In this document: positions 1-64,000 of the stretch, in pieces
Numbering within the stretch: position 1 is the first letter of the stretch
Layout: every line of letters begins with the position of its first letter
NCBI RefSeq assembly: GCF_014930455.1
Contig: NZ_JAAIYO010000002.1
Span: 744,001 to 808,000 of the forward strand
Direction of reading: 5' to 3'
DNA from: Corallococcus soli
GTDB lineage: Bacteria > Myxococcota > Myxococcia > Myxococcales > Myxococcaceae
Length of the DNA: 64,000 bases
The notes under the pieces: generated by a model
Database searches by the model: none
Told to the model about the DNA's origin: nothing
Seen by the model: the letters and a program-made list of their open reading frames with translations, nothing else
Program-made: the position numbers and the translations under genes

Positions 1-713
1 TCGTGTCCGTGAACCTCGTGGACGCGAAGGGCCAGCGGCTCTTCCCCGCGTCGGTGGTGACGACCGCGGGCGGCCTGAAGGTGGGCATCATCGGCGCCTC
101 CCCCGACGGCGCGGCCGTCCTGCCCCCGGGCGTCCAGGGCCAGCCCGTGCAGCCGGCGGTGGCGGCGGAGGTGAAGCGCCTGCGGGAGACGCAGAAGGTG
201 GACCTGGTGGTGCTGCTGGCGGCGGTGCCCTACGCGGAGGCCGTGAAGCTGGCGCAGGGCGCCGAGGGCGTGGACTTCGTGGTGCAGTCGCACGACGGCC
301 GGGGCGTGGGCATGGCGCAGCGCCAGGGCGTGTCCACGCTGATTCCCCCCGGCGAGCGCGGCCGGCAGGTCGCGAAGCTGGAGCTGTCCGTGGAGGGCGC
401 GGGCCCCTTCAGCGACCAGTCCGAGTCCCAGCGCGCCCTGGAGGGCCAGCGCATGGTGGAGGCCAACATCGCGCGGGTGAAGGAGCGCCTCAAGGCGGCG
501 CAGGACGACGCCACGCGCCGCTCGCTCCAGGAGACGCTGACCTCCTTCGAGGCCCGGCGCGACGCCCTGGGCCGCGACGCCGCCGCTGCCCCGGTGAAGG
601 GCGGGCGCACGTTCCTGCTGTCGTACGTCCAACTGGGCGCGGACGTGGCCTCCGACAAGGCAGTGCAGCAGCAGGTGGAGCGCGTGGAACCCCCTGGCAC
701 CGGGGGGCATTGA
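1..713 (+). CDS. 5'-nucleotidase/metallophosphoesterase-like protein, C-terminal part (cut by window edge)
   Basis: The frame is open from the left edge to the TGA at 711-713, so the real start lies outside the window. About 236 residues are visible. The part with [10 protein letters not shown], then a stretch on [20 protein letters not shown] and a [12 protein letters not shown] segment resembles the middle of UshA/CpdB-type calcineurin-fold nucleotidases, where the second half of the metal site lies. The last 100 residues are a charged, probably helical region ([19 protein letters not shown]) that is not part of that fold. A secreted or lipoprotein location is usual for the family but the N-terminus cannot be seen. 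The family assignment is tentative. Confidence 0.5.
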
Positions 714-823
714 CCCCCGGCGTGGCGGCCCAACCCCTGGGCGACCGGGGGCCCGTCCCCCCGAAAGCCCCCCGGGCGACCCCGGTTTCCCCAGGGGAGG
801 GGACCCTGGGACATCACCCGTCC

Positions 824-898
824 TTGAGAAAGGGCGGGTTGGCCGTTATAAGCCCCGACCCAACTACAACGCTGGACCTCCCACCCGTCAGGGGTGGG
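824..898 (+). promoter_or_regulatory. Promoter and leader hairpin of rpmE
   Basis: TTGAGA (824-829) and TATAAG (847-852) are separated by 17 bp and make a good housekeeping promoter, with transcription expected to begin near 859. The short leader contains a perfect 7-bp hairpin, CCCACCC (880-886) and GGGTGGG (892-898) with a 5-base loop, ending 26 bases before the rpmE start codon. Ribosomal protein L31 is known in other bacteria to control its own synthesis through leader structures. That this hairpin does so is inference. Confidence 0.55.
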
Positions 899-924
899 GG
901 CAAGGCGCACTGGAGAGAAGCACC

Positions 925-1185
925 ATGAAGCCCGACCTGCACCCCGTCTATCCGCCCTCCCGCGTCACCTGCGCCTGCGGCAACGTCATCGAGACGAAGT
1001 CGACCCGCGGCTCGTTCAGCGTGGAAGTGTGCTCGAACTGCCACCCGTTCTTCACCGGCAAGTACAAGCTGATGGACACGGCGGGCCGCATCGACCGCTT
1101 CAAGAAGCGCTACGCGAACAACGCGCCCAGCATCAAGACCGGCGCGAAGACGACCGAAGTCGCCGAGCCCGAGAAGAAGGCGTAG
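925..1185 (+). CDS. rpmE: 50S ribosomal protein L31 (zinc-binding type)
   Basis: The 86-residue product is a component of the large ribosomal subunit at the central protuberance. It begins [11 protein letters not shown] and carries the four-cysteine pattern of the zinc-binding (C+) form: Cys16, Cys18, Cys36 and Cys39, followed by HPFFTGK, which is diagnostic for L31. The C-terminal 20 residues (after NAPSIKTG) are a charged tail slightly longer than usual. GGAGAGAAG lies 6-7 bases before the ATG. The gene has its own promoter and is followed by a 208-bp gap before the methyltransferase gene. Confidence 0.95.
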
Positions 1186-1287
1186 AGCCGCTTCCGCTCA
1201 GACATCCGCAGTGCCCACGAGCAGGTCGTGGAGGGCCTCGAAAGACAGAGGCGCTCCCGCCCTGCTCGCGGTGTTTCTGGAGAAGTC

Positions 1288-1333
1288 GCTACGTCAAATT
1301 TCAGGGTGCTACAGGCCAGAAATTCGACGTAGC
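1288..1333. repeat. Inverted repeat upstream of the orphan DNA methyltransferase gene
   Basis: GCTACGTCAAATTTC at 1288-1302 is repeated inverted as GAAATTCGACGTAGC at 1319-1333, with one mismatch in 15 positions and a 16-base spacer. It is AT-rich within a very GC-rich region. It lies between rpmE and the methyltransferase start at 1394, so it could be the rpmE terminator (no T tract follows) or an operator for the methyltransferase. Confidence 0.6.
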
Positions 1334-1393
1334 AGCAGACTGACCGCACAGTCCGCCCCGTCCCGAAGACGTGTGTCCGAAGACGGAGGCGAG

Positions 1394-2272
1394 ATGTTCG
1401 CGGAAGCTGCTGCCCCTAACCTGAAGGTTGTTCGACGCGCTCTCAATGACAGCGTCTACGCGAAGCGCGGGGAGGACTACACGCTCCTCCAGGGGGACAG
1501 CCTGGAGTTGATGGCGCAGCTCCCGGAGCAGTCCTTCGATCTCATCTTCGCGGATCCGCCCTACTTCCTGTCCAATGGCGGCACCACCTGCAAGAACGGC
1601 AAGCGCGTCTCCGTGGCCAAGGGCCAGTGGGACGTCTCCCGTGGGGTGGAGGAGGACCACGCCTTCACCACGAAGTGGCTCGCGGCCTGCCAGCGCCTGC
1701 TGCGCCCCTCCGGCACGCTGTGGGTGAGCGGCACCCAGCACGTCATCTTCAACGCCGGCTTCGCCATGCAGAAGCTGGGCTACAAGCTGCTCAACACCGT
1801 CACCTGGTACAAGCCCAACGCGAGCCCCAACCTGGCGTGCCGCTACTTCACGCACTCCACGGAGCTGCTCATCTGGGCCTCGCCGAAGACGGGCGGCAAG
1901 CTCCAGCACGTCTTCAACTACCAGCGCATGAAGGCGGAGAACGGCGGCAAGCAGATGCGCGACGTGTGGGCCCTGCCGCGCAACGGTGACGAGGAACTCA
2001 CCGCCGACGGCGCCGGCCGCATGTGGACGCAGACGGCTCCGCGCGGCGAGGAGAAGGCCTTCGGCAGCCACCCCACGCAGAAGCCGGTGGCCCTGCTGGA
2101 GCGCATCCTGGAGGCCAGCTGCCCGGAGAACTCGCTCGTGTTGGACCCCTTCAACGGCAGCGGCACCACCGGCGTGGCCGCCCTGAAGCACGGCCACCGC
2201 TACGTGGGCATCGACATGAACCCGGAGTACCTCGCGCTGTCCAAGAAGCGCCTGGAAGCCGCGCGCAAGTAG
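1394..2272 (+). CDS. Orphan site-specific DNA methyltransferase (beta class, probable N6-adenine)
   Basis: The 292-residue enzyme would transfer a methyl group from S-adenosylmethionine to adenine (or N4 of cytosine) in a specific DNA sequence. The catalytic motif DPPY is at residues 54-57, and the AdoMet-binding motif DPFNGSGTTG follows near residue 251. This order, catalytic motif first, defines the beta class, as in DpnA and MboII-type enzymes. HPTQKP near the C-terminal third is also typical. The ATG at 1394 was chosen because GGAGG sits 4 bases upstream; a GTG at 1211 in the same frame lacks this. No restriction endonuclease gene is adjacent on either side, so it acts alone or in regulation. 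Its target sequence cannot be read from the protein. Confidence 0.85.
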   Translation: MFAEAAAPNLKVVRRALNDSVYAKRGEDYTLLQGDSLELMAQLPEQSFDLIFADPPYFLSNGGTTCKNGKRVSVAKGQWDVSRGVEEDHAFTTKWLAACQRLLRPSGTLWVSGTQHVIFNAGFAMQKLGYKLLNTVTWYKPNASPNLACRYFTHSTELLIWASPKTGGKLQHVFNYQRMKAENGGKQMRDVWALPRNGDEELTADGAGRMWTQTAPRGEEKAFGSHPTQKPVALLERILEASCPENSLVLDPFNGSGTTGVAALKHGHRYVGIDMNPEYLALSKKRLEAARK

Positions 2273-2281
2273 TCCCGGGCC

Positions 2282-4036
2282 TCACGCGCGGGCGAGGATG
2301 AGCTCCACGCCCTGCCGCGCGATGGGGTGATAGCGCGCCCCATGCTTCTCGAACGCGGCGCGCGCCACCTTGCGGTAGTCGCGCGACGAGGCCAGCACGC
2401 TGTAGAGCGGCTTCAGGTACTTCATGCGGCCCACCTCGCCGAGGAACTCCTCGGCACGGGGGAGCGCCGGCGCGAAGCCCGCGCGCAGCGCCGCCACCAG
2501 CCACGCCACCAGCACCTCCGAGTTGCGGCTCTGGGTGAGCGCGTAGCGCGCATCCAACTCCCGGAACACGTCCAGCGACGTGTCCGGCGGCATCGACTCC
2601 AGGTAGAGCTGCCACTCGGTGGGCGTCCAGTCCTTCACGGCCTCCCGTGACGGCACCTGTCCGCGCAGCGCCTCCAGGGCCTCCAGCCGCTTGGAGCGCG
2701 GGCGGGGCGCGCTCGTCGGGACGCCGGGCCGGTGCAGGTACGCGTCCGCGTCCACCTTCGCCAGCGCGCCCGGCAGCTCCTGCTCCGTGAAGCGGACGAA
2801 GTCCTCCGTGGTGAGCGCCTGGAAGCGGTACGTCGCCAGGTAGCGGCGCAGGTAGCCGTCGAAGGCGGGGCGGCCCACTGCGTCCTCCAGCGCGCGCAGC
2901 AGCAGGTAGCCCTTCTCGTAGGGAATCTGGGAGAAGGCCTCGTCCGGGTCCACGCCCGTCAGGTGCGTGCGCAGGGACGTCAGTTGCGGGTGCGCGCGGA
3001 AGTGGTGCATCGCCTCGTCCAGCGACCTGCGCCCCAGCGCCGCGTGCAGCGCCGTGACTTCCGGCCCGGCCAGCGCCTCCAGGATGCGGCGCTCGGCGAA
3101 GACAGTGAAGCCCTCGTTGAGCCAGAAGTGCTCCGCGGACGCGTTCGTCACCAGGTTGCCCGTCCACGAGTGCGCCAGCTCGTGCGCCACCACGTTCACC
3201 AGGCTCTTGTCCCCGGCGATGAGCGTGGGCGTGAGGAAGGTGAGGCGCGGGTTCTCCATGCCGCCGTACGGGAACGAGGGCGGCATCAGCAGCAGGTCGA
3301 AGCGCTCCCAGTCGTACGGCCCGAAGAGCGACTCCGCGGCCTTCAGCATGTCGTCCACGCCCTCGAACTCGTCCGCCGCGTCCTCCAGCGCCTCCGGCTC
3401 CGCCCACACCCGCGAGCGCGGCCCCAGCTCCTTCGGCGCGAGGCTGCCCACCGCGAACGCCAGCAGGTACGGGGGCACCGGCTGCGGCATCTCGAAGTGC
3501 TCCTCCGCCTCCACGCCGTGCTCCTCGCGGTCCACGAAGCTGGCCGCCATCACGGCCTTGAGCACCTTGGGCACGCGCAGGGACGCGCGGTAGCGGATGC
3601 GCAGCCGGGGCGTGTCCTGCAGCGGCACCACGCTGCGCGCGTGGATGGCTTGGCACTGGCTGAACAGGAACGGGTGCTGCCCGCCCGCCGTCTGCGAGGG
3701 CGAAAGCCACTGCAGCGCGCTCGCCTCCGGCGACGTGCGGTAGCGCACCGTGAGCTGCTTGAGCCCCTCCGGCAGCTGGATGCGCAGCCGGCTCCCGAGG
3801 ATGGGCTCGGGAGGGGAGAGGATGTAGGGCAAGGGGCGACCCTGCGCATCCACCACGGCGCGGATGTCCAGGTCGCGGGTGTCCAGATCCAGCGGGCCGG
3901 CTGACGCCTCCTTGAGGGTCAGCGTGGCCTCCGCGTGCAGGCGGCGCGTCCGGAAATCGACGCGAGCCTTCCAGTCCAGCGTTTCCGTCTCAGGCTGCGT
4001 GCTGTCGTTGTACGAGTGCGGGTCGAGGCGAGCCAT
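2282..4036 (-). CDS. M1 family zinc aminopeptidase, leukotriene-A4-hydrolase type
   Basis: The 584-residue peptidase removes N-terminal amino acids from peptides. The substrate-binding motif GGMEN precedes the zinc site HELAH (His285, Glu286, His289) and the third ligand Glu308 in WLNEGF, the exact HEXXH-18-E spacing of the family. A helical C-terminal domain (residues about 450-584) matches the leukotriene-A4-hydrolase C-terminal domain, and total length is close to the family's 610. There is no signal peptide, so it is cytoplasmic. The ATG at 4036 begins MARLDPHSYND; the frame stays open upstream but without family similarity. It converges with the methyltransferase gene (9 bp apart) and diverges from fadN. 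Confidence 0.92.
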   Translation of the reverse strand: MARLDPHSYNDSTQPETETLDWKARVDFRTRRLHAEATLTLKEASAGPLDLDTRDLDIRAVVDAQGRPLPYILSPPEPILGSRLRIQLPEGLKQLTVRYRTSPEASALQWLSPSQTAGGQHPFLFSQCQAIHARSVVPLQDTPRLRIRYRASLRVPKVLKAVMAASFVDREEHGVEAEEHFEMPQPVPPYLLAFAVGSLAPKELGPRSRVWAEPEALEDAADEFEGVDDMLKAAESLFGPYDWERFDLLLMPPSFPYGGMENPRLTFLTPTLIAGDKSLVNVVAHELAHSWTGNLVTNASAEHFWLNEGFTVFAERRILEALAGPEVTALHAALGRRSLDEAMHHFRAHPQLTSLRTHLTGVDPDEAFSQIPYEKGYLLLRALEDAVGRPAFDGYLRRYLATYRFQALTTEDFVRFTEQELPGALAKVDADAYLHRPGVPTSAPRPRSKRLEALEALRGQVPSREAVKDWTPTEWQLYLESMPPDTSLDVFRELDARYALTQSRNSEVLVAWLVAALRAGFAPALPRAEEFLGEVGRMKYLKPLYSVLASSRDYRKVARAAFEKHGARYHPIARQGVELILARA

Positions 4037-4093
4037 GCCCCGACTTGTAGTCGGGGAGCCGACCTCCTGGCGAGCACACCCGACGGCAATGCC

Positions 4094-4113
4094 GGTTGAC
4101 TTCCGGGTCAATC
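4094..4113. promoter_or_regulatory. Dyad and possible promoter between the M1 peptidase and fadN
   Basis: GGTTGAC (4094-4100) and GTCAATC (4107-4113) form a 7-bp inverted repeat (one G-T pair) with a 6-base spacer. The left arm contains TTGACT, which could be a -35 element for fadN with TACATT 15 bp further on. An operator overlapping the promoter would suit fatty-acid control of beta-oxidation, but no regulator can be named from sequence. Confidence 0.35.
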
Positions 4114-4161
4114 GCCTACATTTGTGCAGTCCCCTACTTCCCTCAAGGGAGCCAATTTCCG

Positions 4162-6552
4162 ATGACGACCCGGATCCGAAAAGTGGCGGTGCTTGGCGCT
4201 GGCGTGATGGGCAGCGGCATCGCCGCGCATCTGGCCAACTCCGGCGTTCGCGCCTTGTTGCTGGACATCGTTCCCCCCAAGGCCGCGCCGGGGGAGGACA
4301 CCGCCTCCAAGGCGTTCCGCAACAAGTTCGCGCAAGGCGCGCTGGCGAACCTGCGCAAGCAGAAGCCCAGCCCCATCGTGTCCGAGCAGGTGTTCACCGC
4401 CATCGAGGTGGGAAACCTGGAGGACGACCTCGCCCGGCTCGCGGAGTGCGACTGGATCATCGAGGTGGTGAAGGAGGACCTGTCCGTCAAGCAGGCCCTG
4501 TTCGCCAAGGTGGAGAAGCACGCGCGCAAGGACGCCATCATCAGCTCCAACACGTCCGGCCTCTCCATCGTCGGGATGACGGAGGGCCGTGGCGCGGAGT
4601 TCAAGAAGAACTTCCTCGTCACGCACTTCTTCAACCCCGTGCGCTACATGAAGCTGCTGGAGCTGGTGTCCGGCCAGCACACCGACCCGGAGGTGGTGAA
4701 GACCATCCACCGCTTCGGTGAGGAGGTGCTCGGCAAGGGCATCGTCTACGGCAAGGACACCACCAACTTCATCGCGAACCGCATTGGCGTGTACGGGATG
4801 ATGCGGACCATCTCCGAGATGTCCAAGACGGAGATGACCATCGAAGAGGTGGACAAGATCTTTGGCCCGGCGATGGGCCGCCCCAAGTCCGCCGTGTTCC
4901 GCACCGCGGACATCGTGGGCCTGGACACGTTCACCCACGTCGCGAAGAACTGTTACGACACGCTCACGCACGACGAGGAGCGCGACGTCTTCGCCATCCC
5001 CGACTTCCTCCAGAAGATGGTGGAGAAGGGGATGCTGGGCGACAAGAGCGGCGGCGGCTTCTACAAGAAGGACAAGTCCGCGGGCGGCAAGGACATCCTC
5101 GCGTTGGATCTGAAGTCGCTGGAGTACCGGCCCCAGGCCAAGGTGCGCTTCGACTCGCTGGGCGCCGCGAAGGACATCGAGGACGTCCGTGAGCGCGTCG
5201 CGTCCGTGATGAACGCGAAGGACAAGGCGGGCACGTTCGCCGAGCGCGTCACCCTGGACGTGCTGGCCTACTCCAGCCGCCGCATCCCGGAGATCGCGGA
5301 CGACGTGGTCAACGTGGACCGGGGCGTGCGCTGGGGCTTCGGCTGGGACCTGGGTCCCTTCGAAGTCTGGGACGCGTACGGCGTGCAGAAGGGCGTGGAG
5401 CGCATGAAGGCGCTGGGCCTCAAGCCCGCCGCCTGGGTGGAGGAGATGCTGGCCAAGGGCCGCACGTCCTTCTACGGCGTGAAGGACGGCCGTGACACCT
5501 ACTGGGACATCCCGTCCAGGTCGGAGAAGACCGTCGTCGAGAACGCGCGCACGTTCCGCGTGGAGTACCTGAAGCGCGGCAACAAGAAGATCACCGGCAA
5601 CGACAGCGCCACGCTCTGGGACATGGGCGACGGCGCGACGCTGCTGGAGTTCCACTCCAAGATGAACTCCATCGACGATGACATCATCGCGATGATGAAC
5701 ACCGCGCTCGACGAGACGGAGAAGAACCACAAGGGCCTCGTCATCGGCAACGACGGGTCCAACTTCTCCGCCGGCGCGAACATCATGGCCATGCTGATGG
5801 CGGCCAAGAGCGAGGACTTCGACTCCATCCGCGCGATGGCGTCCAAGTTCCAGCAGGCCAACCAGCGCATGCGCTACAGCCCCGTGCCCGTCGTGACGGC
5901 GCCCTTCAACCTCACGCTGGGCGGCGGCGCGGAGGTCACCATGGGTGGCAACGCGGTGCAGGCGAGCGCGGAGCTGTACATGGGCCTCGTGGAGGTCGGC
6001 GTCGGCCTCATCCCCGGCGGCGGCGGCACCATGATGCTGCTGCGCAACGTGTTCGGCGCGTACGCGGCGGACAAGGACTTCGACTCGCTGCCCTTCCTCA
6101 AGAAGGTGTTCCTCGCCATCGGCACCGCGAAGGTGGCGACGAGCGCGGAAGAGGCGCGCGAGTTCGGCTTCCTGTCGGCCCAGGACGGCATCACGGGCAA
6201 CCGTGACTTCCTGCTGTCGGACGCGAAGTCGCGGGTGCTGGGCCTGGCGAATGGCGGCTTCCGCCCGCCGCGCCCCACGCGCTTCCGGCTGCCGGGCCCC
6301 AACGGCGCGGCCACCATCGACATGATGTTGTACGACATGCAGCTCAACAACCAGATCAGCGCCCACGACCGGAAGATCGCCCAGAAGCTGGCGCGCGTGC
6401 TGTCCGGCGGCGACACCAGCCCCTCCGTGCTCGTGAGCGAGGACCGGCTGCTGGAGCTGGAGATGGAAGCGTTCCTGAGCCTCATCGGTGAGGAGAAGAC
6501 CCAGGACCGCATGATGTTCATGCTCGAGAAGGGCAAGCCGCTGCGCAACTAG
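4162..6552 (+). CDS. fadN: 3-hydroxyacyl-CoA dehydrogenase/enoyl-CoA hydratase fusion (FadN type)
   Basis: This 796-residue bifunctional enzyme carries out the hydration and NAD-dependent oxidation steps of fatty-acid beta-oxidation. The N-terminal Rossmann motif GAGVMGSG is at residues 12-19, with the catalytic His155 in THFFNP. The enoyl-CoA hydratase half is C-terminal (residues about 500-796), with SAGANI, the oxyanion segment LGGGAEV and GLVEVGVGLIPGGGG. Dehydrogenase first and hydratase last is the order of Bacillus FadN, opposite to E. coli FadB, and the terminal KGKPLRN is also FadN-like. The ATG at 4162 follows AAGGGA. The thiolase gene begins 81 bp downstream and completes the cycle. 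Confidence 0.93.
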   Translation: MTTRIRKVAVLGAGVMGSGIAAHLANSGVRALLLDIVPPKAAPGEDTASKAFRNKFAQGALANLRKQKPSPIVSEQVFTAIEVGNLEDDLARLAECDWIIEVVKEDLSVKQALFAKVEKHARKDAIISSNTSGLSIVGMTEGRGAEFKKNFLVTHFFNPVRYMKLLELVSGQHTDPEVVKTIHRFGEEVLGKGIVYGKDTTNFIANRIGVYGMMRTISEMSKTEMTIEEVDKIFGPAMGRPKSAVFRTADIVGLDTFTHVAKNCYDTLTHDEERDVFAIPDFLQKMVEKGMLGDKSGGGFYKKDKSAGGKDILALDLKSLEYRPQAKVRFDSLGAAKDIEDVRERVASVMNAKDKAGTFAERVTLDVLAYSSRRIPEIADDVVNVDRGVRWGFGWDLGPFEVWDAYGVQKGVERMKALGLKPAAWVEEMLAKGRTSFYGVKDGRDTYWDIPSRSEKTVVENARTFRVEYLKRGNKKITGNDSATLWDMGDGATLLEFHSKMNSIDDDIIAMMNTALDETEKNHKGLVIGNDGSNFSAGANIMAMLMAAKSEDFDSIRAMASKFQQANQRMRYSPVPVVTAPFNLTLGGGAEVTMGGNAVQASAELYMGLVEVGVGLIPGGGGTMMLLRNVFGAYAADKDFDSLPFLKKVFLAIGTAKVATSAEEAREFGFLSAQDGITGNRDFLLSDAKSRVLGLANGGFRPPRPTRFRLPGPNGAATIDMMLYDMQLNNQISAHDRKIAQKLARVLSGGDTSPSVLVSEDRLLELEMEAFLSLIGEEKTQDRMMFMLEKGKPLRN

Positions 6553-6632
6553 CGCGAGGCGTTTACCCATGGGTTGCCAGAATCGAAATCCGAAGCACGC
6601 CCGGACGGTGTCCGGGCAGGGAGACACCTGAC

Positions 6633-7805
6633 ATGTCCAGCCGAGTCGTGATTGCCAGCGCGGTGCGCACCCCCTTCACCCGCGCGCACAAGGGTGAGTT
6701 CAAGGACACGCGTCCGGATACGCTCGCGGCCCTTGCCATCAAGGAAGCCGTCGCCCAGGTCCCCGGCCTGAAGGCGTCGGACGTGGAAGACGTCATCATG
6801 GGCTGCGCCATGCCGGAGGCGGAGCAGGGCATGAACGTCGCCCGCAACGCCAGCCTGCTCGCGGGCCTGCCGGACACCGTTCCGGGCATGACCATCAACC
6901 GCTTCTGCTCCTCCGGCGTGCAGTCCATGGCGCAGGCGGCGCAGGGCATCAAGTCCGGGATGATGCAGGTGGCCATCGCCGGTGGCACCGAGTCCATGAC
7001 CATGGTGCCCATGGGCGGCAACAAGGTCTCCGCCAACCCGGAGATCATGGAGAAGCTGCCGGAGGTCTACACCTCCATGGGCGCCACGGCGGAGAACATC
7101 GCCTCGCGCTACAGCGTCACCCGCGAGGACGCGGACAAGTTCGCCGCGGAGAGCCAGCGTCGGGCGGCCACCGCGCGCGAGCAGGGCAAGCTCAAGGATG
7201 AGATCTTCCCCGTCACCACGACGGTGTACGACGAGGACGGCGTCGCCAGGCAGGTGACCGTGACCGTGGACACCATCCTGCGTCCGGAGACGACGGTGGA
7301 GGGCCTGTCCAAGCTGCGCCCGGCGTTCAACGCCAAGGGCGTGGTGACGGCGGGCAACGCCTCTCCGCTGACGGACGGCGCGGCCGCCGCGGTCATCATG
7401 AGCGAGGAGAAGGCGAAGGAGCTCAACGTCAAGGCGCTGGGCTACTTCGTGGACTACGTGGTCGCCGGCGTGCCGCCGGAGATCATGGGCGTGGGTCCGG
7501 TGCCCGCCATCCGCAAGCTCCTGGAGCGCAACAAGCTGAAGGTGGAGGACATCTCCGTCTTCGAGCTCAACGAGGCCTTCGCGGCGCAGGCGCTGCACTG
7601 CATCCGTGAGCTGGGCATCCCGCTGGACAAGGTGAACCCCAACGGCGGCGCCATCGCCCTGGGCCACCCGCTGGGCGTCTCCGGCGCGCGCATGGTGGCC
7701 ACCATCCTGCGCGAGCTGAAGCGCCGCGACGGCCGCTACGGCGTCGTCAGCATGTGCATCGGCGGCGGCATGGGCGCCGCGGCGCTCGTGGAACTCGCGA
7801 AGTAA
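6633..7805 (+). CDS. fadA: Acetyl-CoA acyltransferase (3-ketoacyl-CoA thiolase)
   Basis: The 390-residue thiolase cleaves 3-ketoacyl-CoA to acetyl-CoA and a shortened acyl-CoA, the last beta-oxidation step. The active-site residues are all present: nucleophile Cys92 in NRFCSSG, His345 in GGAIALGHPLG and Cys375 in CIGGGMGAA, plus NEAFAAQ. Length is normal for the family. GGGAGAC lies 6-7 bases before the ATG. It follows fadN in the same direction and probably shares its transcript, which ends at the hairpin at 7820-7847. A biosynthetic acetoacetyl-CoA role is possible, but the pairing with fadN argues for degradation. Confidence 0.93.
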   Translation: MSSRVVIASAVRTPFTRAHKGEFKDTRPDTLAALAIKEAVAQVPGLKASDVEDVIMGCAMPEAEQGMNVARNASLLAGLPDTVPGMTINRFCSSGVQSMAQAAQGIKSGMMQVAIAGGTESMTMVPMGGNKVSANPEIMEKLPEVYTSMGATAENIASRYSVTREDADKFAAESQRRAATAREQGKLKDEIFPVTTTVYDEDGVARQVTVTVDTILRPETTVEGLSKLRPAFNAKGVVTAGNASPLTDGAAAAVIMSEEKAKELNVKALGYFVDYVVAGVPPEIMGVGPVPAIRKLLERNKLKVEDISVFELNEAFAAQALHCIRELGIPLDKVNPNGGAIALGHPLGVSGARMVATILRELKRRDGRYGVVSMCIGGGMGAAALVELAK

Positions 7806-7819
7806 TCCGCTTCCTCTTC

Positions 7820-7847
7820 GCGCCCCTCGGTTGAACGCGAGGGGTGC
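7820..7847. terminator. Bidirectional hairpin between fadA and the MutS-like gene
   Basis: CCCCTCG (7823-7829) pairs with CGAGGGG (7838-7844), extended to 10 bp with flanking bases and an 8-base loop. It sits between two converging genes. No T tract follows. Confidence 0.6.
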
Positions 7848-7857
7848 GGAGGTGATG

Positions 7858-9696
7858 TCAGGAGGCCGGGGCGTCCGGGTCGTGCACCGGGACGCCCGCC
7901 AGGCGCAGCACCCGCAGCGCGTTGGTGGTGGACACCACCCCCTGCCGGAGCTGGTAGTCGAACACCATCTTCCCGTCCTCCAGGTGGTCGCGGAAGTGCA
8001 CGTTCACGACGTGCGACGCCTTCTCGTCCGCCAGCACCGCCAGGGACAGGTCATGCGTCGTCACCGCGCCACAGGTGCCGGCGGCGAGCAGCAGCCGCAG
8101 CACCTCCCTTGAGGCAATCTGGCGCTCGCGGGTGTTGGTGCCCAGCAGGATCTCATCCAGCAGGAACAGGGCCTGGCCGTGCGCGGCCTGGGCCGCGTCC
8201 AGCACCATCTTCAGCCGCTGCACCTCCGCGTAGAAGTACGACACGCCGCGCTCCAGCGAGTCCTTCACGCGCATGCTGGTGAGCACCTGCATGGGGGACA
8301 GGCGCAGGGAGGCCGCGCACACCGGCGCGCCGGCCAGGGCCAGCACCACGTTGGCGCCCATCGCGCGCATCAGCGTCGTCTTGCCGCTCATGTTGGAGCC
8401 GGTGATGAGCAGCGCGTGCCGGGGGCCGGGCAGGGACACGTCGTTGGGCACCGGCGCGTCCAGGAGCGGGTGCCCCAGCGCGGTGGCCTCCATGCGCGGG
8501 CCCTGGGCCTCCAGCTCCGGCCAGGTGAACGCGGGCCGGTCGTGGGCGAGCCCTCCCAGGCAGCAGAGGGCCTCCAGCTCCGCCAGGCCCTCGAACCACT
8601 GGCGCACGTCGCGGCCGTGCGCGGCGCGCCAGTTCTCCAGCGCGAAGAGGGCGTGGATGTCCCAGAGGGTGAGCCACTGCACCACGGGGTGGAACTGGTG
8701 CCGCTTGAACTCGATGAGCGAGTACAGCCGGCTGAAGCGCTGGAAGAGGGAGGACACCGGCGGGCCCTTGCCCGGGTTGAGGCCGGCCTGGAGCTGCTTG
8801 AGGCGGGGGTGCTCGAAGGACTGCTGCTCCACGCGCTCGAAGAGGGCCGCGTAGCGCACGAAGCCGCGCTCACCGCGCTCCACGGCCTCGTCCATCCGCT
8901 TGAGCGTGGCGCGCGTGGCCACCGCGACCCCCAGCTGCGCGAAGAGGCCAATCCACACGAGGCTGTCCGGAATCACCCCCACCGTGCCCAGGATGAACAG
9001 CGCGAGCGTCACGGGGGGCAGGAGCAGCGCCAGGGGCCGCGACCAGCGCACGGCGTCCAGCGACGGGCCGGACTCCGCCCACTGGATGAACAGCTCCGGG
9101 TCCGCTTTCTCCTTGGCCACCACGCGGGCGTCCACGCAGAGCTCCTGGCGGAAGTCCACGCGCGGGGCCAGCTCCCGGGCCGCGCCCTGCCGGGTCACCA
9201 CCGTGTCGGCGGACGCGGGGGCGGACAGCCACGAAGCCAGCCGCTCCTCGCCCGCGCGGGTCGCCGTCTCGTTGATGAGCTGGAAGAGGCTGCCCTGGCC
9301 AAAGACATCCAGGTCCGTGGCGTAGAGGTGGGTGGCGGTCAGGAACCGCTCCCCGGTGTCCTTGAAGGCGTGCCAGCCGCCCTCCAGCCGCGCCAGCCCC
9401 CGCTCGTTGAGCTGCACGAAGAGCCGGGCCCGCTGCTCCTTGAGGAACACCTGGTGGTGCAGCACCGCCAGCAGCCCGTAGACGACGAGCGCGCCCGCCG
9501 CCGCCCACCACCAGGGCTTGGGCAGCCGGCCCAGGAGCGTGAGCAACGCGATGCCCGCGGCGACCACGAAGGCCACGGTGCGCAGGTTGGCGTACCGGGC
9601 GCTGATGCGGTCCAGCACCGTCAGGTCCGCCTGGGCCGCGGCGCGGCGGTCGGTGTACGTGCGATGGGGACTGGAGGACTCGGGAGGTGTGGGCAC
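7858..9696 (-). CDS. Membrane-anchored MutS-family ATPase
   Basis: The protein (about 612 residues) ends in a MutS domain V ATPase: Walker A GSNMSGKTT with Lys at about 439, then Walker B LFLLDEILLGTNT and a THDLSLA switch. Unlike true MutS it has no mismatch-binding domain. Its N-terminus carries two hydrophobic segments at about residues 33-75 and further hydrophobic helices at about 235-275. This layout is found in a group of uncharacterised MutS-like membrane proteins. A role in mismatch repair should not be assumed. The start is uncertain: the GTG at 9696 was chosen because sequence upstream of it loses family character. It diverges from the amylase gene. Confidence 0.75.
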   Translation of the reverse strand: MPTPPESSSPHRTYTDRRAAAQADLTVLDRISARYANLRTVAFVVAAGIALLTLLGRLPKPWWWAAAGALVVYGLLAVLHHQVFLKEQRARLFVQLNERGLARLEGGWHAFKDTGERFLTATHLYATDLDVFGQGSLFQLINETATRAGEERLASWLSAPASADTVVTRQGAARELAPRVDFRQELCVDARVVAKEKADPELFIQWAESGPSLDAVRWSRPLALLLPPVTLALFILGTVGVIPDSLVWIGLFAQLGVAVATRATLKRMDEAVERGERGFVRYAALFERVEQQSFEHPRLKQLQAGLNPGKGPPVSSLFQRFSRLYSLIEFKRHQFHPVVQWLTLWDIHALFALENWRAAHGRDVRQWFEGLAELEALCCLGGLAHDRPAFTWPELEAQGPRMEATALGHPLLDAPVPNDVSLPGPRHALLITGSNMSGKTTLMRAMGANVVLALAGAPVCAASLRLSPMQVLTSMRVKDSLERGVSYFYAEVQRLKMVLDAAQAAHGQALFLLDEILLGTNTRERQIASREVLRLLLAAGTCGAVTTHDLSLAVLADEKASHVVNVHFRDHLEDGKMVFDYQLRQGVVSTTNALRVLRLAGVPVHDPDAPAS

Positions 9697-9887
9697 GATG
9701 GCCGCGCATGCTGAGCGGCCCCCCGCCCCAGGGCAAGCGCACAACGCGCCCCCTCGCGCTTCCGGTGCGAACCGACAACATCCATCCTCGCCGGAATGTC
9801 CATGAATCCGTTTCTGGCGGGGCTGCGACTGATACGGTGTTTCGTTGTCTCGCGCGTCCTCCCGACGCGTGGGGAGGGACGGGACAC

Positions 9888-12821
9888 ATGGCAATGACTG
9901 GCTGGAGGCGCGGTGCGTGGATGGCGCTGCTGTTGTGGTCGCAGGCAGCCTTCGCTGGCACGGCGACTGTCTATTACTACACGCCGTACAAGGCGTGGAG
10001 CACGGCGTACCTCCACAACGACGCGGCGGGGGCCTGGACGACGGTGCCAGGGGCTTCCATGTCCGCGGCCTGCACCGGCTGGGTGACGGCCACCGTCACC
10101 ACCGGCACGGCGAGCACCTTCCAGGCGGTCTTCAACGACGGGCAGAACCGCTGGGACAACGCGGCCACCTCCACCGGCAACTACAGCCTGCCGACGTCCG
10201 GCGCGCACCAGGTGAAGAACGGCCAGGTGCTGGCGAACGCCGGCAATCCCTGCACCTCCACGGGCACGAACAGCGCGGAGGTCTTCTATTACACGCGCAC
10301 GCGCGGCTGGAGCGCGGTCAACCTCCACTACGCGCCCACGGGCGGGACGTGGACGACCCCGCCCGGCGTCGCCATGAACGAGACGGCCTGCACGGACTGG
10401 GTGAAGAAGACTGTGCCCCTGGGGGCCGCCACCGGGATGAAGGCGGACTTCAACAACGGCGGCACCTGGGACAACAACAACGGCGCGGACTACACCCTGG
10501 GCACGGGGCGCATCACGGTGAAGGACGGCGTCGTCACCGCCAACGCCGCCTCCCCCTGCGTGGCGTTGCCTCCGGACACGACGGCCCCCTCCGTGCCTTC
10601 GGGCGTCACGGCGACCGCCTCCGGGACGACCATCACCGTCACCTGGGCTGCGTCCACCGACGACCGGGGCGTCACCGGCTACACGCTCACCCGCACGGGC
10701 CCGCAGGGGGCCTCCACCTTCTTCACCAGCGGCACGGCCTGGAGCGACAGCGGCCTCACGCCCCTGACGACCTACAGCTACACCGTGAAGGCCTCCGACG
10801 CGGCGGGGAACACGTCCGCCGCGAGCAGCACGGCCTCCGCGAAGACGGGCTCCGCGCCCCCGCCTCCTCCGGCGGGCGAGCCCCTGGGCGGCGACATCCG
10901 CGAGGACTCCATCTACTTCGTGATGACGGCGCGCTTCTACGACGGCGACGCCAGCAACAACCGTGGCGGCAGCATGCACGTGAAGTCTGGCAACGCGGCG
11001 AACAACGACCCGATGTTCCGGGGGGACTTCAAGGGGCTCATCCAGAAGCTCGACTACATCAAGGCGCTGGGCTTCTCCGCCATCTGGATCACCCCCGTGG
11101 TGCTCAACCGCTCCGACTATGACTACCACGGCTACCATGGCTGGGATTTCTACCGCGTGGATCCGCGCCTGGAGTCCAGCGGCGCCTCCTACCAGGACCT
11201 CATCAACGCGGCCCACGCGAAGGGCCTGAAGATCATCCAGGACGTCGTCTACAACCACTCCAGCCGCTGGGGCGCCAAGGGCCTGTTCTCCGCGAAGGTG
11301 TATGGCGTTCGGGACACCCAGTGGAGCTGGTATTACGACGCGCCCGCGTCTGGCTTCGTCTACGACGGCCTCACGGTGGAGCCCACGAGCGGCAAGTCCC
11401 ATTACAACGGCGACCTGTGGTCGACGGCGGAGCCCGCGGGCAACACCTGCCGCAACTGGGGCGTCCCCACGTCCTCCACGAGCCAGGAGGGCTACCGCAT
11501 CTACAACTGCCAGTGGCCCAACCCCACCTCCGGCATGTTCCCCGCCAGCCTCTTCCATCAATGCTGGATTGGGAACTGGGAGGGGGAGGACTCGCGCAGC
11601 TGCTGGATCCACGAGGACCTGGCGGACTTCAACACGGAGAACGCCACGGTGCAGGCGTTCCTCATCGACGTGTACAACCGCTTCATCGACCGGGGCGTGG
11701 ATGGCTTCCGCGTGGACACGGCGGTGCACATCCCGCGCGTGACGTGGAACCGCCGCCTCCTGCCCGCCGCGCACGCCCACGCCCAGTCGAAGTTCGGCGC
11801 CAAGGGCCGCGACTTCTTCATGTTTGGTGAAGTGGGCTCGTTCGTGAACGACAAGTGGAACCGGGGCTCGCCCAACCACTCCGCGCAGTTCTTCACCTGG
11901 AAGGAGCGCCGCGCGTACAGCAGTGACGACGTGGCGGCGGCGCTGGAGCAATACAACTACGAGCAGGCGCAGGGCACGGGCAACCAGCCCACGTCCACCA
12001 ACGCCTTCCTCCAGGGCAACGCGTGGCATGCGCCGGACTCCAGCCAGTTCTCCGGCATGAGCGTCATCGACATGCGCATGCACATGAATTTCGGGGAGGC
12101 GAGCAACGCCTTCTGGAACGGCAAGGACTCCGACGACAGCTACAACGACGCCACCTACAACGTCGTGTATGTCGATTCCCACGACTACGGCCCGAACAAG
12201 TCGTCCACGCGCTACGCCGGGGGCACGGACGCCTGGGCGGAGAACATGAGCCTGATGTGGACCTTCCGGGGCATCCCCACGCTGTATTACGGCTCGGAGA
12301 TTGAGTTCCAGGCGGGCAAGCCCATCGACTGCGGGCCCACGTGCGCGCTGGCCACCACCGGCCGCGCCTACTACGGCGCGAACCTGGAGGGCAGCGTCAC
12401 CGCGAGCGACTTCGGCGTGGTGGGCAGCGCTTCCGGCGCGGTGGCCACGACGTTGAGCAGGCCCCTGGTGAAGCACGTGCAGCGGCTCAACCAGCTCCGC
12501 CGCCGCATCCCCGCGCTCCAGAAGGGGCAGTACTCCACCGACGGCATCTCCGGGAGCATGGCCTTCAAGCGCCGCTTCACCGACACGGCGAAGGGCGTGG
12601 ACAGCTTCGTGCTGGTGACGGTGTCCGGCGGGGCCACGTTCAATGGCATCCCCAATGGGACCTACCGGGACGCCATCACCGGGGACGTGCGCACGGTGAG
12701 CAATGGCTCGCTGAGCGCGACGGTGTCCGGCAAGGGCAACCTGCGCGTGTACGTGCTGGACCTGCCGGGGAACCCGGCGCCCGGGAAGATTGGCGTGGAC
12801 GGGCCCTACCTGAAGCCCTGA
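9888..12821 (+). CDS. Secreted alpha-amylase with two starch-binding modules (GH13)
   Basis: The 977-residue exoenzyme hydrolyses alpha-1,4-glucan. A signal peptide (WRRGAWMALLLWSQAAFA) covers about residues 1-23. Two tandem aromatic-rich modules follow (about 24-115 and 119-225), each with the pattern YYYT..W, WTTVPG and FNDG/FNNG, matching starch-binding families 25/26. Next is a fibronectin type III domain (about 228-322) and a proline linker. The catalytic domain has DVVYNH, nucleophile Asp610 in DGFRVDTAVH, acid/base Glu648 in FMFGEVGS and Asp766 in DSHDYG, so all catalytic residues are intact. GGGAGGGAC precedes the ATG by about 7 bases. A second ATG lies at 9894. Confidence 0.92.
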   Translation: MAMTGWRRGAWMALLLWSQAAFAGTATVYYYTPYKAWSTAYLHNDAAGAWTTVPGASMSAACTGWVTATVTTGTASTFQAVFNDGQNRWDNAATSTGNYSLPTSGAHQVKNGQVLANAGNPCTSTGTNSAEVFYYTRTRGWSAVNLHYAPTGGTWTTPPGVAMNETACTDWVKKTVPLGAATGMKADFNNGGTWDNNNGADYTLGTGRITVKDGVVTANAASPCVALPPDTTAPSVPSGVTATASGTTITVTWAASTDDRGVTGYTLTRTGPQGASTFFTSGTAWSDSGLTPLTTYSYTVKASDAAGNTSAASSTASAKTGSAPPPPPAGEPLGGDIREDSIYFVMTARFYDGDASNNRGGSMHVKSGNAANNDPMFRGDFKGLIQKLDYIKALGFSAIWITPVVLNRSDYDYHGYHGWDFYRVDPRLESSGASYQDLINAAHAKGLKIIQDVVYNHSSRWGAKGLFSAKVYGVRDTQWSWYYDAPASGFVYDGLTVEPTSGKSHYNGDLWSTAEPAGNTCRNWGVPTSSTSQEGYRIYNCQWPNPTSGMFPASLFHQCWIGNWEGEDSRSCWIHEDLADFNTENATVQAFLIDVYNRFIDRGVDGFRVDTAVHIPRVTWNRRLLPAAHAHAQSKFGAKGRDFFMFGEVGSFVNDKWNRGSPNHSAQFFTWKERRAYSSDDVAAALEQYNYEQAQGTGNQPTSTNAFLQGNAWHAPDSSQFSGMSVIDMRMHMNFGEASNAFWNGKDSDDSYNDATYNVVYVDSHDYGPNKSSTRYAGGTDAWAENMSLMWTFRGIPTLYYGSEIEFQAGKPIDCGPTCALATTGRAYYGANLEGSVTASDFGVVGSASGAVATTLSRPLVKHVQRLNQLRRRIPALQKGQYSTDGISGSMAFKRRFTDTAKGVDSFVLVTVSGGATFNGIPNGTYRDAITGDVRTVSNGSLSATVSGKGNLRVYVLDLPGNPAPGKIGVDGPYLKP

Positions 12822-12876
12822 GGCACGAGGGTGTCCGGGGTCGCAGGGGGGCGGCCCCTGCTGCGGCCCGCGTCGT

Positions 12877-12911
12877 CCCCCGGGCCTCGCGGAGGGTGCG
12901 GAGCCCGGGGG
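12877..12911 (+). terminator. Hairpin after the amylase gene
   Basis: CCCCCGGGC (12877-12885) and GCCCGGGGG (12903-12911) form a perfect 9-bp stem with a 17-base loop 56 bp after the amylase stop. There is no T tract, so intrinsic termination is likely but not certain. Confidence 0.45.
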
Positions 12912-13039
12912 AGGGGAGGGAACCTGGAGCCCCGCCGCCCTGGCGGCGCGCGCATTGACTTTCCGTGTGCCCCCGGGATTTGAATGCGCGGCGTGAAGGG
13001 TGGACGGGCCGGGCCGCGCCTCACGGACAGGGTCACCCC

Positions 13040-13936
13040 ATGTCGTTGCCCAAGGTCATGCTGTGCGGGGGGCTGCTCACGGGCCTCCTCGCCGCGCCAC
13101 CCGCCGAAGCCCGCTTCGGAAAGCGCCCGGACGCCCCGAAGCCCGTCCACCCGGCCTCTCCCATTGGCGCGGACGATGAGGACGAGAAGGACCCGAAGCC
13201 GGACGAGGACGAGAACCGGCCGGTGTCCGCCCCCAAGACGGTGTCCTTTTCGGAGGACTGCTGCCGCTACAGCGCGTCGGACGACCTCGCCGCGTTCGTC
13301 GTGGGCGCCGTGTTCGAGCTGCTGCTGAGCGGCCTGGGGGACGTCATCGCCACCACGGGCACCCACCGCGTCCTCCCGCCGGAGGATCCAGAGGCGCCGC
13401 CGCTGCCGCCGGGCTCGGGGCGGCACGCGGTCCCGTTCTCCTTCCGCACGGGCGTGCTGATGTCGCCCGTCCAGGGCGGCCCGGGCGTGGACTTCTCACT
13501 GGGGTGGGACCTGCGACGCTTCGGCGCGGACCTGCGCGTCACGCGGCTGGACCTGTTCCCTGGCAGCGCGGGCTCCCGGCGCGAGCGCACCCTGGGGGAG
13601 CTGCACCTCACCTATTCGCCCGTCGTCAACGAGGTCGTCCGCGTGCGCGCCGAAGTCGGCGTCTCCACCGCGGATCTCCCCCAGGGCCTCGCGGTGGGAC
13701 CCAGCCTGGGCATGTCCGTGGAGGCCTGCGTCCTGGGTCCCCTGGACGTGGAGGCGCGCATGCAGGTGACGCCGTTTCCCTACCGGCAGCTGGATGTCCG
13801 CTCGGGCCTGGCGCTGCACCTGGGCAGCTTCATGCTGCGCGGTGGCGTCCGGGGCCTCTACCTGGATCCGTCCATGCGCGGCGGCACCCGCGACCGGTTC
13901 ATCGGCCCGGAGGCCGGTGTGGGCTTCACCTTCTAG
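13040..13936 (+). CDS. Hypothetical exported protein, probable outer-membrane beta-barrel
   Basis: I do not recognise this 298-residue protein. It starts with a short signal-like segment (MLCGGLLTGLLAAPPAEA), then an acidic Pro/Asp/Glu-rich stretch (about residues 45-65) and a CC pair near residue 75. The C-terminal 160 residues alternate hydrophobic and polar residues (FSFRTGVLMSP, DFSLGWDLRRFGADLRVTRLDLFPG) and end in GVGFTF. A final aromatic residue after beta strands is the usual end of outer-membrane barrels. The ATG at 13040 gives the signal sequence. It converges with mrpC. Confidence 0.55.
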   Translation: MSLPKVMLCGGLLTGLLAAPPAEARFGKRPDAPKPVHPASPIGADDEDEKDPKPDEDENRPVSAPKTVSFSEDCCRYSASDDLAAFVVGAVFELLLSGLGDVIATTGTHRVLPPEDPEAPPLPPGSGRHAVPFSFRTGVLMSPVQGGPGVDFSLGWDLRRFGADLRVTRLDLFPGSAGSRRERTLGELHLTYSPVVNEVVRVRAEVGVSTADLPQGLAVGPSLGMSVEACVLGPLDVEARMQVTPFPYRQLDVRSGLALHLGSFMLRGGVRGLYLDPSMRGGTRDRFIGPEAGVGFTF

Positions 13937-13959
13937 ACACAGCCGCCGCCGGAAACACC

Positions 13960-13998
13960 ACGGGCCCGGCCGCGAGGGTGAGTCGCGGTCAGGCCCGT
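13960..13998. terminator. Two-step hairpin between the exported-protein gene and mrpC
   Basis: ACGGGCC (13960-13966) pairs with GGCCCGT (13992-13998), and inside it CCGCGA (13970-13975) pairs with TCGCGG (13983-13988). The element lies between converging genes and can serve both. Confidence 0.6.
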
Positions 13999-14032
13999 TG
14001 GACGTCATGGCCCCGTTGGCGGGGCGCGCGGC

Positions 14033-14779
14033 CTACTTCTCCTTGGAGGCCAGCTTGCGCAGGGCCTTCTGGTCACGCACGCAGAGGATGCGGCCGACGT
14101 TGCCGAGCACGCCCTCGCGCTTCATCTCGTTGATCAGCGTGGACACGAAGGAGCGCGACGCGCCGACCAGGTCCGCCAGGTCCTGCTGGGTGATGCCGCG
14201 CAGGTCCGTCTCGCCGCCGTGCGGGCAGCGCTCGCCGTGGGCTTCCACCAGCGTCAGGAGGGTGTCCGCCAGCCGGGCCGGCACTTCCTTGAAGGTCAGG
14301 CCGAGCACGCGCTTGCGCAGGGAGCGCACGCGGTCCGCGTAGGCGCGCACCACGTCCACCGCCAGGGCCGGGCGGGCCTCCAGCTGGGCGCGGAAGTCAC
14401 GGCCCTCGATGCTCCACACCTCGGCCTCGCCCGCGGCGACCGCCATCTCCTCGATGGGCGTCCCCTCGGGGCGGAACAGCTCGCCGAACAGGTCGCCCGG
14501 GCGCAGGATGGACACCACCGAGCGGGTGCTGTTCTTGCCAATGCGCATCAGGCGCACGCGGCCGGACTTCAGCAGGTACACGCGGTCCGACGTGTCACCG
14601 GGGCGGTAGATGGTCGAGTTGTGCGGGAAGGACTCGACCTTGAAGTACCCCTTGAAGTCGATGGCCTCCTGGCCGGGCACCAGCTTGTTCGCCGTCACCA
14701 TCATCCCGGAGCTGGTCGCCTGCAGGGGCGCCACGACGTTGGAACCGATAGGGCCGAGGGGGCGATTGAAACCGTGCAT
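14033..14779 (-). CDS. mrpC: Developmental transcription factor MrpC (Crp/Fnr family)
   Basis: The 248-residue protein matches my memory of Myxococcus xanthus MrpC closely, including length and the start MHGFNRPLGPIG. MrpC is the starvation-induced activator of fruA and other developmental genes and represses its own gene. The N-terminal cyclic-nucleotide-like domain spans about residues 40-160 (RPGDTSDRVYLLKSGRVRLMRIG); the C-terminal winged helix includes GITQQDLADLVGASRSFVSTLINEMKREG at about 190-220. AGGAGAA lies just before the ATG. A sigma-54-type promoter at 14850-14865 and operator-like dyads further upstream fit MrpB control. The upstream neighbours mrpB and mrpA are in the order known from M. 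xanthus. Confidence 0.95.
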   Translation of the reverse strand: MHGFNRPLGPIGSNVVAPLQATSSGMMVTANKLVPGQEAIDFKGYFKVESFPHNSTIYRPGDTSDRVYLLKSGRVRLMRIGKNSTRSVVSILRPGDLFGELFRPEGTPIEEMAVAAGEAEVWSIEGRDFRAQLEARPALAVDVVRAYADRVRSLRKRVLGLTFKEVPARLADTLLTLVEAHGERCPHGGETDLRGITQQDLADLVGASRSFVSTLINEMKREGVLGNVGRILCVRDQKALRKLASKEK

Positions 14780-14849
14780 GGGATTCTCCTGGGAAGCGAA
14801 GGAAGCGGAAGGTTGGCTGGCTTGTCTGCGGCGAGCTGACCTTGCTCTT

Positions 14850-14865
14850 TCCAAGAGCCGTGCCA
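14850..14865 (-). promoter_or_regulatory. Sigma-54 promoter of mrpC
   Basis: On the minus strand, TGGCACG, four bases, then TTGGA matches the -24/-12 consensus TGGCACG-N4-TTGCW with a single change. It lies about 70 bases before the mrpC start, giving a leader of roughly 58 bases. Sigma-54-dependent mrpC transcription activated by MrpB is established for M. xanthus. Confidence 0.7.
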
Positions 14866-14960
14866 TGGTCACTTCAAGTATTCCCAGGGGAACAGTTCCA
14901 GGAATGCCGGGTACTTAGCGCTACGGCAAAGTTCCAGCCCCCCCACTGTGTCCGAAACCT

Positions 14961-15008
14961 GAAACAAAACGTTCAAACAGTCTGATCAATTTGAACGAAA
15001 CGTTAAAG
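14961..15008 (-). promoter_or_regulatory. AT-rich dyad upstream of mrpC, candidate MrpB enhancer
   Basis: CGTTCAAA (14970-14977) and TTTGAACG (14990-14997) form a perfect 8-bp inverted repeat with a 12-base spacer. The sequence AAACGTT also occurs at both ends of the element (near 14967 and 14998). It is strikingly AT-rich and lies about 130-160 bp upstream of the predicted mrpC transcription start, the usual distance for an enhancer-binding protein. Assignment to MrpB is inference. Confidence 0.5.
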
Positions 15009-15021
15009 GGGCCCGGGGGAG

Positions 15022-15037
15022 TGTCCGGCCAGGGACA
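15022..15037. promoter_or_regulatory. MrpC-type binding site upstream of mrpC
   Basis: TGTC, eight bases, then GACA is a perfect match to the MrpC consensus TGTY-N8-RAC as I recall it. It lies between the mrpB stop and the AT-rich dyad, where MrpC autorepression would be expected. A second, imperfect copy (TGTC-N8-GAA) begins near 14949. Confidence 0.5.
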
Positions 15038-15040
15038 GTG

Positions 15041-16495
<1,455 letters not shown>

Positions 16496-16502
16496 GGGGC
16501 TC

Positions 16503-17480
16503 TCAGGCAGCGAACGTCAGCGTGAACACCATCCCCGGTTCTGCGCTTCCCTCCGCCCCCACCTCGCCCCCCACGCCCGTCATCACCCGCCGCAGCGCGG
16601 CCAGCGACAGGCCCGCCCCGCGCGCCAGCCGGGAGCCGAACGGATCGAACAGCGTGCCCCGCTCCTCGGGCGGCAGGGCGGCCGCCGGGTCGTCCAGGAT
16701 GAGGCTGACCTGGCCCGGGGCGGCCTGACGCAGCGTCACCTGCACGCGGCCCTCCTCGGGCAGGCCCATGGCGACGTTGAGCAGGACCTGGGCGAGCACG
16801 GGCCTCAACCGGTTGGGATCCACCCGCACGCGGGGCAGGTCCGCCTCTTCCTTCACGTCCACCTCGATGCGGCGCTCGGCGAGCTCAGGGGCCACCATGG
16901 CGGTCGCCTCCTGGACGACCGAGCGCAGCGGGTGGGAGTCCAGGTTCGCCGCGCCCTCGCGCCCGTACTCGGAGAGCAGCCAGAGCATGCGCTCCATGGT
17001 CCGGATCTCCCGATTGGCGATGGTGAGCCGCCGCTTGTCCCGGTCCGAAAGGCCGGTGTTCCGGGCCAGCGTCTGCACGGCCATCTTCACGGACGACAGC
17101 GGGTTGCGGATCTCATGGCTGAGCGACGACGACAGCCGGGAGATCTGCACCGGGGGGGCGCCCTCCAGCACGGCGCCCAGGTCCAGGACGCCCGCGGAGG
17201 CCTCGTCGCCGTCGCGCCCCAGCACGAGCCGCAGGTAGGTGGGGGGCGGGCCGCCGCCGAAGGACGTGGAGACGAACTCCACCGCGCGGCGGTCCTCGCG
17301 GGCCCGGGCGTCCAGCTCACGGGCGCGCTCCTGCGTGATGCCGAGGACCGTGTGGAGGGGGCTGCCCACCAGCGTGGAGGCCGCGCGGCGCAGCACCGTG
17401 TCGCAGTCACCCTCCGCCCGGGTCAACCGGAGGTTGGGAGACCAGGCGAGCTGTGCGACTTGCAGGAGTTGGGCATTCAT
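16503..17480 (-). CDS. mrpA: Histidine kinase MrpA
   Basis: The 325-residue sensor is the cognate partner of MrpB. The dimerisation/phospho-acceptor motif SSSLSHEIRNPLSS places the phosphorylated His at 122. The N-terminal 110 residues form a PAS-like sensor without membrane segments, so it is cytoplasmic. In the ATP-binding domain the N box (LAQVLLNVAMGL) and G2 box (GAGLSLAALRRVM) are recognisable, but the G1 box reads DDPAAAL instead of DxGxG, suggesting weak kinase activity. MrpA of M. xanthus has been proposed to act mainly as an MrpB phosphatase, which would fit. The ATG at 17480 is only 43 bp from the divergent gene. Confidence 0.9.
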   Translation of the reverse strand: MNAQLLQVAQLAWSPNLRLTRAEGDCDTVLRRAASTLVGSPLHTVLGITQERARELDARAREDRRAVEFVSTSFGGGPPPTYLRLVLGRDGDEASAGVLDLGAVLEGAPPVQISRLSSSLSHEIRNPLSSVKMAVQTLARNTGLSDRDKRRLTIANREIRTMERMLWLLSEYGREGAANLDSHPLRSVVQEATAMVAPELAERRIEVDVKEEADLPRVRVDPNRLRPVLAQVLLNVAMGLPEEGRVQVTLRQAAPGQVSLILDDPAAALPPEERGTLFDPFGSRLARGAGLSLAALRRVMTGVGGEVGAEGSAEPGMVFTLTFAA

Positions 17481-17523
17481 TGGTGGGCCTGAAACATACC
17501 GGTTAACGTCGCGCGCTGTCCCT

Positions 17524-20409
17524 ATGACCCACACACCACGTCCTCCGAAGAACCTTGTGGCCGCGCTGTTGTTCCTGTCCGGCGCGACCGCGCTCGTCTA
17601 CGAACTGGTGTGGTCCAAGTACCTGGGAAATGTCCTGGGCAACAGTGGCCAGGCGCACGCGGTGGTGCTGGCCACGTTCATGGGGGGGCTGGCGCTGGGG
17701 GCATTTGTCTTCGGGCGGACAGCGGACCGGGTGAAGAACCCCCTGGCGCTCTACGGCGTGCTGGAGCTGGGCGTGGGCCTGTACGCCCTGGCGTTCCCCA
17801 CCGTGCTGGGGGCGCTGGAGCACCTGTGGCTGGCGGTGGCGCCCCACGTCCCGGAGCACCTGCGGGTGGGGCCCCGGCTGATGGTGTCCGCGCTGTCGCT
17901 GGTGGTGCCCACGCTGCTCATGGGCGGCACGCTGCCGGCGCTGGTGCGCCACTTCGCCGCGAGCCTCGCCGGGGTGCGGCGGGAGCTGGCGCGGCTGTAT
18001 GCCATCAACAGCCTGGGCGCCGCGGTGGGCGTCTACGTCGCGGGCACGCGGCTGGTGCCGCTCATCGGCCTGTCCGCGTCCGCCACGCTGGCCGCCGGGC
18101 TCAACGTGTTCCTCGCGCTGGCGGCGCTGGCGCTCGCCCGTCAGCACCCGCCCGCCCTGGTGGTGGGGGCCGCGGCCGCCGCGGAGGACGTGGCCTATCC
18201 GCGCCGGGCGGTGCGCGCGGCGCTGCTGGGCGTGATGCTGTCGGGCTTCACGTCCATGCTGTACCAGGTGACGTGGATCCGCCTGCTGTCCATCGTCATG
18301 GGGGCGTCCACCTACGCCTTCACCCTCATCCTGACGGCGTTCATCCTGGGCATCGGCCTGGGCAGCTTCTGGCTGATGACGCGCGAGGAGGGCGGGGACT
18401 CGCTGAAGCTGTACGGCTGGACGCAGGTGGCGCTGGTGGTGAGCCTCTGCGTGGCGCTGCCGCTGTACGTGCGGCTGCCGCACCTGTTCCGCTGGTCGGA
18501 GTGGATGCTGACGCGCTCGCTGGAGACGTGGCCCATCTTCCAGGCCATCACCTTCGCGTTCTGCTGCGCGGTGCTGCTCATCCCCACGTTCATCATGGGC
18601 GCGGCCTTCCCGGCCGCCGCGCGGGTGGCGACGGCGAAGGTGTCCGAGGTGGGGCGCCAGCTGGGCGGCGTGTACCTGTGGAACACGCTGGGCACCATCT
18701 CCGGCGCGGTGCTGGGCGGGCTGGTGCTGATGCCCTTCTGGGGCATGCAGGGCAACTTCGTCGCGGGCGCGGTGGCGAACCTGCTGGCCGCGGGCCTGGC
18801 GTTCCATGCGGTCTCCCACGGGCAGGACGGGGCGGGCGCGCGCGCGGCGCCGGCGTGGCGGGCGCTGGCGCCGGTGGGCGCGGCGGCGGTGCTGGCGGTG
18901 GCCGTGCTGGGTGGGATGCACGGCTGGCCGCAGCGGCTGAGCCACATCGCGGCCATCCGCGTGGACTCCAAGCCCCCGGAGAGCTACGCGAAGCTGCTGG
19001 AGGCCACGGAGAAGCGCATCCGGCCCCGCTTCTACGCGGACGACACCTTCGCCACGGTGATGGTGGGCGAGGTGCCGGCGGACAACATCCGCTTCATGAA
19101 GATCAACGGCAAGGTGGACGCCAGCAACGGCACCGACATCCAGACGCAGGTGCTGGCGGGCCACCTGGGCGCGCTCCTGCAACCGCGCGACCCCAAGAAC
19201 GTGCTGCTCATCGGCTCCGGGGCCGCCATCACCGCGGGCAGCGTGCTGGCCCACCCGGTGGAGCGGCTGGACCTGGTGGAGATCTCCCCCGCGGTCATCG
19301 ACGCGGCCCGCCTGTTCAAGGACGACAACCGCAACGCGGTGGATGATCCGCGCACGCACATCCACATCGACGACGCGAAGACGTTCATGGCGCTGGCGCC
19401 CATCAAGTACGACCTCATCGTCAGCGTGCCGTCCAACCCCTGGGTGGCGGGCGTGTCCGGCCTCTTCACCCGCGACTTCTTCCAACTGGTGGACAAGCAC
19501 CTGGCGGACGACGGCGTGCTGGTGCAGTGGATCCACACGTATGAGAGCAACCAGGAGCTGGTCCGGCTGGTGATGCGCACGCTGCGCGACACCTTCCCGC
19601 ACGCCACCACCTGGCTGGGGCCGTCCGACCTCATCATGGTGGCCAGCCGCAAGCCGCTGTCCTTCGACGCCGCGTCGGTCGCCGCGCGCATGGCCCGGCC
19701 GGACGTGAAGGCGGACCTGGCCCGGGTGGAGATCCACGACCTGTTCGGCCTGCTGTTCAAGCAGGTGCACACGGAGGCCGGCCAGCAGGACTTCGCCGGG
19801 GAGGGGCCCATCAACACGGACGACCACAACCTGCTGGAGTACGCCTCGCCCGTGGCCTTCTTCCTCGCCAACGTGGACGTGCGGGTGAAGGACCAGCGCC
19901 GCGCCCCGGACATGGGCCCCGGCCTGCTGCTGCACGACTACGTGCGCGAGAACCCGCCCACCGTCGAGCAGGTCTCCGGGCTGTACCGCAACGTCGAGCG
20001 CTACCACCCGGAGAATGATCCGCTGGTGCGCAGGGTGGCGGGGCTGTGGCACTCGCTGGCGCCGGAGGATCCGGAGGCCGCGCTCGCGTTCGGTCGGGTG
20101 GTGCTGGCGCAGGGCGACGTGACGCTGGCGGCGTCGGTGCTGGAGCCGCAGATCGCCAAGGGCGTCCGCTCGCCCGGGATGATGGCGGCGTACCTCCAGC
20201 TGCTCACGGACCGGGCCTGGTCGTCCGGCACGCCGTGGACGCCCGAGCGCCCCGACGCCGCGCTCGCCATGGGCCGCGAGGTGTTGGCGCGCCACCCGGA
20301 GGATGCGAAGCTCGAGCACGCCTTCGAGAAGTTCTGCGAAGCGCTGCCTCCGCCGGGCTGTGACGCGAAGCCCGCCGCCGTGCCCACCGCGGTGCCCGGG
20401 AGCCCCTGA
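17524..20409 (+). CDS. Polytopic membrane protein with spermidine-synthase-like domain
   Basis: The 961-residue protein joins about 12 transmembrane helices (residues 10-470, MFS-like spacing) to a cytoplasmic Rossmann domain of the spermidine-synthase fold (about 500-780): NVLLIGSGAAITAG, LVEISPAVIDAARLF and an IHIDDAKTFM acidic turn. Where true SpeE has its catalytic DSSD/DSTD motif this protein reads SVPSNPWVAG, the form seen in the membrane-fused branch whose substrates are mostly unknown. The C-terminal 180 residues are helical. The ATG at 17524 begins MTHTPRPPKNLVAALLFLSG. The ribosome-binding site is poor. Polyamine synthesis should not be assumed. Confidence 0.8.
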   Translation: MTHTPRPPKNLVAALLFLSGATALVYELVWSKYLGNVLGNSGQAHAVVLATFMGGLALGAFVFGRTADRVKNPLALYGVLELGVGLYALAFPTVLGALEHLWLAVAPHVPEHLRVGPRLMVSALSLVVPTLLMGGTLPALVRHFAASLAGVRRELARLYAINSLGAAVGVYVAGTRLVPLIGLSASATLAAGLNVFLALAALALARQHPPALVVGAAAAAEDVAYPRRAVRAALLGVMLSGFTSMLYQVTWIRLLSIVMGASTYAFTLILTAFILGIGLGSFWLMTREEGGDSLKLYGWTQVALVVSLCVALPLYVRLPHLFRWSEWMLTRSLETWPIFQAITFAFCCAVLLIPTFIMGAAFPAAARVATAKVSEVGRQLGGVYLWNTLGTISGAVLGGLVLMPFWGMQGNFVAGAVANLLAAGLAFHAVSHGQDGAGARAAPAWRALAPVGAAAVLAVAVLGGMHGWPQRLSHIAAIRVDSKPPESYAKLLEATEKRIRPRFYADDTFATVMVGEVPADNIRFMKINGKVDASNGTDIQTQVLAGHLGALLQPRDPKNVLLIGSGAAITAGSVLAHPVERLDLVEISPAVIDAARLFKDDNRNAVDDPRTHIHIDDAKTFMALAPIKYDLIVSVPSNPWVAGVSGLFTRDFFQLVDKHLADDGVLVQWIHTYESNQELVRLVMRTLRDTFPHATTWLGPSDLIMVASRKPLSFDAASVAARMARPDVKADLARVEIHDLFGLLFKQVHTEAGQQDFAGEGPINTDDHNLLEYASPVAFFLANVDVRVKDQRRAPDMGPGLLLHDYVRENPPTVEQVSGLYRNVERYHPENDPLVRRVAGLWHSLAPEDPEAALAFGRVVLAQGDVTLAASVLEPQIAKGVRSPGMMAAYLQLLTDRAWSSGTPWTPERPDAALAMGREVLARHPEDAKLEHAFEKFCEALPPPGCDAKPAAVPTAVPGSP

Positions 20410-20416
20410 AACCCGC

Positions 20417-20464
20417 GTGGATCCGTCTTGAGTGGTTCCAGGTGGCTGGAATCATTGGATCCAC
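20417..20464 (+). terminator. Long hairpin after the spermidine-synthase-like gene
   Basis: GTGGATCC (20417-20424) pairs with GGATCCAC (20457-20464). Inside, TGGTTCCA pairs with TGGAATCA across a 6-base loop (one G-U pair), giving two 8-bp stems separated by an asymmetric bulge. It begins 8 bp after the stop codon, which favours a terminator, although a C run rather than a T run follows. Confidence 0.5.
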
Positions 20465-20579
20465 CCCCCCATCCTCCCGATGACGGATGGAGGTGCGGGT
20501 GGGATCGTTCTACTGTCCGTTTCGACCCTGACACCCGCAGGGTGAGTTCTTCACCGCTGCTAGACCCCTGGAGACCCCC

Positions 20580-20846
20580 ATGAACACGCTCGCGAAGAAG
20601 CAGAAGATCCAGCTCCGTAAGTCCCGTGGTCAGGGCATGACCGAGTACATCATCATCGTTGCCCTGATCGCGATCGCGGCCATCGGCGTCATCACGCTGT
20701 TCGGCGACAACATCCGCAAGCTGTTCGGCGCCTCCGCCGCGGCGCTGGCCGGTAACGACAACGTCGCGAACGACGGCCAGACGGCGTCGAAGGACCTGAA
20801 GCAGAAGACGATGAAGTCCTTCGGCCAGAACAACACCTACCAGTGA
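20580..20846 (+). CDS. Type IVb (Flp-like) pilin or pseudopilin
   Basis: The 88-residue protein has a basic 17-residue leader ending in Gly17, then QGMTEYIIIVALIAIAAIGVITLFG. Cutting after Gly17 puts Glu at +5 and Tyr at +6, exactly the Flp/TadE-type prepilin peptidase site. The hydrophobic helix is followed by a polar 45-residue tail rich in Asn and Lys. No Tad assembly genes (ATPase, secretin, prepilin peptidase) are nearby, so it is an orphan here and must be assembled by machinery encoded elsewhere. CTGGAG precedes the ATG by 6 bases. A strong terminator follows, so it is monocistronic. Confidence 0.8.
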   Translation: MNTLAKKQKIQLRKSRGQGMTEYIIIVALIAIAAIGVITLFGDNIRKLFGASAAALAGNDNVANDGQTASKDLKQKTMKSFGQNNTYQ

Positions 20847-20910
20847 GCCACGCCAGGCTTCGCGAGGTGGGCTTCGGCTCCAACCTCGCGACCGCCCGGT
20901 GCTTCTCCTG

Positions 20911-20952
20911 AATGGCAGGTCCCTCCAACTGGAAGGGCCTGCCATTTTCGTT
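20911..20952 (+). terminator. Rho-independent terminator of the pilin-like gene
   Basis: AATGGCAGGTCCCTCCA pairs with TGGAAGGGCCTGCCATT (one mismatch, one wobble) and is followed by TTCGTTT. This is the clearest intrinsic terminator in this part of the window and implies high expression of the small gene before it. Confidence 0.85.
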
Positions 20953-20972
20953 TCCAGGAAGGCCGCGCAGCC

Positions 20973-22172
20973 CTACCGCGCCGCGGAGGCGGGCAGCGGC
21001 GCGGGGCTGGCGAGTCCCAGCCGGCGCAGCATCACCTGCCGGATGGACGGAATGCGGAAGCGGAAGATGAACGCATCCGCGAAGTAGTGGGCGAGCACCA
21101 CCGCGAAGCCCAGGGACGTCAGGCCCCGGAGCAGCGGGTGTGACAGCGCGCCGCTCCCGATGCTGAGCGAGCCGCGCACGGGGCCGTCCAGCAGGAAGCC
21201 GTGCACCACGCCCAGCGCGAGCAGCGGCAGCATGGCCAGCACCATGGCGGGCCAGATGAACCCGCGGCCCAGGCGGGGCGCGTCACCTTCGCGCGGCTCC
21301 AGCATGCGCGCGCTCAGCATGTAGTACTCCAGCCCGTGCATGCCCGGCAGCATCACGTAGCCCCACTCCGGGGCCACGAGCGCCAGGCCCGTCGCCGTCG
21401 CCATGCCCAGCAGGTAGAGCACCTTGGGGCCGCTGGCGGTGCCGGAGCGCAGCACCGCGCGGAACAGCAGCAGGAAGTAGCCCAGCCATAGGGCGATGAG
21501 CACGGGCAGCATCTGCCACGGCAGCACCGTGCCCTGGCCTACGTCCAGGTAGGCGGGGGCGTCGGGCGCGGCGGACTCGGCGACGAAGAAGATGCGCACC
21601 AGCAGGATGGACAGCAGCAGCGGCACGTAGAGCTGCTGGAGCCGGCGCTCCAGCGGGGAGGGCGGCGTGAGCCCCTCCTGTCCCCCGCGCAGGCCGTGCA
21701 GGGACCACAGGCCCCGGTGCTGCGACAGGGTGTGGTGCATGCCGAAGACGTTGAAGATGACGGCCACGGCGAAGGTGTGGATGGAGCGGTCGGCGTAGAA
21801 GGTGAAGAAGAAGCCCGCGCCCACCGCGAGCATGGCGAGCGTGCCCGCGAGGATGTTCCGGGGCTGGCCGGGGGCGGCGGTGAGCACGTCCCGGTGCACG
21901 CCGAAGAGCAGGAACGTGAGCACCACGTGGGTGGCGTTGCCGAGGATGTTCTGGGCGGTCCAGGACATCAGCCGGTGGGCGCCATCCGCCGCCACGGGCG
22001 CCATGAACGCGCTGGCCCCGGCGGCGCAGAGGGTGAGGGCCAGGGGGATGGCGAGGATGGCCAGGTCGGCCCTGGGGGAGAACAGCCACAGGCGGCGGAA
22101 GCGCAGCGAGCCGGGAGCGGCCGGCGCGTCCTGCTCCGTGGAGGTGGCGACTCCGGGGCTGAGCGGTGTCAT
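20973..22172 (-). CDS. Polytopic membrane protein of unknown function with His-rich segments
   Basis: I cannot name this 399-residue protein. It has around nine hydrophobic segments. Several loops or helix ends carry clustered histidines: NATHVVL, GMHHTLSQHRGLW (about residues 143-155), LPGMHGLEYYML (about 285) and VLAHYFADAFIFRF (about 365). Repeated His clusters near the membrane are typical of metal- or haem-binding membrane enzymes such as desaturases and carotenoid-cleaving Brp/Blh proteins, but the overall motif set does not fit either well enough to claim. It converges with the pilin-like gene and diverges from the amidohydrolase. Confidence 0.55.
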   Translation of the reverse strand: MTPLSPGVATSTEQDAPAAPGSLRFRRLWLFSPRADLAILAIPLALTLCAAGASAFMAPVAADGAHRLMSWTAQNILGNATHVVLTFLLFGVHRDVLTAAPGQPRNILAGTLAMLAVGAGFFFTFYADRSIHTFAVAVIFNVFGMHHTLSQHRGLWSLHGLRGGQEGLTPPSPLERRLQQLYVPLLLSILLVRIFFVAESAAPDAPAYLDVGQGTVLPWQMLPVLIALWLGYFLLLFRAVLRSGTASGPKVLYLLGMATATGLALVAPEWGYVMLPGMHGLEYYMLSARMLEPREGDAPRLGRGFIWPAMVLAMLPLLALGVVHGFLLDGPVRGSLSIGSGALSHPLLRGLTSLGFAVVLAHYFADAFIFRFRIPSIRQVMLRRLGLASPAPLPASAAR

Positions 22173-22471
22173 GGGACGCGGAGTATACCGGGGCGCCGTG
22201 GCCCCAAGAACCCGGGGTCCTCCGCCTGACGGATGCGCGGCGGGTCTTCCCTGCCGGGCTGCCAGGGAGACGCGAAGCGCCCCCTCCCGCGTTGCCGGGA
22301 CCGGCGGACTCCCCGTTGGCAGGGATGATCCGCGCGGCGCCTGGCGAGGCGGAGGTTCACGCCGGGCCCTCCCCGGGCGGATCCACGCGCCTCGCGAGCC
22401 CGGGCCTGCCCCCCGCCACGCCCCGGCAGGGACGGGTTCTTCCCCGACCCGGCCCCCGTGCTAAAACGGGG

Positions 22472-23806
22472 ATGTCCATGGAAGGCCGACTGCTGCTGAA
22501 GAACTGCGCCGTGTTCCGTGCGGACGGTCGCGTCCGCCACGGCATGGCCGTCGTGGTGGAGGAGGGCCTCATCCGCCGCGTCGCCCCGGACTCCGAGGTC
22601 CCCGTGCTCCCGGGGGACTGGGAGGTCGCGTGTCGCGGCCGGCTCGTCGCCCCCGGGCTGGTGGACTGTCATTCGCACATGGTCAACGGGCAGCTGCTGC
22701 CGCCCAACGGCGACTTCCTCCTGCGCCAGCCGCGCTCGCGCCTGGAGCGCATGCGCCAGGTGTCCGCCCTCCTCAACGCCGAGGACGTGGAGATCCTCAC
22801 CCGCTTCGCCGCCGCGCGCGCGCTGCTCGACGGGGTCAGCCTCGTCGTGGACCACCTGTCCTGTCCTCTGGACGTGGCCGGGGGGCTGGACGCGCAGGCG
22901 CGCGCCGCCGACGCCATGGGGCTTCGGCTGGTCGCGTCCCACTCCACGCACAGCCTGGATGGCGCGGCCCAGGCGGACGCCCAGGCTGATGCCAACGCGG
23001 ACTTCGTGCGCCGCCACCGCGACCACCCCCGGGTGCGCGGGGCGCTGGGCTTCCATGCGTCGTACACCTGCGAGGACGCGCTGCTGTCGCGCATCTCCCG
23101 CCTGCGCGCGGAACTGGACGCGCCGCTCGTCTTCCACCTGGCGGAGAGCGAGGACGACCTGTCCGCCACCTACGCCGCGCACGGCCGCCGCATCGTGCCC
23201 CGCCTGGATGCGCTGGGCCTGCTGGGGCCCCACGCCATCGCCGGCTATCCGCGCGCGGTGGAGCGCGCCGAAGCCGAGCGGCTGGCCGCCTCCGGTACGT
23301 TCGTGGCCCTCACGCCCCGCGCCACCCGGTCGCTGGAGCGCACGGGCGAGTCCGCGGAGGGGCCGCTGTCCAGCCTGCACCTCGTGGGTTTGGGCACCGG
23401 TGGCCATGGTTCGCTCCAGGAGGAGCTGGCCGCGGCGCTCGCCGGGATGCTGCACCTGGCCCGCTCCGGGCGGATGCCCGACCTGGACGACTCGCTCGCG
23501 CACCTGTTCATCAGCGGCCCCGCGGAGCTGTGCACCCGCCTGTATGGCCGGCCCTCTGGCGGCGTGGACGAAGGCAGCATCGCGGACCTCGTCGTCTACG
23601 ACGCCATCCCCGCCGCCGACCCGGAGACGGGCTACTCGCCCTTCCTCCTGGGGCAGCTGGTGCCTTCGCGGGTGGCGTGGACGCTGGTCAACGGCCGGGT
23701 CTGCGTGCGCGAAGGCCAGCTGCTGGGCCACGACTTCGTGGACCTGGCCCGCGACGCCGCCGCCGCCCTGGCGCGCGTCTGGTCCCGCGCGCGGCTGGGC
23801 ACGTAG
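22472..23806 (+). CDS. Amidohydrolase-family protein (SsnA/chlorohydrolase-like) with altered metal site
   Basis: The 444-residue protein has the amidohydrolase layout: N-terminal small domain (LVAPGLVDCHSHM with metal ligands His67 and His69), a barrel with FHLAES, and a C-terminal strand pair (GSIADLVVYD). Two usual metal or catalytic positions are changed. The His expected in an HGVHL-like motif is absent from HAIAGYPRAV, and the Asp of the GTDG motif is replaced in LGTGGHGS. It may be a non-hydrolytic homologue or use another metal site. The ATG at 22472 is preferred; 22478 is an alternative. The next gene starts 15 bp later. Confidence 0.75.
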   Translation: MSMEGRLLLKNCAVFRADGRVRHGMAVVVEEGLIRRVAPDSEVPVLPGDWEVACRGRLVAPGLVDCHSHMVNGQLLPPNGDFLLRQPRSRLERMRQVSALLNAEDVEILTRFAAARALLDGVSLVVDHLSCPLDVAGGLDAQARAADAMGLRLVASHSTHSLDGAAQADAQADANADFVRRHRDHPRVRGALGFHASYTCEDALLSRISRLRAELDAPLVFHLAESEDDLSATYAAHGRRIVPRLDALGLLGPHAIAGYPRAVERAEAERLAASGTFVALTPRATRSLERTGESAEGPLSSLHLVGLGTGGHGSLQEELAAALAGMLHLARSGRMPDLDDSLAHLFISGPAELCTRLYGRPSGGVDEGSIADLVVYDAIPAADPETGYSPFLLGQLVPSRVAWTLVNGRVCVREGQLLGHDFVDLARDAAAALARVWSRARLGT

Positions 23807-23820
23807 GGTAGAAGGGGCGC

Positions 23821-24807
23821 GTGAGTGCCCTGCCTCCCCGCCTCGTGGACACCCTGCGCGCCGCCCGCGAGCGCCGGGGTGCGCTGCTCTCCGACGCCGC
23901 CACCACCGCCTTCCGCCTGCTGAACGGCGCCGCGGACGGCGTGCCGGAAGTCACCGCGGACGCCTTCGGCGACGTCGTCGTGGTGAGCCTCTACCGCGAC
24001 CTGTCCGACGTGGAGGAGGCGCTGCTGCTGGACGCCGCCACCGCCGCCTGGACGCCCCGGAGCGTCTACTTGAAGCGCCGCCCCCGCGAGGCCCGCGTGC
24101 TCGCCAACGTGGCGAAGGACGCGCTCGCGCCGGAGGCCGCCGCCCGGGGCGAGCCCGTGGAGGCGCTCGTCGCGAAGGAGAACGGCCTGGGCTTCCACAT
24201 CCGCCCGGGGCAGGGGCTCTCCGTGGGGCTCTACCTGGACATGCGCGACACGCGCGCGTGGCTCATGGCCCAGGCGCGGGGCCTCACCGTGCTCAACCTC
24301 TTCGCGTACACCTGCGGCTTCGGGGTCGCCGCGACCGCGGGCGGCGCGAAGCGCGTGCTCAACCTGGACGCCAGCCGCCGCGTGCTCGAATGGGGCGAGG
24401 AGAACGCGCGCCTCAACGGCCAGGGCGTGGACCGCTACGACTACGTGGCCGGGGACGTCTTCGACTGGCTCCAGCGGCTTTCGAAGAAGGGGGAGGCCTT
24501 CGACGTCGTGGTCGCCGACCCTCCGTCCTTCTCCAACACGAAGACGAACCGCTTCTCCGCCGCGCGCGACTACGCCCGGCTGGCGGACGCCGCCGCGCGG
24601 GTGGTGGCCCCGGGCGGGCGCCTGGTCGCCTGCTGCAACCTGGCGGGCCTGCCGGTGCGCCGGTTCGAATCCATGGTGCTCGAAGGGGTGACGCGGGCTG
24701 GCAGGGCAGGGCGGACGGTGGGGTCGCTCGGTCCCTCGGGGCTCGACTATCCAACACCTCCGGGCGAGGAGCCGGCGCTCAAGGTGCATGTCGTCCAACT
24801 TCGTTAG
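23821..24807 (+). CDS. Class I SAM-dependent rRNA methyltransferase (RlmI/RlmK type)
   Basis: The 328-residue protein resembles enzymes that make 5-methylcytosine or 7-methylguanine in 23S rRNA. The AdoMet loop is VLNLFAYTCGFGVAA (about residues 157-171), and the catalytic motif DPPSFSNTK lies near 237, followed by FSAARDY. It is about 70 residues shorter than E. coli RlmI, mostly at the N-terminus where the PUA domain should be; the residues there are poorly conserved. The GTG at 23821 is used, 14 bp after the amidohydrolase stop, so the genes are co-transcribed. The exact modified base cannot be inferred. Confidence 0.8.
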   Translation: MSALPPRLVDTLRAARERRGALLSDAATTAFRLLNGAADGVPEVTADAFGDVVVVSLYRDLSDVEEALLLDAATAAWTPRSVYLKRRPREARVLANVAKDALAPEAAARGEPVEALVAKENGLGFHIRPGQGLSVGLYLDMRDTRAWLMAQARGLTVLNLFAYTCGFGVAATAGGAKRVLNLDASRRVLEWGEENARLNGQGVDRYDYVAGDVFDWLQRLSKKGEAFDVVVADPPSFSNTKTNRFSAARDYARLADAAARVVAPGGRLVACCNLAGLPVRRFESMVLEGVTRAGRAGRTVGSLGPSGLDYPTPPGEEPALKVHVVQLR

Positions 24808-24840
24808 CGCCACCGGCCAGGGCGCGGCTACATTGCCGCC

Positions 24841-26061
24841 ATGGCTCCCGCTGCCTCCGCGCCCCCGCGCGACGCCGTCCGCTTTGGAAACTACCGGCTC
24901 ATCGACCGGATCGCCGTGGGAGGCATGGCGGAGATCTTCCTCGCCCACCAGGTGGACTCGCGCGGTGACGAGACGCCCATCGTCATCAAGCGCATCCGTC
25001 CGCACCTGTCCAAGCACGCCGCCTTCGTGAAGATGTTCCTCAACGAGGCGCGGCTGGCGTCGCAGCTCAACCACCCCAACATCGTGCAGATCCACGACCT
25101 GGGGAAGATCGTCGACAGCTACTTCATCGCCATGGAGTACGTGTCCGGCCGCGACATGCGCCGCATCGTGCCCAAGGCGGAGGCCATGGGGATCCCCTTC
25201 CCCCTGGTGTACGCGCTGAAGATCGCCTCCTGCGTCTGCGCGGGCCTGCACTACGCGCACGTGAAGAAGGACCTGCACGGCAACCCGCTCAACATCGTCC
25301 ACCGCGACGTGACGCCGGAGAACATCGTCGTCGCCTTCGACGGCACGGTGAAGGTGCTCGACTTCGGCATCGCCAAGGCCGCCAACCAGGTGGAGGAGAC
25401 GCGCTCCGGCGAAATCAAGGGCAAGCTCAGCTACATGAGCCCGGAGCAGTGCCTGGGCCGGCCGCTGGACTGCCGCAGCGACATCTTCTCGCTGGGCACC
25501 GTCCTCTACGAGTGGCTCACCGGATTCAAGCTCTTCACCGGCGAGTCCGACGTCGCCGTCATGCGCAGCATCACCGAAGCCAAAATCTACGCGCCGTCGT
25601 ACTTCCGCGAGGACCTGCCGGAGCGCGTGGAGGCCATCCTGATGCGCGCCCTGGCCCGCGACCGCGAGCGCCGCTACGCGACGGCCGCCGACATGCAGCG
25701 CGACCTGGACGCCTTCCTGGACGCGTACGACTTCACGCCCACGCCGCTGCACCTGGCCAACTTCGTCAAGCAGCTCTTCGAGGACGAGCGCTCGCAGGAG
25801 CTGCGCCGCGTCTCCACCCGCCAGTCCTCCGCCCCCACCTCCGAGGAGGCGCTGGAGCTGTCGGAGGTGGCGGCGTTCGTGGACGGCCCGCCCACGGAGG
25901 CGATGCGGCTGGATGACGGCAACAGCACCGAACCGCGCCTGCTCGCGCTGCCGCTGGAGCCCGTGCTGTACGAGAAGCTGGAGGCGCAGGCGCGCAAGGC
26001 GAACGTCAGCACCGCGAAGCTGGTGGCGGACCTGCTGGAGGGCTGGCTGAAGACGCGCTGA
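24841..26061 (+). CDS. Ser/Thr protein kinase (Hanks type), cytoplasmic
   Basis: The 406-residue kinase has a complete catalytic domain (residues about 17-290): glycine-rich IAVGGMAEIF, Lys50, HRD at 154-156 in HRDVTPENI, DFG at 174-176 and SYMSPEQC. No transmembrane segment is present. The C-terminal 115 residues are acidic and low in complexity, then end in a compact helical motif (PVLYEKLEAQARKANVSTAKLVADLLEGW) that looks like the second half of a ribbon-helix-helix DNA-binding unit. Myxobacteria have around a hundred such kinases. The substrate is unknown. The gene lies between the rRNA methyltransferase and truA, all in one direction with short gaps. Confidence 0.9.
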   Translation: MAPAASAPPRDAVRFGNYRLIDRIAVGGMAEIFLAHQVDSRGDETPIVIKRIRPHLSKHAAFVKMFLNEARLASQLNHPNIVQIHDLGKIVDSYFIAMEYVSGRDMRRIVPKAEAMGIPFPLVYALKIASCVCAGLHYAHVKKDLHGNPLNIVHRDVTPENIVVAFDGTVKVLDFGIAKAANQVEETRSGEIKGKLSYMSPEQCLGRPLDCRSDIFSLGTVLYEWLTGFKLFTGESDVAVMRSITEAKIYAPSYFREDLPERVEAILMRALARDRERRYATAADMQRDLDAFLDAYDFTPTPLHLANFVKQLFEDERSQELRRVSTRQSSAPTSEEALELSEVAAFVDGPPTEAMRLDDGNSTEPRLLALPLEPVLYEKLEAQARKANVSTAKLVADLLEGWLKTR

Positions 26062-26086
26062 AGCCTTGCGCCCCGGTCGCCACCCC

Positions 26087-26884
26087 ATGCCCCGGCTGAA
26101 GTTGACGCTCGAATACGACGGCACCCGCTACGTGGGCTGGCAGGTGCAGCCCAACGGGCCGTCCATCCAGTCCACGCTCCAGGACGCGCTCCACAAGCTC
26201 CTGGACGAGCGCGTGTTCGTGGCCTCCGCGGGCCGCACCGACTCCGGCGTGCACGCCACGGGGCAGGTGGCGTGCTTCGACGCCGGGCGGGAGCTGCCCC
26301 TCAAGGCGTACACCATGGGCCTCAACGGCATCCTCCCGCCGGACATCGCGGTGGTGGCCGCGGAGGTGGTGTCAGCGGACTTCGACCCGCGCCGCTGGTC
26401 GCGCGGCAAGCGCTACCGCTACCGGCTGAGCAACCGGCGCACGCGCTCGCCGCTCTTGCGCACGACGCACTGGGAGCTCTTCGCCCCGCTGGACGTGGAG
26501 GCCATGCGCCGCGCGTCGCAGGCGCTGCTGGGCCGGCACGACTTCTCCGCCTTCCGCGCCGCGGACTGCCAGGCGAAGCACGCGGTGCGCGAGGTGCGGC
26601 AGGTGCGGGTGGAGGGCGCCTCCGGCGACGCGGTGGCCGTCGTCGTGGAGGGCACCGCCTTCCTCAAGCACATGGTGCGCAACCTGGTGGGCACGCTGGT
26701 GGAGGTGGGCAAGGGCCGCCGCCCGGAGGCGTGGGTGGCGCAGGTGCTGGCCTCGCGCAACCGGAAGCTCGCCGGGGCCACCGCGCCGCCCCAGGGGCTG
26801 GTGCTGGAGGAGGTCTTCTACGGCGACGGCCCGCCCCCTCGCCCGGCGGGGGAAGTGGCCGTCGCGGAAGAGGACGAAGGGTGA
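26087..26884 (+). CDS. truA: tRNA pseudouridine synthase A
   Basis: The 265-residue enzyme converts uridines 38-40 in the anticodon arm of tRNA to pseudouridine. The signature GRTDSGVHA contains the catalytic Asp52; KRYRYRL and FLKHMVRNLVG are also diagnostic. Length is normal. The first residues MPRLKLTLEYDGTRYVGWQ fit the family start, so the ATG at 26087 is used. The C-terminal 20 residues are an acidic tail. It is 25 bp from the kinase gene and 22 bp from the next gene, suggesting one transcript. Confidence 0.95.
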   Translation: MPRLKLTLEYDGTRYVGWQVQPNGPSIQSTLQDALHKLLDERVFVASAGRTDSGVHATGQVACFDAGRELPLKAYTMGLNGILPPDIAVVAAEVVSADFDPRRWSRGKRYRYRLSNRRTRSPLLRTTHWELFAPLDVEAMRRASQALLGRHDFSAFRAADCQAKHAVREVRQVRVEGASGDAVAVVVEGTAFLKHMVRNLVGTLVEVGKGRRPEAWVAQVLASRNRKLAGATAPPQGLVLEEVFYGDGPPPRPAGEVAVAEEDEG

Positions 26885-26906
26885 GAGTGCGCTAGGCTCC
26901 CGGGCC

Positions 26907-27557
26907 GTGAGCCCCAAGCCCGGTGTCCTCGAGCCGTTGCGCGTCCGCATCCGCCGCTTCCAGTTCATCGTCGGACTGGGGTTCCTGTCGCTCGTGCTGG
27001 GCACGATGCTCGGCGTGTCGCTGATGATCCGCCTGAGGGATCCGCTGGGCGCGCTGCCCTCCGACGTCCTCCGGCTCTTCGTGGCGGTGGTGCTGCAGAA
27101 CCTGTGGATTCTGGCCGTGCTGCCGGCCCTCTGCTACGCCGTCGCGCGCGTCGTCGCGCTGCGGCCGTGGAGCACGGCCCTGGGCGCCGCCATGACGGGC
27201 GGCGTCTTCGTCGTCGCGCTCGGCTTCGTGAGCGACGGGACGGACATGTTGACGCACGGGTGGGGGCTCGCTTCGGCGCTGCGGCTGGCCACCTTCGTGG
27301 GCGGCATCCTGCTCAGCGTCTGGGGCATCCGCGCCGCGCGGACCGCCGCCGAGCGGGGCTCCTCCGCCGCGCAGGTGAAGGCCGTGGAGCGCCAGTCGGA
27401 GTACGACGAGTTCCTCAAGGCCGCGGAGGCCGGCGGTGCGCGCCTGGAGCAGCGGGACCAGGCCGCTTCTACCGCTGCCGCACCCTCCACGGCCCCGGCC
27501 GCGCCCGAGGGGCAGGAGTCCCCCCCGGGCGAAGCGCCGAAGACGCCCGCGGCCTGA
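26907..27557 (+). CDS. Small membrane protein of unknown function
   Basis: The 216-residue protein starts with GTG. It has four predicted membrane helices (about residues 20-42, 57-82, 90-112, 120-143) followed by a cytoplasmic helix (KAVERQSEYDEFLKAAEAGG) and a disordered Pro/Ala/Glu tail of about 45 residues. I recognise no family. It sits at the end of the kinase-truA unit and converges with argC, 24 bp away. Confidence 0.6.
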   Translation: MSPKPGVLEPLRVRIRRFQFIVGLGFLSLVLGTMLGVSLMIRLRDPLGALPSDVLRLFVAVVLQNLWILAVLPALCYAVARVVALRPWSTALGAAMTGGVFVVALGFVSDGTDMLTHGWGLASALRLATFVGGILLSVWGIRAARTAAERGSSAAQVKAVERQSEYDEFLKAAEAGGARLEQRDQAASTAAAPSTAPAAPEGQESPPGEAPKTPAA

Positions 27558-27581
27558 GGGGGCCGCGGGGCACGCCGGGGA

Positions 27582-28652
27582 CTACGGGTAGCAGGCCGCC
27601 TGACGCAGGCCGGTGTCCTCGTCGAAGCCGAGCGCGACGTTGAAGTTCTGCAGCGCCTGCCCGGCCATGCCCTTCACCAGGTTGTCCAGCGCGGCCATCA
27701 CCGCCACGGAGCGGCCCTTGGTGGCCACGGAGATGTCGCAGAAGTTGCTGCCGGTGACGGCCGCGACGCGCGGCGTGCCCTCCACGATGCGCACGAACTT
27801 CGAGCCCTCGTAGTAGCGGCGGTACTTCTCCGTCAGCGACTGCGTCACCACCGCGCCGCCGTGCTCCGGCCACTCGAACTGCACGGTGGCGAAGATGCCG
27901 CGCACCATGGGCGCCGAGTGCGGCACGAAGGCCAGCCGGTGCCGGGACGCCCCGTGCGCCACCAGCATCACCTCCACCTCCGCCTCGTGCTGGTGCTCCA
28001 GCGGCTTGTACGCGCGGAAGTCGTGCGCGCGCGTCGGGTGGTGCGTGCCCTCACCGGGCAGCGAGCCGGAGCCGGACGAGCCCGTCACGCCCGACACGGC
28101 CAGCAGCCCCAGCCCCGGCGTGGCCGCGATGGGCAGGAGCGCCAGCTGCACCGCCGTGGCGAAGCAGCCCGGGTTGGCGATGCGCTTCGCCGTCTTCACG
28201 GCGTCCCGCTTCCACTCGGTGAGGCCGTAGGTGAACGTGCCCAGCAGCTCCGGCGCGGGGTGCGGCCGGCCGTAGGCGCCCGCGTAGCGCCCCGGGTGGT
28301 CCAGGCGGAAGTCGGACGACAGGTCCACCAGCAGCATCCGGTCCGTGAGGCCGGCGTCCGCCCACTGCTTCTCCAGCCCGGCGAACTGCGACGCCAGCTC
28401 CCCGTGGCCCAGCGCGCTGAAGACCACCGGGCGCGCCGAGTCCGAAAGCCAGCGCCAGTCCGGCTCCGCCTCGAAGCGGCCGTCCACCAGCCCCCGCAGG
28501 TGCGGGTGCACCTTGTGGATGGGCGACCCGGCATGGTGCCGGGACACCACGCGGATGCCGGCCACGCCGGGGTGGCCGGACAAGAGTCGCAACAGCTCGC
28601 CCCCGCCGAAACCGGAGGCCCCCAGGATGTAGATGTGCGCAGGCGTCGTCAT
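27582..28652 (-). CDS. argC: N-acyl-gamma-glutamyl-phosphate reductase
   Basis: The 356-residue reductase makes N-acyl-glutamate semialdehyde from the acyl phosphate using NADPH. The nucleotide-binding start is ILGASGFGGGELLRLL. The catalytic Cys163 lies in NPGCFATA. The downstream HQH (in LEHQHEAEV) and the PHSAPMVRGIF segment carry the remaining active-site residues. It is the last gene of the arginine operon. Its ATG overlaps the stop of the P-loop gene by four bases (ATGA), so translation of the two is coupled. Whether it uses acetyl or succinyl intermediates is open (see findings). Confidence 0.93.
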   Translation of the reverse strand: MTTPAHIYILGASGFGGGELLRLLSGHPGVAGIRVVSRHHAGSPIHKVHPHLRGLVDGRFEAEPDWRWLSDSARPVVFSALGHGELASQFAGLEKQWADAGLTDRMLLVDLSSDFRLDHPGRYAGAYGRPHPAPELLGTFTYGLTEWKRDAVKTAKRIANPGCFATAVQLALLPIAATPGLGLLAVSGVTGSSGSGSLPGEGTHHPTRAHDFRAYKPLEHQHEAEVEVMLVAHGASRHRLAFVPHSAPMVRGIFATVQFEWPEHGGAVVTQSLTEKYRRYYEGSKFVRIVEGTPRVAAVTGSNFCDISVATKGRSVAVMAALDNLVKGMAGQALQNFNVALGFDEDTGLRQAACYP

Positions 28653-29710
28653 GACTTCCTCCCCGCGCCCAGCTTCGGCGCGAGCTTCTCCACGATGAGG
28701 TTTCCCAGGGCGTTTGGATCCGCGCGCGCGTTGCGGGCCGGCAGGCCCACCACCTGCTCCACGAAGCGCACGCCCACCGCGTTGTCCGTCGCGGGCCCGG
28801 CGACCATGTCCATCTCGATGCCGTACACCTCACGCAGGTGCCGCACGCCGCCCGCCGCGCCAACAGGGTCATTGGCGCAGAGGATGAACGCGCCGCCCAG
28901 GGCCTTGAGCTCCGGGTCCGCCAGGATGGCCTGCACGCCGTATTCGCCCATGATGCCGTCGCCCGTCTCCGCGACGATGACGTCCACGTCCTGGGCCGCC
29001 ATCTCCGAGAACACGATGCGCGCCACCCTGGACGCCGTGCGCGCCCCGGTGCAGACGATGCCCGCGTCGGTGAAGTCCATCACCACGTCCGCGCCGCTGT
29101 CCTGCATGGCCAGGGTGTCGCGCATCAGCGACACGCCGGTGAGCTTCGCGCCGCCCACGCGGTAGCCCGCCTGGGACAGCTTGCGCACCACGACGCTGGC
29201 CGCGTACGTCTTGCCCGCGTTCATGCAGGTGCCCACCACGTAGACCACCGGGCACGTCACCGCCTTGGACGTGCCCTTGAGCGCGCCCGCGGAGACGTGC
29301 GCGTGCACACCCGCGCGGGACTGGAACTCCGGGAACGTCAACACCTGGCCCAGCACCTCCGCCTCGAAGGGCGCGCCCACGCCGGGGTTGTGCGACGTGC
29401 ACTTCCCGATGACGCCGCCCATGTTGAGGATGTGGAGCCGGTCGCCCACCGTGACGGACGTGGGCACCACGCCCTCGTAGCCGTGCAGGGCGTTGCGGTG
29501 GCCCAGCGCGCCCACGACGATGTCGCCCGCGTGCAGCGTGACGAGCCGGCCGTTCACGTCCTCCAGCTGGTTGTAGACGGTCTTCTCCCCGTGGATGCGG
29601 ACCGCGATGACCGCGCCCTCCTCGCACTTCACCTCGTCCGCGAGGTGCACCGTGCGGCCCACCTGGAGGTTGCGAGTGACACTGCCCACCTTGTCGACCT
29701 GGATCTTCAT
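28649..29710 (-). CDS. P-loop protein of unknown function embedded in the arginine operon
   Basis: The 353-residue protein has two parts. Residues 1-130 are rich in beta strands (KCEEGAVIAVRIHGEKTVYNQL). Residues about 135-353 form a P-loop NTPase with VVGTCMNAGKT, then GAKLTGVSLMRD, DVIVAETGDGIMGEYG and ILCANDPVGAAGG. The pattern recalls dethiobiotin synthetase (BioD) and DUF1611, a family that includes a D-glutamate N-acetyltransferase (DgcN). It begins 1 bp after argG and overlaps argC by four bases, so it belongs to the operon. No acyl-glutamate synthase gene is present in the cluster, so a part in forming or handling the acylated precursor is an attractive but unproven idea. Confidence 0.6.
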   Translation of the reverse strand: MKIQVDKVGSVTRNLQVGRTVHLADEVKCEEGAVIAVRIHGEKTVYNQLEDVNGRLVTLHAGDIVVGALGHRNALHGYEGVVPTSVTVGDRLHILNMGGVIGKCTSHNPGVGAPFEAEVLGQVLTFPEFQSRAGVHAHVSAGALKGTSKAVTCPVVYVVGTCMNAGKTYAASVVVRKLSQAGYRVGGAKLTGVSLMRDTLAMQDSGADVVMDFTDAGIVCTGARTASRVARIVFSEMAAQDVDVIVAETGDGIMGEYGVQAILADPELKALGGAFILCANDPVGAAGGVRHLREVYGIEMDMVAGPATDNAVGVRFVEQVVGLPARNARADPNALGNLIVEKLAPKLGAGRKS

Positions 29711-29711
29711 G

Positions 29712-30899
29712 TCACTTGGCTTTCTGCGAGAGCATCTGCGCGACACCGTAGAGTTTGGCGAACCCCGCCGCTTCCGTCCCCGTCCACAACACGTTGGCCT
29801 CTCCGTACGTCGCCACCTTCGCGTCCATCAGCGAGTGCGGCGAACGCACGCCTTCCACGACGTGGATGCGCGGGGTGAGCACCAGCTTCACCTCGCCCGT
29901 CACGCGCTCCTGCGAGGAGGCGAGGAACGCCTCCAGGTCCTTCACCACCGGGTCGAAGAAGTGCCCCTCGTGGAGCAGCGACCCGTACAGGTTGCCCAGC
30001 GTCTCCTTCCAGAAGAGCTGCTTGCCCGACAGCACCAGCTTCTCCAGCTCGCGGTGCGACGCGATGAGCAGGTGCGCCGCGGGCGCCTCGAAGCCCACGC
30101 GGCCCTTGATGCCCAGGATGGTGTCGCCCAGGTGCACGCCCCGGCCGATGCCGTACGTGCGCCCCAGCGCGTTCAGCTTCTCCACCAGCGCCACGGCCGA
30201 CAGCGCCTGGCCGTCCAGCGCCACCGGCACGCCCTTCTCGTACGACACCACCACGGGCAGCGGCTTCAGGTCGGAGGGGATGACGCCACCGGGGAAGGCC
30301 GCCTCGGGCAGGGTGCTCCACGAGTCCAGCGTCTCGCTGCCGCCCACGGACGTGCCCCACATGCCCTCGTTGATGGAATACGCGCCCAGCTTCGCGGGCA
30401 GGTGCACGCCCCGCTCCGCCAGGTAGTCCAGCTCCTGCTTCCGGGACAGCGCCAGGTCGCGGATGGGGGTGATGAGCTGGAGCTGGGGCGCGAGCGTGCG
30501 GAAGGCCACGTCGAAGCGCACCTGATCATTGCCCGCGCCGGTGCTGCCGTGGGCCACGGCCTGCACGCCCAGCTTCTCCGCCATGCGCACGGCCTCCACG
30601 GCCTGGCAGGCGCGCTCGGCGGAGACGCTCAGCGGGTAGACCTGGCCGCGCAGCACGTTGCCGGCGATGAGGAAGCGCAGGTAGCCCTGGAAGAGGGTGT
30701 CGCGCGCGTCCACCGTGTGGTGCGCCACCGCGCCCAGCTTCAGCGCCAGGGCCTGGATGCGCTCCAACTGCTCGGGCGGAAAGCCGCCCGTGTCCACGGT
30801 GACGGTGGTGACGTCCCAGCCCTGCTCGCGCAGATACACCGTGCAGAACGCGGTATCGAGTCCACCGGAGAACGCCAGCACCACGGACTTCTTGCTCAT
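29712..30899 (-). CDS. argG: Argininosuccinate synthase
   Basis: The 395-residue ligase joins citrulline and aspartate with ATP. The PP-loop is FSGGLDTAF (Ala in place of the common final Ser). AHGSTGAGNDQVRF is the aspartate/citrulline site. The segments YSINEGMWGTSVGG and GIGRGVHLGDTILGIKGRVGFEA match the Bacteroidetes form of ArgG as I remember it rather than the usual proteobacterial one. GGAG lies about 10 bases before the ATG. It follows argH by 38 bp and is adjacent to the P-loop gene. Confidence 0.93.
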   Translation of the reverse strand: MSKKSVVLAFSGGLDTAFCTVYLREQGWDVTTVTVDTGGFPPEQLERIQALALKLGAVAHHTVDARDTLFQGYLRFLIAGNVLRGQVYPLSVSAERACQAVEAVRMAEKLGVQAVAHGSTGAGNDQVRFDVAFRTLAPQLQLITPIRDLALSRKQELDYLAERGVHLPAKLGAYSINEGMWGTSVGGSETLDSWSTLPEAAFPGGVIPSDLKPLPVVVSYEKGVPVALDGQALSAVALVEKLNALGRTYGIGRGVHLGDTILGIKGRVGFEAPAAHLLIASHRELEKLVLSGKQLFWKETLGNLYGSLLHEGHFFDPVVKDLEAFLASSQERVTGEVKLVLTPRIHVVEGVRSPHSLMDAKVATYGEANVLWTGTEAAGFAKLYGVAQMLSQKAK

Positions 30900-30937
30900 G
30901 CTCAGGACTCCTCTTCTTCAAAAAGGGATGGGAAGAC

Positions 30938-32287
30938 TCAGGCGGCCCAGACGCGCTCGGCGGCCTGGGTCTGCTGCGCGTGGGTGCGCGTGAGCCACTC
31001 GCGCGCGTCCGCCAGTTCCTCGCGCGCGGTGGCGAGGCCCAGGTTGCCGGCGCCACCCAGGTGGGTGGCCGTCAGCGCGCCGCGGTCCGGCTGGAAGGTG
31101 CCGTCGTTCAGCTGGCGGCCCACCTCCCGGTACGCGTCGCGGAAGGGCAGGCCCTGCGCCACCAGGGCGTAGGCATGGTGCGCGGCGTAGAGCGAGTCGT
31201 CGCACGCCGCGCGGGCCTTGTCCGCGTTCACCTTCAGCGCGGGCACCAGCCGCGCCAGCACCTCCAGGAGCGCCTTCGTGCTGGCCAGCGCCTGGAAGGT
31301 GGGGCGCTTCAGCAACTGGAAGTCACGGTGGTAGCTGGACGGAAGCCCACCCGCCACCGCCTCCACCTGGTGCGCCAGGCCCCGGAGCTCGCGGCAGCGG
31401 CCTCGCGCCAGCTCCACGACGTCCGGGTTCTTCTTCTGGGGCATGATGGACGAGCCCGTGGTGAAGGCATCCGGCAGGGCCAGGAAGCCGAACTCGTCCA
31501 TGCTGTAGAGCTGCACGTCCCACAGCCACTTCTCCAGAGTGCCCGCCACCGAGCACGCCCAGGTGAGCAGCGCCGCCTCATGCCGCCCCCGACTGTCCTG
31601 CGCGTCGATGGGGCTGCGTTGAACCCGACTGAAACCGAGGAGCCGCGCGACATATTCACGGTCGATGGGGAGCGGCACGCCGAAGCCCGCCGCCGCGCCC
31701 AGCGGACAGCGATCAATCCGGCCCCACACGCCCTTGAGCGCCTCCAGCTCCTCCAGCAGCCCTTCGGCGAACGCCATGCCCCACAGCCCGAAGGTGGACG
31801 GCATCGCGCGGCGCAGGTGCGTGTAGCCGGGCAGGGGCAGGTCCGCGTGGCCTTCCGCGAAGTCGAGGAACGTCCCGGCCAGCTCCGCCGTGCGCGCGCC
31901 CAGGGCGAGCAACTCCTCGCGCAGGTACAGGCGCAGGGCGAGCAGCACCTGATCGTTGCGCGAGCGCGCCAAGTGGATGCGCTTGCCGGCTTCACCCGTG
32001 CGCTCCACGAGCGCGGCCTCCAGCGCGGTGTGGCCGTCCTCCTGCTCCGGGCGGATGACGAAGCGGCCCGCGCGCGCCTCGGCGTGCAGCGCCTTCAGCG
32101 CGCCGACGAGCGACGTGGCGGCCTCCGGCGCGAGCAGGCCCACGTGCGCGAGCATGCGCGCGTGCGCGGCGCTGCCCAGCGCGTCGTGCGGCACGAGCGA
32201 CAGGTCCACCACGGGGTCGTCGCCCACGGTGAAGGCGTGGATGGCCGCGTCCAGCGGCTGGCCCTTGCCCCACAATGTCTCAGCCAC
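30938..32287 (-). CDS. argH: Argininosuccinate lyase
   Basis: The lyase (449 residues from the GTG at 32287) releases arginine and fumarate, the last step of the pathway. The superfamily signature GSSIMPQKKNPD is intact, as are HLARSRNDQV and PGYTHLRRAMPSSFGLW-like segments. The GTG is preferred over an ATG at 32305 because GAGGAGG lies 6-7 bases before it. Either choice overlaps the end of argE, so the two are translationally coupled. The LW..FTVGDDPVVDL start and overall pattern again resemble the Bacteroidetes branch. Confidence 0.92.
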   Translation of the reverse strand: MAETLWGKGQPLDAAIHAFTVGDDPVVDLSLVPHDALGSAAHARMLAHVGLLAPEAATSLVGALKALHAEARAGRFVIRPEQEDGHTALEAALVERTGEAGKRIHLARSRNDQVLLALRLYLREELLALGARTAELAGTFLDFAEGHADLPLPGYTHLRRAMPSTFGLWGMAFAEGLLEELEALKGVWGRIDRCPLGAAAGFGVPLPIDREYVARLLGFSRVQRSPIDAQDSRGRHEAALLTWACSVAGTLEKWLWDVQLYSMDEFGFLALPDAFTTGSSIMPQKKNPDVVELARGRCRELRGLAHQVEAVAGGLPSSYHRDFQLLKRPTFQALASTKALLEVLARLVPALKVNADKARAACDDSLYAAHHAYALVAQGLPFRDAYREVGRQLNDGTFQPDRGALTATHLGGAGNLGLATAREELADAREWLTRTHAQQTQAAERVWAA

Positions 32288-33335
32288 GCGCCACCTCCTC
32301 GGCATAGCCGTGCAGCAGTCGTCGATAGAACGCGAGCCCCGCCTCCAGCTCCGCGCGCGTGAGGTACTCGTTCGCCTGGTGGCTGCGCAGCGTGTCGCCC
32401 GGGCCCACCTTCACCGCCGGCACGTCGCCCAGGAACGCCCAGTCGGACGTGGTGCTGGAGCCCACCGTGCCCTGTCCCGCCGCCGCCACCGCCGCGCGCA
32501 CCAGGGGGTGCGTGTCCTGCGTGCCCTTGGGCAGGTAGCGCGCCGAGTGCACCACCACCTCGCTCTCCAGCGCCGCGCCCACGTCCTGGGCCACCTTCGC
32601 GTGGTCCATGCCCGGCGTGGTGCGCAGGTCCACGAAGAACTCGCACCGGTCCGGCACCTGGTTGCGCGCCAGGCCCCCCGACACCTGCGTCACCTGCGCC
32701 CGCGCCTCACCCAGCAGCGGGTGCGCGGGGAAGCGGAGCGCGGACACGGCCTGGATGTCCCGGGCCGCCTTGAGGATGGCGTTGTCCAGTCCACCCGCGT
32801 GCGCGACGTGGCCGGACCTCCCGTGCGCGATGCAGCGCAGCAGCAGCATGCCCCGCTGCGCCGTGCAGGGCTTGAGCGACGTGGGCTCGCCCACGATGGC
32901 GGCGTCCAGCGGCCCCAGCGTGGGGAGCAGGGGCCCCAGGCCCTTGCCGCCCGTCTCCTCCTCGGCGGTGAGCGCGAAGACGTGCTCCACACCCTCCGGC
33001 GCGCCTTCTTCCAGGAGCGCCTTCGCGGTGAGGAGCATGGCGGTGACGCAGCCCTTAGCGTCGTTGGCGCCCAGGCCGTAGAGGGTGTCGTCCTTCCACA
33101 CGGCCTCATGGGGCTCGGTGGTCCACCCGGCGCACGGCTTCACCGTGTCCAGGTGCGAGTTGACGAGCAGGCGCTTCGGGCCGCTGCCCACGCTGAACCA
33201 GACGTTGTGGCCCTGGCGGTGCACGCGGGCACCCCAGGACTCGGCCTGGCCGGCCACGAGGTCCGCGATGCGGGCCTCGTCACCGGAGACGCTGGGCGTC
33301 GCGACCAGCGCGGTGAGCAGCTCGGTGGGGTTCAA
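32280..33335 (-). CDS. argE: N-acyl-ornithine/N-acyl-citrulline deacylase (M20 family)
   Basis: This 351-residue zinc hydrolase removes the acyl group from the pathway intermediate. Metal ligands and catalytic residues appear as NSHLDTV, GANDAKG, TAEEETGG and GEPT, with a dimerisation domain between (about residues 160-270). The context of an acyl-ornithine carbamoyltransferase suggests acyl-citrulline as the substrate, as in Xanthomonas. It starts with TTG at 33335, overlapping the argB stop as TTGA, so it is translationally coupled to argB. DapE-like desuccinylation is possible. Confidence 0.88.
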   Translation of the reverse strand: MNPTELLTALVATPSVSGDEARIADLVAGQAESWGARVHRQGHNVWFSVGSGPKRLLVNSHLDTVKPCAGWTTEPHEAVWKDDTLYGLGANDAKGCVTAMLLTAKALLEEGAPEGVEHVFALTAEEETGGKGLGPLLPTLGPLDAAIVGEPTSLKPCTAQRGMLLLRCIAHGRSGHVAHAGGLDNAILKAARDIQAVSALRFPAHPLLGEARAQVTQVSGGLARNQVPDRCEFFVDLRTTPGMDHAKVAQDVGAALESEVVVHSARYLPKGTQDTHPLVRAAVAAAGQGTVGSSTTSDWAFLGDVPAVKVGPGDTLRSHQANEYLTRAELEAGLAFYRRLLHGYAEEVARG

Positions 33336-34258
33336 CCCCTGGCCTCACCGTGCTTCACCGGGTGCTCGCGCACGACCATGGTCCCGCTGCCCTCGTTGGT
33401 GAAGACCTCCTCCAGGAGCGCGTCGGACTGCTTGCCGCTGACCAGGTGCACGCTGCCCACGCCGCCCACGAGCGCGTGACGCATGGCGTGCGCCTTGGGC
33501 CGCATGCCGCCCGTGAGCCGGCCTTCGGCCTCCAGGGAGGCCAGGTCCGACAGCGTGGCGAGCGAGATGACGGACGACGGGTCGGAGACGTCCTTCAGGA
33601 GTCCCGGCACCTCCACCAGGAAGAAGAGCTTTTCGGCATGCAGCGCCGCCGCGATGGCCGCCGCCACGGTGTCCGCGTTGGTGTTGTAGACGGCGCCGTC
33701 CTGGCCTCCGGACAGCGGGGCGATGACGGGCACGTAGTCCGCGGAGCGCAGGTGCTCCACGACGCGCGTGTCCACCGACTCGATGTCGCCCACGAGGCCG
33801 TAGTCCACCATGCGCCCCTGCGTCTCACCGGGCTCGGTGACCATGACGGGCGGGCGGCGGCGCGCCTTGATGAGGCCCGCGTCCACGCCGGACAGGCCCA
33901 CGGCGGGCACGCCCGCGGCCTGGAGGTCCGCCAGCAGGTCCGTGTGCAGCTTGCCCGCGAGCACCATCTTCGCCGCGTCCAGCACCGGCGCGGAGGTGAT
34001 GCGGCGGCCGGCCGCCTTCTCGATGGGCAGGTGCAGCGCGTCGCAGAGCGCGTCCAGCTCCGGGCCGCCGCCGTGCACCACCACGGGGCGGATGGAGAAG
34101 GCCCACAGCAGGGCGATCTGTTCGCACGCCGTCTTGCGCGTGCGCGGGTCGCTCAGCACGGCGCCGCCCAGCTTCACCACGAACGTCTTGCTGCGGAACT
34201 GCTTCACGTACTTCGCCGCGTTGCGGAGTGCGGCGTACGGGTCGGGAGACAAGGGCAC
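33332..34258 (-). CDS. argB: N-acyl-glutamate kinase
   Basis: The 308-residue kinase phosphorylates N-acyl-glutamate, normally the committed and feedback-regulated step. Motifs are VVKLGGAVL, VHGGGPELDAL, GRRIT, VDYGLVGDIESVD and NTNADTV. NTNADT and GRRIT differ from the common NINADT and GLRVT and are shared with Bacteroidetes ArgB sequences I recall. The N-terminus lacks the longer helix that confers arginine inhibition in many bacteria, apart from about 22 residues before the first strand. It starts with GTG, 58 bp after argF'. Confidence 0.9.
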   Translation of the reverse strand: MPLSPDPYAALRNAAKYVKQFRSKTFVVKLGGAVLSDPRTRKTACEQIALLWAFSIRPVVVHGGGPELDALCDALHLPIEKAAGRRITSAPVLDAAKMVLAGKLHTDLLADLQAAGVPAVGLSGVDAGLIKARRRPPVMVTEPGETQGRMVDYGLVGDIESVDTRVVEHLRSADYVPVIAPLSGGQDGAVYNTNADTVAAAIAAALHAEKLFFLVEVPGLLKDVSDPSSVISLATLSDLASLEAEGRLTGGMRPKAHAMRHALVGGVGSVHLVSGKQSDALLEEVFTNEGSGTMVVREHPVKHGEARG

Positions 34259-34316
34259 GGGGGACCTCTGGAAAGTCAGAAGGGGTTGGAAGGGGAGGGC
34301 GGTGGGGCGTGGGACT

Positions 34317-35321
34317 TCAGCCGCCGCGCATCCAGGCCAGCAGGGCGCGCTGCACGTGGTAGCGGTTGCCCGCCTCGTCCACGACGCGGCTGCTCGCGTG
34401 ATCCAGCACGTCGTCCGCGACCTCCACGTTGCGCCGCACCGGCAGGCAGTGCAGGAACGCGGCGTCCTTGGAGGCCTTCGCCATGTGCCGCCGCGTGGGC
34501 ATCCACCCGGAGTACGACGCGAGCAGCGCCGCCACGTCCGCGGGCGAGTTCGCCGTCGCCGCGGTGGGACCCCAGGACTTCGCGTACACCGCGCGGCTGC
34601 CGACCAGCGCCTCGTCCTGGTCGTGCGTGTAGGTGATGCTGCCGCCGGTGGCCTTCGCGTACGCCTCCGCCTCCGCGCGCACGGCGGGGTGCAGGTCGAA
34701 GCCCGGAGGATGCGCCACGCGCACCTCGCAGCCCGCCGCCGCCGCGGACAGCAGGAACGAGTTGGGCACCGCCTTGGGCAGCGGCTTGATGTGCGGCGCC
34801 CAGGTGAGCGTCACCGGGAGCTTCTTCGTCGTGCCGAACGTCTCACGCAGCGTCAGCGCGTCCGCCAGGCCCTGGCACGGGTGCTCGCGCGCGGACTCCA
34901 TGCTCACCACCGGCACGGTGGCCCACTTGCGAAAGGCGTTGATGACGGGGTCCGCCTCGTCCTCCTCGTCGCCGCCCCCCTGGGAGAAGGTGCGGATGCC
35001 CAGCATGTCCACGAAGCGCGACAGCACCGGCGAGGCTTCCTTGATGTGCTCCGCCCGGTCCGTGTTCATCACCGCGCCCGGGCGGTCCTCCAGCTTCCAC
35101 ACGCCAGAGCCCACGTCGAGCACGATGGCGTGCCCACCCGCGCGCAGCATCACCGCCTCGAACGAGGTGCGCGTGCGCAGCGACGGATTGAAGAACACCA
35201 TGCCCAGGATCTTCCCGGGAAACAGCGCCCCGGGGTCCTTCTGCTTCCACGCGGCCGCCTGCGAGAGGACCGCCTCGACGCCTTCCGGCCCCAGGTCCTG
35301 GATGCGGGTGACATGCTTCAT
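34317..35321 (-). CDS. argF': N-acyl-ornithine carbamoyltransferase (AOTCase/SOTCase type)
   Basis: The 334-residue enzyme transfers a carbamoyl group to an N-acylated ornithine, giving N-acyl-citrulline. Carbamoyl-phosphate motif FFNPSLRTRTS is at residues 43-53, HPCQGLADAL in the middle and HCLPVRRNV near the C-terminus. Long stretches match the Xanthomonas N-acetylornithine enzyme, not ordinary ornithine carbamoyltransferase. At the position of Xanthomonas Glu92, which selects the acetyl substrate, this protein has Ala90 (NTDRAEHI); at that of carboxylated Lys302 it has Glu. Loss of Glu92 shifts the known enzyme to N-succinylornithine. It is the first gene of the operon, read away from argR. 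Confidence 0.88.
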   Translation of the reverse strand: MKHVTRIQDLGPEGVEAVLSQAAAWKQKDPGALFPGKILGMVFFNPSLRTRTSFEAVMLRAGGHAIVLDVGSGVWKLEDRPGAVMNTDRAEHIKEASPVLSRFVDMLGIRTFSQGGGDEEDEADPVINAFRKWATVPVVSMESAREHPCQGLADALTLRETFGTTKKLPVTLTWAPHIKPLPKAVPNSFLLSAAAAGCEVRVAHPPGFDLHPAVRAEAEAYAKATGGSITYTHDQDEALVGSRAVYAKSWGPTAATANSPADVAALLASYSGWMPTRRHMAKASKDAAFLHCLPVRRNVEVADDVLDHASSRVVDEAGNRYHVQRALLAWMRGG

Positions 35322-35360
35322 GGGCTTCGTGCTCCCCCGGCCGCGCCGGATGGGTGGGGA

Positions 35361-35484
35361 TCACTGAATATTCACAAAAATGCGTGCATATTCAGCAAGG
35401 AGGCGCGGATATTATGCAGAACGGCGCAGCGCGCAAGAACATTCTTGGGGATTTTCATGCGACTTGCGTGCGTATTCATGCGCA
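35361..35484. promoter_or_regulatory. Divergent argF'-argR control region with paired ARG-box-like repeats
   Basis: Two operator-like pairs are visible in this AT-rich gap. Near argF', TGAATATTCA (35365-35374) and TGCATATTCA (35385-35394) have centres 20 bp apart. Near argR, TTCATGCG occurs at 35454-35461 and 35475-35482, exactly 21 bp apart. ArgR binds tandem boxes about two helical turns apart and recognises TGAAT/ATTCA half-sites, so both the operon and argR itself are probably repressed. The binding is inferred from pattern and context. Confidence 0.6.
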
Positions 35485-35500
35485 TGCAAGGTGGCGGTGA

Positions 35501-35920
35501 ATGAACCTGGACGAGGCCATCCTTCAGCTCATCTCCCGGCAGGAGATCACCGATCAGGCCGTGCTCCAGGAGCTGCTGGAGGCGGCGGGGCACGCGCCCA
35601 GCCAGTCCACGCTGTCGCGGCGGCTCAAGAAGTTGAGCGTGCAGAAGGTGAACGGTCGCTATCAGCGCACGGAGGCGCCGCCGGTGGTCGCGGCCATCGC
35701 GCCGCGCGTGGCCATCATCGAGGCGCCGCCCAACATGCTGGTGCTGAAGACGGCGCCCGGCTACGCGCAGATCTTCGGGGTGGCGTTGGACCGTGAGGAG
35801 GTGGCGGGCCTGGCGGGCACGGTGGCGGGCGACGACACCATCTTCATCGCGGTGAGGGATCCGTCGCTGCTCCAGGCGGTGCGCACGGCGGTGGAGCAGC
35901 TCATCCTGCGAGGCCCGTGA
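35501..35920 (+). CDS. argR: Arginine repressor
   Basis: The 139-residue hexameric regulator represses arginine biosynthesis when arginine binds. The N-terminal winged helix (residues 1-60) includes SQSTLSRRLKKL, the recognition helix. The C-terminal oligomerisation domain has the arginine-binding signature GTVAGDDTIFI (about 105-115). It is slightly shorter than the usual 150 residues but complete. It diverges from the arg operon, and the shared gap holds its likely operators. Its last 20 bases overlap the 3' end of the opposite gene. Confidence 0.95.
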   Translation: MNLDEAILQLISRQEITDQAVLQELLEAAGHAPSQSTLSRRLKKLSVQKVNGRYQRTEAPPVVAAIAPRVAIIEAPPNMLVLKTAPGYAQIFGVALDREEVAGLAGTVAGDDTIFIAVRDPSLLQAVRTAVEQLILRGP

Positions 35921-36425
35921 AGGGCACGCGGCGCACCCGCTCCCACGGGCCGCCCAGGTAGCGCCACAGCAGCAGCGCGGGCGCATGTCCGTCGAAGGAG
36001 GCCCAGCCCGCGGACAGCTCCGCGAAGGCGGCCGTGGCCTCCTCCGGCGTGGCCTTGTTCATCAGCGTGACGTGGGGTCGGAAAGGCTGTCGGTCCTGCG
36101 GCGTGAGCCACCGCGCGAAGGCGCGTGACAGCTCCCGGTGGACGGCGCCCAGGCCTGGCGCTTCCACGTCCACCGCCATGCCCCGGCCCAGCCGGCGCAG
36201 CCTTCCGAAGTGGAGCGTGGGGGCGGCGCGTCCGGCGGCGGCTTTGAGCGCGGCCTCCACGCTCATGTGTTCGCGGGGCGGCAGGTGGTGGAAGAGGGAG
36301 ACGTGCGCGGGGATGAGATTGCGCTCGGGCGGGAAGTACCGGCGGCGCAGCCCGTCCAGCCGCGCGAAGCTCTCCGGATCCGCTTCGGCGGTGATGAGCA
36401 GCGGGGCTTCGGTGGACGGGGACAT
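35901..36425 (-). CDS. 2'-5' RNA ligase/2H phosphoesterase family protein
   Basis: The 174-residue protein has the two HxS/T motifs of the 2H superfamily: HVSLF (about residues 41-45) and HVTLMNK (about 118-124), which together form the active site for 2',3'-cyclic phosphates. Size is typical of bacterial LigT/ThpR proteins. The biological substrate is unknown. It converges with argR, the 3' ends overlapping by 20 bp. It is 39 bp downstream of the oxidoreductase gene, probably on the same transcript. Confidence 0.8.
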   Translation of the reverse strand: MSPSTEAPLLITAEADPESFARLDGLRRRYFPPERNLIPAHVSLFHHLPPREHMSVEAALKAAAGRAAPTLHFGRLRRLGRGMAVDVEAPGLGAVHRELSRAFARWLTPQDRQPFRPHVTLMNKATPEEATAAFAELSAGWASFDGHAPALLLWRYLGGPWERVRRVPFTGLAG

Positions 36426-36464
36426 GGATGGACACTCACGGCGACCGAAGCCCTGCTGGCCCGC

Positions 36465-37169
36465 TCAGCCCTTCTGCTGCGATGCGAAGAACTGCTTCAC
36501 CGACTCATCGGCGGCTTCGCGGTACTTCGGGATGCGGGCGCGGTCGGCTTCCGCGAGCGCCTGCTTCATGCGCGCCGCATCGAAGTCATGGCAGTAGCAC
36601 GGGGTGCCCGGCTGCTGGCGCCAGGAGTCCGCGAGGCCACCGGCGTCGACGGGGTCGAAGCCGAGCTCGTCCACGAGCTGGAGCACCTTCGCCCGCGCCT
36701 CCGGGGGCTCGCCCGCGACGGACAGGGAGATGCGGCCCGGCGTGCCCCGGGGCGCGGCCTTCTCCAGGAGGCTCTTGAAGTAGATGTTGTTGAAGGCCTT
36801 GATGACCGGCCGGCCGAGCTGCTTCGCGACCCACTCGCTCTCCAGCATGCCGCCGTTGATCTCCGCGATGTCGCCATCCCGGGCGGGGTAGTAGTTGCCC
36901 GTGTCGATGACGACGACCTCCTTCGGCACGTTCGCGAAGAGGTCCTTCGGCAGGTCGCGGATCGCCTTCTCGGGGATCGACACGACGACGACCTCCACGC
37001 CCTTCACCGCGTCGGTGAGGGTGACGGCCTTCGCGCCCGTCTCCGCCGCTAAGTCCCGCAGCGTCTCCGGCCCGCGCGAGTTCGCAATCACCACCTCATG
37101 CCCCAGCTTGACCCAGTGCCGGGCGAGGGTTCCACCAATGAAGCCGGCGCCAATGATTCCAATCTTCAT
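36465..37169 (-). CDS. NADP/F420-dependent oxidoreductase-like protein
   Basis: The 234-residue protein starts with a Rossmann motif, MKIGIIGAGFIGGTLARHW, followed by VVIANSRGPETL, whose Asn-Ser-Arg suggests NADP(H) binding. This pattern belongs to the F420H2:NADP oxidoreductase/NPDR family; related proteins without F420 use act on small carbonyl substrates. VIKAFNNIYFKSL and FDPVDAGGLADSW are typical. GGAGGAAT precedes the ATG. The cofactor and substrate cannot be assigned from sequence. Confidence 0.8.
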   Translation of the reverse strand: MKIGIIGAGFIGGTLARHWVKLGHEVVIANSRGPETLRDLAAETGAKAVTLTDAVKGVEVVVVSIPEKAIRDLPKDLFANVPKEVVVIDTGNYYPARDGDIAEINGGMLESEWVAKQLGRPVIKAFNNIYFKSLLEKAAPRGTPGRISLSVAGEPPEARAKVLQLVDELGFDPVDAGGLADSWRQQPGTPCYCHDFDAARMKQALAEADRARIPKYREAADESVKQFFASQQKG

Positions 37170-37571
37170 GTCGCGATTCCTCCAGGGAGCGCTCTCTTAA
37201 CGCCCTCGCCGGTCCGCGCCCCGTCCATCGTCAGGACCACGCACCCCCTGTCGGGTTTCGTAACTTCGGCGAGCGGGTGTCATCACCGGACGCACCAGGG
37301 CGGCCCGACCCCAGCGTCCGCGGCGTCTTCCCGCCCCGGTGGCGCCTGTCGCCGGGAGGCCCCGGGCCGGCCGTGGCCACATGCCCGGCGCCGCGAACCC
37401 TGGCGACCTTGCAGGTAGGGTCTCATGGAAGCCACCTCACTGGACCCGGGCCGGTGCCCCTGCGTGGAGCGGACAGTGTCCGTGACGGAGGAGGGCAGGG
37501 GGCTTCCGCCGTGTCCGACCCATTCGCTAACGTTCCGCGCCGGTCGGTCTTTGGGGTCCGACCGCGAGGCC
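37170..37571. promoter_or_regulatory. 402-bp intergenic region with inverted repeat at the sigma-like gene
   Basis: No gene is supported here. The notable element is a perfect inverted repeat, CGGTCGG (37541-37547) and CCGACCG (37558-37564), with a 10-base spacer, ending 7 bases before the ATG of the sigma-like gene. A third copy of the half-site (TCCGACC, 37514-37520) lies upstream. It may be an operator, or an RNA hairpin covering the ribosome-binding site. Confidence 0.45.
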
Positions 37572-38462
37572 ATGTCGACCCACACTTCCGAACTGGTCGC
37601 TGCCTTCCTTGAAGGGGGCGCGCGGGCCTTGTCTCCCGACGAGGAGGTCGGGCTCGCGTCCGTGCTGACGGAGGTCATCGCGCGCTGTGAGCAGGCGTGG
37701 TCCGGTGCCTGGCTCAAGCCCGGGGATTTCGCCGCGCACCTGGGCCTGCACACGTCCAAGGAGGAGCCTCCCGCGAAGGCGCTGGCCTCGCTGTGCTGCG
37801 AGGACCTGTACCTGGCGCTGGCGGCGGTGGAGGGGCACCGGGCCGCGCAGGGGGCGCTGGAGACCACCGCGCTGGTTCCCGCCGGCCGCTCGGTGCGCCG
37901 CGTGGAGGACTCGAACGCGTTCGTGGACGAGGTGCTCCAGCTCACCCGGCTGAGGCTCCTGGTGGAGGAGGGCTCCCAGGTGCCACGCCTCAAGACGTAC
38001 GCGGGCCGGGGCTCGCTGCGTCGGTGGACGGAGGCCGTGGCGCTGGGCGTGGCGCTGTCGCTCAAGCGCCGGCCGGAGCGCACCAGCCCGCTGGACGACG
38101 GGGCGCTCGCCGTCGCGCTGGGAACGCAGGACCCGGAGCTGGAGCTCATCCGTCACCGCTACCGTCCGGCCTTCCGCGCCGCCTTCGCCGAAGCGCTGGC
38201 GGCCCTGTCCCCGCGCGACCGCAACCTGCTGCGCCTGGGGCTCGTGCAGGGCCTGGGCGTGGAGTCGCTGGGGGCGCTGCACCAGGTGCACGCCTCCACG
38301 GTGTCGCGGTGGATGGCGAAGGCCCGGGACTCGCTCCTGGAACACACCCGCGAGGGCCTGGCCCGGCGGCTCGCGTTGAACACCTCGCAGCTCGACAGCC
38401 TGTTGCGCGTCCTGGACGGCAGCCTGGAGGTCAGCATCGCGTCCCTCTTGAAGGAAGGCTGA
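37572..38462 (+). CDS. Sigma-70/ECF-like transcription factor paired with a kinase
   Basis: The 296-residue protein has an N-terminal helical region weakly like sigma region 2 (about residues 90-160, with LLVEEGSQVPRLKTYAGRGSLRRW). The clear sigma region 4 lies at about 195-270: LSPRDRNLLRLGLVQGLGVESLGALHQVHASTVSRWMAKARDSL. Such factors are found beside Ser/Thr kinases in myxobacteria and planctomycetes. The kinase gene starts 10 bp downstream. The ATG at 37572 is used although the frame is open back to 37425. Its target promoters are unknown. Confidence 0.75.
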   Translation: MSTHTSELVAAFLEGGARALSPDEEVGLASVLTEVIARCEQAWSGAWLKPGDFAAHLGLHTSKEEPPAKALASLCCEDLYLALAAVEGHRAAQGALETTALVPAGRSVRRVEDSNAFVDEVLQLTRLRLLVEEGSQVPRLKTYAGRGSLRRWTEAVALGVALSLKRRPERTSPLDDGALAVALGTQDPELELIRHRYRPAFRAAFAEALAALSPRDRNLLRLGLVQGLGVESLGALHQVHASTVSRWMAKARDSLLEHTREGLARRLALNTSQLDSLLRVLDGSLEVSIASLLKEG

Positions 38463-38471
38463 AGGCCGTCC

Positions 38472-41400
38472 ATGTCCGAGTCCGCGTCCCACCTGGAGGA
38501 GGTCGAGCTGCTCGACCTCGCGGACGGCATCCCCTCACCGGCCCTGCGCTCGCGCGCGGAAGCGCACCTGGACGCGTGCCCGTCCTGCCGGGACGCCCTG
38601 GCGGAGTTCCTGCGCGTGCGTGCCGCGCCCGCGCCCGACGTGCACGCTGCGCGCACGGTGCTGCTCGTGTCGGAGTCTCCGGGCGCGCGCCTGTCCGCCT
38701 CGGGAATGCCGCTCATCGCGCAGGGCACACTGCTGGGCCGCTACGTGGTGCTGGAGCGGCTGGGCGTGGGGGGGATGGGCGTCGTCCACGCGGCCTATGA
38801 CCCGAGCCTCGACCGTCGCATCGGCCTGAAGCTCTTGCGCACGCTGCCCGAGGCGGGCGGCGCGGGGGGCATGACGGAGCGGCTGCTGCGCGAGGCCCAG
38901 GCCGCCGCGCGCACGCGCCACCCGCACGTCGTCACCGTGCACGACGTGGGCACGTTCGGCAGCGTGGTCTTCATCGCGATGGAGCTGGTGGAGGGCGGCA
39001 CGCTGCGCCAGCACCTGCGGGCCTCCGGGCGCCCGTGGCGCGACGTGGTGCGGCTGTACCTCCAGGCGGGCAGGGGGCTCGCTGCGGCGCACGCGGCGGG
39101 CGTCGTGCACCGGGACTTCAAGCCGGACAACGTGCTCGTGGACAAGGAGGGGCGCGCCCGGGTGACGGACTTCGGGCTGGCGCGCGTGGAGTCCGCGACC
39201 GCCACGCCAGCGCCTTCAGGAGACACGCCCCGCATCGGCGCGGGCACGGGTGACATCGCGTCCCCGAGCCTTCCGGCGGTGGCCACCACCGTCGCGGGCA
39301 CGCCCGGCTACATCGCTCCGGAGGTGCTCGCGGGAGCCCCCGCGGACGCGCGCTCGGATCAATACGCCTTCTGCGTGTCGCTGTACGAAGGGCTGCACGG
39401 CCAGAAGCCGCCGTCCCCGGAGCAGGGCGGCCTGGCGAACCGGGGCGCCGTGCCCCGCGCCGTGCACGCGCTGCTCGTGCGGGGCCTGTCCCCGGAGCCG
39501 GGCGCGCGGCACCCCTCCATGCCGGCCCTGCTCGACGCGCTGGAGCGCGCCGCCTTCCCCGCGTTCAGCAAGAAGGTGGCGGTCGCCGGGGTGGGCGCGG
39601 GCCTGCTCGCCGTCGCGGCCACCGTGTTCGTGGTGATGGGCACGCCGACCTGCGCGGAGGAGCTGCCGCGGCTCGTGGGCGTCTGGGACGCGGACAGGAA
39701 GGCCGCGCTGCTCAAGGCCTTCCAGGCCACGGGAGCGCCGGGCGCGGTGGCCGCGCACGAGGCCGCCTCACGCGCGCTGGATGCGTATGCCGCGTCCTGG
39801 CACGACAGCCGCCGTCAGGCCTGCGAGGCCACGCGGGGACGTGGCAACCAGTCCGAGGCGGTGATGGACCTGCGGATGAACTGCCTGGAGCGCCGGCGCC
39901 GCGAGCTGGGGGCGCTCACGGACGTGCTGCTCACCGCGAACCGGGACGGCGTCGCGAGCGCCCCGGAGACGGCGCAGGCCCTGAGCCCCCTGTCCCGCTG
40001 CGCGGACGTGGAGGCGCTCTCGCAGCCGGTGCCCCCGCCGGAGCGCCCTGAAGTCGCGGCGCGCATGAAGGCCGCCTACGCGAAGCTCGACGAGGCGCGC
40101 GCCCGCCTGCGCGCGGACCGGTGGCAGGAGGCCGTGGACCGCGTGGGCCCCGTCGTCACCGAGGCGGAGGCGCTCGGCTACAAGCCGCTCCTGGGCGAGG
40201 CCCTGCTCGTCGAAGGCGAGGCGCGCGCCATGCTGCGCGACGAGGCGGCCACCGCGACGCTGCGCCGCGCGATGCTGGCGTCGCTCGCGGGCCGCGACGA
40301 CCTGCACGCCACCGAGGCCGTGGTGCAGCAGGTCTACGTTGACGCTGAGGTCGCCCAGCGTCCGGAGCAGGCGAAGCTCCACGCCGAGCAGGCCCAGGCC
40401 CTGCTGGAGCGCGCGGGAGGCAACGCGGAGCTGGAGGCGCGGCTGCTGGAGTCCCAGGCCAGCTCGCTCGTGCAGCAGGCCCGCGCCGCCGAGGCGTTGC
40501 CCCTCCTCCAGCGGTCCCAGTCCCTCCAGGAGCGGCTGTACGGCAAGGACTCCCCGCGGCTGGCCCGGGGGCTGCTGCTGCTGTCGTCGGCCCTGCGGAA
40601 GATGGGGCGGAGCGAAGAGGCGCTCGTGCACAACCAGCGCACGCAGGCCCTGCTCGAAGCGGCCTATGGCCCGGACCATCCCAAGGTGGCGATGGTGCTC
40701 AACAACCGGGGCAGTACGCTGATGGAGCTGCGCCGCTACACGGAGGCGCGCGACTGCTTCCAGCAGGGCCTCGCCCGCTACGAGCGCATGTTCGGCCCGG
40801 GGCAGCCGGTGCGCTACGTCCTCGGCCTGCGCGCGAACCTGGGCGCGGTGGTCTTCACCCTGGGTCTCTACGCGGAGGCGGAGCGGCAGCTGCGCGAGGC
40901 CCTGACTTTGTCCCAGGCGCAATTCCCTCCAGGCTCCACCTACCGCGTGCGCACGGGCAACAACCTGGCCCTGGCGATCATCAACCAGGGCCGCATGGCG
41001 GAGGCGCTCACGCTGCTCGACGCGCTGGAGGCGGAGCGGGAGGCGGCGACCCTGGATGGGCGCAAGGATCCCATCTTCGCCCAGCCGCCGCTGAACGCGA
41101 CGGAGGTCCACCTGCGCATGGGCCGGCCGGACCTGGCCGTCGCGTCCGCGAAGCGCGCGGTGGCCATCCTCCGGGACATGGGCGCGGAGGCCGACCTGGG
41201 CTACGCCCTGCGCAACCTGGCCAGTACGCTCGCACGGGCAGGGCAGCTCTCCGAGGGCTGGCGCGCGGCCCAGGAGGCCCTGGCCCTGCACCAGAAGCTC
41301 GCGGGGGCGACCGCGCCGCCGTACCCCGAACTGGGGCAGACGCTGGGAGAGCTGGCCCTGGAGCGCGGCGACGCGGACGGTGCCTGCGGGTGGCTGGGCG

Positions 41401-41609
41401 AGGCCCTGGCGCAGTGGGAGAAGACGGAGGCGCCGCCCCTGGAGCTGGCCGTCATCCGCTTCACCCTGGCGCTCGCCCTGCGCAAGGCCCACCGCGAGCC
41501 GGAGCGGGCCCGGGCCCTGGTGACCGCCGCCCGCGACGCCGTGCTCCCCACCCCGGAGCCCCGCGTGCTGCGGCTGTCCGAACTGGAGGCCTTCCTGCGC
41601 GAGCGGTGA
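38472..41609 (+). CDS. Zinc-finger/Ser-Thr kinase/TPR protein
   Basis: The 1045-residue protein begins with an anti-sigma-type zinc finger (His32, Cys36, Cys39 in HLDACPSCRD). The kinase domain (about residues 85-355) has GVGGMGVVH, HRD at 213-215 in HRDFKPDN, DFGLARV and TPGYIAPEVL, so it should be active. One transmembrane helix (about 367-390) follows. The C-terminal 650 residues are helical repeats of the TPR type, outside the membrane. It is 10 bp from the sigma-like gene. The likely arrangement is that an external or envelope signal on the TPR part alters the inner kinase and zinc finger, which control the partner sigma. Confidence 0.88.
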   Translation: MSESASHLEEVELLDLADGIPSPALRSRAEAHLDACPSCRDALAEFLRVRAAPAPDVHAARTVLLVSESPGARLSASGMPLIAQGTLLGRYVVLERLGVGGMGVVHAAYDPSLDRRIGLKLLRTLPEAGGAGGMTERLLREAQAAARTRHPHVVTVHDVGTFGSVVFIAMELVEGGTLRQHLRASGRPWRDVVRLYLQAGRGLAAAHAAGVVHRDFKPDNVLVDKEGRARVTDFGLARVESATATPAPSGDTPRIGAGTGDIASPSLPAVATTVAGTPGYIAPEVLAGAPADARSDQYAFCVSLYEGLHGQKPPSPEQGGLANRGAVPRAVHALLVRGLSPEPGARHPSMPALLDALERAAFPAFSKKVAVAGVGAGLLAVAATVFVVMGTPTCAEELPRLVGVWDADRKAALLKAFQATGAPGAVAAHEAASRALDAYAASWHDSRRQACEATRGRGNQSEAVMDLRMNCLERRRRELGALTDVLLTANRDGVASAPETAQALSPLSRCADVEALSQPVPPPERPEVAARMKAAYAKLDEARARLRADRWQEAVDRVGPVVTEAEALGYKPLLGEALLVEGEARAMLRDEAATATLRRAMLASLAGRDDLHATEAVVQQVYVDAEVAQRPEQAKLHAEQAQALLERAGGNAELEARLLESQASSLVQQARAAEALPLLQRSQSLQERLYGKDSPRLARGLLLLSSALRKMGRSEEALVHNQRTQALLEAAYGPDHPKVAMVLNNRGSTLMELRRYTEARDCFQQGLARYERMFGPGQPVRYVLGLRANLGAVVFTLGLYAEAERQLREALTLSQAQFPPGSTYRVRTGNNLALAIINQGRMAEALTLLDALEAEREAATLDGRKDPIFAQPPLNATEVHLRMGRPDLAVASAKRAVAILRDMGAEADLGYALRNLASTLARAGQLSEGWRAAQEALALHQKLAGATAPPYPELGQTLGELALERGDADGACGWLGEALAQWEKTEAPPLELAVIRFTLALALRKAHREPERARALVTAARDAVLPTPEPRVLRLSELEAFLRER

Positions 41610-41645
41610 AGACCGCCGCCGGGGGCTGCTAGGGTCGCGGTCCCT

Positions 41646-42383
41646 ATGCGAACCCTCGTCGGACTGACGGCCTCGGGCTGGACGGAGAAGGCCCGGTGGG
41701 CCCTGGATCACCACCGCGTCGCCTACCGCTTCCACGACTACATCCCGCTCATCCAGGAGCGCTGGCTGCGCAAGCAGGTGGCCCCTGGCACGAAGGGCTC
41801 GGTGCCGCTGCTCGTCGATCCGCCCGGCGCCGCCGTCCAGGGCTCCTTCGCCATCGCGAAGCGCGTGGAGGAACTGGGGCAGGGCGCTCCGCTCTTCCCC
41901 CAGGAGCACCTGGCGGCCATCACCCGCTGGAACGACACCAGCGAGCAGGTGCTGGACGTGGCGCGCACCTACGCGATGCCGCGCATGCTCGCGAGCACCG
42001 GGGCCCAGGCCGAAGCGCTGCCGAAGTTCGTGCCGGGCTGGCTGCGCCGGCTGTCCGCGCCCACCGCCCGCCTGGGCATGCGCTACGTCATGAGCAAGCA
42101 CCAGGTGCCCGTCAGCACCGAGGACGCCATCGAGGCCACCGTCGTCCCCGCCTACGAGCGGCTGCGCGCGGCGCTGGGCGGCCGGCCCTACCTGGAGGGC
42201 GTCTTCACCTACGCGGACATCACCGCCGCGGTGATGCTCGTGCTCGCGCGCCCCGTGGACGACCGCCACCTGCCGCTGGGCCCCGCCACGCGCGAGGTGT
42301 GGACCCACGCGGGCCTCGCCGCGCGCTTCCCGGACCTCATCGCCTGGCGCGACGCGCTCTACGACAAGCACCGCCGCACCTGA
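41646..42383 (+). CDS. Glutathione S-transferase family protein
   Basis: The 245-residue protein has an N-terminal thioredoxin-like domain (MRTLVGLTASGWTEKARWALDHH, with SVPLLVD holding the cis-proline of the family) and a helical C-terminal domain (residues about 85-240, including PYLEGVFTYADI). The usual catalytic Tyr/Ser/Cys near the N-terminus could be the Ser or Thr of TASGWTEK. Substrate is unknown. It lies 36 bp after the kinase gene in the same direction and converges with clpB at a strong hairpin. Confidence 0.82.
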   Translation: MRTLVGLTASGWTEKARWALDHHRVAYRFHDYIPLIQERWLRKQVAPGTKGSVPLLVDPPGAAVQGSFAIAKRVEELGQGAPLFPQEHLAAITRWNDTSEQVLDVARTYAMPRMLASTGAQAEALPKFVPGWLRRLSAPTARLGMRYVMSKHQVPVSTEDAIEATVVPAYERLRAALGGRPYLEGVFTYADITAAVMLVLARPVDDRHLPLGPATREVWTHAGLAARFPDLIAWRDALYDKHRRT

Positions 42384-42399
42384 CGCCGGGCCAAAAGGA

Positions 42400-42436
42400 G
42401 ACGGGCTGCCTCCCGCCAGGGGGAAGGCAGCCCGTC
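42400..42436. terminator. Bidirectional terminator between the GST gene and clpB
   Basis: GACGGGCTGCCT (42400-42411) and AGGCAGCCCGTC (42425-42436) form a perfect 12-bp stem with a 13-base loop between converging genes. Confidence 0.75.
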
Positions 42437-42465
42437 CCGGGCTTCAGGCGCGCGTGGGGCGCGTC

Positions 42466-45093
42466 TCAGTCCGCCGCGGGCTTCACGCCCTTGGCGTTGT
42501 CCACCAGCACCTTGGCGAAGGTGAGCCCGTCGGGGCCCGCATCCGCCTGGATGGTCTCTCCCGGTGCGAACTCGCCGCTCAGGACCTTGAGCGCGAGCGG
42601 ATCCAACAGGTACTTCTGCACGGCCCGCTTCAGCGGCCGGGCGCCGTACGTCGGGTCGTACCCGCGCTCGGCCAGGAGCTCCCGCGCGTTGTCCGTGAGG
42701 TCCAACGCCAGGCGCTTGCCCTGGAGCAGCTTCTGGAGCTTCGCCAACTGGATGTCGACGATGCGGTAGATGTCCTTGCGCCGCAGCGGTTCGAAGATGA
42801 CGATCTCGTCCACGCGGTTGAGGAACTCCGGACGGAAGTGCCCGCGCAGCGCGTCCATCACCTCGCCGCGCGTCTTCTCGTTGAGCACCTCCGTGCCCGC
42901 CATGCCGTCCTGGATGGCCTGCGAGCCGATGTTCGACGTGAGGATGAGCACCGTGTTGCGGAAGTCCACCGTGCGGCCCTGGCTGTCCGTCACCCGGCCC
43001 TCATCCAGGATCTGGAGCAGGATGTTGAACACGTCGTGGTGCGCCTTCTCGATTTCGTCGAAGAGCACCACCGTGTACGGCCTGCGGCGCACGGCCTCCG
43101 TGAGCTGGCCGCCCTCCTCGTAGCCCACGTAGCCCGGGGGCGCGCCGACGAGCCGCGACACCGCGTGCTTCTCCATGTACTCGGACATGTCGATGCGGAC
43201 CATCGCCGTGTCGTCGTCGAAGAGGAACTCCGCCAGCGCCTTCGCCGTCTCCGTCTTGCCCACGCCCGTGGGGCCCAGGAAGATGAACGAGCCGATGGGC
43301 CGGTTTGGATCCTGCAACCCGCTGCGCGCGCGGCGCACGGCGTTGGAGACGGCCTCAATGGCGCTGCGCTGGCCAATCACGCGCTGCGCGAGCCGGTCCT
43401 CCATGTGCACCAGCTTCTGCATCTCGCCTTCCAGCAGCTTGGAGACGGGGATGCCCGTCCACTTGGCCACCACGGAGGCGATGTCCTCGGAGTCCACTTC
43501 CTCCTTGAGGAACTTCTGGTGCTTCTGCAGCTCCGCCAGCTTCGCGTTCTGCGCCGCGACCTCCTTCTCCAGGCCCGGGATGACGCCGAACTTCAGCTCC
43601 GCGGCGCGGTTCAGGTCGCCCTGACGCTCCGCCGCGGCCTGATCGTTGCGCGCCTTCTCCTGCTTCTCCTTGAGCGTGCGCAGCGCGGCGATGGACTTCT
43701 TCTCCTCGTCCCAGTGCGCCTTGAGCGTGTTGAACTTCTCGTTGAGGTTCGCCAGCTCCTTCTCGATGTGGGCCAGGCGCTCGCGCGAGTGCGGATCCGT
43801 CTCCTTGCGCAGGCCCTCGCGCTCGATTTCGAGCTGCGTCACCTTGCGGCGGATGTCGTCGATCTCCGTGGGCATGGAGTCGATTTCGATGCGCAGGCGG
43901 CTGGAGGCCTCATCCACCAGGTCGATGGCCTTGTCCGGCAGGAAGCGGTCCGCGATGTAGCGGTGGCTGAGCGTGGCCGCGGCGACGAGCGCGCTGTCCT
44001 GGATGCGCACGCCGTGGTGGACCTCGTAGCGCTCCTTCAGGCCGCGCAGGATGCTGATGGTGTCGTGCACGGACGGCTCGCCCACGAACACCGGCTGGAA
44101 GCGGCGCTCCAGCGCGGCGTCCTTCTCAATGTGCTTGCGGTACTCGTCCAGCGTCGTCGCGCCAATGCAGTGCAGCTCTCCGCGCGCGAGCGCGGGCTTG
44201 AGCATGTTGCCCGCGTCCATGGCGCCCTCGGCCTTCCCGGCGCCCACGAGCGTGTGCATCTCGTCGATGAAGAGGACGATCTCCCCGGCGGCGTCGGACA
44301 CCTCCTTGAGGACGGCCTTCAGGCGCTCCTCGAACTCGCCGCGGTACTTCGCGCCGGCCACCATCGCGCCCAGGTCCAGGGTGATGAGGCGCTTGTTCTT
44401 CAGGCCCTCCGGCACGTCGCCGTCCACGATGCGGCGGGCCAGGCCCTCCGCGATGGCCGTCTTGCCCACGCCCGGCTCACCGATGAGGACGGGGTTGTTC
44501 TTGGTGCGGCGGCTGAGCACCTGGATGCAGCGGCGGATCTCCTCGTCGCGGCCGATGACGGGATCCAGCTTCCCGGCGCGCGCGGCCTCCGTGAGGTCGC
44601 GGCCGTACTTCTCCAGCGCCTGGTAGGTGGACTCCGCGTCCGCGCTCGTCACGCGGCCTGACCCCCGCACCTCCTTGAGGCCCGCCTGCACGCGCTCGCG
44701 CGTCACGCCCGAGGACTTCATCGCCTCGCCCACCGCGCCCTTGTCCTGCGTGAGCGCCAGGAGCAGGTGCTCGGAGGAGGTGAACTCGTCCTTGAGCGCC
44801 TTGGCCTCGTCCTCGGCCTTGTCGAACGTCTTCATCAGGCGCTGGCTGAGCATGGCGCTCTCGCCGCCCTGCATGCGCGGCAGTTTCTGCAGCGCGTCAC
44901 CCAGCCGGCCGGCGAACAGCTTCACGTCCACGCCAATCTTGCGCAGCAGGGGTTCGACGAGGCCGTCCTTCTGACCCAGGAGCGCCGTGGTCAGGTGCTC
45001 CGGTTCGTAGTGGGGATTGTCGGCCCGGCGGGCGAGGGACTGACCCTCCTGGATCGCCTCCTGTGCCTTCACCGTATATTTGTCGAGTCGCAT
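42466..45093 (-). CDS. clpB: Disaggregase chaperone ClpB
   Basis: The 875-residue hexameric AAA+ chaperone rescues aggregated proteins with DnaK. Order of parts: N-terminal Clp repeat domain (1-145), first ATPase with GEPGVGKT (about 205), the long coiled-coil middle domain (about 410-525, [25 protein letters not shown]) that distinguishes ClpB from other Clp proteins, and second ATPase with GPTGVGKT (about 605). The C-terminus is complete. The start [14 protein letters not shown] fits the family. No classical CIRCE element or clear heat-shock promoter was found in the 103-bp gap upstream. Confidence 0.96.
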
Positions 45094-45196
45094 GCCTTGA
45101 ACGTAAGAGCCGGGACCCCCTTGGCAAGACGACACTCGCCGTACGGCTTCCGATTTCCACGGAATACTTTGAGCCGCTGGAAGCAGCCGGGTTTTC

Positions 45197-45868
45197 GTGG
45201 TGGCGAAGTTGCCAGCGGGTGGGGGGGTCGGTTATAGGCGGCGCCCATCACTGGGGGCTTCACTGGACTCGCACGGCGGCTATCTCGTTCGACTCGACAC
45301 CTTCTCCGGGCTGGCGCTGGTGCGTCTGGCCCGGGAGGCCCTGTCGATGGACAGCGCCCCGGGAGCCACGGCCCTGCGCGTCACCATCAACCGCCGCCGC
45401 AAGGTGGTGCGCCTGGCCTTCCTGGGTCCGTTCTCCCAGGGGCGGCAGGGGGCCCACTGGTACGCGGCCCACCACGCGCTCGCCCGGCTGCTGTCCGCCG
45501 CCGCGAACGCCACCGTGCACGCCTACGTGTACGACGCGGACGAGGGCGAGGAGGTCATCGCCTACGGCAACGGCCGGCGCGTGGGTGGTGAGCGGGTGGT
45601 GTACGAGGAGGCGGAGCTGCCGTGCCCCCTGGATGAGCTGGACGACGAGGTCTTCACCCGCCTCCAGTCGCGCTGGCCCATGGGGCACCTGGCGTACGTG
45701 TTCGGCCTCACCCGGGATGAGCTGCTGCGCATCCCCAAGGCCCCCCTGGCCCGCGTGGTGCCCCTGGAGGGCACGGACGCCGCCGCGGAGGCGGACGCGA
45801 TGGCGGCCCTGGAGTCGCTGCTCCTGGGCCCCACCCAGCCTCCCCGCGCCGAGTCGGACGCAGGCTGA
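45197..45868 (+). CDS. Hypothetical protein
   Basis: I do not recognise this 223-residue protein. It is soluble, with no signal or membrane segments. An alpha/beta region ([41 protein letters not shown]) is followed by an acidic stretch and a helical C-terminus. The start is uncertain: GTG codons at 45197 and 45200 are the only standard starts upstream of the conserved-looking part, and the first 25 residues look random. It diverges from clpB. Confidence 0.5.
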
Positions 45869-45938
45869 AGCCCGCCGAACGGCGCCGCGCTGCGTCAGCC
45901 GCCTGCCTCCGTCCGGGGTCGCACCCGCACGGTGGGTC

Positions 45939-46601
45939 TCAGGGGTCTTCGGGGGTTCCGTCCAGCGTGACGATGGCGTCGCGCACGCCCTCGCTGCGGA
46001 AGTACTGGGCGAGCAGGACGAAGCCGCCGGCCACGAGCGCGGTGGGCACCACGGAGGTGGCTATCAGCAGGTAGGGCACCAGCGGGAGCAGGTCCGCGGC
46101 GATGGGATCCTGGAACTCGGGCAGGGCCTTGAAGCCCTCCACCATGACGCCGCTGGTGCGCTGGGCCACCACGGTCCACTGGGCCCCGTCGATGGTGCGC
46201 AGCACGGCGGCGAAGATGCCCGCGGTGCCAATCAGCTGCCGGAAGCCGTCCCGGGGAATGCCGTCAGGGGCGCGCAGCAGGCGCCTGGAGGCGAAGAAGA
46301 GCAGGGTGCACACCAGCGTGAGCCCGGTGAGGACGACCACGCGCGGCTCGCGCACGTGCTCCATGGCGGACAGCTGCGTCTCCACGATGCGCTGGGTGAA
46401 GGCGGGGTCCTTGTTGCCCAGCAGGCCCGGCGTGGGCGCCTTCTCCAACTGGTGCGTGCGGTGCTTCTCGAACTCCAGCAGGACGGAGACTTCGTTGCAG
46501 GACAGCACCCCCGTCAGGGCGGAGAGGACCAGGCAGATGGACGCGGCCCACCGCACGCCCCGGGGGAGCGCGCCCGGGCGGGTGACTTCAGGAGGCTTCA
46601 C
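45939..46601 (-). CDS. Membrane protein of unknown function in the DUF1844 mini-operon
   Basis: The 220-residue protein has four hydrophobic segments (about residues 17-36, 88-106, 122-140, 175-205). Between the first two lies a polar region of about 50 residues (EFEKHRTHQLEKAPTPG) likely to face the periplasm. It starts with GTG, overlapping the stop of the DUF1844 gene as GTGA, so it is co-translated with it. No family recognised. Confidence 0.6.
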   Translation of the reverse strand: MKPPEVTRPGALPRGVRWAASICLVLSALTGVLSCNEVSVLLEFEKHRTHQLEKAPTPGLLGNKDPAFTQRIVETQLSAMEHVREPRVVVLTGLTLVCTLLFFASRRLLRAPDGIPRDGFRQLIGTAGIFAAVLRTIDGAQWTVVAQRTSGVMVEGFKALPEFQDPIAADLLPLVPYLLIATSVVPTALVAGGFVLLAQYFRSEGVRDAIVTLDGTPEDP

Positions 46602-46909
46602 TTCCGGCTGGCCTCCACGTAGCGCAGGCGCAGGTCGGACAGGAGGCCGTCCACCAGCTTCTCCTCGTCGGCGGTGAGGTTGCCGCGCGTCTTCTCGCGG
46701 AGCATCGCCAACAGGTCCAGGTTCTGCCGGGCCGACGGCAGGTCCCTCTCCACGCGGCCCGTGTCCGGGTTCGGCGCGCCGCCCAGGTGGATGAGGACGG
46801 CGGAACCCAGCCCGACGACGAAGGTGCTGAACGACAGGGACTCCTCGGAGGCGGGGCTCGCTTCCCCCGTCATCACGAAGGTCTCACCCCGCTTCTCCGA
46901 AGGGCTCAT
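46598..46909 (-). CDS. DUF1844 protein
   Basis: The 103-residue protein carries the DUF1844 pattern: SFSTFVVGLGSAVLIHLG, then DLPSARQNLDLLAMLREKTRGNLTADEEKLVDGLLSDLRLRYVEA. The function of the family is unknown; it is common in delta-proteobacteria and related groups. The ATG overlaps the stop of the acidic-protein gene (ATGA), and its own stop overlaps the next start (GTGA), so three proteins are made in a fixed order from one message. Confidence 0.75.
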   Translation of the reverse strand: MSPSEKRGETFVMTGEASPASEESLSFSTFVVGLGSAVLIHLGGAPNPDTGRVERDLPSARQNLDLLAMLREKTRGNLTADEEKLVDGLLSDLRLRYVEASRK

Positions 46910-47193
46910 TCGGCCGCCTTGTCCTCGTCGTTGGAGCCTTCGGAGTCTTCCGCGTCGTCGACGTCATCCTCTTCGTCGTCCGCGTCATCCTCCTCGTCCA
47001 GGTCGTCGTCCTCGTCGTCGTCCAGGTCGTCGACCTCGCCGTCCATCCGCGTGTCGATGGGAACGGCCTTGTCGGCCACGTCCGGCAGCTCCTCGAGGTG
47101 CTTCTTGACCGCTTCCTCGACGGCCAGGTCGCCGCGCTGGTAGCGCTCCGTGGTGCGCTTGTCGAGGTGCTTCGGGTTGATGCCATCCGCCAT
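46906..47193 (-). CDS. Acidic low-complexity protein
   Basis: The 95-residue protein has a structured-looking first half (MADGINPKHLDKRTTERYQRGDLAVEEAVKKHLEELP) and a second half made almost wholly of Asp and Glu (about residues 50-95). Such tails usually bind basic partners or keep a protein unfolded. It is the first gene of a three-gene unit with four-base overlaps. No family recognised. Confidence 0.6.
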   Translation of the reverse strand: MADGINPKHLDKRTTERYQRGDLAVEEAVKKHLEELPDVADKAVPIDTRMDGEVDDLDDDEDDDLDEEDDADDEEDDVDDAEDSEGSNDEDKAAE

Positions 47194-47286
47194 GATTCAA
47201 ATCCTCGGAATTGCTTGGAAAACAGCGCGCCACCTTATAGCAGGAGGGGCGCCTGTCAACGCCGCTGTCCCTGGCACCTGGAACCG

Positions 47287-47958
47287 ATGAACGTCCCGCC
47301 CCGTCCCCCACTTCCCCACGGCCCGTACCTGCTGTGCGACGACAGCCTCCGCCCGGAGCTGTCCCTGGTGGAGAAGGCCGAGCGCCTGCTGGCCGGTGGC
47401 GCCCGGGTGCTGCAGCTGCGCATGAAGCACACGCCGCCCCGGGAGGCCCTGGCCGCGGCCCGGGCGGTGGTGGCCCGCTGCCGGCAGGCGGGCGCGCTGT
47501 GCCTGCTCAACGACCGGGTGGACCTGGCGCTCCTGGCGGACGCGCACGGGGTGCACGTGGGGGACGAGGACCTGCCCCCGGAGGCGGCGCGGGAGCTGCT
47601 GGGGCCCGGCCGGCTCGTGGGCGTCACCGCGCGGGGCACGCAAGGGGCCCTGGCGGCCCTGGCGGCCGGGGCGGACTACGTGGGCGTGGGGCCCCTGTTC
47701 GGCACCACGACGAAGCAGGTCCAGGCCCCGGTGCTGGGGCTGGAGGCGTTCAAGCGGGTGGTGGCGCAGAGCCCGCTGCCGGTGGTGGGCATTGGCGGGG
47801 TGGGGCTCGCCAACATCGCCCGGGTGGCGGCGACGGGGGCGCACGGCGCGGCGGTGGTGTCGGATGCCCTGCTTGCCCAGGACATCGCCGAGCGGGTGCG
47901 GCTGCTGGCGGAGGCCTTTGACAGGGGCGCCCGGGGGGCTAGCCTCGAAACAGGGTAG
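47287..47958 (+). CDS. thiE: Thiamine-phosphate synthase
   Basis: The 223-residue barrel enzyme couples the hydroxymethylpyrimidine and thiazole halves of thiamine. Motifs: VLQLRMK (pyrophosphate-binding region), CLLNDRVDLAL, GVHVGDEDL, YVGVGPLFGTTTK and VVGIGGVGLANI. Length is typical. The ATG at 47287 is used. It starts a three-gene unit with a C26 amidotransferase and a ThiD-like kinase. I saw no TPP riboswitch in the short 93-bp gap upstream. Confidence 0.88.
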   Translation: MNVPPRPPLPHGPYLLCDDSLRPELSLVEKAERLLAGGARVLQLRMKHTPPREALAAARAVVARCRQAGALCLLNDRVDLALLADAHGVHVGDEDLPPEAARELLGPGRLVGVTARGTQGALAALAAGADYVGVGPLFGTTTKQVQAPVLGLEAFKRVVAQSPLPVVGIGGVGLANIARVAATGAHGAAVVSDALLAQDIAERVRLLAEAFDRGARGASLETG

Positions 47959-47969
47959 TACCTCCCACC

Positions 47970-48737
47970 ATGAACCATCCGCCTCCGCGTCACCACGGGA
48001 CGACCCCGCGCCGTCCCAACATCGGCCTCAGCCCTGACTGGGCCCAGCCGGCCGACTCCGCCTTCCCCCGCTACGAGCTGAAGGTGCCCTACGCGGAGGC
48101 GGTGCTGCGTGCGGGGGGCCTGCCCTTCGTGCTGCCCTACACGGACGACGCCTCCTGCGTGGACGCGTACCTGGAGCGCGTGTCGGGCATCGTCGTGACG
48201 GGGGGCGCGTTCGACATCCCCCCGTCCGCGTACGGCGAGGAGGTGCGCGAGGGCATGGGGCCGCTGAAGGAGGGGCGCACGGCCTTCGAGGCCCAGCTCA
48301 TCCGGGGCGCGCTCAAGCGCAACCTGCCGGTGCTGGGCGTGTGCGGCGGCATGCAGCTGTTGTGCGTGGTGCTGGGCGGCACGCTGTTCCAGGACATCCT
48401 GCGGGAGGTGCCCGGCGCGCGTGACCACGAGCAGAAGCATGACCGGACCCAGCCGCAGCACCCGGTGGAGGTGAAGAACGGCACGCTGCTGGCGGAGGCG
48501 GTGGGCCACGGGCAGCTGATGGTGAACTCCACGCACCACCAGGCGGTGAACAAGCCGGGCACGGACGTGGTGGTGAGCGCGGTGTCGCCGGAGGGCGTGG
48601 TGGAGGCCATCGAGTCCACCGCGCACACCTTCGCGCTGGGCGTGCAGTGGCACCCGGAGCTGATGTTGAGCACCATCCCGGTGCACCTGGGCGTCTACAA
48701 GTCGCTGGTGCAGAAGGCGCGCGAGCACCGCCGGTGA
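47970..48737 (+). CDS. C26 glutamine amidotransferase-like hydrolase (gamma-glutamyl-GABA hydrolase type)
   Basis: The 255-residue protein has the class I amidotransferase triad: nucleophile Cys125 in GVCGGMQ, with His228 and Glu230 in QWHPE. TGGAFDIPPSAYGEE is the substrate loop typical of PuuD, which hydrolyses gamma-glutamyl-GABA in putrescine breakdown. No other putrescine genes are nearby; instead it sits between thiE and thiD, so its substrate may be a gamma-glutamyl compound linked to thiamine metabolism. It is 11 bp after thiE and overlaps thiD by four bases. Confidence 0.82.
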   Translation: MNHPPPRHHGTTPRRPNIGLSPDWAQPADSAFPRYELKVPYAEAVLRAGGLPFVLPYTDDASCVDAYLERVSGIVVTGGAFDIPPSAYGEEVREGMGPLKEGRTAFEAQLIRGALKRNLPVLGVCGGMQLLCVVLGGTLFQDILREVPGARDHEQKHDRTQPQHPVEVKNGTLLAEAVGHGQLMVNSTHHQAVNKPGTDVVVSAVSPEGVVEAIESTAHTFALGVQWHPELMLSTIPVHLGVYKSLVQKAREHRR

Positions 48738-49474
48738 GGCCGCGCGTCCTGCTGCTGGCGGGCCTGGAGCCCACGGGCAGGGCCGGGCTGCTGGCGGACG
48801 TCGCCGCGGTGCGCGCGCGCGGCGGCGACGCGGTGGCGGTGCCGTCGGCCCAGACGGCGCAGGGGACGCACACCTTCGCCGTGGTGCCCGCGGCGCCCCG
48901 CATGCTGACGGCGCAGGTGACCGCGGCGCGCGAGTGGGGCCCGCTGCACGCGGTGAAGTGGGGCGTGGTGCCCGGCCCGTCGCAGCTCGCCACCGCGCGG
49001 GCCGCGCTCAAGGGCACCGACGCGTGGTGGGTGGTGGATCCGGTGGTGCGCTCGTCGCGCGGCCAGGTGCTGTCGCGCCTGTCGCCCCGGCACTACCTGG
49101 CGCTGGCGGGTCCGCGCGTGGTGGTGACGCCCAACCTGGAGGAGGCGGCGTGGCTGCTGGGCCGGCCCCCGCTGGGCACGGTGGAGGAGGCGCAGGAGGC
49201 CGCGGAGGCCCTCTGCCGGGTGGGCTTTGGCGCGGTGCTGGTGAAGGGCGGGCACCTGCCGCAGGGGCAGGGCCTGGCGGACGTGCTGGCCTTCTCCGGC
49301 CGCACGCTGGTGATGCGGGGACGCCGGCTCAAGCGGCCCCCGGAGCGCCGGGGCACGGGCTGCCGGCTGGCGTCCGCGCTGGCGGCGGAGCTGGGCCGGG
49401 GCACGGGGCCGGAGGCCGCGGTGCGGGCCGCGCGCGAGCACGTCACGCGCTACCTGCGCACCGGCCGCGACTGA
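48734..49474 (+). CDS. thiD: Hydroxymethylpyrimidine/phosphomethylpyrimidine kinase-like protein
   Basis: The 246-residue ribokinase-fold protein has LLLAGLEPTGRAGLLADV at the N-terminus (usual form SGSDSGGGAGIQAD, here altered), VTPNLEEAAWLLG and the catalytic RGTGCRLASALAAELGRG. The GTGC catalytic loop is intact, supporting a kinase of the ThiD family. The changed N-terminal substrate loop suggests a different or modified substrate. GTG at 48734 overlaps the preceding stop as GTGA, so translation is coupled. Confidence 0.78.
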   Translation: MRPRVLLLAGLEPTGRAGLLADVAAVRARGGDAVAVPSAQTAQGTHTFAVVPAAPRMLTAQVTAAREWGPLHAVKWGVVPGPSQLATARAALKGTDAWWVVDPVVRSSRGQVLSRLSPRHYLALAGPRVVVTPNLEEAAWLLGRPPLGTVEEAQEAAEALCRVGFGAVLVKGGHLPQGQGLADVLAFSGRTLVMRGRRLKRPPERRGTGCRLASALAAELGRGTGPEAAVRAAREHVTRYLRTGRD

Positions 49475-49506
49475 CGCGAGCAGGGCAGGGGGGCTGAAGC
49501 CCGCGA

Positions 49507-49532
49507 CCGGGGCGCGGTGAGCCGTGCCCCGG
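49507..49532. terminator. Hairpin between thiD and dnaB
   Basis: CCGGGGCGCGG (49507-49517) and CCGTGCCCCGG (49522-49532) pair over 11 positions (one wobble) with a TGAG loop, between converging genes. Confidence 0.65.
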
Positions 49533-49545
49533 AACCGCCAGGAGG

Positions 49546-50943
49546 TCAGTCGCCCCGGGCGCGGCTCTCGAAGCGGGTGAACTCCGACAGGAACACCATG
49601 TCCACGGAGCCGATGGGGCCGTTTCGCTGCTTGGCGACGATGAGCTCCACGGGAATGACCGCGCCGCCTCCGCCACCACCCCCGCCGCCACCTCCTCCGC
49701 CGCCGCCGCCCTCACCGCCTTCGCCCTCGTCCTGATCCTCGCGGTGGATGAACATCACCACGTCGGCGTCCTGCTCGATGGAGCCGGACTCACGCAGGTC
49801 CGACAGCATGGGCTTGCCGCCCTTGCGCTCCTCCACCTTCCGGTTGAGCTGGCTGAGCGCGATGATGGGCACCGACAGCTCCTTGGCCAGCTGCTTGAGC
49901 GCACGGGAGATCTCCGCGACCTCCAACTGGCGGCTCTCCACCTTGCCCTTCTGGTGCATGAGCTGGAGGTAGTCGATGACGATGAGCGACAGGCGCGGAT
50001 CCTTCTGCTTCACGCGCCGCGCCTTGGCGCGCAGGTCGAACGGGGAGAGGCCGCCGGAGTCGTCGATGTAGATGGGCGCGTTGTAGAGCGCGCCCGCCAT
50101 CTCCTGGAACTTCTCCTCGTCGTGCGGCGACAGCCGGCCGCCTCGCAGCTTCTTCATGTCCACGCGCGCCGTGGACGCGAGCAGACGCATGAGGAGCTGA
50201 TCCGCGGGCATTTCCAGGCTGAAGATGCCGACCGCCTTGTCCTCCTTGAGCGCCGCGTGCACCGCGATGTTCATCGCGAGCGACGTCTTGCCGATGCCGG
50301 GACGCGCCGCGAGGATGATGAGCTCACCCGCATGCAGGCCGGTCAGCTGCATGTCCAGGTCGATGAAGCCCGTGGACAGGCCCGTCACACCCGTGGACGC
50401 GGCCTTCATCTTGTCCAGCAGGTCGAGCGTCTGCTCCATCAGCTCGCTGACGGGCCGCAGGTCGCCTTCGCGCTTCTTCTCCGCGAGGAGGAAGACCTTG
50501 CGCTCCGCCTCGTCGAGCAGGACCTCCAGTTCGCCCGTCTCCTGGCTGGCCAGGTCCTGGATCTCCCGGCCCACGTTGGCCAGGCGCCGGCGCAGCGCTT
50601 GGTCCTTGACGATGTGGGCGTACTGCACGGCGTTGGCCGCCAGCGGGACGACCTGGTCCAACCCCATCAGGTACGCGGGGCCGCCCACCGCGACGAGCTG
50701 CCCGAGGATCTTCAGCTCCTCCGCGAGCGTCAGGTGGTCCACCTGCTTGCTCTGCGCGTCCAGCCGCATCATCGCGGCGAAGATCTGCGCGTGCGAGGGA
50801 CTGGAGAAGTCATCCGCGTGGATGACCTCCGCCACGGGCGTGATGAGCCCGTTGTCCGCCAGCACGGCGCCGAGCACCGCGCGCTCCGCGGCGAGATCCT
50901 CATGGACCCGCCGACCTTCCCTACCGTCCAGGACGTTCTGCAT
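49546..50943 (-). CDS. dnaB: Replicative DNA helicase DnaB
   Basis: The 465-residue hexameric helicase unwinds DNA ahead of the replication fork. The N-terminal collar (residues 1-150) starts EDLAAERAVLGAVL. The RecA-like domain has Walker A ARPGIGKTSLA (about 215), SLEM, VIDYLQLM and the arginine-finger region SDLRESGSIEQDADVV. It is unusual in one place: between FIHRED and ELIVAKQRNGP a run of 16 consecutive glycines, flanked by Glu/Gly, replaces the ordinary short loop. Core motifs are otherwise intact. It lies downstream of rplI but after a strong terminator. Confidence 0.95.
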   Translation of the reverse strand: MQNVLDGREGRRVHEDLAAERAVLGAVLADNGLITPVAEVIHADDFSSPSHAQIFAAMMRLDAQSKQVDHLTLAEELKILGQLVAVGGPAYLMGLDQVVPLAANAVQYAHIVKDQALRRRLANVGREIQDLASQETGELEVLLDEAERKVFLLAEKKREGDLRPVSELMEQTLDLLDKMKAASTGVTGLSTGFIDLDMQLTGLHAGELIILAARPGIGKTSLAMNIAVHAALKEDKAVGIFSLEMPADQLLMRLLASTARVDMKKLRGGRLSPHDEEKFQEMAGALYNAPIYIDDSGGLSPFDLRAKARRVKQKDPRLSLIVIDYLQLMHQKGKVESRQLEVAEISRALKQLAKELSVPIIALSQLNRKVEERKGGKPMLSDLRESGSIEQDADVVMFIHREDQDEGEGGEGGGGGGGGGGGGGGGGAVIPVELIVAKQRNGPIGSVDMVFLSEFTRFESRARGD

Positions 50944-51090
50944 GGCTGCTTGGAACCTCTACTGCCAGCGTCTGACACGTTCGGCGGGACGTCCAGTTTC
51001 CCGGCAACAGCCCTGTAGCAATGGGCGGGACCCGGACGCCCCGTGAAGGGGAATCACCGCAGGCCGCACCCGGCGGCCCTGGGCCTCGGG

Positions 51091-51130
51091 ACAAAACAAA
51101 AGGGCCGCCCGGCTTCCCGGACGGCCCCTT
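51091..51130 (-). terminator. Rho-independent terminator of the rpsF-rpsR-rplI operon
   Basis: On the minus strand a GC-rich stem (GGGGCCGTCCGG and CCGGGCGGCCC, one mismatch) is followed by TTTTGTTTTG. It lies 32 bp after the rplI stop and separates the ribosomal operon from dnaB. Confidence 0.88.
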
Positions 51131-51161
51131 CGCTTGAAACGACGTCAGGTGAGGCGGTGGA

Positions 51162-51605
51162 CTACTCGGCCACCACGTCGACCTTGATCTTCGCCGTCAC
51201 TTCGCGGTGCAGGCGCAGCTCCACGTCGTAGCTGCCCAGCGACTTGATGGGCTCGGCCAGGTGCAGCTGGCGGCGGTCCACCTGCTGGCCCTGGGAAGCG
51301 AGCGCCTCGGCGATGTCCAGCACCGTGACGGAGCCGAAGAGCTTGTCCTGCTCGCCGACCTTGCGCTTGATGGTGACCTTGACGGCGCCAAGCTTCTTGG
51401 CCTGCTCGTCGGCAACGCCCTTGAGCTTGGCGCTGCGAGCGGTCTGCACGGACTTCTCGTGCTCCAGCTGGCGCAGGTTCTGCTCGCTCGCCAGCACGGC
51501 CTTCTTGCGCGGCAGAAGGAAGTTCCGGCCGAAGCCGTCCTTCACCGTGACGAGCTCGCCGGACTTGCCGAGATTGTCGATGTCCTCACGCAGAATGAGC
51601 TTCAT
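51162..51605 (-). CDS. rplI: 50S ribosomal protein L9
   Basis: The 147-residue protein binds 23S rRNA at the base of the L1 stalk. The N-terminal domain [36 protein letters not shown] is diagnostic. A long connecting helix (about residues 45-75) and C-terminal domain ([15 protein letters not shown]) follow, of normal length. Third gene of the S6-S18-L9 operon, 27 bp after rpsR. Confidence 0.97.
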
Positions 51606-51632
51606 GTTCAGTCTCCTGGGGGGACCCGGCGG

Positions 51633-52034
51633 CTAGCCGACGACCGCGTTGTAGGGGAGGAGCGCGATGCCACGGGCGCGCTTGATGGCGATCGCCACCT
51701 CACGCTGGTGCTTCGCGCAGTTGCCGGAGATGCGGCGGGGGATGATCTTGCCGCGCTCCGTGACGAAGTACTTCAGCGTCGCCTGGTCCTTGAAGTCCAC
51801 CGACGCGTTCTTCTCCGCGCAGAACCGGCAGACCTTCTTGCGGCCGAAGCCACGACCACCACGCTTGTCGTCGTCGCCACCCATGCCGCCGCGGTCGCCA
51901 CGATCGCCGCCGCGGTCGCCGCCGCGGTCACCACCACGGTCGCCACCGCGCGAACCGCCGCCGTAGCTACCGCCACCACCACCACCGGGGCCGCGGGAAC
52001 CGCCAGCGCCCTTGCTATCCATGCCGTTGCTCAT
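51633..52034 (-). CDS. rpsR: 30S ribosomal protein S18 with Gly/Arg/Asp-rich N-terminal extension
   Basis: The C-terminal 70 residues are ordinary zinc-type S18 ([15 protein letters not shown]-like [28 protein letters not shown]). In front lies an extension of about 60 residues containing repeated GGDRGGDR units and Gly runs, making the protein 133 residues rather than the usual 75. Such RGG-like tails are RNA-binding and disordered in other proteins. The ATG at 52034 is the only good start; the extension is in frame with no stop. It is the middle gene of the S6-S18-L9 operon. Confidence 0.93.
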
Positions 52035-52082
52035 GAACGTTCTCGTTTCCTGGAAGGTTTGGGGAAGGACCCAAGAGGAGGC

Positions 52083-52568
52083 TTACGCCTCTTCGGGGGC
52101 ATCCTCTTCCGCGTCGGGGCCAACGAAATCGGGGGCCTCGGCCGCACCACGGAAGCCGCCACCTTCGCGCTCCGCGGGGGCACCCGGACGGGTCTCCTCC
52201 ACGTCACCGGCCAGCTTCAGGTCCTCGAGGACCGGACGCGTCTCCGGGTCCACCTCGTCCGCGATCTTCACGGAGATGTACCGGGTGACCTCGTCCAGGT
52301 TGCGCAGGTTGCGCTCGATCTCCGCCACCAGCTTGCCGCTGCCGAGGAAGCTCGTGTGGACGTAGATGGCGCGGGGCTGCTTGGCCACGGGGAACAGGGT
52401 CTTCTTCTTCCCCCACACCGTGAAGCGCAGCACCTTGCCCTGCTCGCGGTCGACGATGCCCCGGACGCGCTCCTTGAGCTTGTCCACGGCGTCATCGGTC
52501 AGGTCCGGCTTGACCAGGAAGATGGTCTCATACTCACGAAGCCGCTTGGCGGCCTGCGTCTCTGCCAT
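52083..52568 (-). CDS. rpsF: 30S ribosomal protein S6
   Basis: The 161-residue protein pairs with S18 on the small subunit platform. The body (residues 8-105) has LREYETIFLVKPDL, GKKKTLFPVAKQPRAIYVHTSF and RNLDEVTRYISVKI. The C-terminal 55 residues are a Gly/Pro/Glu-rich acidic tail, as in many S6 proteins that undergo C-terminal glutamate addition. GGGGAG precedes the ATG at 52568. It starts the operon and has a long leader of about 147 bases. Confidence 0.95.
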   Translation of the reverse strand: MAETQAAKRLREYETIFLVKPDLTDDAVDKLKERVRGIVDREQGKVLRFTVWGKKKTLFPVAKQPRAIYVHTSFLGSGKLVAEIERNLRNLDEVTRYISVKIADEVDPETRPVLEDLKLAGDVEETRPGAPAEREGGGFRGAAEAPDFVGPDAEEDAPEEA

Positions 52569-52590
52569 GTTTCTCTCCCCTTGGGGTCGA

Positions 52591-52750
52591 GTGCCCCCCG
52601 GACCATCCGGGGAGCGGGGAAACGGTTGCTGGCCCTCGAAGGCCGCCACCGGGGACGGGGAAATCATGCGCGCCCGCCACCACCGCGCTTCTTCCCGTCT
52701 AACAACACGGGAGGAGGGGGCTTCTAAGTGGCCCCCCTCGCGAAAGTCAA
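52591..52750 (-). promoter_or_regulatory. Promoter and leader of rpsF
   Basis: On the minus strand TTGACT (52745-52750) and TTAGAA (52722-52727) are separated by 17 bp; transcription would start near 52715. Close to the start codon the leader has a strong hairpin, CCCCGGA-TGG-TCCGGGG (within 52591-52617). The S6-S18 complex represses its own operon through leader RNA in several bacteria. Whether this hairpin is that site is uncertain. Confidence 0.45.
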
Positions 52751-52812
52751 GCAATGCCAGGGAAGGGGCCGTCCGGCCGGGCGCTTTCCCTGCCCGGGGG
52801 CGCGGCCGGCGA

Positions 52813-53388
52813 TCAGGCCTTGCGGTTGTGGCGGTTCATCGCCGTGGACAGCCCGTCGCGCACCCAGCTCTCCGTCATGTCCGCCGCCCGGGCAATCAGC
52901 TCCTCCAGTTGGCGGCGCTCCCCGTCGTCGAAGTTGGAGAGCACGTAGCCGGACACCCGCTCCTTGGCGTTGGGGCCCTCCGGCTTTCCAATGCCCACCC
53001 GCACGCGGATGAAGGCGTCCGCGCCCAGGCAGGTCACCATGCTCTTGAGGCCATTGTGGCCGCCCGCGCCGCCGCCCGCCTTGAGCTGCAGCCGCCCGAA
53101 GGGCAGGTCCAGCTCGTCGTGGATGACGAGCACGTCCTGCACGTCCACCTTGTAGAAGCGCGCGGCCTCCGCGACGGAGCGGCCCGACAGGTTCATGAAG
53201 GTCTGCGGCTCCACGAAGAGGATGCGCTCGCCGCCCAGGCTCCCCTGGCCCACCCGCGCCTGGAACTTGTCCTGGGTGAGCTCCGCGCGAGCGCGGGCGA
53301 GCAGCGCGTCCACCACCATGAAGCCGATGTTGTGCCGGTGGCGCTCGTATTCGCGCCCGGGGTTGCCCAGCCCGCAGATGAGCTTCAT
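52813..53388 (-). CDS. pth: Peptidyl-tRNA hydrolase
   Basis: The 191-residue esterase recycles peptidyl-tRNA that falls off the ribosome. The start [23 protein letters not shown] contains the catalytic His19-Asn20. [18 protein letters not shown] and [12 protein letters not shown] are the remaining signatures. Length is normal. It lies between rplY and rpsF in the same direction, after the rplY terminator. Confidence 0.96.
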
Positions 53389-53407
53389 GGAAGGCTCCGT
53401 AAAGACA

Positions 53408-53439
53408 GCGGGGCAGGCCCTTCAACAGGCCCGCCCCGC
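53408..53439 (-). terminator. Terminator after rplY
   Basis: A 12-bp GC-rich stem with one mismatch (arms within 53408-53419 and 53428-53439) is followed on the minus strand by TGTCTTT. Confidence 0.75.
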
Positions 53440-53466
53440 GAAGAAACAAGGAACGGTGGAGAAGGA

Positions 53467-54147
53467 CTACTTCTTCGCCGGCGCCTTGGCCGCGGGGGCC
53501 TTCGCGTCGGCCGCCTTGGGGTCCGCCGCCTTGCCCGCCGCCGGGGCCGCGGCGGTGATGGCCGCCGGGGCCGCCGCTTCCGCCGCTTCCGGCGCCGAGA
53601 GGACCGCGATGGTGTAGTTGACGTTCGTCTTCACCGACACGCCCTCGGGCAGCTTCACGTCGTTGACGTGAATGGCCTCGGCGATGTTCAGGTTGCTGAC
53701 GTCCACTTCAATCTGGAGCGGGATGGCGGTGGGGAGCGCCCAGACCTCCAGGTTGCGGCGGATCTGCGTGAGCAGACCGCCCTCGAGCACGCCCGGGGCC
53801 TTGCCCGTGAGCACGACGGGCAGGTTGACCTTCACCTGGTCCGTGTCGCGCACCGCGATGAAGTCCGCGTGCAGGATGTCCCGGGTGAGCGGGTCCATCT
53901 GGTAGTCCTTCAGCAGCACCTGCTCGCCGCCCGAGCCCAGCTTGATCTGGATCAGCGTGTTGAGCTTGTGCGGGGTGTTGATGGCCGTGCGGATGGCCTT
54001 GGGGTCCACGGAGATGTGCAGCGGCGTCTTCAGGTGCTTGCCGTAGACGACCGCGGGGATCTGGCCCTTCGCGCGCAGGCGGCGGGCGGCGCCCTTGCCG
54101 GAACCTTCACGCGTGGAGGCTTCGAGGGTGCTCTTGTCGGTGGCCAT
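53467..54147 (-). CDS. rplY: 50S ribosomal protein L25/general stress protein Ctc
   Basis: The 226-residue protein binds 5S rRNA. The N-terminal L25 domain (residues 1-95) has LEASTREGSGKGAARRLRAKGQIPAVVYG. The C-terminal TL5 domain (about 100-190) makes it the long Ctc form. The last 35 residues are an Ala/Pro/Lys-rich tail (KAADAKAPAAKAPAKK). The ATG at 54147 is the family start. It follows prs in the same direction with a 294-bp gap in which I see no gene. Confidence 0.94.
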   Translation of the reverse strand: MATDKSTLEASTREGSGKGAARRLRAKGQIPAVVYGKHLKTPLHISVDPKAIRTAINTPHKLNTLIQIKLGSGGEQVLLKDYQMDPLTRDILHADFIAVRDTDQVKVNLPVVLTGKAPGVLEGGLLTQIRRNLEVWALPTAIPLQIEVDVSNLNIAEAIHVNDVKLPEGVSVKTNVNYTIAVLSAPEAAEAAAPAAITAAAPAAGKAADPKAADAKAPAAKAPAKK

Positions 54148-54441
54148 GGAGGAAGCTCTTTTCAGTGGGGACTGCGGGTGCGACCGGTTCGCCAGGGCGC
54201 CCTCGGCATCCCGCCCCCATGGCGGGCCCCGAAGACGGCGCCCGGGCCGTGAGGCCCGTGGAACCGGCAGAGGGGGCCGGACATGCCAGCCGGAGGGGGG
54301 CGGCGTCAAGCCGCCCGTCACCACCGGCCCGCGAGGGGCACTCCTCCTGGGGGGGACGCCCTGACAGGCGCCCGGGGAGGGGCGCGGGGCGCGGCCTCCC
54401 GTCAGGAGGAGAGGGGGCGCTCCCGCGGGGGCGCGCCGCCG

Positions 54442-55392
54442 TCAGACGAACAGCGAGCTCAGCGAGTCCGCGCGGTGGATGCGCGCGATGGCCTCTCCGA
54501 AGAGCGCGTCGGTGTGGAGCGCGCGGATCTTCGGGCAGGCGCTGGCGCTGGCGGAGAGCGGCACCGTGTCCGTGAAGACGACCTCTTCCAGCACGGAGTC
54601 GGTGATGCGCTGGATGGCGGGACCGGACAGGATGGGGTGGACGGCGTAGGCCAGCACCCGGCGCGCGCCCTTGTTCTTCAGCGCGGCGGCCGCCTGGGCC
54701 AGCGTGCCCGCGGTGTCCACCATGTCGTCCACCAGGATGGCGTCCTTGCCGCTCACGTCGCCAATGAGGTTCATCACCTCTGAGGCGTTCGCGCGCGGCC
54801 GGCGCTTGTCGATGATGGCCAGGCCCGTGTCCAGGCGCTTGGAGTAGGCGCGCGCGCGCTCCACGCCGCCCGCGTCCGGGCTGACGATGACGACGTCGCT
54901 CAGCTCCGGGAAGCGCTTGCGCATGTCGTCCAGGAACACCGGCGAGCCGTACAGGTGATCCGAGGGCATGTTGAAGAAGCCCTGGATCTGCCCCGCGTGC
55001 ATGTCCATGGACACCACCCGGTTGACGCCCGCCACCTCCAGCATGTCCGCCACCAGCTTGGCGGTGATGGGGGTGCGCGCGGCCACCTTCCGGTCCTGCC
55101 GCGCGTAGCCGTAGTAGGGCATCACGGCGGTGATGGAGCCGGCGCTCGCCCGCTTGAGCGCGTCGCACATGATGAGCAGCTCCATCAGGTGGTGGTTCGT
55201 CGGCGGGCAGGTGGACTGGACGATGAAGACGTCCTGTCCCCGCACGTTCTCGCCGATCTCCACGTGGATCTCCCCGTCGGAGAAGGTGTCCACGGTCGCC
55301 TTGCCCAACGGGCGCTGGAGATATTCGCAGATGCGATGCGCCAACGCCGGGTTCGAGTTCCCGGCGAACACCTTGAAGTCACGCTGCTGCAT
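54442..55392 (-). CDS. prs: Ribose-phosphate pyrophosphokinase
   Basis: The 316-residue enzyme makes PRPP from ribose 5-phosphate and ATP, feeding nucleotide, histidine and tryptophan synthesis. Motifs: [22 protein letters not shown] (ATP loop), the PRPP loop [15 protein letters not shown] and [15 protein letters not shown]. Full length. It lies 42 bp after spoVG, a linkage also seen in Bacillus, and supplies PRPP to the upp-like and hpt genes nearby. Confidence 0.97.
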
Positions 55393-55434
55393 GGTGGCGC
55401 TGACTAACCCGTGCGAGCGTCGAAGGGAAGAAGC

Positions 55435-55734
55435 TTAGTCGAGTTCCGCGGCCACCGGAGCGAGCGTCCCGGTCTGCGCCTGGTGAAGGTGTCTCTCGTA
55501 CTCAATGAGGATGACGCGCTCCATCTGGCTGCGCGTGTCCGCGTTCAACGGGTGGGCAATATCCTTGTACGTCCCGTCCTTCCGTTTTTTCGCGGGCATC
55601 GCGATGAAGAGCCCGGTGGAGCCGTGGATCACCTTCAAGTCGCGCACGACGAAGCAGTGATCCAGGGTGATGGTGACGTACGCCTTGAGCTTGTCCTCTT
55701 CGACCGGAAACACCCGGACGTCGGTGATGTTCAT
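55435..55734 (-). CDS. spoVG: SpoVG family regulator
   Basis: The 99-residue protein begins MNITDVRVFPVEEDKLKAYV, with HCFVVRDLKVIHGSTGLFIAMP and DIAHPLNADTR, all diagnostic of SpoVG. Members bind DNA or RNA and affect development, cell division or virulence in Bacillus, Staphylococcus and Borrelia. The ATG at 55734 is the family start. It is directly upstream of prs and probably co-transcribed. Its target here is unknown. Confidence 0.94.
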   Translation of the reverse strand: MNITDVRVFPVEEDKLKAYVTITLDHCFVVRDLKVIHGSTGLFIAMPAKKRKDGTYKDIAHPLNADTRSQMERVILIEYERHLHQAQTGTLAPVAAELD

Positions 55735-55848
55735 GGTCCCCCCCGAACCTGAAAGGCCCGAGCTATGGGGAAGCCTGGGACAGACGGGAGGTGAAAAGCA
55801 AGCACCCCCGACCCGACGCACCGGGTGACCGTTCACTGGACGGACGGC

Positions 55849-56220
55849 TCAAGCCCCGAAGGGCCAGTGACTCACCAGGTGGGCGAGGAACGCCAGGTGG
55901 TAGACGACGATGATGGCGTAGACCACGGCGCCCGCGCGGATGGCGATGCGGCTGGCCTTGAGCTTGCGGTGCAGGCACAGCAGGCACAGGCCCGCGTTCA
56001 CGATGAGCAGCTTGGAGAACATGAACAGCAGCGGTGACTGCTCATAGGCCACGCGCATCACCGGGTTGAGTTCCTCCGCCACCCCCAGCTGCAGGAAGAG
56101 CAGGGTGAAGAGCCCGTCCAGCAGGTTCAGCATCAACAATCCCACCGACGCGGGCGACATGTAGAAAGAAGCACCCTGCGTCCACGACCCCACCTGCATC
56201 CCATTCGCCGTCGCCGCCAC
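55849..56220 (-). CDS. Small membrane protein (DUF5658-like)
   Basis: The 123-residue protein has three to four membrane helices, with [28 protein letters not shown] in the first pair. That Asn-Leu-Asp/Asn-Pro-Val pattern recalls DUF5658. It has no known function. The start is uncertain: GTG at 56220 and an internal ATG (MSPASVGLL) are both possible. It lies upstream of spoVG in the same direction. Confidence 0.55.
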
Positions 56221-56415
56221 GCCCTACCCCCTGGTCCCGTCCATGCTGCCCGGGGGACTCCCTATTCAATTCGCTTGCCAAGTCTTCCGGGGCTTCCTGG
56301 AAGCAGCCGGGCAGGCAGGGGCGGATGGGGGGTTGGCAGGCCGGAAACGAAATTGACGGGAAGGGGTGGGTGCCCGAGATTGCCCCCGTTCCAGACCCTC
56401 CCCGACGAGCGCCCC

Positions 56416-57015
56416 TTGCATCAGTTTCCCAAAGATATCGGGTGGATAGAGGTCATCTGCGGCTCGATGTTCTCCGGCAAGACGGAGGAGTTGATCCGCC
56501 GCGTCAAGCGCGCGCTGTACGGCCGGCAGAAGGTCCGCGTGTTCAAGCCGCGCATCGACACCCGGTACGACGAGACGCAGGTGGTGAGCCACAGCCAGTT
56601 GAAATTGACGTCCGTCCCGGTGGAGAGGGCTGAAGAAATTTTCCGACACCTGCCCTCCGACATCCAGGTGGTGGGCATCGACGAGGTGCAGTTCTTTGGC
56701 GGAGAGGTGGTGCAGGTGTGCGAGGCGCTCGCCCAGCGGGGCGTGCGCGTCATCTGCGCGGGACTGGACCAGGACTACCAGGGCCGCCCCTTCGAACCGA
56801 TGCCCCAGCTCATGGCGGTGGCGGAGTACGTCACGAAGGAGCTGGCCATCTGCGCGGTGTGTGGGAATCCGGCCAATCGCTCGCAGCGCATCATTGGAAG
56901 CGGGGAGCGGGTGGTGGTGGGCGCTGCGGGCGAATACGAGCCCCGGTGCCGCAAGTGTCACGTGCCCGAACCCACCGAGGCGAGCCCCCCGCAGACGCTG
57001 AAGCTGTTCGACTGA
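56416..57015 (+). CDS. tdk: Thymidine kinase (type II)
   Basis: The 199-residue enzyme phosphorylates deoxythymidine in the salvage pathway. The P-loop [11 protein letters not shown] starts at residue 16; [10 protein letters not shown] and a zinc site (CAVCGNP and CRKCH) follow, as in type II kinases. The likely start is TTG at 56416, giving [16 protein letters not shown]; earlier in-frame codons encode unconserved Gly/Arg-rich sequence. It begins a salvage cluster with upp-like and hpt genes. Confidence 0.92.
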
Positions 57016-57079
57016 ACCCCTGGCGGATGGCCCCGCGTGGGGGAGGTCCGCTGTTCTTTTCGCCTGGAGCTGAACCCCG

Positions 57080-57895
57080 ATGCGGGACACCCTGTACGCG
57101 AACGTGCCGTTCCGGTTGAACGAGATGACCCACCACTATGGGCCCCACGTCCATCTGGTGGGCAATCCGTTTCTCCTGTCGCAGCTGGCCACGCTGTGCG
57201 CCAAGGGCACGCTTCAGCCGCAGATCAACCGGCTGGTGGAGCAGCTCTACGCGGACCTGGTGAAGACGGTCATCAACGCGGAGTTCCCGCGCAAGATGGT
57301 GACCATCCCCACGCGGATGATCGACTCCACGCCCCTGGGCATCTACCAGGGCGAGGTGGTGGACCCCCACCTGCGGGTGGTGACGGTGAACATCGCGCGG
57401 GCGGGCACGCTGCCGTCGCAGGTGACGTACGACTTGCTGAACTTCACGGTGGACCCGGCGCTCGTGCGTCAGGACCACATCATCATGAGCCGGATGATCG
57501 ACGCGGCCCAGGCGGTGGTGGGCTCGGAGATTGGCGGCGCGAAGATTGGCGGCGACATCGACGATGCGTACGTGCTGTTCCCGGACCCCATGGGGGCCAC
57601 GGGCGGCAGCCTGTCCACGGCGATTTCCCTCTACAAGACGAAGGTGCCCGGGACGCCCCGGCGCATCATCACGTTGAACCTCATCGTCACGCCGGAGTAC
57701 CTGCGCCGGATGACGAAGGACCACCCGGACGTCATCATCTACGCGCTCCGGCTGGACCGGGGCCTGTCTCCGCCGGAGGTGTTCGGCACCGAGCCGGGCC
57801 TGCTCTGGGACAAGGAGCGGGGCCTGGATGACCGGCAGTACATCGTCCCCGGTGGCGGCGGCTTCGGGGAGATCATGAACAACGCCTACGTGTAG
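57080..57895 (+). CDS. Uracil-phosphoribosyltransferase-like protein
   Basis: The 271-residue protein belongs to the type I PRTase fold: the PRPP loop is LFPDPMGATGGSLSTAI (usual UPRT form DPMLATGGS) and NIARAGTLPS replaces the common ILRAGL. The C-terminal uracil-binding motif, normally PGLGDAGDR, reads IVPGGGGFGEIMNN, lacking the usual Asp and Arg. It is also about 60 residues longer than standard Upp. It is therefore a divergent branch and may use another base. GGAG precedes the ATG. It lies between tdk and hpt. Confidence 0.75.
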   Translation: MRDTLYANVPFRLNEMTHHYGPHVHLVGNPFLLSQLATLCAKGTLQPQINRLVEQLYADLVKTVINAEFPRKMVTIPTRMIDSTPLGIYQGEVVDPHLRVVTVNIARAGTLPSQVTYDLLNFTVDPALVRQDHIIMSRMIDAAQAVVGSEIGGAKIGGDIDDAYVLFPDPMGATGGSLSTAISLYKTKVPGTPRRIITLNLIVTPEYLRRMTKDHPDVIIYALRLDRGLSPPEVFGTEPGLLWDKERGLDDRQYIVPGGGGFGEIMNNAYV

Positions 57896-57911
57896 ACCAA
57901 GGGAGTTCCCG

Positions 57912-58445
57912 GTGACGTTCCACGAGAAGGATGTCGACGTCCTCATCTCCGAGGAGGCCGTGCAGGCGCGCGTGAAGGAGCTGGGCGCGGCGATTACCCG
58001 CGACTACCAGGGCAAGGAGCTGACGCTCATCTGCGTGCTCAAGGGCTCCGCGTTCTTCACCATCGACCTGGCGAGGGCCATCGACCTGCCGCTCACGCTC
58101 GAGTTCCTGGGCGTGTCCAGCTACCACGGCGGCACGGAGACCACGGGCGAGGTGCGCATCACCACGGACGTGTCCAAGCCCATGGCGGGCAAGCACCTGC
58201 TCATCATCGAGGACATCATCGACACGGGGCTCACCATGAGCTTCCTGCTGGAGAACCTCCAGGCGCGCCACCCCGCGTCGCTCAAGCTGTGCTCGCTGCT
58301 GGAGAAGCCCGCCCGCGCGCGCGCGAAGGTCAACATCGACTACAAGGGCTTCGTCATCGAGGACAAGTTCGTCGTCGGGTACGGCCTGGACTACGGCGAG
58401 AAGTACCGCAACCTTCCGTTCGTCGGGGTCTGGAAGAATCCCTGA
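57912..58445 (+). CDS. hpt: Hypoxanthine phosphoribosyltransferase
   Basis: The 177-residue enzyme salvages hypoxanthine and guanine with PRPP. The PRPP loop LLIIEDIIDTGLTM, LICVLKGSAFFTIDL and the purine-binding FVVGYGLDYGEKYRNLPFVGV are all intact, and length is typical. It starts with GTG preceded by AAGGGAG, 16 bp after the upp-like gene, so the two are co-transcribed. A hairpin follows at 58467-58500. Confidence 0.95.
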   Translation: MTFHEKDVDVLISEEAVQARVKELGAAITRDYQGKELTLICVLKGSAFFTIDLARAIDLPLTLEFLGVSSYHGGTETTGEVRITTDVSKPMAGKHLLIIEDIIDTGLTMSFLLENLQARHPASLKLCSLLEKPARARAKVNIDYKGFVIEDKFVVGYGLDYGEKYRNLPFVGVWKNP

Positions 58446-58466
58446 GCCCGGGCGCCCAGCCCCGGA

Positions 58467-58500
58467 GGGTGGGGGCCTCAGGACGCCAGGGGCCCCACCC
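58467..58500 (+). terminator. Hairpin after hpt
   Basis: GGGTGGGGGCC and GGGGCCCCACCC form a very stable stem with a loop of about 11 bases, 21 bp after the hpt stop. Confidence 0.6.
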
Positions 58501-58658
58501 ACGCGCCGCCGTCCGGCCGTGTGGAGCGCGCGCGCATGGTGGCGCGCGCGAGCATGCGCAGCATCTCCTGGACACCCACCACGCCGCGGGACGGCTTGCG
58601 TTGCCCGGGAAGCCTCTTCCGGCCGTGCGCGCCCCCTGACTGCGTGAGGAGGCTGCGC

Positions 58659-59480
58659 ATGCGAGAAGCGAACGTGAGGGACGCCCGGCCAGCACCCGCG
58701 GGCGGGGGGGCGATGCAGAAGTACCTGGCGGAAGCGGTGGGCACCTTCGTGCTGGTGCTCGGCGGCGTTGGGGCGGCGGTGCTGGCGGGCGATCGCATCG
58801 GCTTCCTGGGCGTGTCGTTCGCCTTCGGCCTGTCGCTGCTCGCCATGGTCTACACGGTGGGCCCCATCTCCGGCTGTCACGTGAACCCGGCGGTGACGGT
58901 GGGCCTGCTGCTGGCGGGCAAGTTCGACAAGCGCCATGTCGCCGGCTACGTCATCGCCCAGTGCGCGGGGGCCATCCTGGCGGCGGGGCTGGTGCTGCTC
59001 ATCGCGAAGGGCGCGCCGGGCGGGTACTCCGCGGGCGTGGAGGGGCTGGGCAGCAACGGCTATGGCGCGGCGTCGCCGGAGGGCTACGGCGGTGGGGCGG
59101 CGTTCCTCGCGGAGGTGGCGCTCACCTTCCTGCTGGTGCTGACGGTGCTGGGGGCCACGGACTCGCGCGCGCCGGTGGGCTTCGCGGGGCTGGCCATCGG
59201 CCTGGTGCTGACGCTCATCCACCTGGTGGGCATCCCCATCACCAACACGTCGGTGAACCCCGCGCGCAGCCTGGGCCCGGCGCTCTTCTCCGGGGGGGCC
59301 GCGCTGGGGCAGTTATGGATGTTCATCATCGCCCCGCTGCTGGGGGCGGCCTTCGCCGCGGCCGTGTACCGCACGGTGAACCAGCCCGTGACGCAGATCT
59401 CCGCCGCGCGCGCGGAGCAGGCGCTGGAGGGCGAGCGGCGGCAGCGGCTGGCTGAGCGCGACGTGGAGAACCCCGTCTGA
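58659..59480 (+). CDS. aqpZ: Aquaporin Z-type water channel
   Basis: The 273-residue channel has six membrane helices and the two half-helix motifs NPAVTVG and NPARSLGP that meet in the pore. SVNPARS with Arg in the filter favours water over glycerol, as in AqpZ. A Gly/Ser-rich loop (about 30 residues after VLLIAKGAPGG) is longer than in E. coli AqpZ, and a charged helical tail follows the last helix. GAGGAGG lies 6-7 bases before the ATG at 58659; an internal ATG at 58712 would start nearer the first helix. Confidence 0.9.
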   Translation: MREANVRDARPAPAGGGAMQKYLAEAVGTFVLVLGGVGAAVLAGDRIGFLGVSFAFGLSLLAMVYTVGPISGCHVNPAVTVGLLLAGKFDKRHVAGYVIAQCAGAILAAGLVLLIAKGAPGGYSAGVEGLGSNGYGAASPEGYGGGAAFLAEVALTFLLVLTVLGATDSRAPVGFAGLAIGLVLTLIHLVGIPITNTSVNPARSLGPALFSGGAALGQLWMFIIAPLLGAAFAAAVYRTVNQPVTQISAARAEQALEGERRQRLAERDVENPV

Positions 59481-59505
59481 GGGCTTGAAGGCGCCGGACG
59501 CACGA

Positions 59506-59538
59506 AAGCCGTGCCTCGCACGCGGCGGGGCACGGCTT
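59506..59538. terminator. Bidirectional terminator between aqpZ and nrdB
   Basis: AAGCCGTGCC (59506-59515) and GGCACGGCTT (59529-59538) form a perfect 10-bp stem between converging genes. Confidence 0.75.
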
Positions 59539-59563
59539 CTGTGTGGGAGCAGGGGAGGAGAGG

Positions 59564-60574
59564 CTAGAAGGCGGCGTCGAAGACGACGTCGTTCGCGGCG
59601 CCCACGCCCACGCCCACCTGGTAGGACGACACGCGGCGCTCGAAGAAGTTGGTGAGCTCCTGCACGTCCTGCAGGTCCATGAAGTGCAGCGGGTTCTTGG
59701 TGTGGAAGATGGGGGACATGCCGAGCATCTGGAGGCGCTGGTCGGCCACGTACTCCAGGTAGCCGCGCATCTCCTGCACCGACAGGCCCATCACGCCGCC
59801 GCTCAGGAGGTCCTGGGCGAACTGCGTCTCGCACTCCACCGCCTCGCGGAGCATCTGCACCACGTCGCGCTCCAGGCTGGCGTCGAAGAGCTCCGGCTCC
59901 TCCTTGCGCACCGTCTGGATGGCTTCGAAGGCGAACGCCATGTGGGCGCTCTCATCGCGGAACACCCAGTTGGTGCCCGCGGCCAGGCCGTTGAGCAGGC
60001 CCTTGCTGCGCAGGAAGTACACGTACGCGAAGGCCGCGAAGAAGAAGAGGCCTTCAATGCAGCCCGCGAAGCAGATGAGGTTCAGCAGGAACTGACGCCG
60101 GTCCGAGCGCGAGCGCGTCTGGTCCATGGACTGGATGCTGTCCATCCACTTCATGCAGAAGCGCGCCTTGCGCTGGATGGACGGGATGTTGTCCACCGCC
60201 GCGAACGCCTTGGCGCGCTCGGCGGGGTCCGGCATGTAGCTGTCCAGCAGCGTCAGGTAGAACTGGACGTGCAGCGCCTCCTCATAGAGCTGGCGCGACA
60301 GGTACATGCGCGCCTCGGGCGCGTTCAGGTGCTTGTAGAGGTTGAGCACCAGGTTGTTGCCGACGATGGAGTCGCCCGTGGCGAAGAAGGCCACCAGCCG
60401 GTGGATGAGGTGACGCTCCGCGTCCGTCATCTTCGAGCGCAGGTCCACCAGGTCCGTGGAGAAGTCGATCTCCTCCACCGTCCAGGTGTTCTTGATGGCG
60501 TTGCGGTACATCTCGAAGAAGACGGGATACGCCATGGGGCGCAGCGTCAGGTTCATTCCCGGATCGAGCAGCAT
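59564..60574 (-). CDS. nrdB: Ribonucleotide reductase small subunit (class I)
   Basis: The 336-residue subunit houses the diiron-tyrosyl radical site. Ligands are visible as EALH (Glu99, His102), EGLFFFAAF and DESAH; the radical Tyr106 lies four residues after His102, as in E. coli Tyr122. The C-terminus (VGVGVGAANDVVFDAAF) is the segment that docks on NrdA. It lies 72 bp after nrdA in the same direction. The ATG at 60574 is used; the inner Met7 is an alternative. Confidence 0.94.
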   Translation of the reverse strand: MLLDPGMNLTLRPMAYPVFFEMYRNAIKNTWTVEEIDFSTDLVDLRSKMTDAERHLIHRLVAFFATGDSIVGNNLVLNLYKHLNAPEARMYLSRQLYEEALHVQFYLTLLDSYMPDPAERAKAFAAVDNIPSIQRKARFCMKWMDSIQSMDQTRSRSDRRQFLLNLICFAGCIEGLFFFAAFAYVYFLRSKGLLNGLAAGTNWVFRDESAHMAFAFEAIQTVRKEEPELFDASLERDVVQMLREAVECETQFAQDLLSGGVMGLSVQEMRGYLEYVADQRLQMLGMSPIFHTKNPLHFMDLQDVQELTNFFERRVSSYQVGVGVGAANDVVFDAAF

Positions 60575-60645
60575 TTCTTCGGCACTCCCTTACAAGGACG
60601 GCACGGGCAACGGATGGGGCAGGGGACGACGGGGCGCGCCGGGGA

Positions 60646-63126
60646 CTACTGGCACGCCTCGCAGGCCTCGGGGTTCTCCAGCGAGCACGCCACCGCTTCG
60701 GCTTCCGTGGCCTGCGCCACCGCCTGCGCGGGGGCGGGCGTGGGGGCGGCGGTGATGCCCGGCCCACCCTGGTTCACGGTCGTCTTGGCGATGCGGGTCG
60801 CCGGACGCGAGCGCATGTAATACGTGGTCTTCAGCCCCTTCTGCCACGCGTAGAAGTACATCGAGGACAGCTTCCCGATGTTCGGCGTCTCCACGAAGAG
60901 GTTGAGCGACTGGCTCTGGTCGATGAAGGCGCCGCGGTCCGCGCCCATGTCCAGGAGCGAGCGCATGGGGACCTCCCACGCGGTGCGGTAGATGGCGCGC
61001 AGCGCCTCCGGCAGCTCCGTGAGGTCCTGCACGCTGCCTTCGGCCATCTTGATGCGGTTGCGCGTGGACTCGTTCCACAGGCCCAGCTGCTGCAGGTCGC
61101 GCACCAGGTAGCGGTTCACCTGGAGGAAGTCGCCCGACAGCGTCTCGCGCTTGAAGAGGTTGGACACCTGCGGCTCGATGCACTCGTAGCAGCCGGCGAT
61201 GGAGGCGATGGTGGCCGTGGGCGCGATGGCGATCATCAGCGAGTTGCGCAGGCCCACCTTCATGATGCGCGAGCGCAGCGCGTCCCAGCGCAGCGTGTCC
61301 TCCGGGACGACGCCCCAGCTGTCGAACTGGAGCTCGCCCTTCGCGGCGCGCGTCTCCGGGAAGGAGGGGTGCGCGCCCAGCTGCTCCGCCAGGTCCGACG
61401 AGGTGACGAGGGCGGCGTAGTAGATCTCCTCCGAAATCTTCTTGGAGAGGTTGCGCGCCTCCACGGAGTCGAAGGGCAGGCGCAGCTGGAAGAAGACGTC
61501 CTGGAGGCCCATCAGGCCCAGGCCCACCGGGCGCCAGCGGCGGTTGGAGTCCGCGGCGGTGGTGATGGGGTAGTAGTTGAGGTCGATGACGCGGTCGAGC
61601 TGCTTGATGGCCAGCTGCGCGTTGGCGCGGAGCGTGTCGAAGTCGAACTTCCCGTCCTTCACCATGCGGCCCAGGTTGAGCGACCCCAGGTTGCACACCG
61701 CCGTCTCACCCTGGCTCGTGACCTCCAGGATTTCGGTGCACAGGTTGGACAGGTGGATGACGTTGCCCGGCTGGCCTGTCTGGTTGCTCTTGCGGTTGGA
61801 GGTGTCCTTGAAGGTCATCCAGCCGTTGCCCGTCTGGGCGAGCACCTTCATCATCCGGGCGTACAGGTCGCGCGCCTTCACCTTGCGCACGGCCTGGCCC
61901 TGCGCTTCGGCCTCCGCGTAGGCCTTCTCGAAGGCGTCGCCGTAGAGGTCGGTGAGGTGGGGGACGAACTTCGGGTCGAAGAGGCTCCACTCCTGGTCGG
62001 CCTCCACGCGGCGCATGAAGAGGTCCGGCACCCAGTTGGCCAGGTTCAGGTTGTGCGCGCGGCGCGCCTCGTCACCGGTGTTGTCGCGCAGCTCGAGGAA
62101 GTCCTCGATGTCCGCGTGCCACGTCTCCAGGTACACGCAGCACGCGCCCTTGCGCTTGCCGCCCTGGTTCACCGCCGCCACGGACGCGTCCAGCGTCTTG
62201 AGCCAGGGGACGATGCCGTTGGAGTGGCCGTTGGTGGACTTGATCAGCGAGCCCCGCGCGCGCACGCGGCTGTACGCCACGCCGATGCCGCCGGAGAACT
62301 TGGACAGCATCGCGATGTCCGAATACTTCTTGTAGATGGCGTCCAGCTCGTCCGTGGGCGAGTCCAGCAGGAAGCAGCTGGAGAGCTGCTCGTGGCGCGT
62401 GCCGGAGTTGAACAGGGTGGGGGAGGAGGGCAGGTACTCCAGCGAGCTGAACAGGCGGTAGAGCTCAATGGCCTCGCGCGCGTTGTCGCCGGAGATGGCG
62501 CACGCCACGCGCAGGAAGAAGTCCTGCGGCGTTTCAATAACCTCGCGCGTCTGCGGGTTCTTCAAGAGGTAGCGGTCGTAGACGGTGCGCAGGCCGAAGT
62601 ACTCGAACAGGTCGTTGCGGACCGGGTCGATGGCGGCGTTGAGCTTGCGCGCGTTGGCCTGGACGAAGGTCAGCAGGCGGTCCGCGATGAGGCCGTGCTT
62701 GTGGCCGGCGGCGACGGACTGGCTGAAGGACTGGATGTCCTGGTTGCTGACCTCCTTCTGGATGAAGGTGGACAGCAGGCGCGCGGAGAGTCGGGCGTAC
62801 TCGGGCTCCTCCACGATGAGGGCCGCGGCGGTCTGGATGGACAGGCTGTCCAGCTCACGCGTGGTGGCGCCGTCGTACAGGCCGCTGATGGTCTTGGTGG
62901 CCACGCGCATCACGTCCACGCGCGACAGGCCCACGCAGGACTTGCCCACCGCGCGGACGATCTTGTTGAGGTCCACCGGCTCCGCCGTGCCGTTGCGCTT
63001 CGTCACCCGCATCGTGGTGGCGAAGTCGCCGCCGGACGACGGGGCCGCGGCGGCGGTGGCCGTGGGGGCGGAGTCGGGGGGCGGCGAGGCGACGACGGTC
63101 GGCTTCAGGGGCGTCTGGACGGTCAA
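60646..63126 (-). CDS. nrdA: Ribonucleotide reductase large subunit (class I)
   Basis: The 826-residue catalytic subunit reduces ribonucleoside diphosphates. An ATP-cone regulatory domain lies at about residues 38-130 (RVTKRNGTAEPVDLNKIVRAV), so the enzyme should respond to dATP. Active-site cysteines are in SSCFLLDS, HLSNLCTE and TAVCNLGS, and a C-terminal pair CEAC relays electrons. The first 35 residues are Pro/Ala-rich. Translation probably begins at TTG 63126 (GGAG about 10 bases before); an internal ATG at residue 39 lies at the ATP-cone. A long structured leader precedes it. Confidence 0.94.
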   Translation of the reverse strand: MTVQTPLKPTVVASPPPDSAPTATAAAAPSSGGDFATTMRVTKRNGTAEPVDLNKIVRAVGKSCVGLSRVDVMRVATKTISGLYDGATTRELDSLSIQTAAALIVEEPEYARLSARLLSTFIQKEVSNQDIQSFSQSVAAGHKHGLIADRLLTFVQANARKLNAAIDPVRNDLFEYFGLRTVYDRYLLKNPQTREVIETPQDFFLRVACAISGDNAREAIELYRLFSSLEYLPSSPTLFNSGTRHEQLSSCFLLDSPTDELDAIYKKYSDIAMLSKFSGGIGVAYSRVRARGSLIKSTNGHSNGIVPWLKTLDASVAAVNQGGKRKGACCVYLETWHADIEDFLELRDNTGDEARRAHNLNLANWVPDLFMRRVEADQEWSLFDPKFVPHLTDLYGDAFEKAYAEAEAQGQAVRKVKARDLYARMMKVLAQTGNGWMTFKDTSNRKSNQTGQPGNVIHLSNLCTEILEVTSQGETAVCNLGSLNLGRMVKDGKFDFDTLRANAQLAIKQLDRVIDLNYYPITTAADSNRRWRPVGLGLMGLQDVFFQLRLPFDSVEARNLSKKISEEIYYAALVTSSDLAEQLGAHPSFPETRAAKGELQFDSWGVVPEDTLRWDALRSRIMKVGLRNSLMIAIAPTATIASIAGCYECIEPQVSNLFKRETLSGDFLQVNRYLVRDLQQLGLWNESTRNRIKMAEGSVQDLTELPEALRAIYRTAWEVPMRSLLDMGADRGAFIDQSQSLNLFVETPNIGKLSSMYFYAWQKGLKTTYYMRSRPATRIAKTTVNQGGPGITAAPTPAPAQAVAQATEAEAVACSLENPEACEACQ

Positions 63127-63396
63127 GGGCGTCTCACTCCGGACAAGGCAAAAGCGCAGCCATCAGGACGCGAACCGCCGTCCTGCTCGGGGCGAACAAA
63201 CCCCGATGAAATGACTCAAGAAGATGTGGGGATGGGTGCTGTCCTGCGATCAGAACCCGGGGATCTGGGGACAACAGACCGACATGTAGCTATTTGTCGG
63301 CCAGAAGCAGGTGTCGCGCAAGAAAACCACACTGCCTCCGGGTCTTGGGTGCGGTCGCCCGGAACCGGGGGCAGCCGCGCAGCCGCACACAAGCTA
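63127..63396 (-). promoter_or_regulatory. Long structured leader of nrdA
   Basis: About 258 bases separate the predicted transcription start (near 63384) from the nrdA start codon. Three hairpins are clear: CAGGACG/CGTCCTG (63164-63170, 63179-63185), TCGGGG/CCCCGA (63187-63192, 63201-63206) and CCGACA/TGTCGG (63279-63284, 63295-63300). The first two are adjacent, have 8-base loops and both loops end in GTTCG on the transcribed strand. I found no cobalamin box or standard NrdR boxes. A regulatory RNA or protein-binding leader is likely. Confidence 0.45.
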
Positions 63397-63419
63397 TGGG
63401 GGGGGACCCAGTGTGTCAA
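63391..63419 (-). promoter_or_regulatory. Promoter of nrdA
   Basis: On the minus strand a perfect TTGACA (63414-63419) is followed after 17 bp by TAGCTT (63391-63396). The -35 is consensus; the -10 matches less well. The element lies inside flanking ACAC/GTGT repeats. Confidence 0.5.
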
Positions 63420-63578
63420 CGCTAGATCCAGTGGGAGCCTGCCCGGCCGGTGGGATCGATGCTTGCAATCTATGATCACTCAACAGGGCCCTTTCCGACG
63501 TTCGGCGGCGGACATTTTCGCGTCACGTCGGAGGGGGCCAGCCGCGCGTTCTGGAGGGGGTCTCCCAACCCCTGGAGA

Positions 63579-64000
63579 TCACGGCGTGGAGCCGGCGTCG
63601 GGGGTTGGGGAGGCCGGAAACGGCTGCAACGAGGTGTCCCCGGAGGCGGGCGCGGCGGGGCGCGGCGCGGGGGCCGGTGCTACAGGGCTGTTGTCCTGAC
63701 CGCTCTGGGTGTGGACGGCGCGGCGCAGGGCCTCCTCCAGGTCGCGGGCAGGGGGGCCCACGGTGGACAGCATCTGGTTGGCGCTGCGGGCGTGGCGGTT
63801 CTCCGTCTCGGAGGCGAGCTTGAGCTGGGCGAGGCCTTCGGAGACGAGCCGACGGGCGTCCTCCAGCTTCTGGCGGGCCTGGTAGAAGGCGACGTCGGTG
63901 AGCATGGACTGGAGGCTGCGGCGCTGCTCCTCGGTGATGCCGGCGAGCTTCTCCGCGCGGCGCAGGTAGTAGAGGCCGCGCTCCACCTTGGGGGGCTCGC
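63579..64000 (-). CDS. Hypothetical coiled-coil protein, C-terminal part (cut by window edge)
   Basis: The frame is open to the right edge, so the N-terminus is missing. About 140 residues are seen. The first 90 are helical and charged, with heptad-like spacing (YYLRRAEKLAGITEEQRRSLQSML, QARQKLEDARRLVSEGLAQLKLA); the last 45 are a Pro/Ala-rich tail. I recognise no family. It is transcribed toward nrdA, but 452 bp and the nrdA promoter lie between them. Confidence 0.5.
   Translation of the reverse strand, partial: EPPKVERGLYYLRRAEKLAGITEEQRRSLQSMLTDVAFYQARQKLEDARRLVSEGLAQLKLASETENRHARSANQMLSTVGPPARDLEEALRRAVHTQSGQDNSPVAPAPAPRPAAPASGDTSLQPFPASPTPDAGSTP

Follow-up and report, generated by a model that had tools for sequence, protein, structure and literature searches.

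The carbamoyltransferase encoded at 34317..35321 on the minus strand of the window (the whole 64,000-nucleotide stretch of Corallococcus soli DNA that was analysed) is predicted to be an N-succinyl-L-ornithine carbamoyltransferase (SOTCase), acting in arginine synthesis by way of succinylated intermediates. Judged from the family model, the PDB matches and the residue alignment, the probability of this assignment is about 80%. The NCBIfam name of the protein, N-acetylornithine carbamoyltransferase (AOTCase), is probably wrong, and, like Bacteroides, C. soli probably makes arginine via succinyl-tagged rather than acetyl-tagged intermediates. Most probably it has a SOTCase of the usual kind, found outside the Bacteroidetes; the worthwhile lead is a P-loop protein of the same operon, which may be the missing first enzyme of the pathway.

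Diagnostic residues of the carbamoyltransferase

The gene is a real open reading frame of 334 amino acids with an ATG start. Its product scores 445.9 bits with the NCBIfam AOTCase model NF003384 (cut-off 288) and stays below the cut-offs of the ornithine carbamoyltransferase (ArgF) models TIGR00658 (168 bits, cut-off 280.85) and NF001986 (203.2 bits, cut-off 306). The full-length alignment with the Xanthomonas AOTCase that the first-pass annotation had made by eye is borne out: the identity to the X. campestris enzyme is 41%, and the alignment has no gaps around the residue that selects between acetyl and succinyl substrates. Xanthomonas Trp77, Glu144, His180, Lys182, Lys252 and Arg298 are all conserved. 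The marks of the knotted AOTCase/SOTCase group are also present, namely the proline-rich loop HIKPLPKAVP and Trp75 of the 80s loop.

At the selector, Xanthomonas Glu92 is replaced by Ala90 (codon 35052..35054, minus strand, computed from the start of the reading frame), and at the third diagnostic position the carboxylated Lys302 is replaced by Glu300 (34422..34424, minus strand). Both replacements had been noticed at first pass and are upheld by the alignment. The second diagnostic position, which had gone unmentioned, also differs, Asn185 being replaced by Pro182 (34776..34778, minus strand). An alignment placing Glu at the selector was looked for, and the residue there is Ala. Chance or misalignment at this position is ruled out by the gap-free surroundings and by the top PDB match, 3l02, a Xanthomonas chain having Ala where the wild type has Glu92. 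The second match, 3m5c, is a Xanthomonas chain with Glu at 302. In the same search the Xanthomonas AOTCase chains score higher (240-243 bits) than the Bacteroides SOTCase (199.9 bits over residues 1-321).

A 2015 review (PMC4581275) separates AOTCase from SOTCase by Glu92, Asn185 and Lys302, whose SOTCase equivalents are A/S/P/V/Q, P and V/I/E, respectively. Ala90, Pro182 and Glu300 all fall within the SOTCase range, and the protein departs from the AOTCase residues at each position although its NF003384 score exceeds the cut-off. According to GapMind (PMC7311316), a selector residue of S, P, A or V causes a preference for the succinyl substrate. Both sources support the earlier suggestion that Ala points towards N-succinylornithine. 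With a small residue at position 90 the Glu favouring the acetyl substrate would be gone, leaving space for the carboxylate of the succinyl group, whose predicted contacts are His177, Lys179 and Arg296. These occupy the positions taken as H176, R178 and R278 of the B. fragilis SOTCase (residues from PMC4581275, with a presumed pairing of Lys179 and Arg178), and all three residues are identical in the Xanthomonas AOTCase.

A scan of named genomes confirmed 562 stretches, of which the best 80 were used as relatives. Those at 97-99% identity among these 80 are from Corallococcus. The triad A-P-E is the commonest (22 loci), followed by E-N-K (21), V-P-E (12) and twelve rarer kinds, in counts that lean to A and E because one of the two scan patterns required A or E as the selector residue. 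In the 59 non-E-N-K loci of this best 80 of 562, the selector is Ala in 28, the second site is Pro in 58 and the third site is E, V or I in all 59; Thr and Ile occur at the selector in one locus each and lie outside the published list. All 21 E-N-K loci of the same best 80 have arg neighbours, usually in the order carbamoyltransferase, argG, argE, argB, argC, argH.

A quick tree was calculated from 92 rows (the best 80 of 562 loci, the window sequence, Xanthomonas and ten further sequences, with fifteen near-copies or non-group rows dropped). A single branch with an SH-aLRT value of 100 splits E-N-K (28 rows) from the other triads (64 rows). Three deeper Myxococcota loci (L107-L109) have the mixed triads V-A-K, V-A-K and V-P-K in operons with the P-loop gene. 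They keep Lys together with Val at the selector, showing that the three diagnostic positions do not always change together, and the residues suggest that change at the third position can come later than at the other two. The E-N-K and L107-L109 branches join in a place where, as the tree program warned, long branches meet, and this join may be false.

Five Myxococcota loci (L098-L102) encode carbamoyltransferases close to the AOTCase cut-off, which is exceeded in four of the five genomes. They are T-P-E by alignment and lack the AOTCase/SOTCase Trp and His, and neither arg neighbours nor a P-loop gene were found in the stretches fetched. They were left out of the SOTCase count and are possibly an undescribed transcarbamylase group.

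The arginine operon and its deacylase

The operon runs away from a divergent argR-type repressor gene (35501..35920, plus strand; PF02863 and PF01316 over the gathering score) in the order carbamoyltransferase, argB, M20 deacylase, argH, argG, P-loop protein, argC, all on the minus strand. The argB product (33332..34258) is a single-domain N-acylglutamate kinase of 308 amino acids, which scores 204.8 bits with TIGR00761, over its cut-off, and has plain acetylglutamate kinases as its best PDB matches. Argininosuccinate lyase (argH, 30938..32305), argininosuccinate synthase (argG, 29712..30899) and N-acylglutamyl-phosphate reductase (argC, 27582..28652) are over the cut-offs of TIGR00838, TIGR00032 and TIGR01850, respectively. 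An argD-type transaminase over its cut-off lies on another contig of the genome.

The gap between argR and the operon contains an ARG-box-like inverted repeat, CTGAATATTCAC / GTGCATATTCAG, found by pattern search at 35364..35395 (unstranded), and a third ARG-box-like half-site at 35469-35478. The pattern TGNRTATTCA, itself derived from these sites, occurs at three sites in the 64-kb window, one of them palindromic, giving 4 matches against 0.06 expected. Similar sites are present in 10 of 11 Myxococcaceae loci when a somewhat wider pattern, used without a chance control, is applied. Beyond argR, at 38472-41609 of the window, there is a reading frame of 1045 amino acids whose product, judged by eye, looks like a serine/threonine kinase that includes a repeat region.

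A search of the genome with PF00185 found two genes, the carbamoyltransferase of the window and PyrB, and no ornithine carbamoyltransferase. If the strain makes arginine, the window enzyme must therefore serve its synthesis, the only other carbamoyltransferase found being PyrB. The pathway would proceed from N-succinylglutamate to N-succinylornithine and N-succinylcitrulline, followed by desuccinylation to citrulline. Its kinase, reductase, desuccinylase, ArgG and ArgH would be supplied by the neighbouring genes, and argD by a gene elsewhere in the genome. We infer all substrates of this scheme, as well as the acyl donor. In M. xanthus an arginine cluster (MXAN_5104-5111 or 5105-5110) is up during predation according to two transcriptome studies; from its size and content it is presumably the same operon.

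The M20 deacylase (32280..33335, minus strand) is a predicted N-succinylcitrulline desuccinylase. Its best PDB match, 3ct9, scores 200.8 bits, far above 7rsf (72.4 bits) and the acetylcitrulline deacetylase 2f7v (69.5 bits), and the protein is below every NCBIfam cut-off among the 25 of 46 matched models listed. The 3ct9 chain is presumably BT3549 of B. thetaiotaomicron, and 7rsf is taken to be E. coli ArgE. BT3549 is given as a candidate succinylcitrulline desuccinylase by GapMind (PMC7311316). In PMC11270798, His182 and Tyr330 of E. coli ArgE are named as ArgE marks, with M. xanthus ArgE, having Tyr and Phe, as the sole exception at both positions. The window deacylase has Met and Thr there (by eye, assuming a three-residue tag in 7rsf), so that the 1998 M. 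xanthus gene may differ from the operon gene.

The classification of the carbamoyltransferase as an AOTCase, which would imply an acetylated pathway as in Xanthomonas, is unlikely. It accords with the passing of the equivalog model NF003384, with the greater full-length similarity to the Xanthomonas AOTCase than to the Bacteroides SOTCase, and with the acetylornithinase cited for M. xanthus in PMC1382215. For the same species, PMC1865377 cites a linear pathway that is fed by NAGS and has no ornithine acetyltransferase. Together these two citations form the chief objection from the literature to a fully succinylated pathway; the cited lack of ornithine acetyltransferase, for its part, agrees with the absence of a detectable ArgJ from the C. 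soli genome. The weight of the family model is reduced by the fact that NF003384 fails to tell acetyl-type and succinyl-type enzymes apart: non-E-N-K, SOTCase-type proteins are also well over its cut-off. Furthermore, all three discriminating positions hold residues of the SOTCase kind, and the bifunctional NAGS-kinase of the Xanthomonas type is missing, the 308-residue argB product being a plain kinase.

The first-pass annotation had combined Ala90 and Glu300 into a third active-site variant, which might be a relaxed enzyme with more than one acceptable acyl group, or an enzyme suited to another acylornithine. The open pocket left by Ala would suit such an enzyme, and the occurrence of Val, Thr and Ile at the selector of relatives suggests that this position is loosely constrained. 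The proposal is nevertheless rejected as very improbable, because A-P-E lies inside the SOTCase list of PMC4581275 and is frequent among relatives (22 of the best 80 of 562 loci), while nothing in the operon hints at another acyl donor. By the published rule A-P-E is an ordinary SOTCase signature, as far as residues can assign it, and a third kind of active site need not be assumed. The enzyme probably belongs to a known class and has been mislabelled, and the annotation of the whole operon could be changed from acetyl to succinyl.

The P-loop protein as a candidate first enzyme

The gene between argG and argC (28649..29710, minus strand) encodes a DUF1611-like P-loop protein, which from its fold, co-occurrence and operon context is a candidate N-succinylglutamate synthase. 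By alignment, residues 160-168 form the Walker A motif GTCMNAGKT (29207..29233, minus strand), of which G160, M163, G166, K167 and T168 are invariant in 35 aligned relatives. No Pfam or NCBIfam family is over its cut-off. The closest Pfam family, DUF1611 (PF07755), scores 22.6 bits against a gathering score of 25 and matches 31 of the 35 family members at E values up to 1; at E up to 0.001 the protein matches MobB-type and DUF1611 P-loop models only. It has no match to the known N-acylglutamate synthase families ArgA and ArgJ. Nothing was confirmed for the protein in a scan of viral contigs.

A search of the PDB with the single sequence gave no match, and a profile search gave dethiobiotin synthetases only (E 0.069 and 0.079). 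The structure modelled from the alignment of 35 relatives has a pLDDT of 94.4. Its C-terminal domain superimposes on the DUF1611 proteins 2g0t (Z 17.1, 2.6 Å, 172 residues) and 2obn (Z 15.2, 3.0 Å, 177 residues) and on DgcN, 7xrj (Z 14.9, 3.2 Å, 181 residues), which is called an N-acetyltransferase in its PDB title. DgcN acetylates D-glutamate. CTP synthases, dethiobiotin synthetases (BioD) and SRP GTPases score about as high as DgcN, and SRP GTPases and BioD are ranked first by Foldseek, so that an acyltransferase cannot be named from the fold alone. A beta domain makes up the N-terminal 149 residues (pLDDT 93.8 when modelled alone); for this domain Foldseek found nothing under E 0.001 and the best Z score was 2.9, a missing match that does not prove a new fold.

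The genome was searched for other enzymes of the first step. Neither ArgJ nor a classical ArgA was found, the one ArgA match being the argB kinase (123.1 bits, cut-off 202.85), and NF005840, which is taken to be the model of a short GNAT synthase, reached 24.5 bits against a cut-off of 154. A classical ArgA is over its cut-off in 1 of 146 Myxococcota genomes, one without the P-loop gene. In the Bacteroidetes the first step is assigned to the GNAT-family protein ArgA2/BT3761 in PMC9026213; the P-loop protein would be a different solution unless such a GNAT is also present in the genome. Viral contigs were scanned for a carbamoyltransferase locus of the Bacteroides type, with no match. Literature searches, largely without subscription journals, found no work linking DUF1611 with arginine, none on succinylornithine in Myxococcus among the matches listed, and no myxobacterial subject under succinylglutamate synthase, succinylcitrulline, COG3367 or succinylornithine carbamoyltransferase.

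The P-loop gene occurs in 46 of the 49 non-E-N-K loci with at least two arg neighbours and in 0 of the 21 E-N-K loci (best 80 of 562), the P-loop profile having been built from these same loci. The three misses are at contig ends (L035 and L051, and L055 with a fragment of 56.3 bits). Ten other non-E-N-K loci of this best 80 of 562, with fewer than two arg neighbours, have no P-loop gene nearby. Because the E-N-K split is one branch of the tree, the link between the P-loop gene and the triad counts as one event.

Among 146 Myxococcota genomes, 50 carry a strong P-loop match (>400 bits), 56 carry ArgJ and 0 carry both (Fisher p 1.8e-14, which ignores kinship); 44 of the 50 belong to one family, and the counts are to be read as correlations among related genomes. 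One further genome (G019), outside the 50, has a weak P-loop match of 132 bits together with ArgJ. In the family of the window itself the P-loop gene is present in 44 of 65 genomes; of the 21 genomes that lack it, 19 have ArgJ. Ten of the 58 Myxococcota genomes over the AOTCase cut-off are without the P-loop gene: six are strong matches to the model, all E-N-K, and four have the T-P-E proteins without Trp and His that were set aside as another group.

The second phylum surveyed was that of L014 (Holophagaceae): in 149 genomes the P-loop gene (at least 200 bits) is found in 36, ArgJ in 47 and both in 0 (Fisher p 1.7e-7). Seven genomes have weak P-loop matches (138-174 bits), one of which (G212, 166 bits) has ArgJ. 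The P-loop gene is present in 30 of 34 genomes over the AOTCase cut-off. The remaining four are an E-N-K locus with a long argB (L129), a locus at a contig end (L132) and two real exceptions in Acidobacteriota (L130, L131), which have a SOTCase-type operon with no P-loop gene detected. Between the SOTCase-type gene and argB of L130 lies a reading frame of 182 residues (6393-6938, minus strand) with no Pfam or NCBIfam match, which may be a further alternative first enzyme. Among the genomes that contain 48 of the named loci, ArgJ is absent from 35 of 36 P-loop carriers, the exception (L046) being a metagenome bin. Many of the surveyed genomes are such bins, which makes absences less sure than presences.

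In five further Acidobacteriota loci (L133-L137) the P-loop gene adjoins argC, with argB close by, in genomes that have no carbamoyltransferase over the AOTCase cut-off; the reading frame between argC and argB is an argD-type transaminase in the two of the five that were tested. The P-loop gene is thus found here with the acylglutamate half of the pathway, which points to step one. Divergent relatives (L141-L146, 137-174 bits) lie outside arg operons; two of them (L143, L145) are beside an M20 deacylase, and L146 is a second P-loop copy in a strong carrier genome.

It is possible, if somewhat doubtful, that the P-loop protein is an accessory, such as a regulator, a chaperone-like NTPase or an ATP-dependent ligase acting on another intermediate, and that the first enzyme is a GNAT encoded elsewhere. 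The complete Walker A motif and the fold common to BioD, CTP synthase and SRP GTPases would suit such a role, as would the missing P-loop gene in two SOTCase-type operons and the divergent relatives outside arg operons. Against this, ArgJ is absent from the strong carriers of two phyla (0/50 and 0/36), the P-loop gene stays by argC and argB where the carbamoyltransferase is gone, and searches of the genome for ArgJ, ArgA and one short GNAT model found none of them. ArgJ-free strong carriers, the rarity of ArgA, the adjacency to argC and argB and the fold shared with DgcN make glutamate acylation the simplest reading. The P-loop protein most likely acylates L-glutamate in the first step, and its proposed product is N-succinylglutamate. 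On balance, a tentative preference is given to the broader proposal that its family represents a novel class of N-acylglutamate synthase, non-orthologous to the known ones, which makes N-succinyl-L-glutamate for arginine synthesis in Myxococcaceae, Holophagaceae, Gemmatimonadota, Planctomycetota and others. Given that BioD and CTP synthase share this fold, the enzyme may even be an ATP-dependent succinate-glutamate ligase rather than one using succinyl-CoA.

Should the P-loop protein act first in the pathway, it provides a candidate for a step for which no recognised enzyme was found in the genome. It would be another independent solution for protecting glutamate in arginine synthesis, and the succinylated arginine pathway would reach well beyond the Bacteroidetes.

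Comparison with known systems

The carbamoyltransferase resembles the B. fragilis SOTCase (PDB 1js1, 2fg6, 2g7m) in signature class under the rule of PMC4581275, in the proline-rich loop and in its role in an arg operon; it differs in its low score of 199.9 bits and in having Lys179 where Arg178 is placed by the presumed pairing. With the X. campestris AOTCase (3kzc; mutants 3l02 and 3m5c) it shares the fold family, the substrate-binding residues and 41% identity, whereas Glu92, Asn185 and Lys302 of that enzyme are Ala, Pro and Glu here. In the 21 E-N-K loci (best 80 of 562) argB is distant from that of the window (75-93 bits) and the P-loop gene is missing; argB is long (445-658 amino acids from stop to stop) in the four E-N-K loci for which its length is available. 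According to PMC1865377, Xanthomonas has a bifunctional NAGS-kinase, whereas the argB product of the window is a plain kinase.

The operon is similar to the succinylated pathway of the Bacteroidetes, as described for GapMind (PMC7311316) and ArgA2/ArgF3 (PMC9026213), in having a SOTCase-type carbamoyltransferase, an argB-type kinase and an M20 deacylase of the desuccinylase type. The first enzyme there is the GNAT-family ArgA2/BT3761, whose place may be filled here by the P-loop protein. The latter has the C-terminal P-loop fold of the DUF1611 proteins DgcN (7xrj), TM0796 (2g0t) and Ava_3511 (2obn), with Z scores of 14.9 to 17.1 over 172-181 residues. Unlike these, it is below the PF07755 gathering score and carries an N-terminal beta domain without a clear PDB match. 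It also differs from DgcN in context, being encoded in an arg operon, whereas DgcN belongs to D-glutamate catabolism (the DgcN-DgcA pathway).
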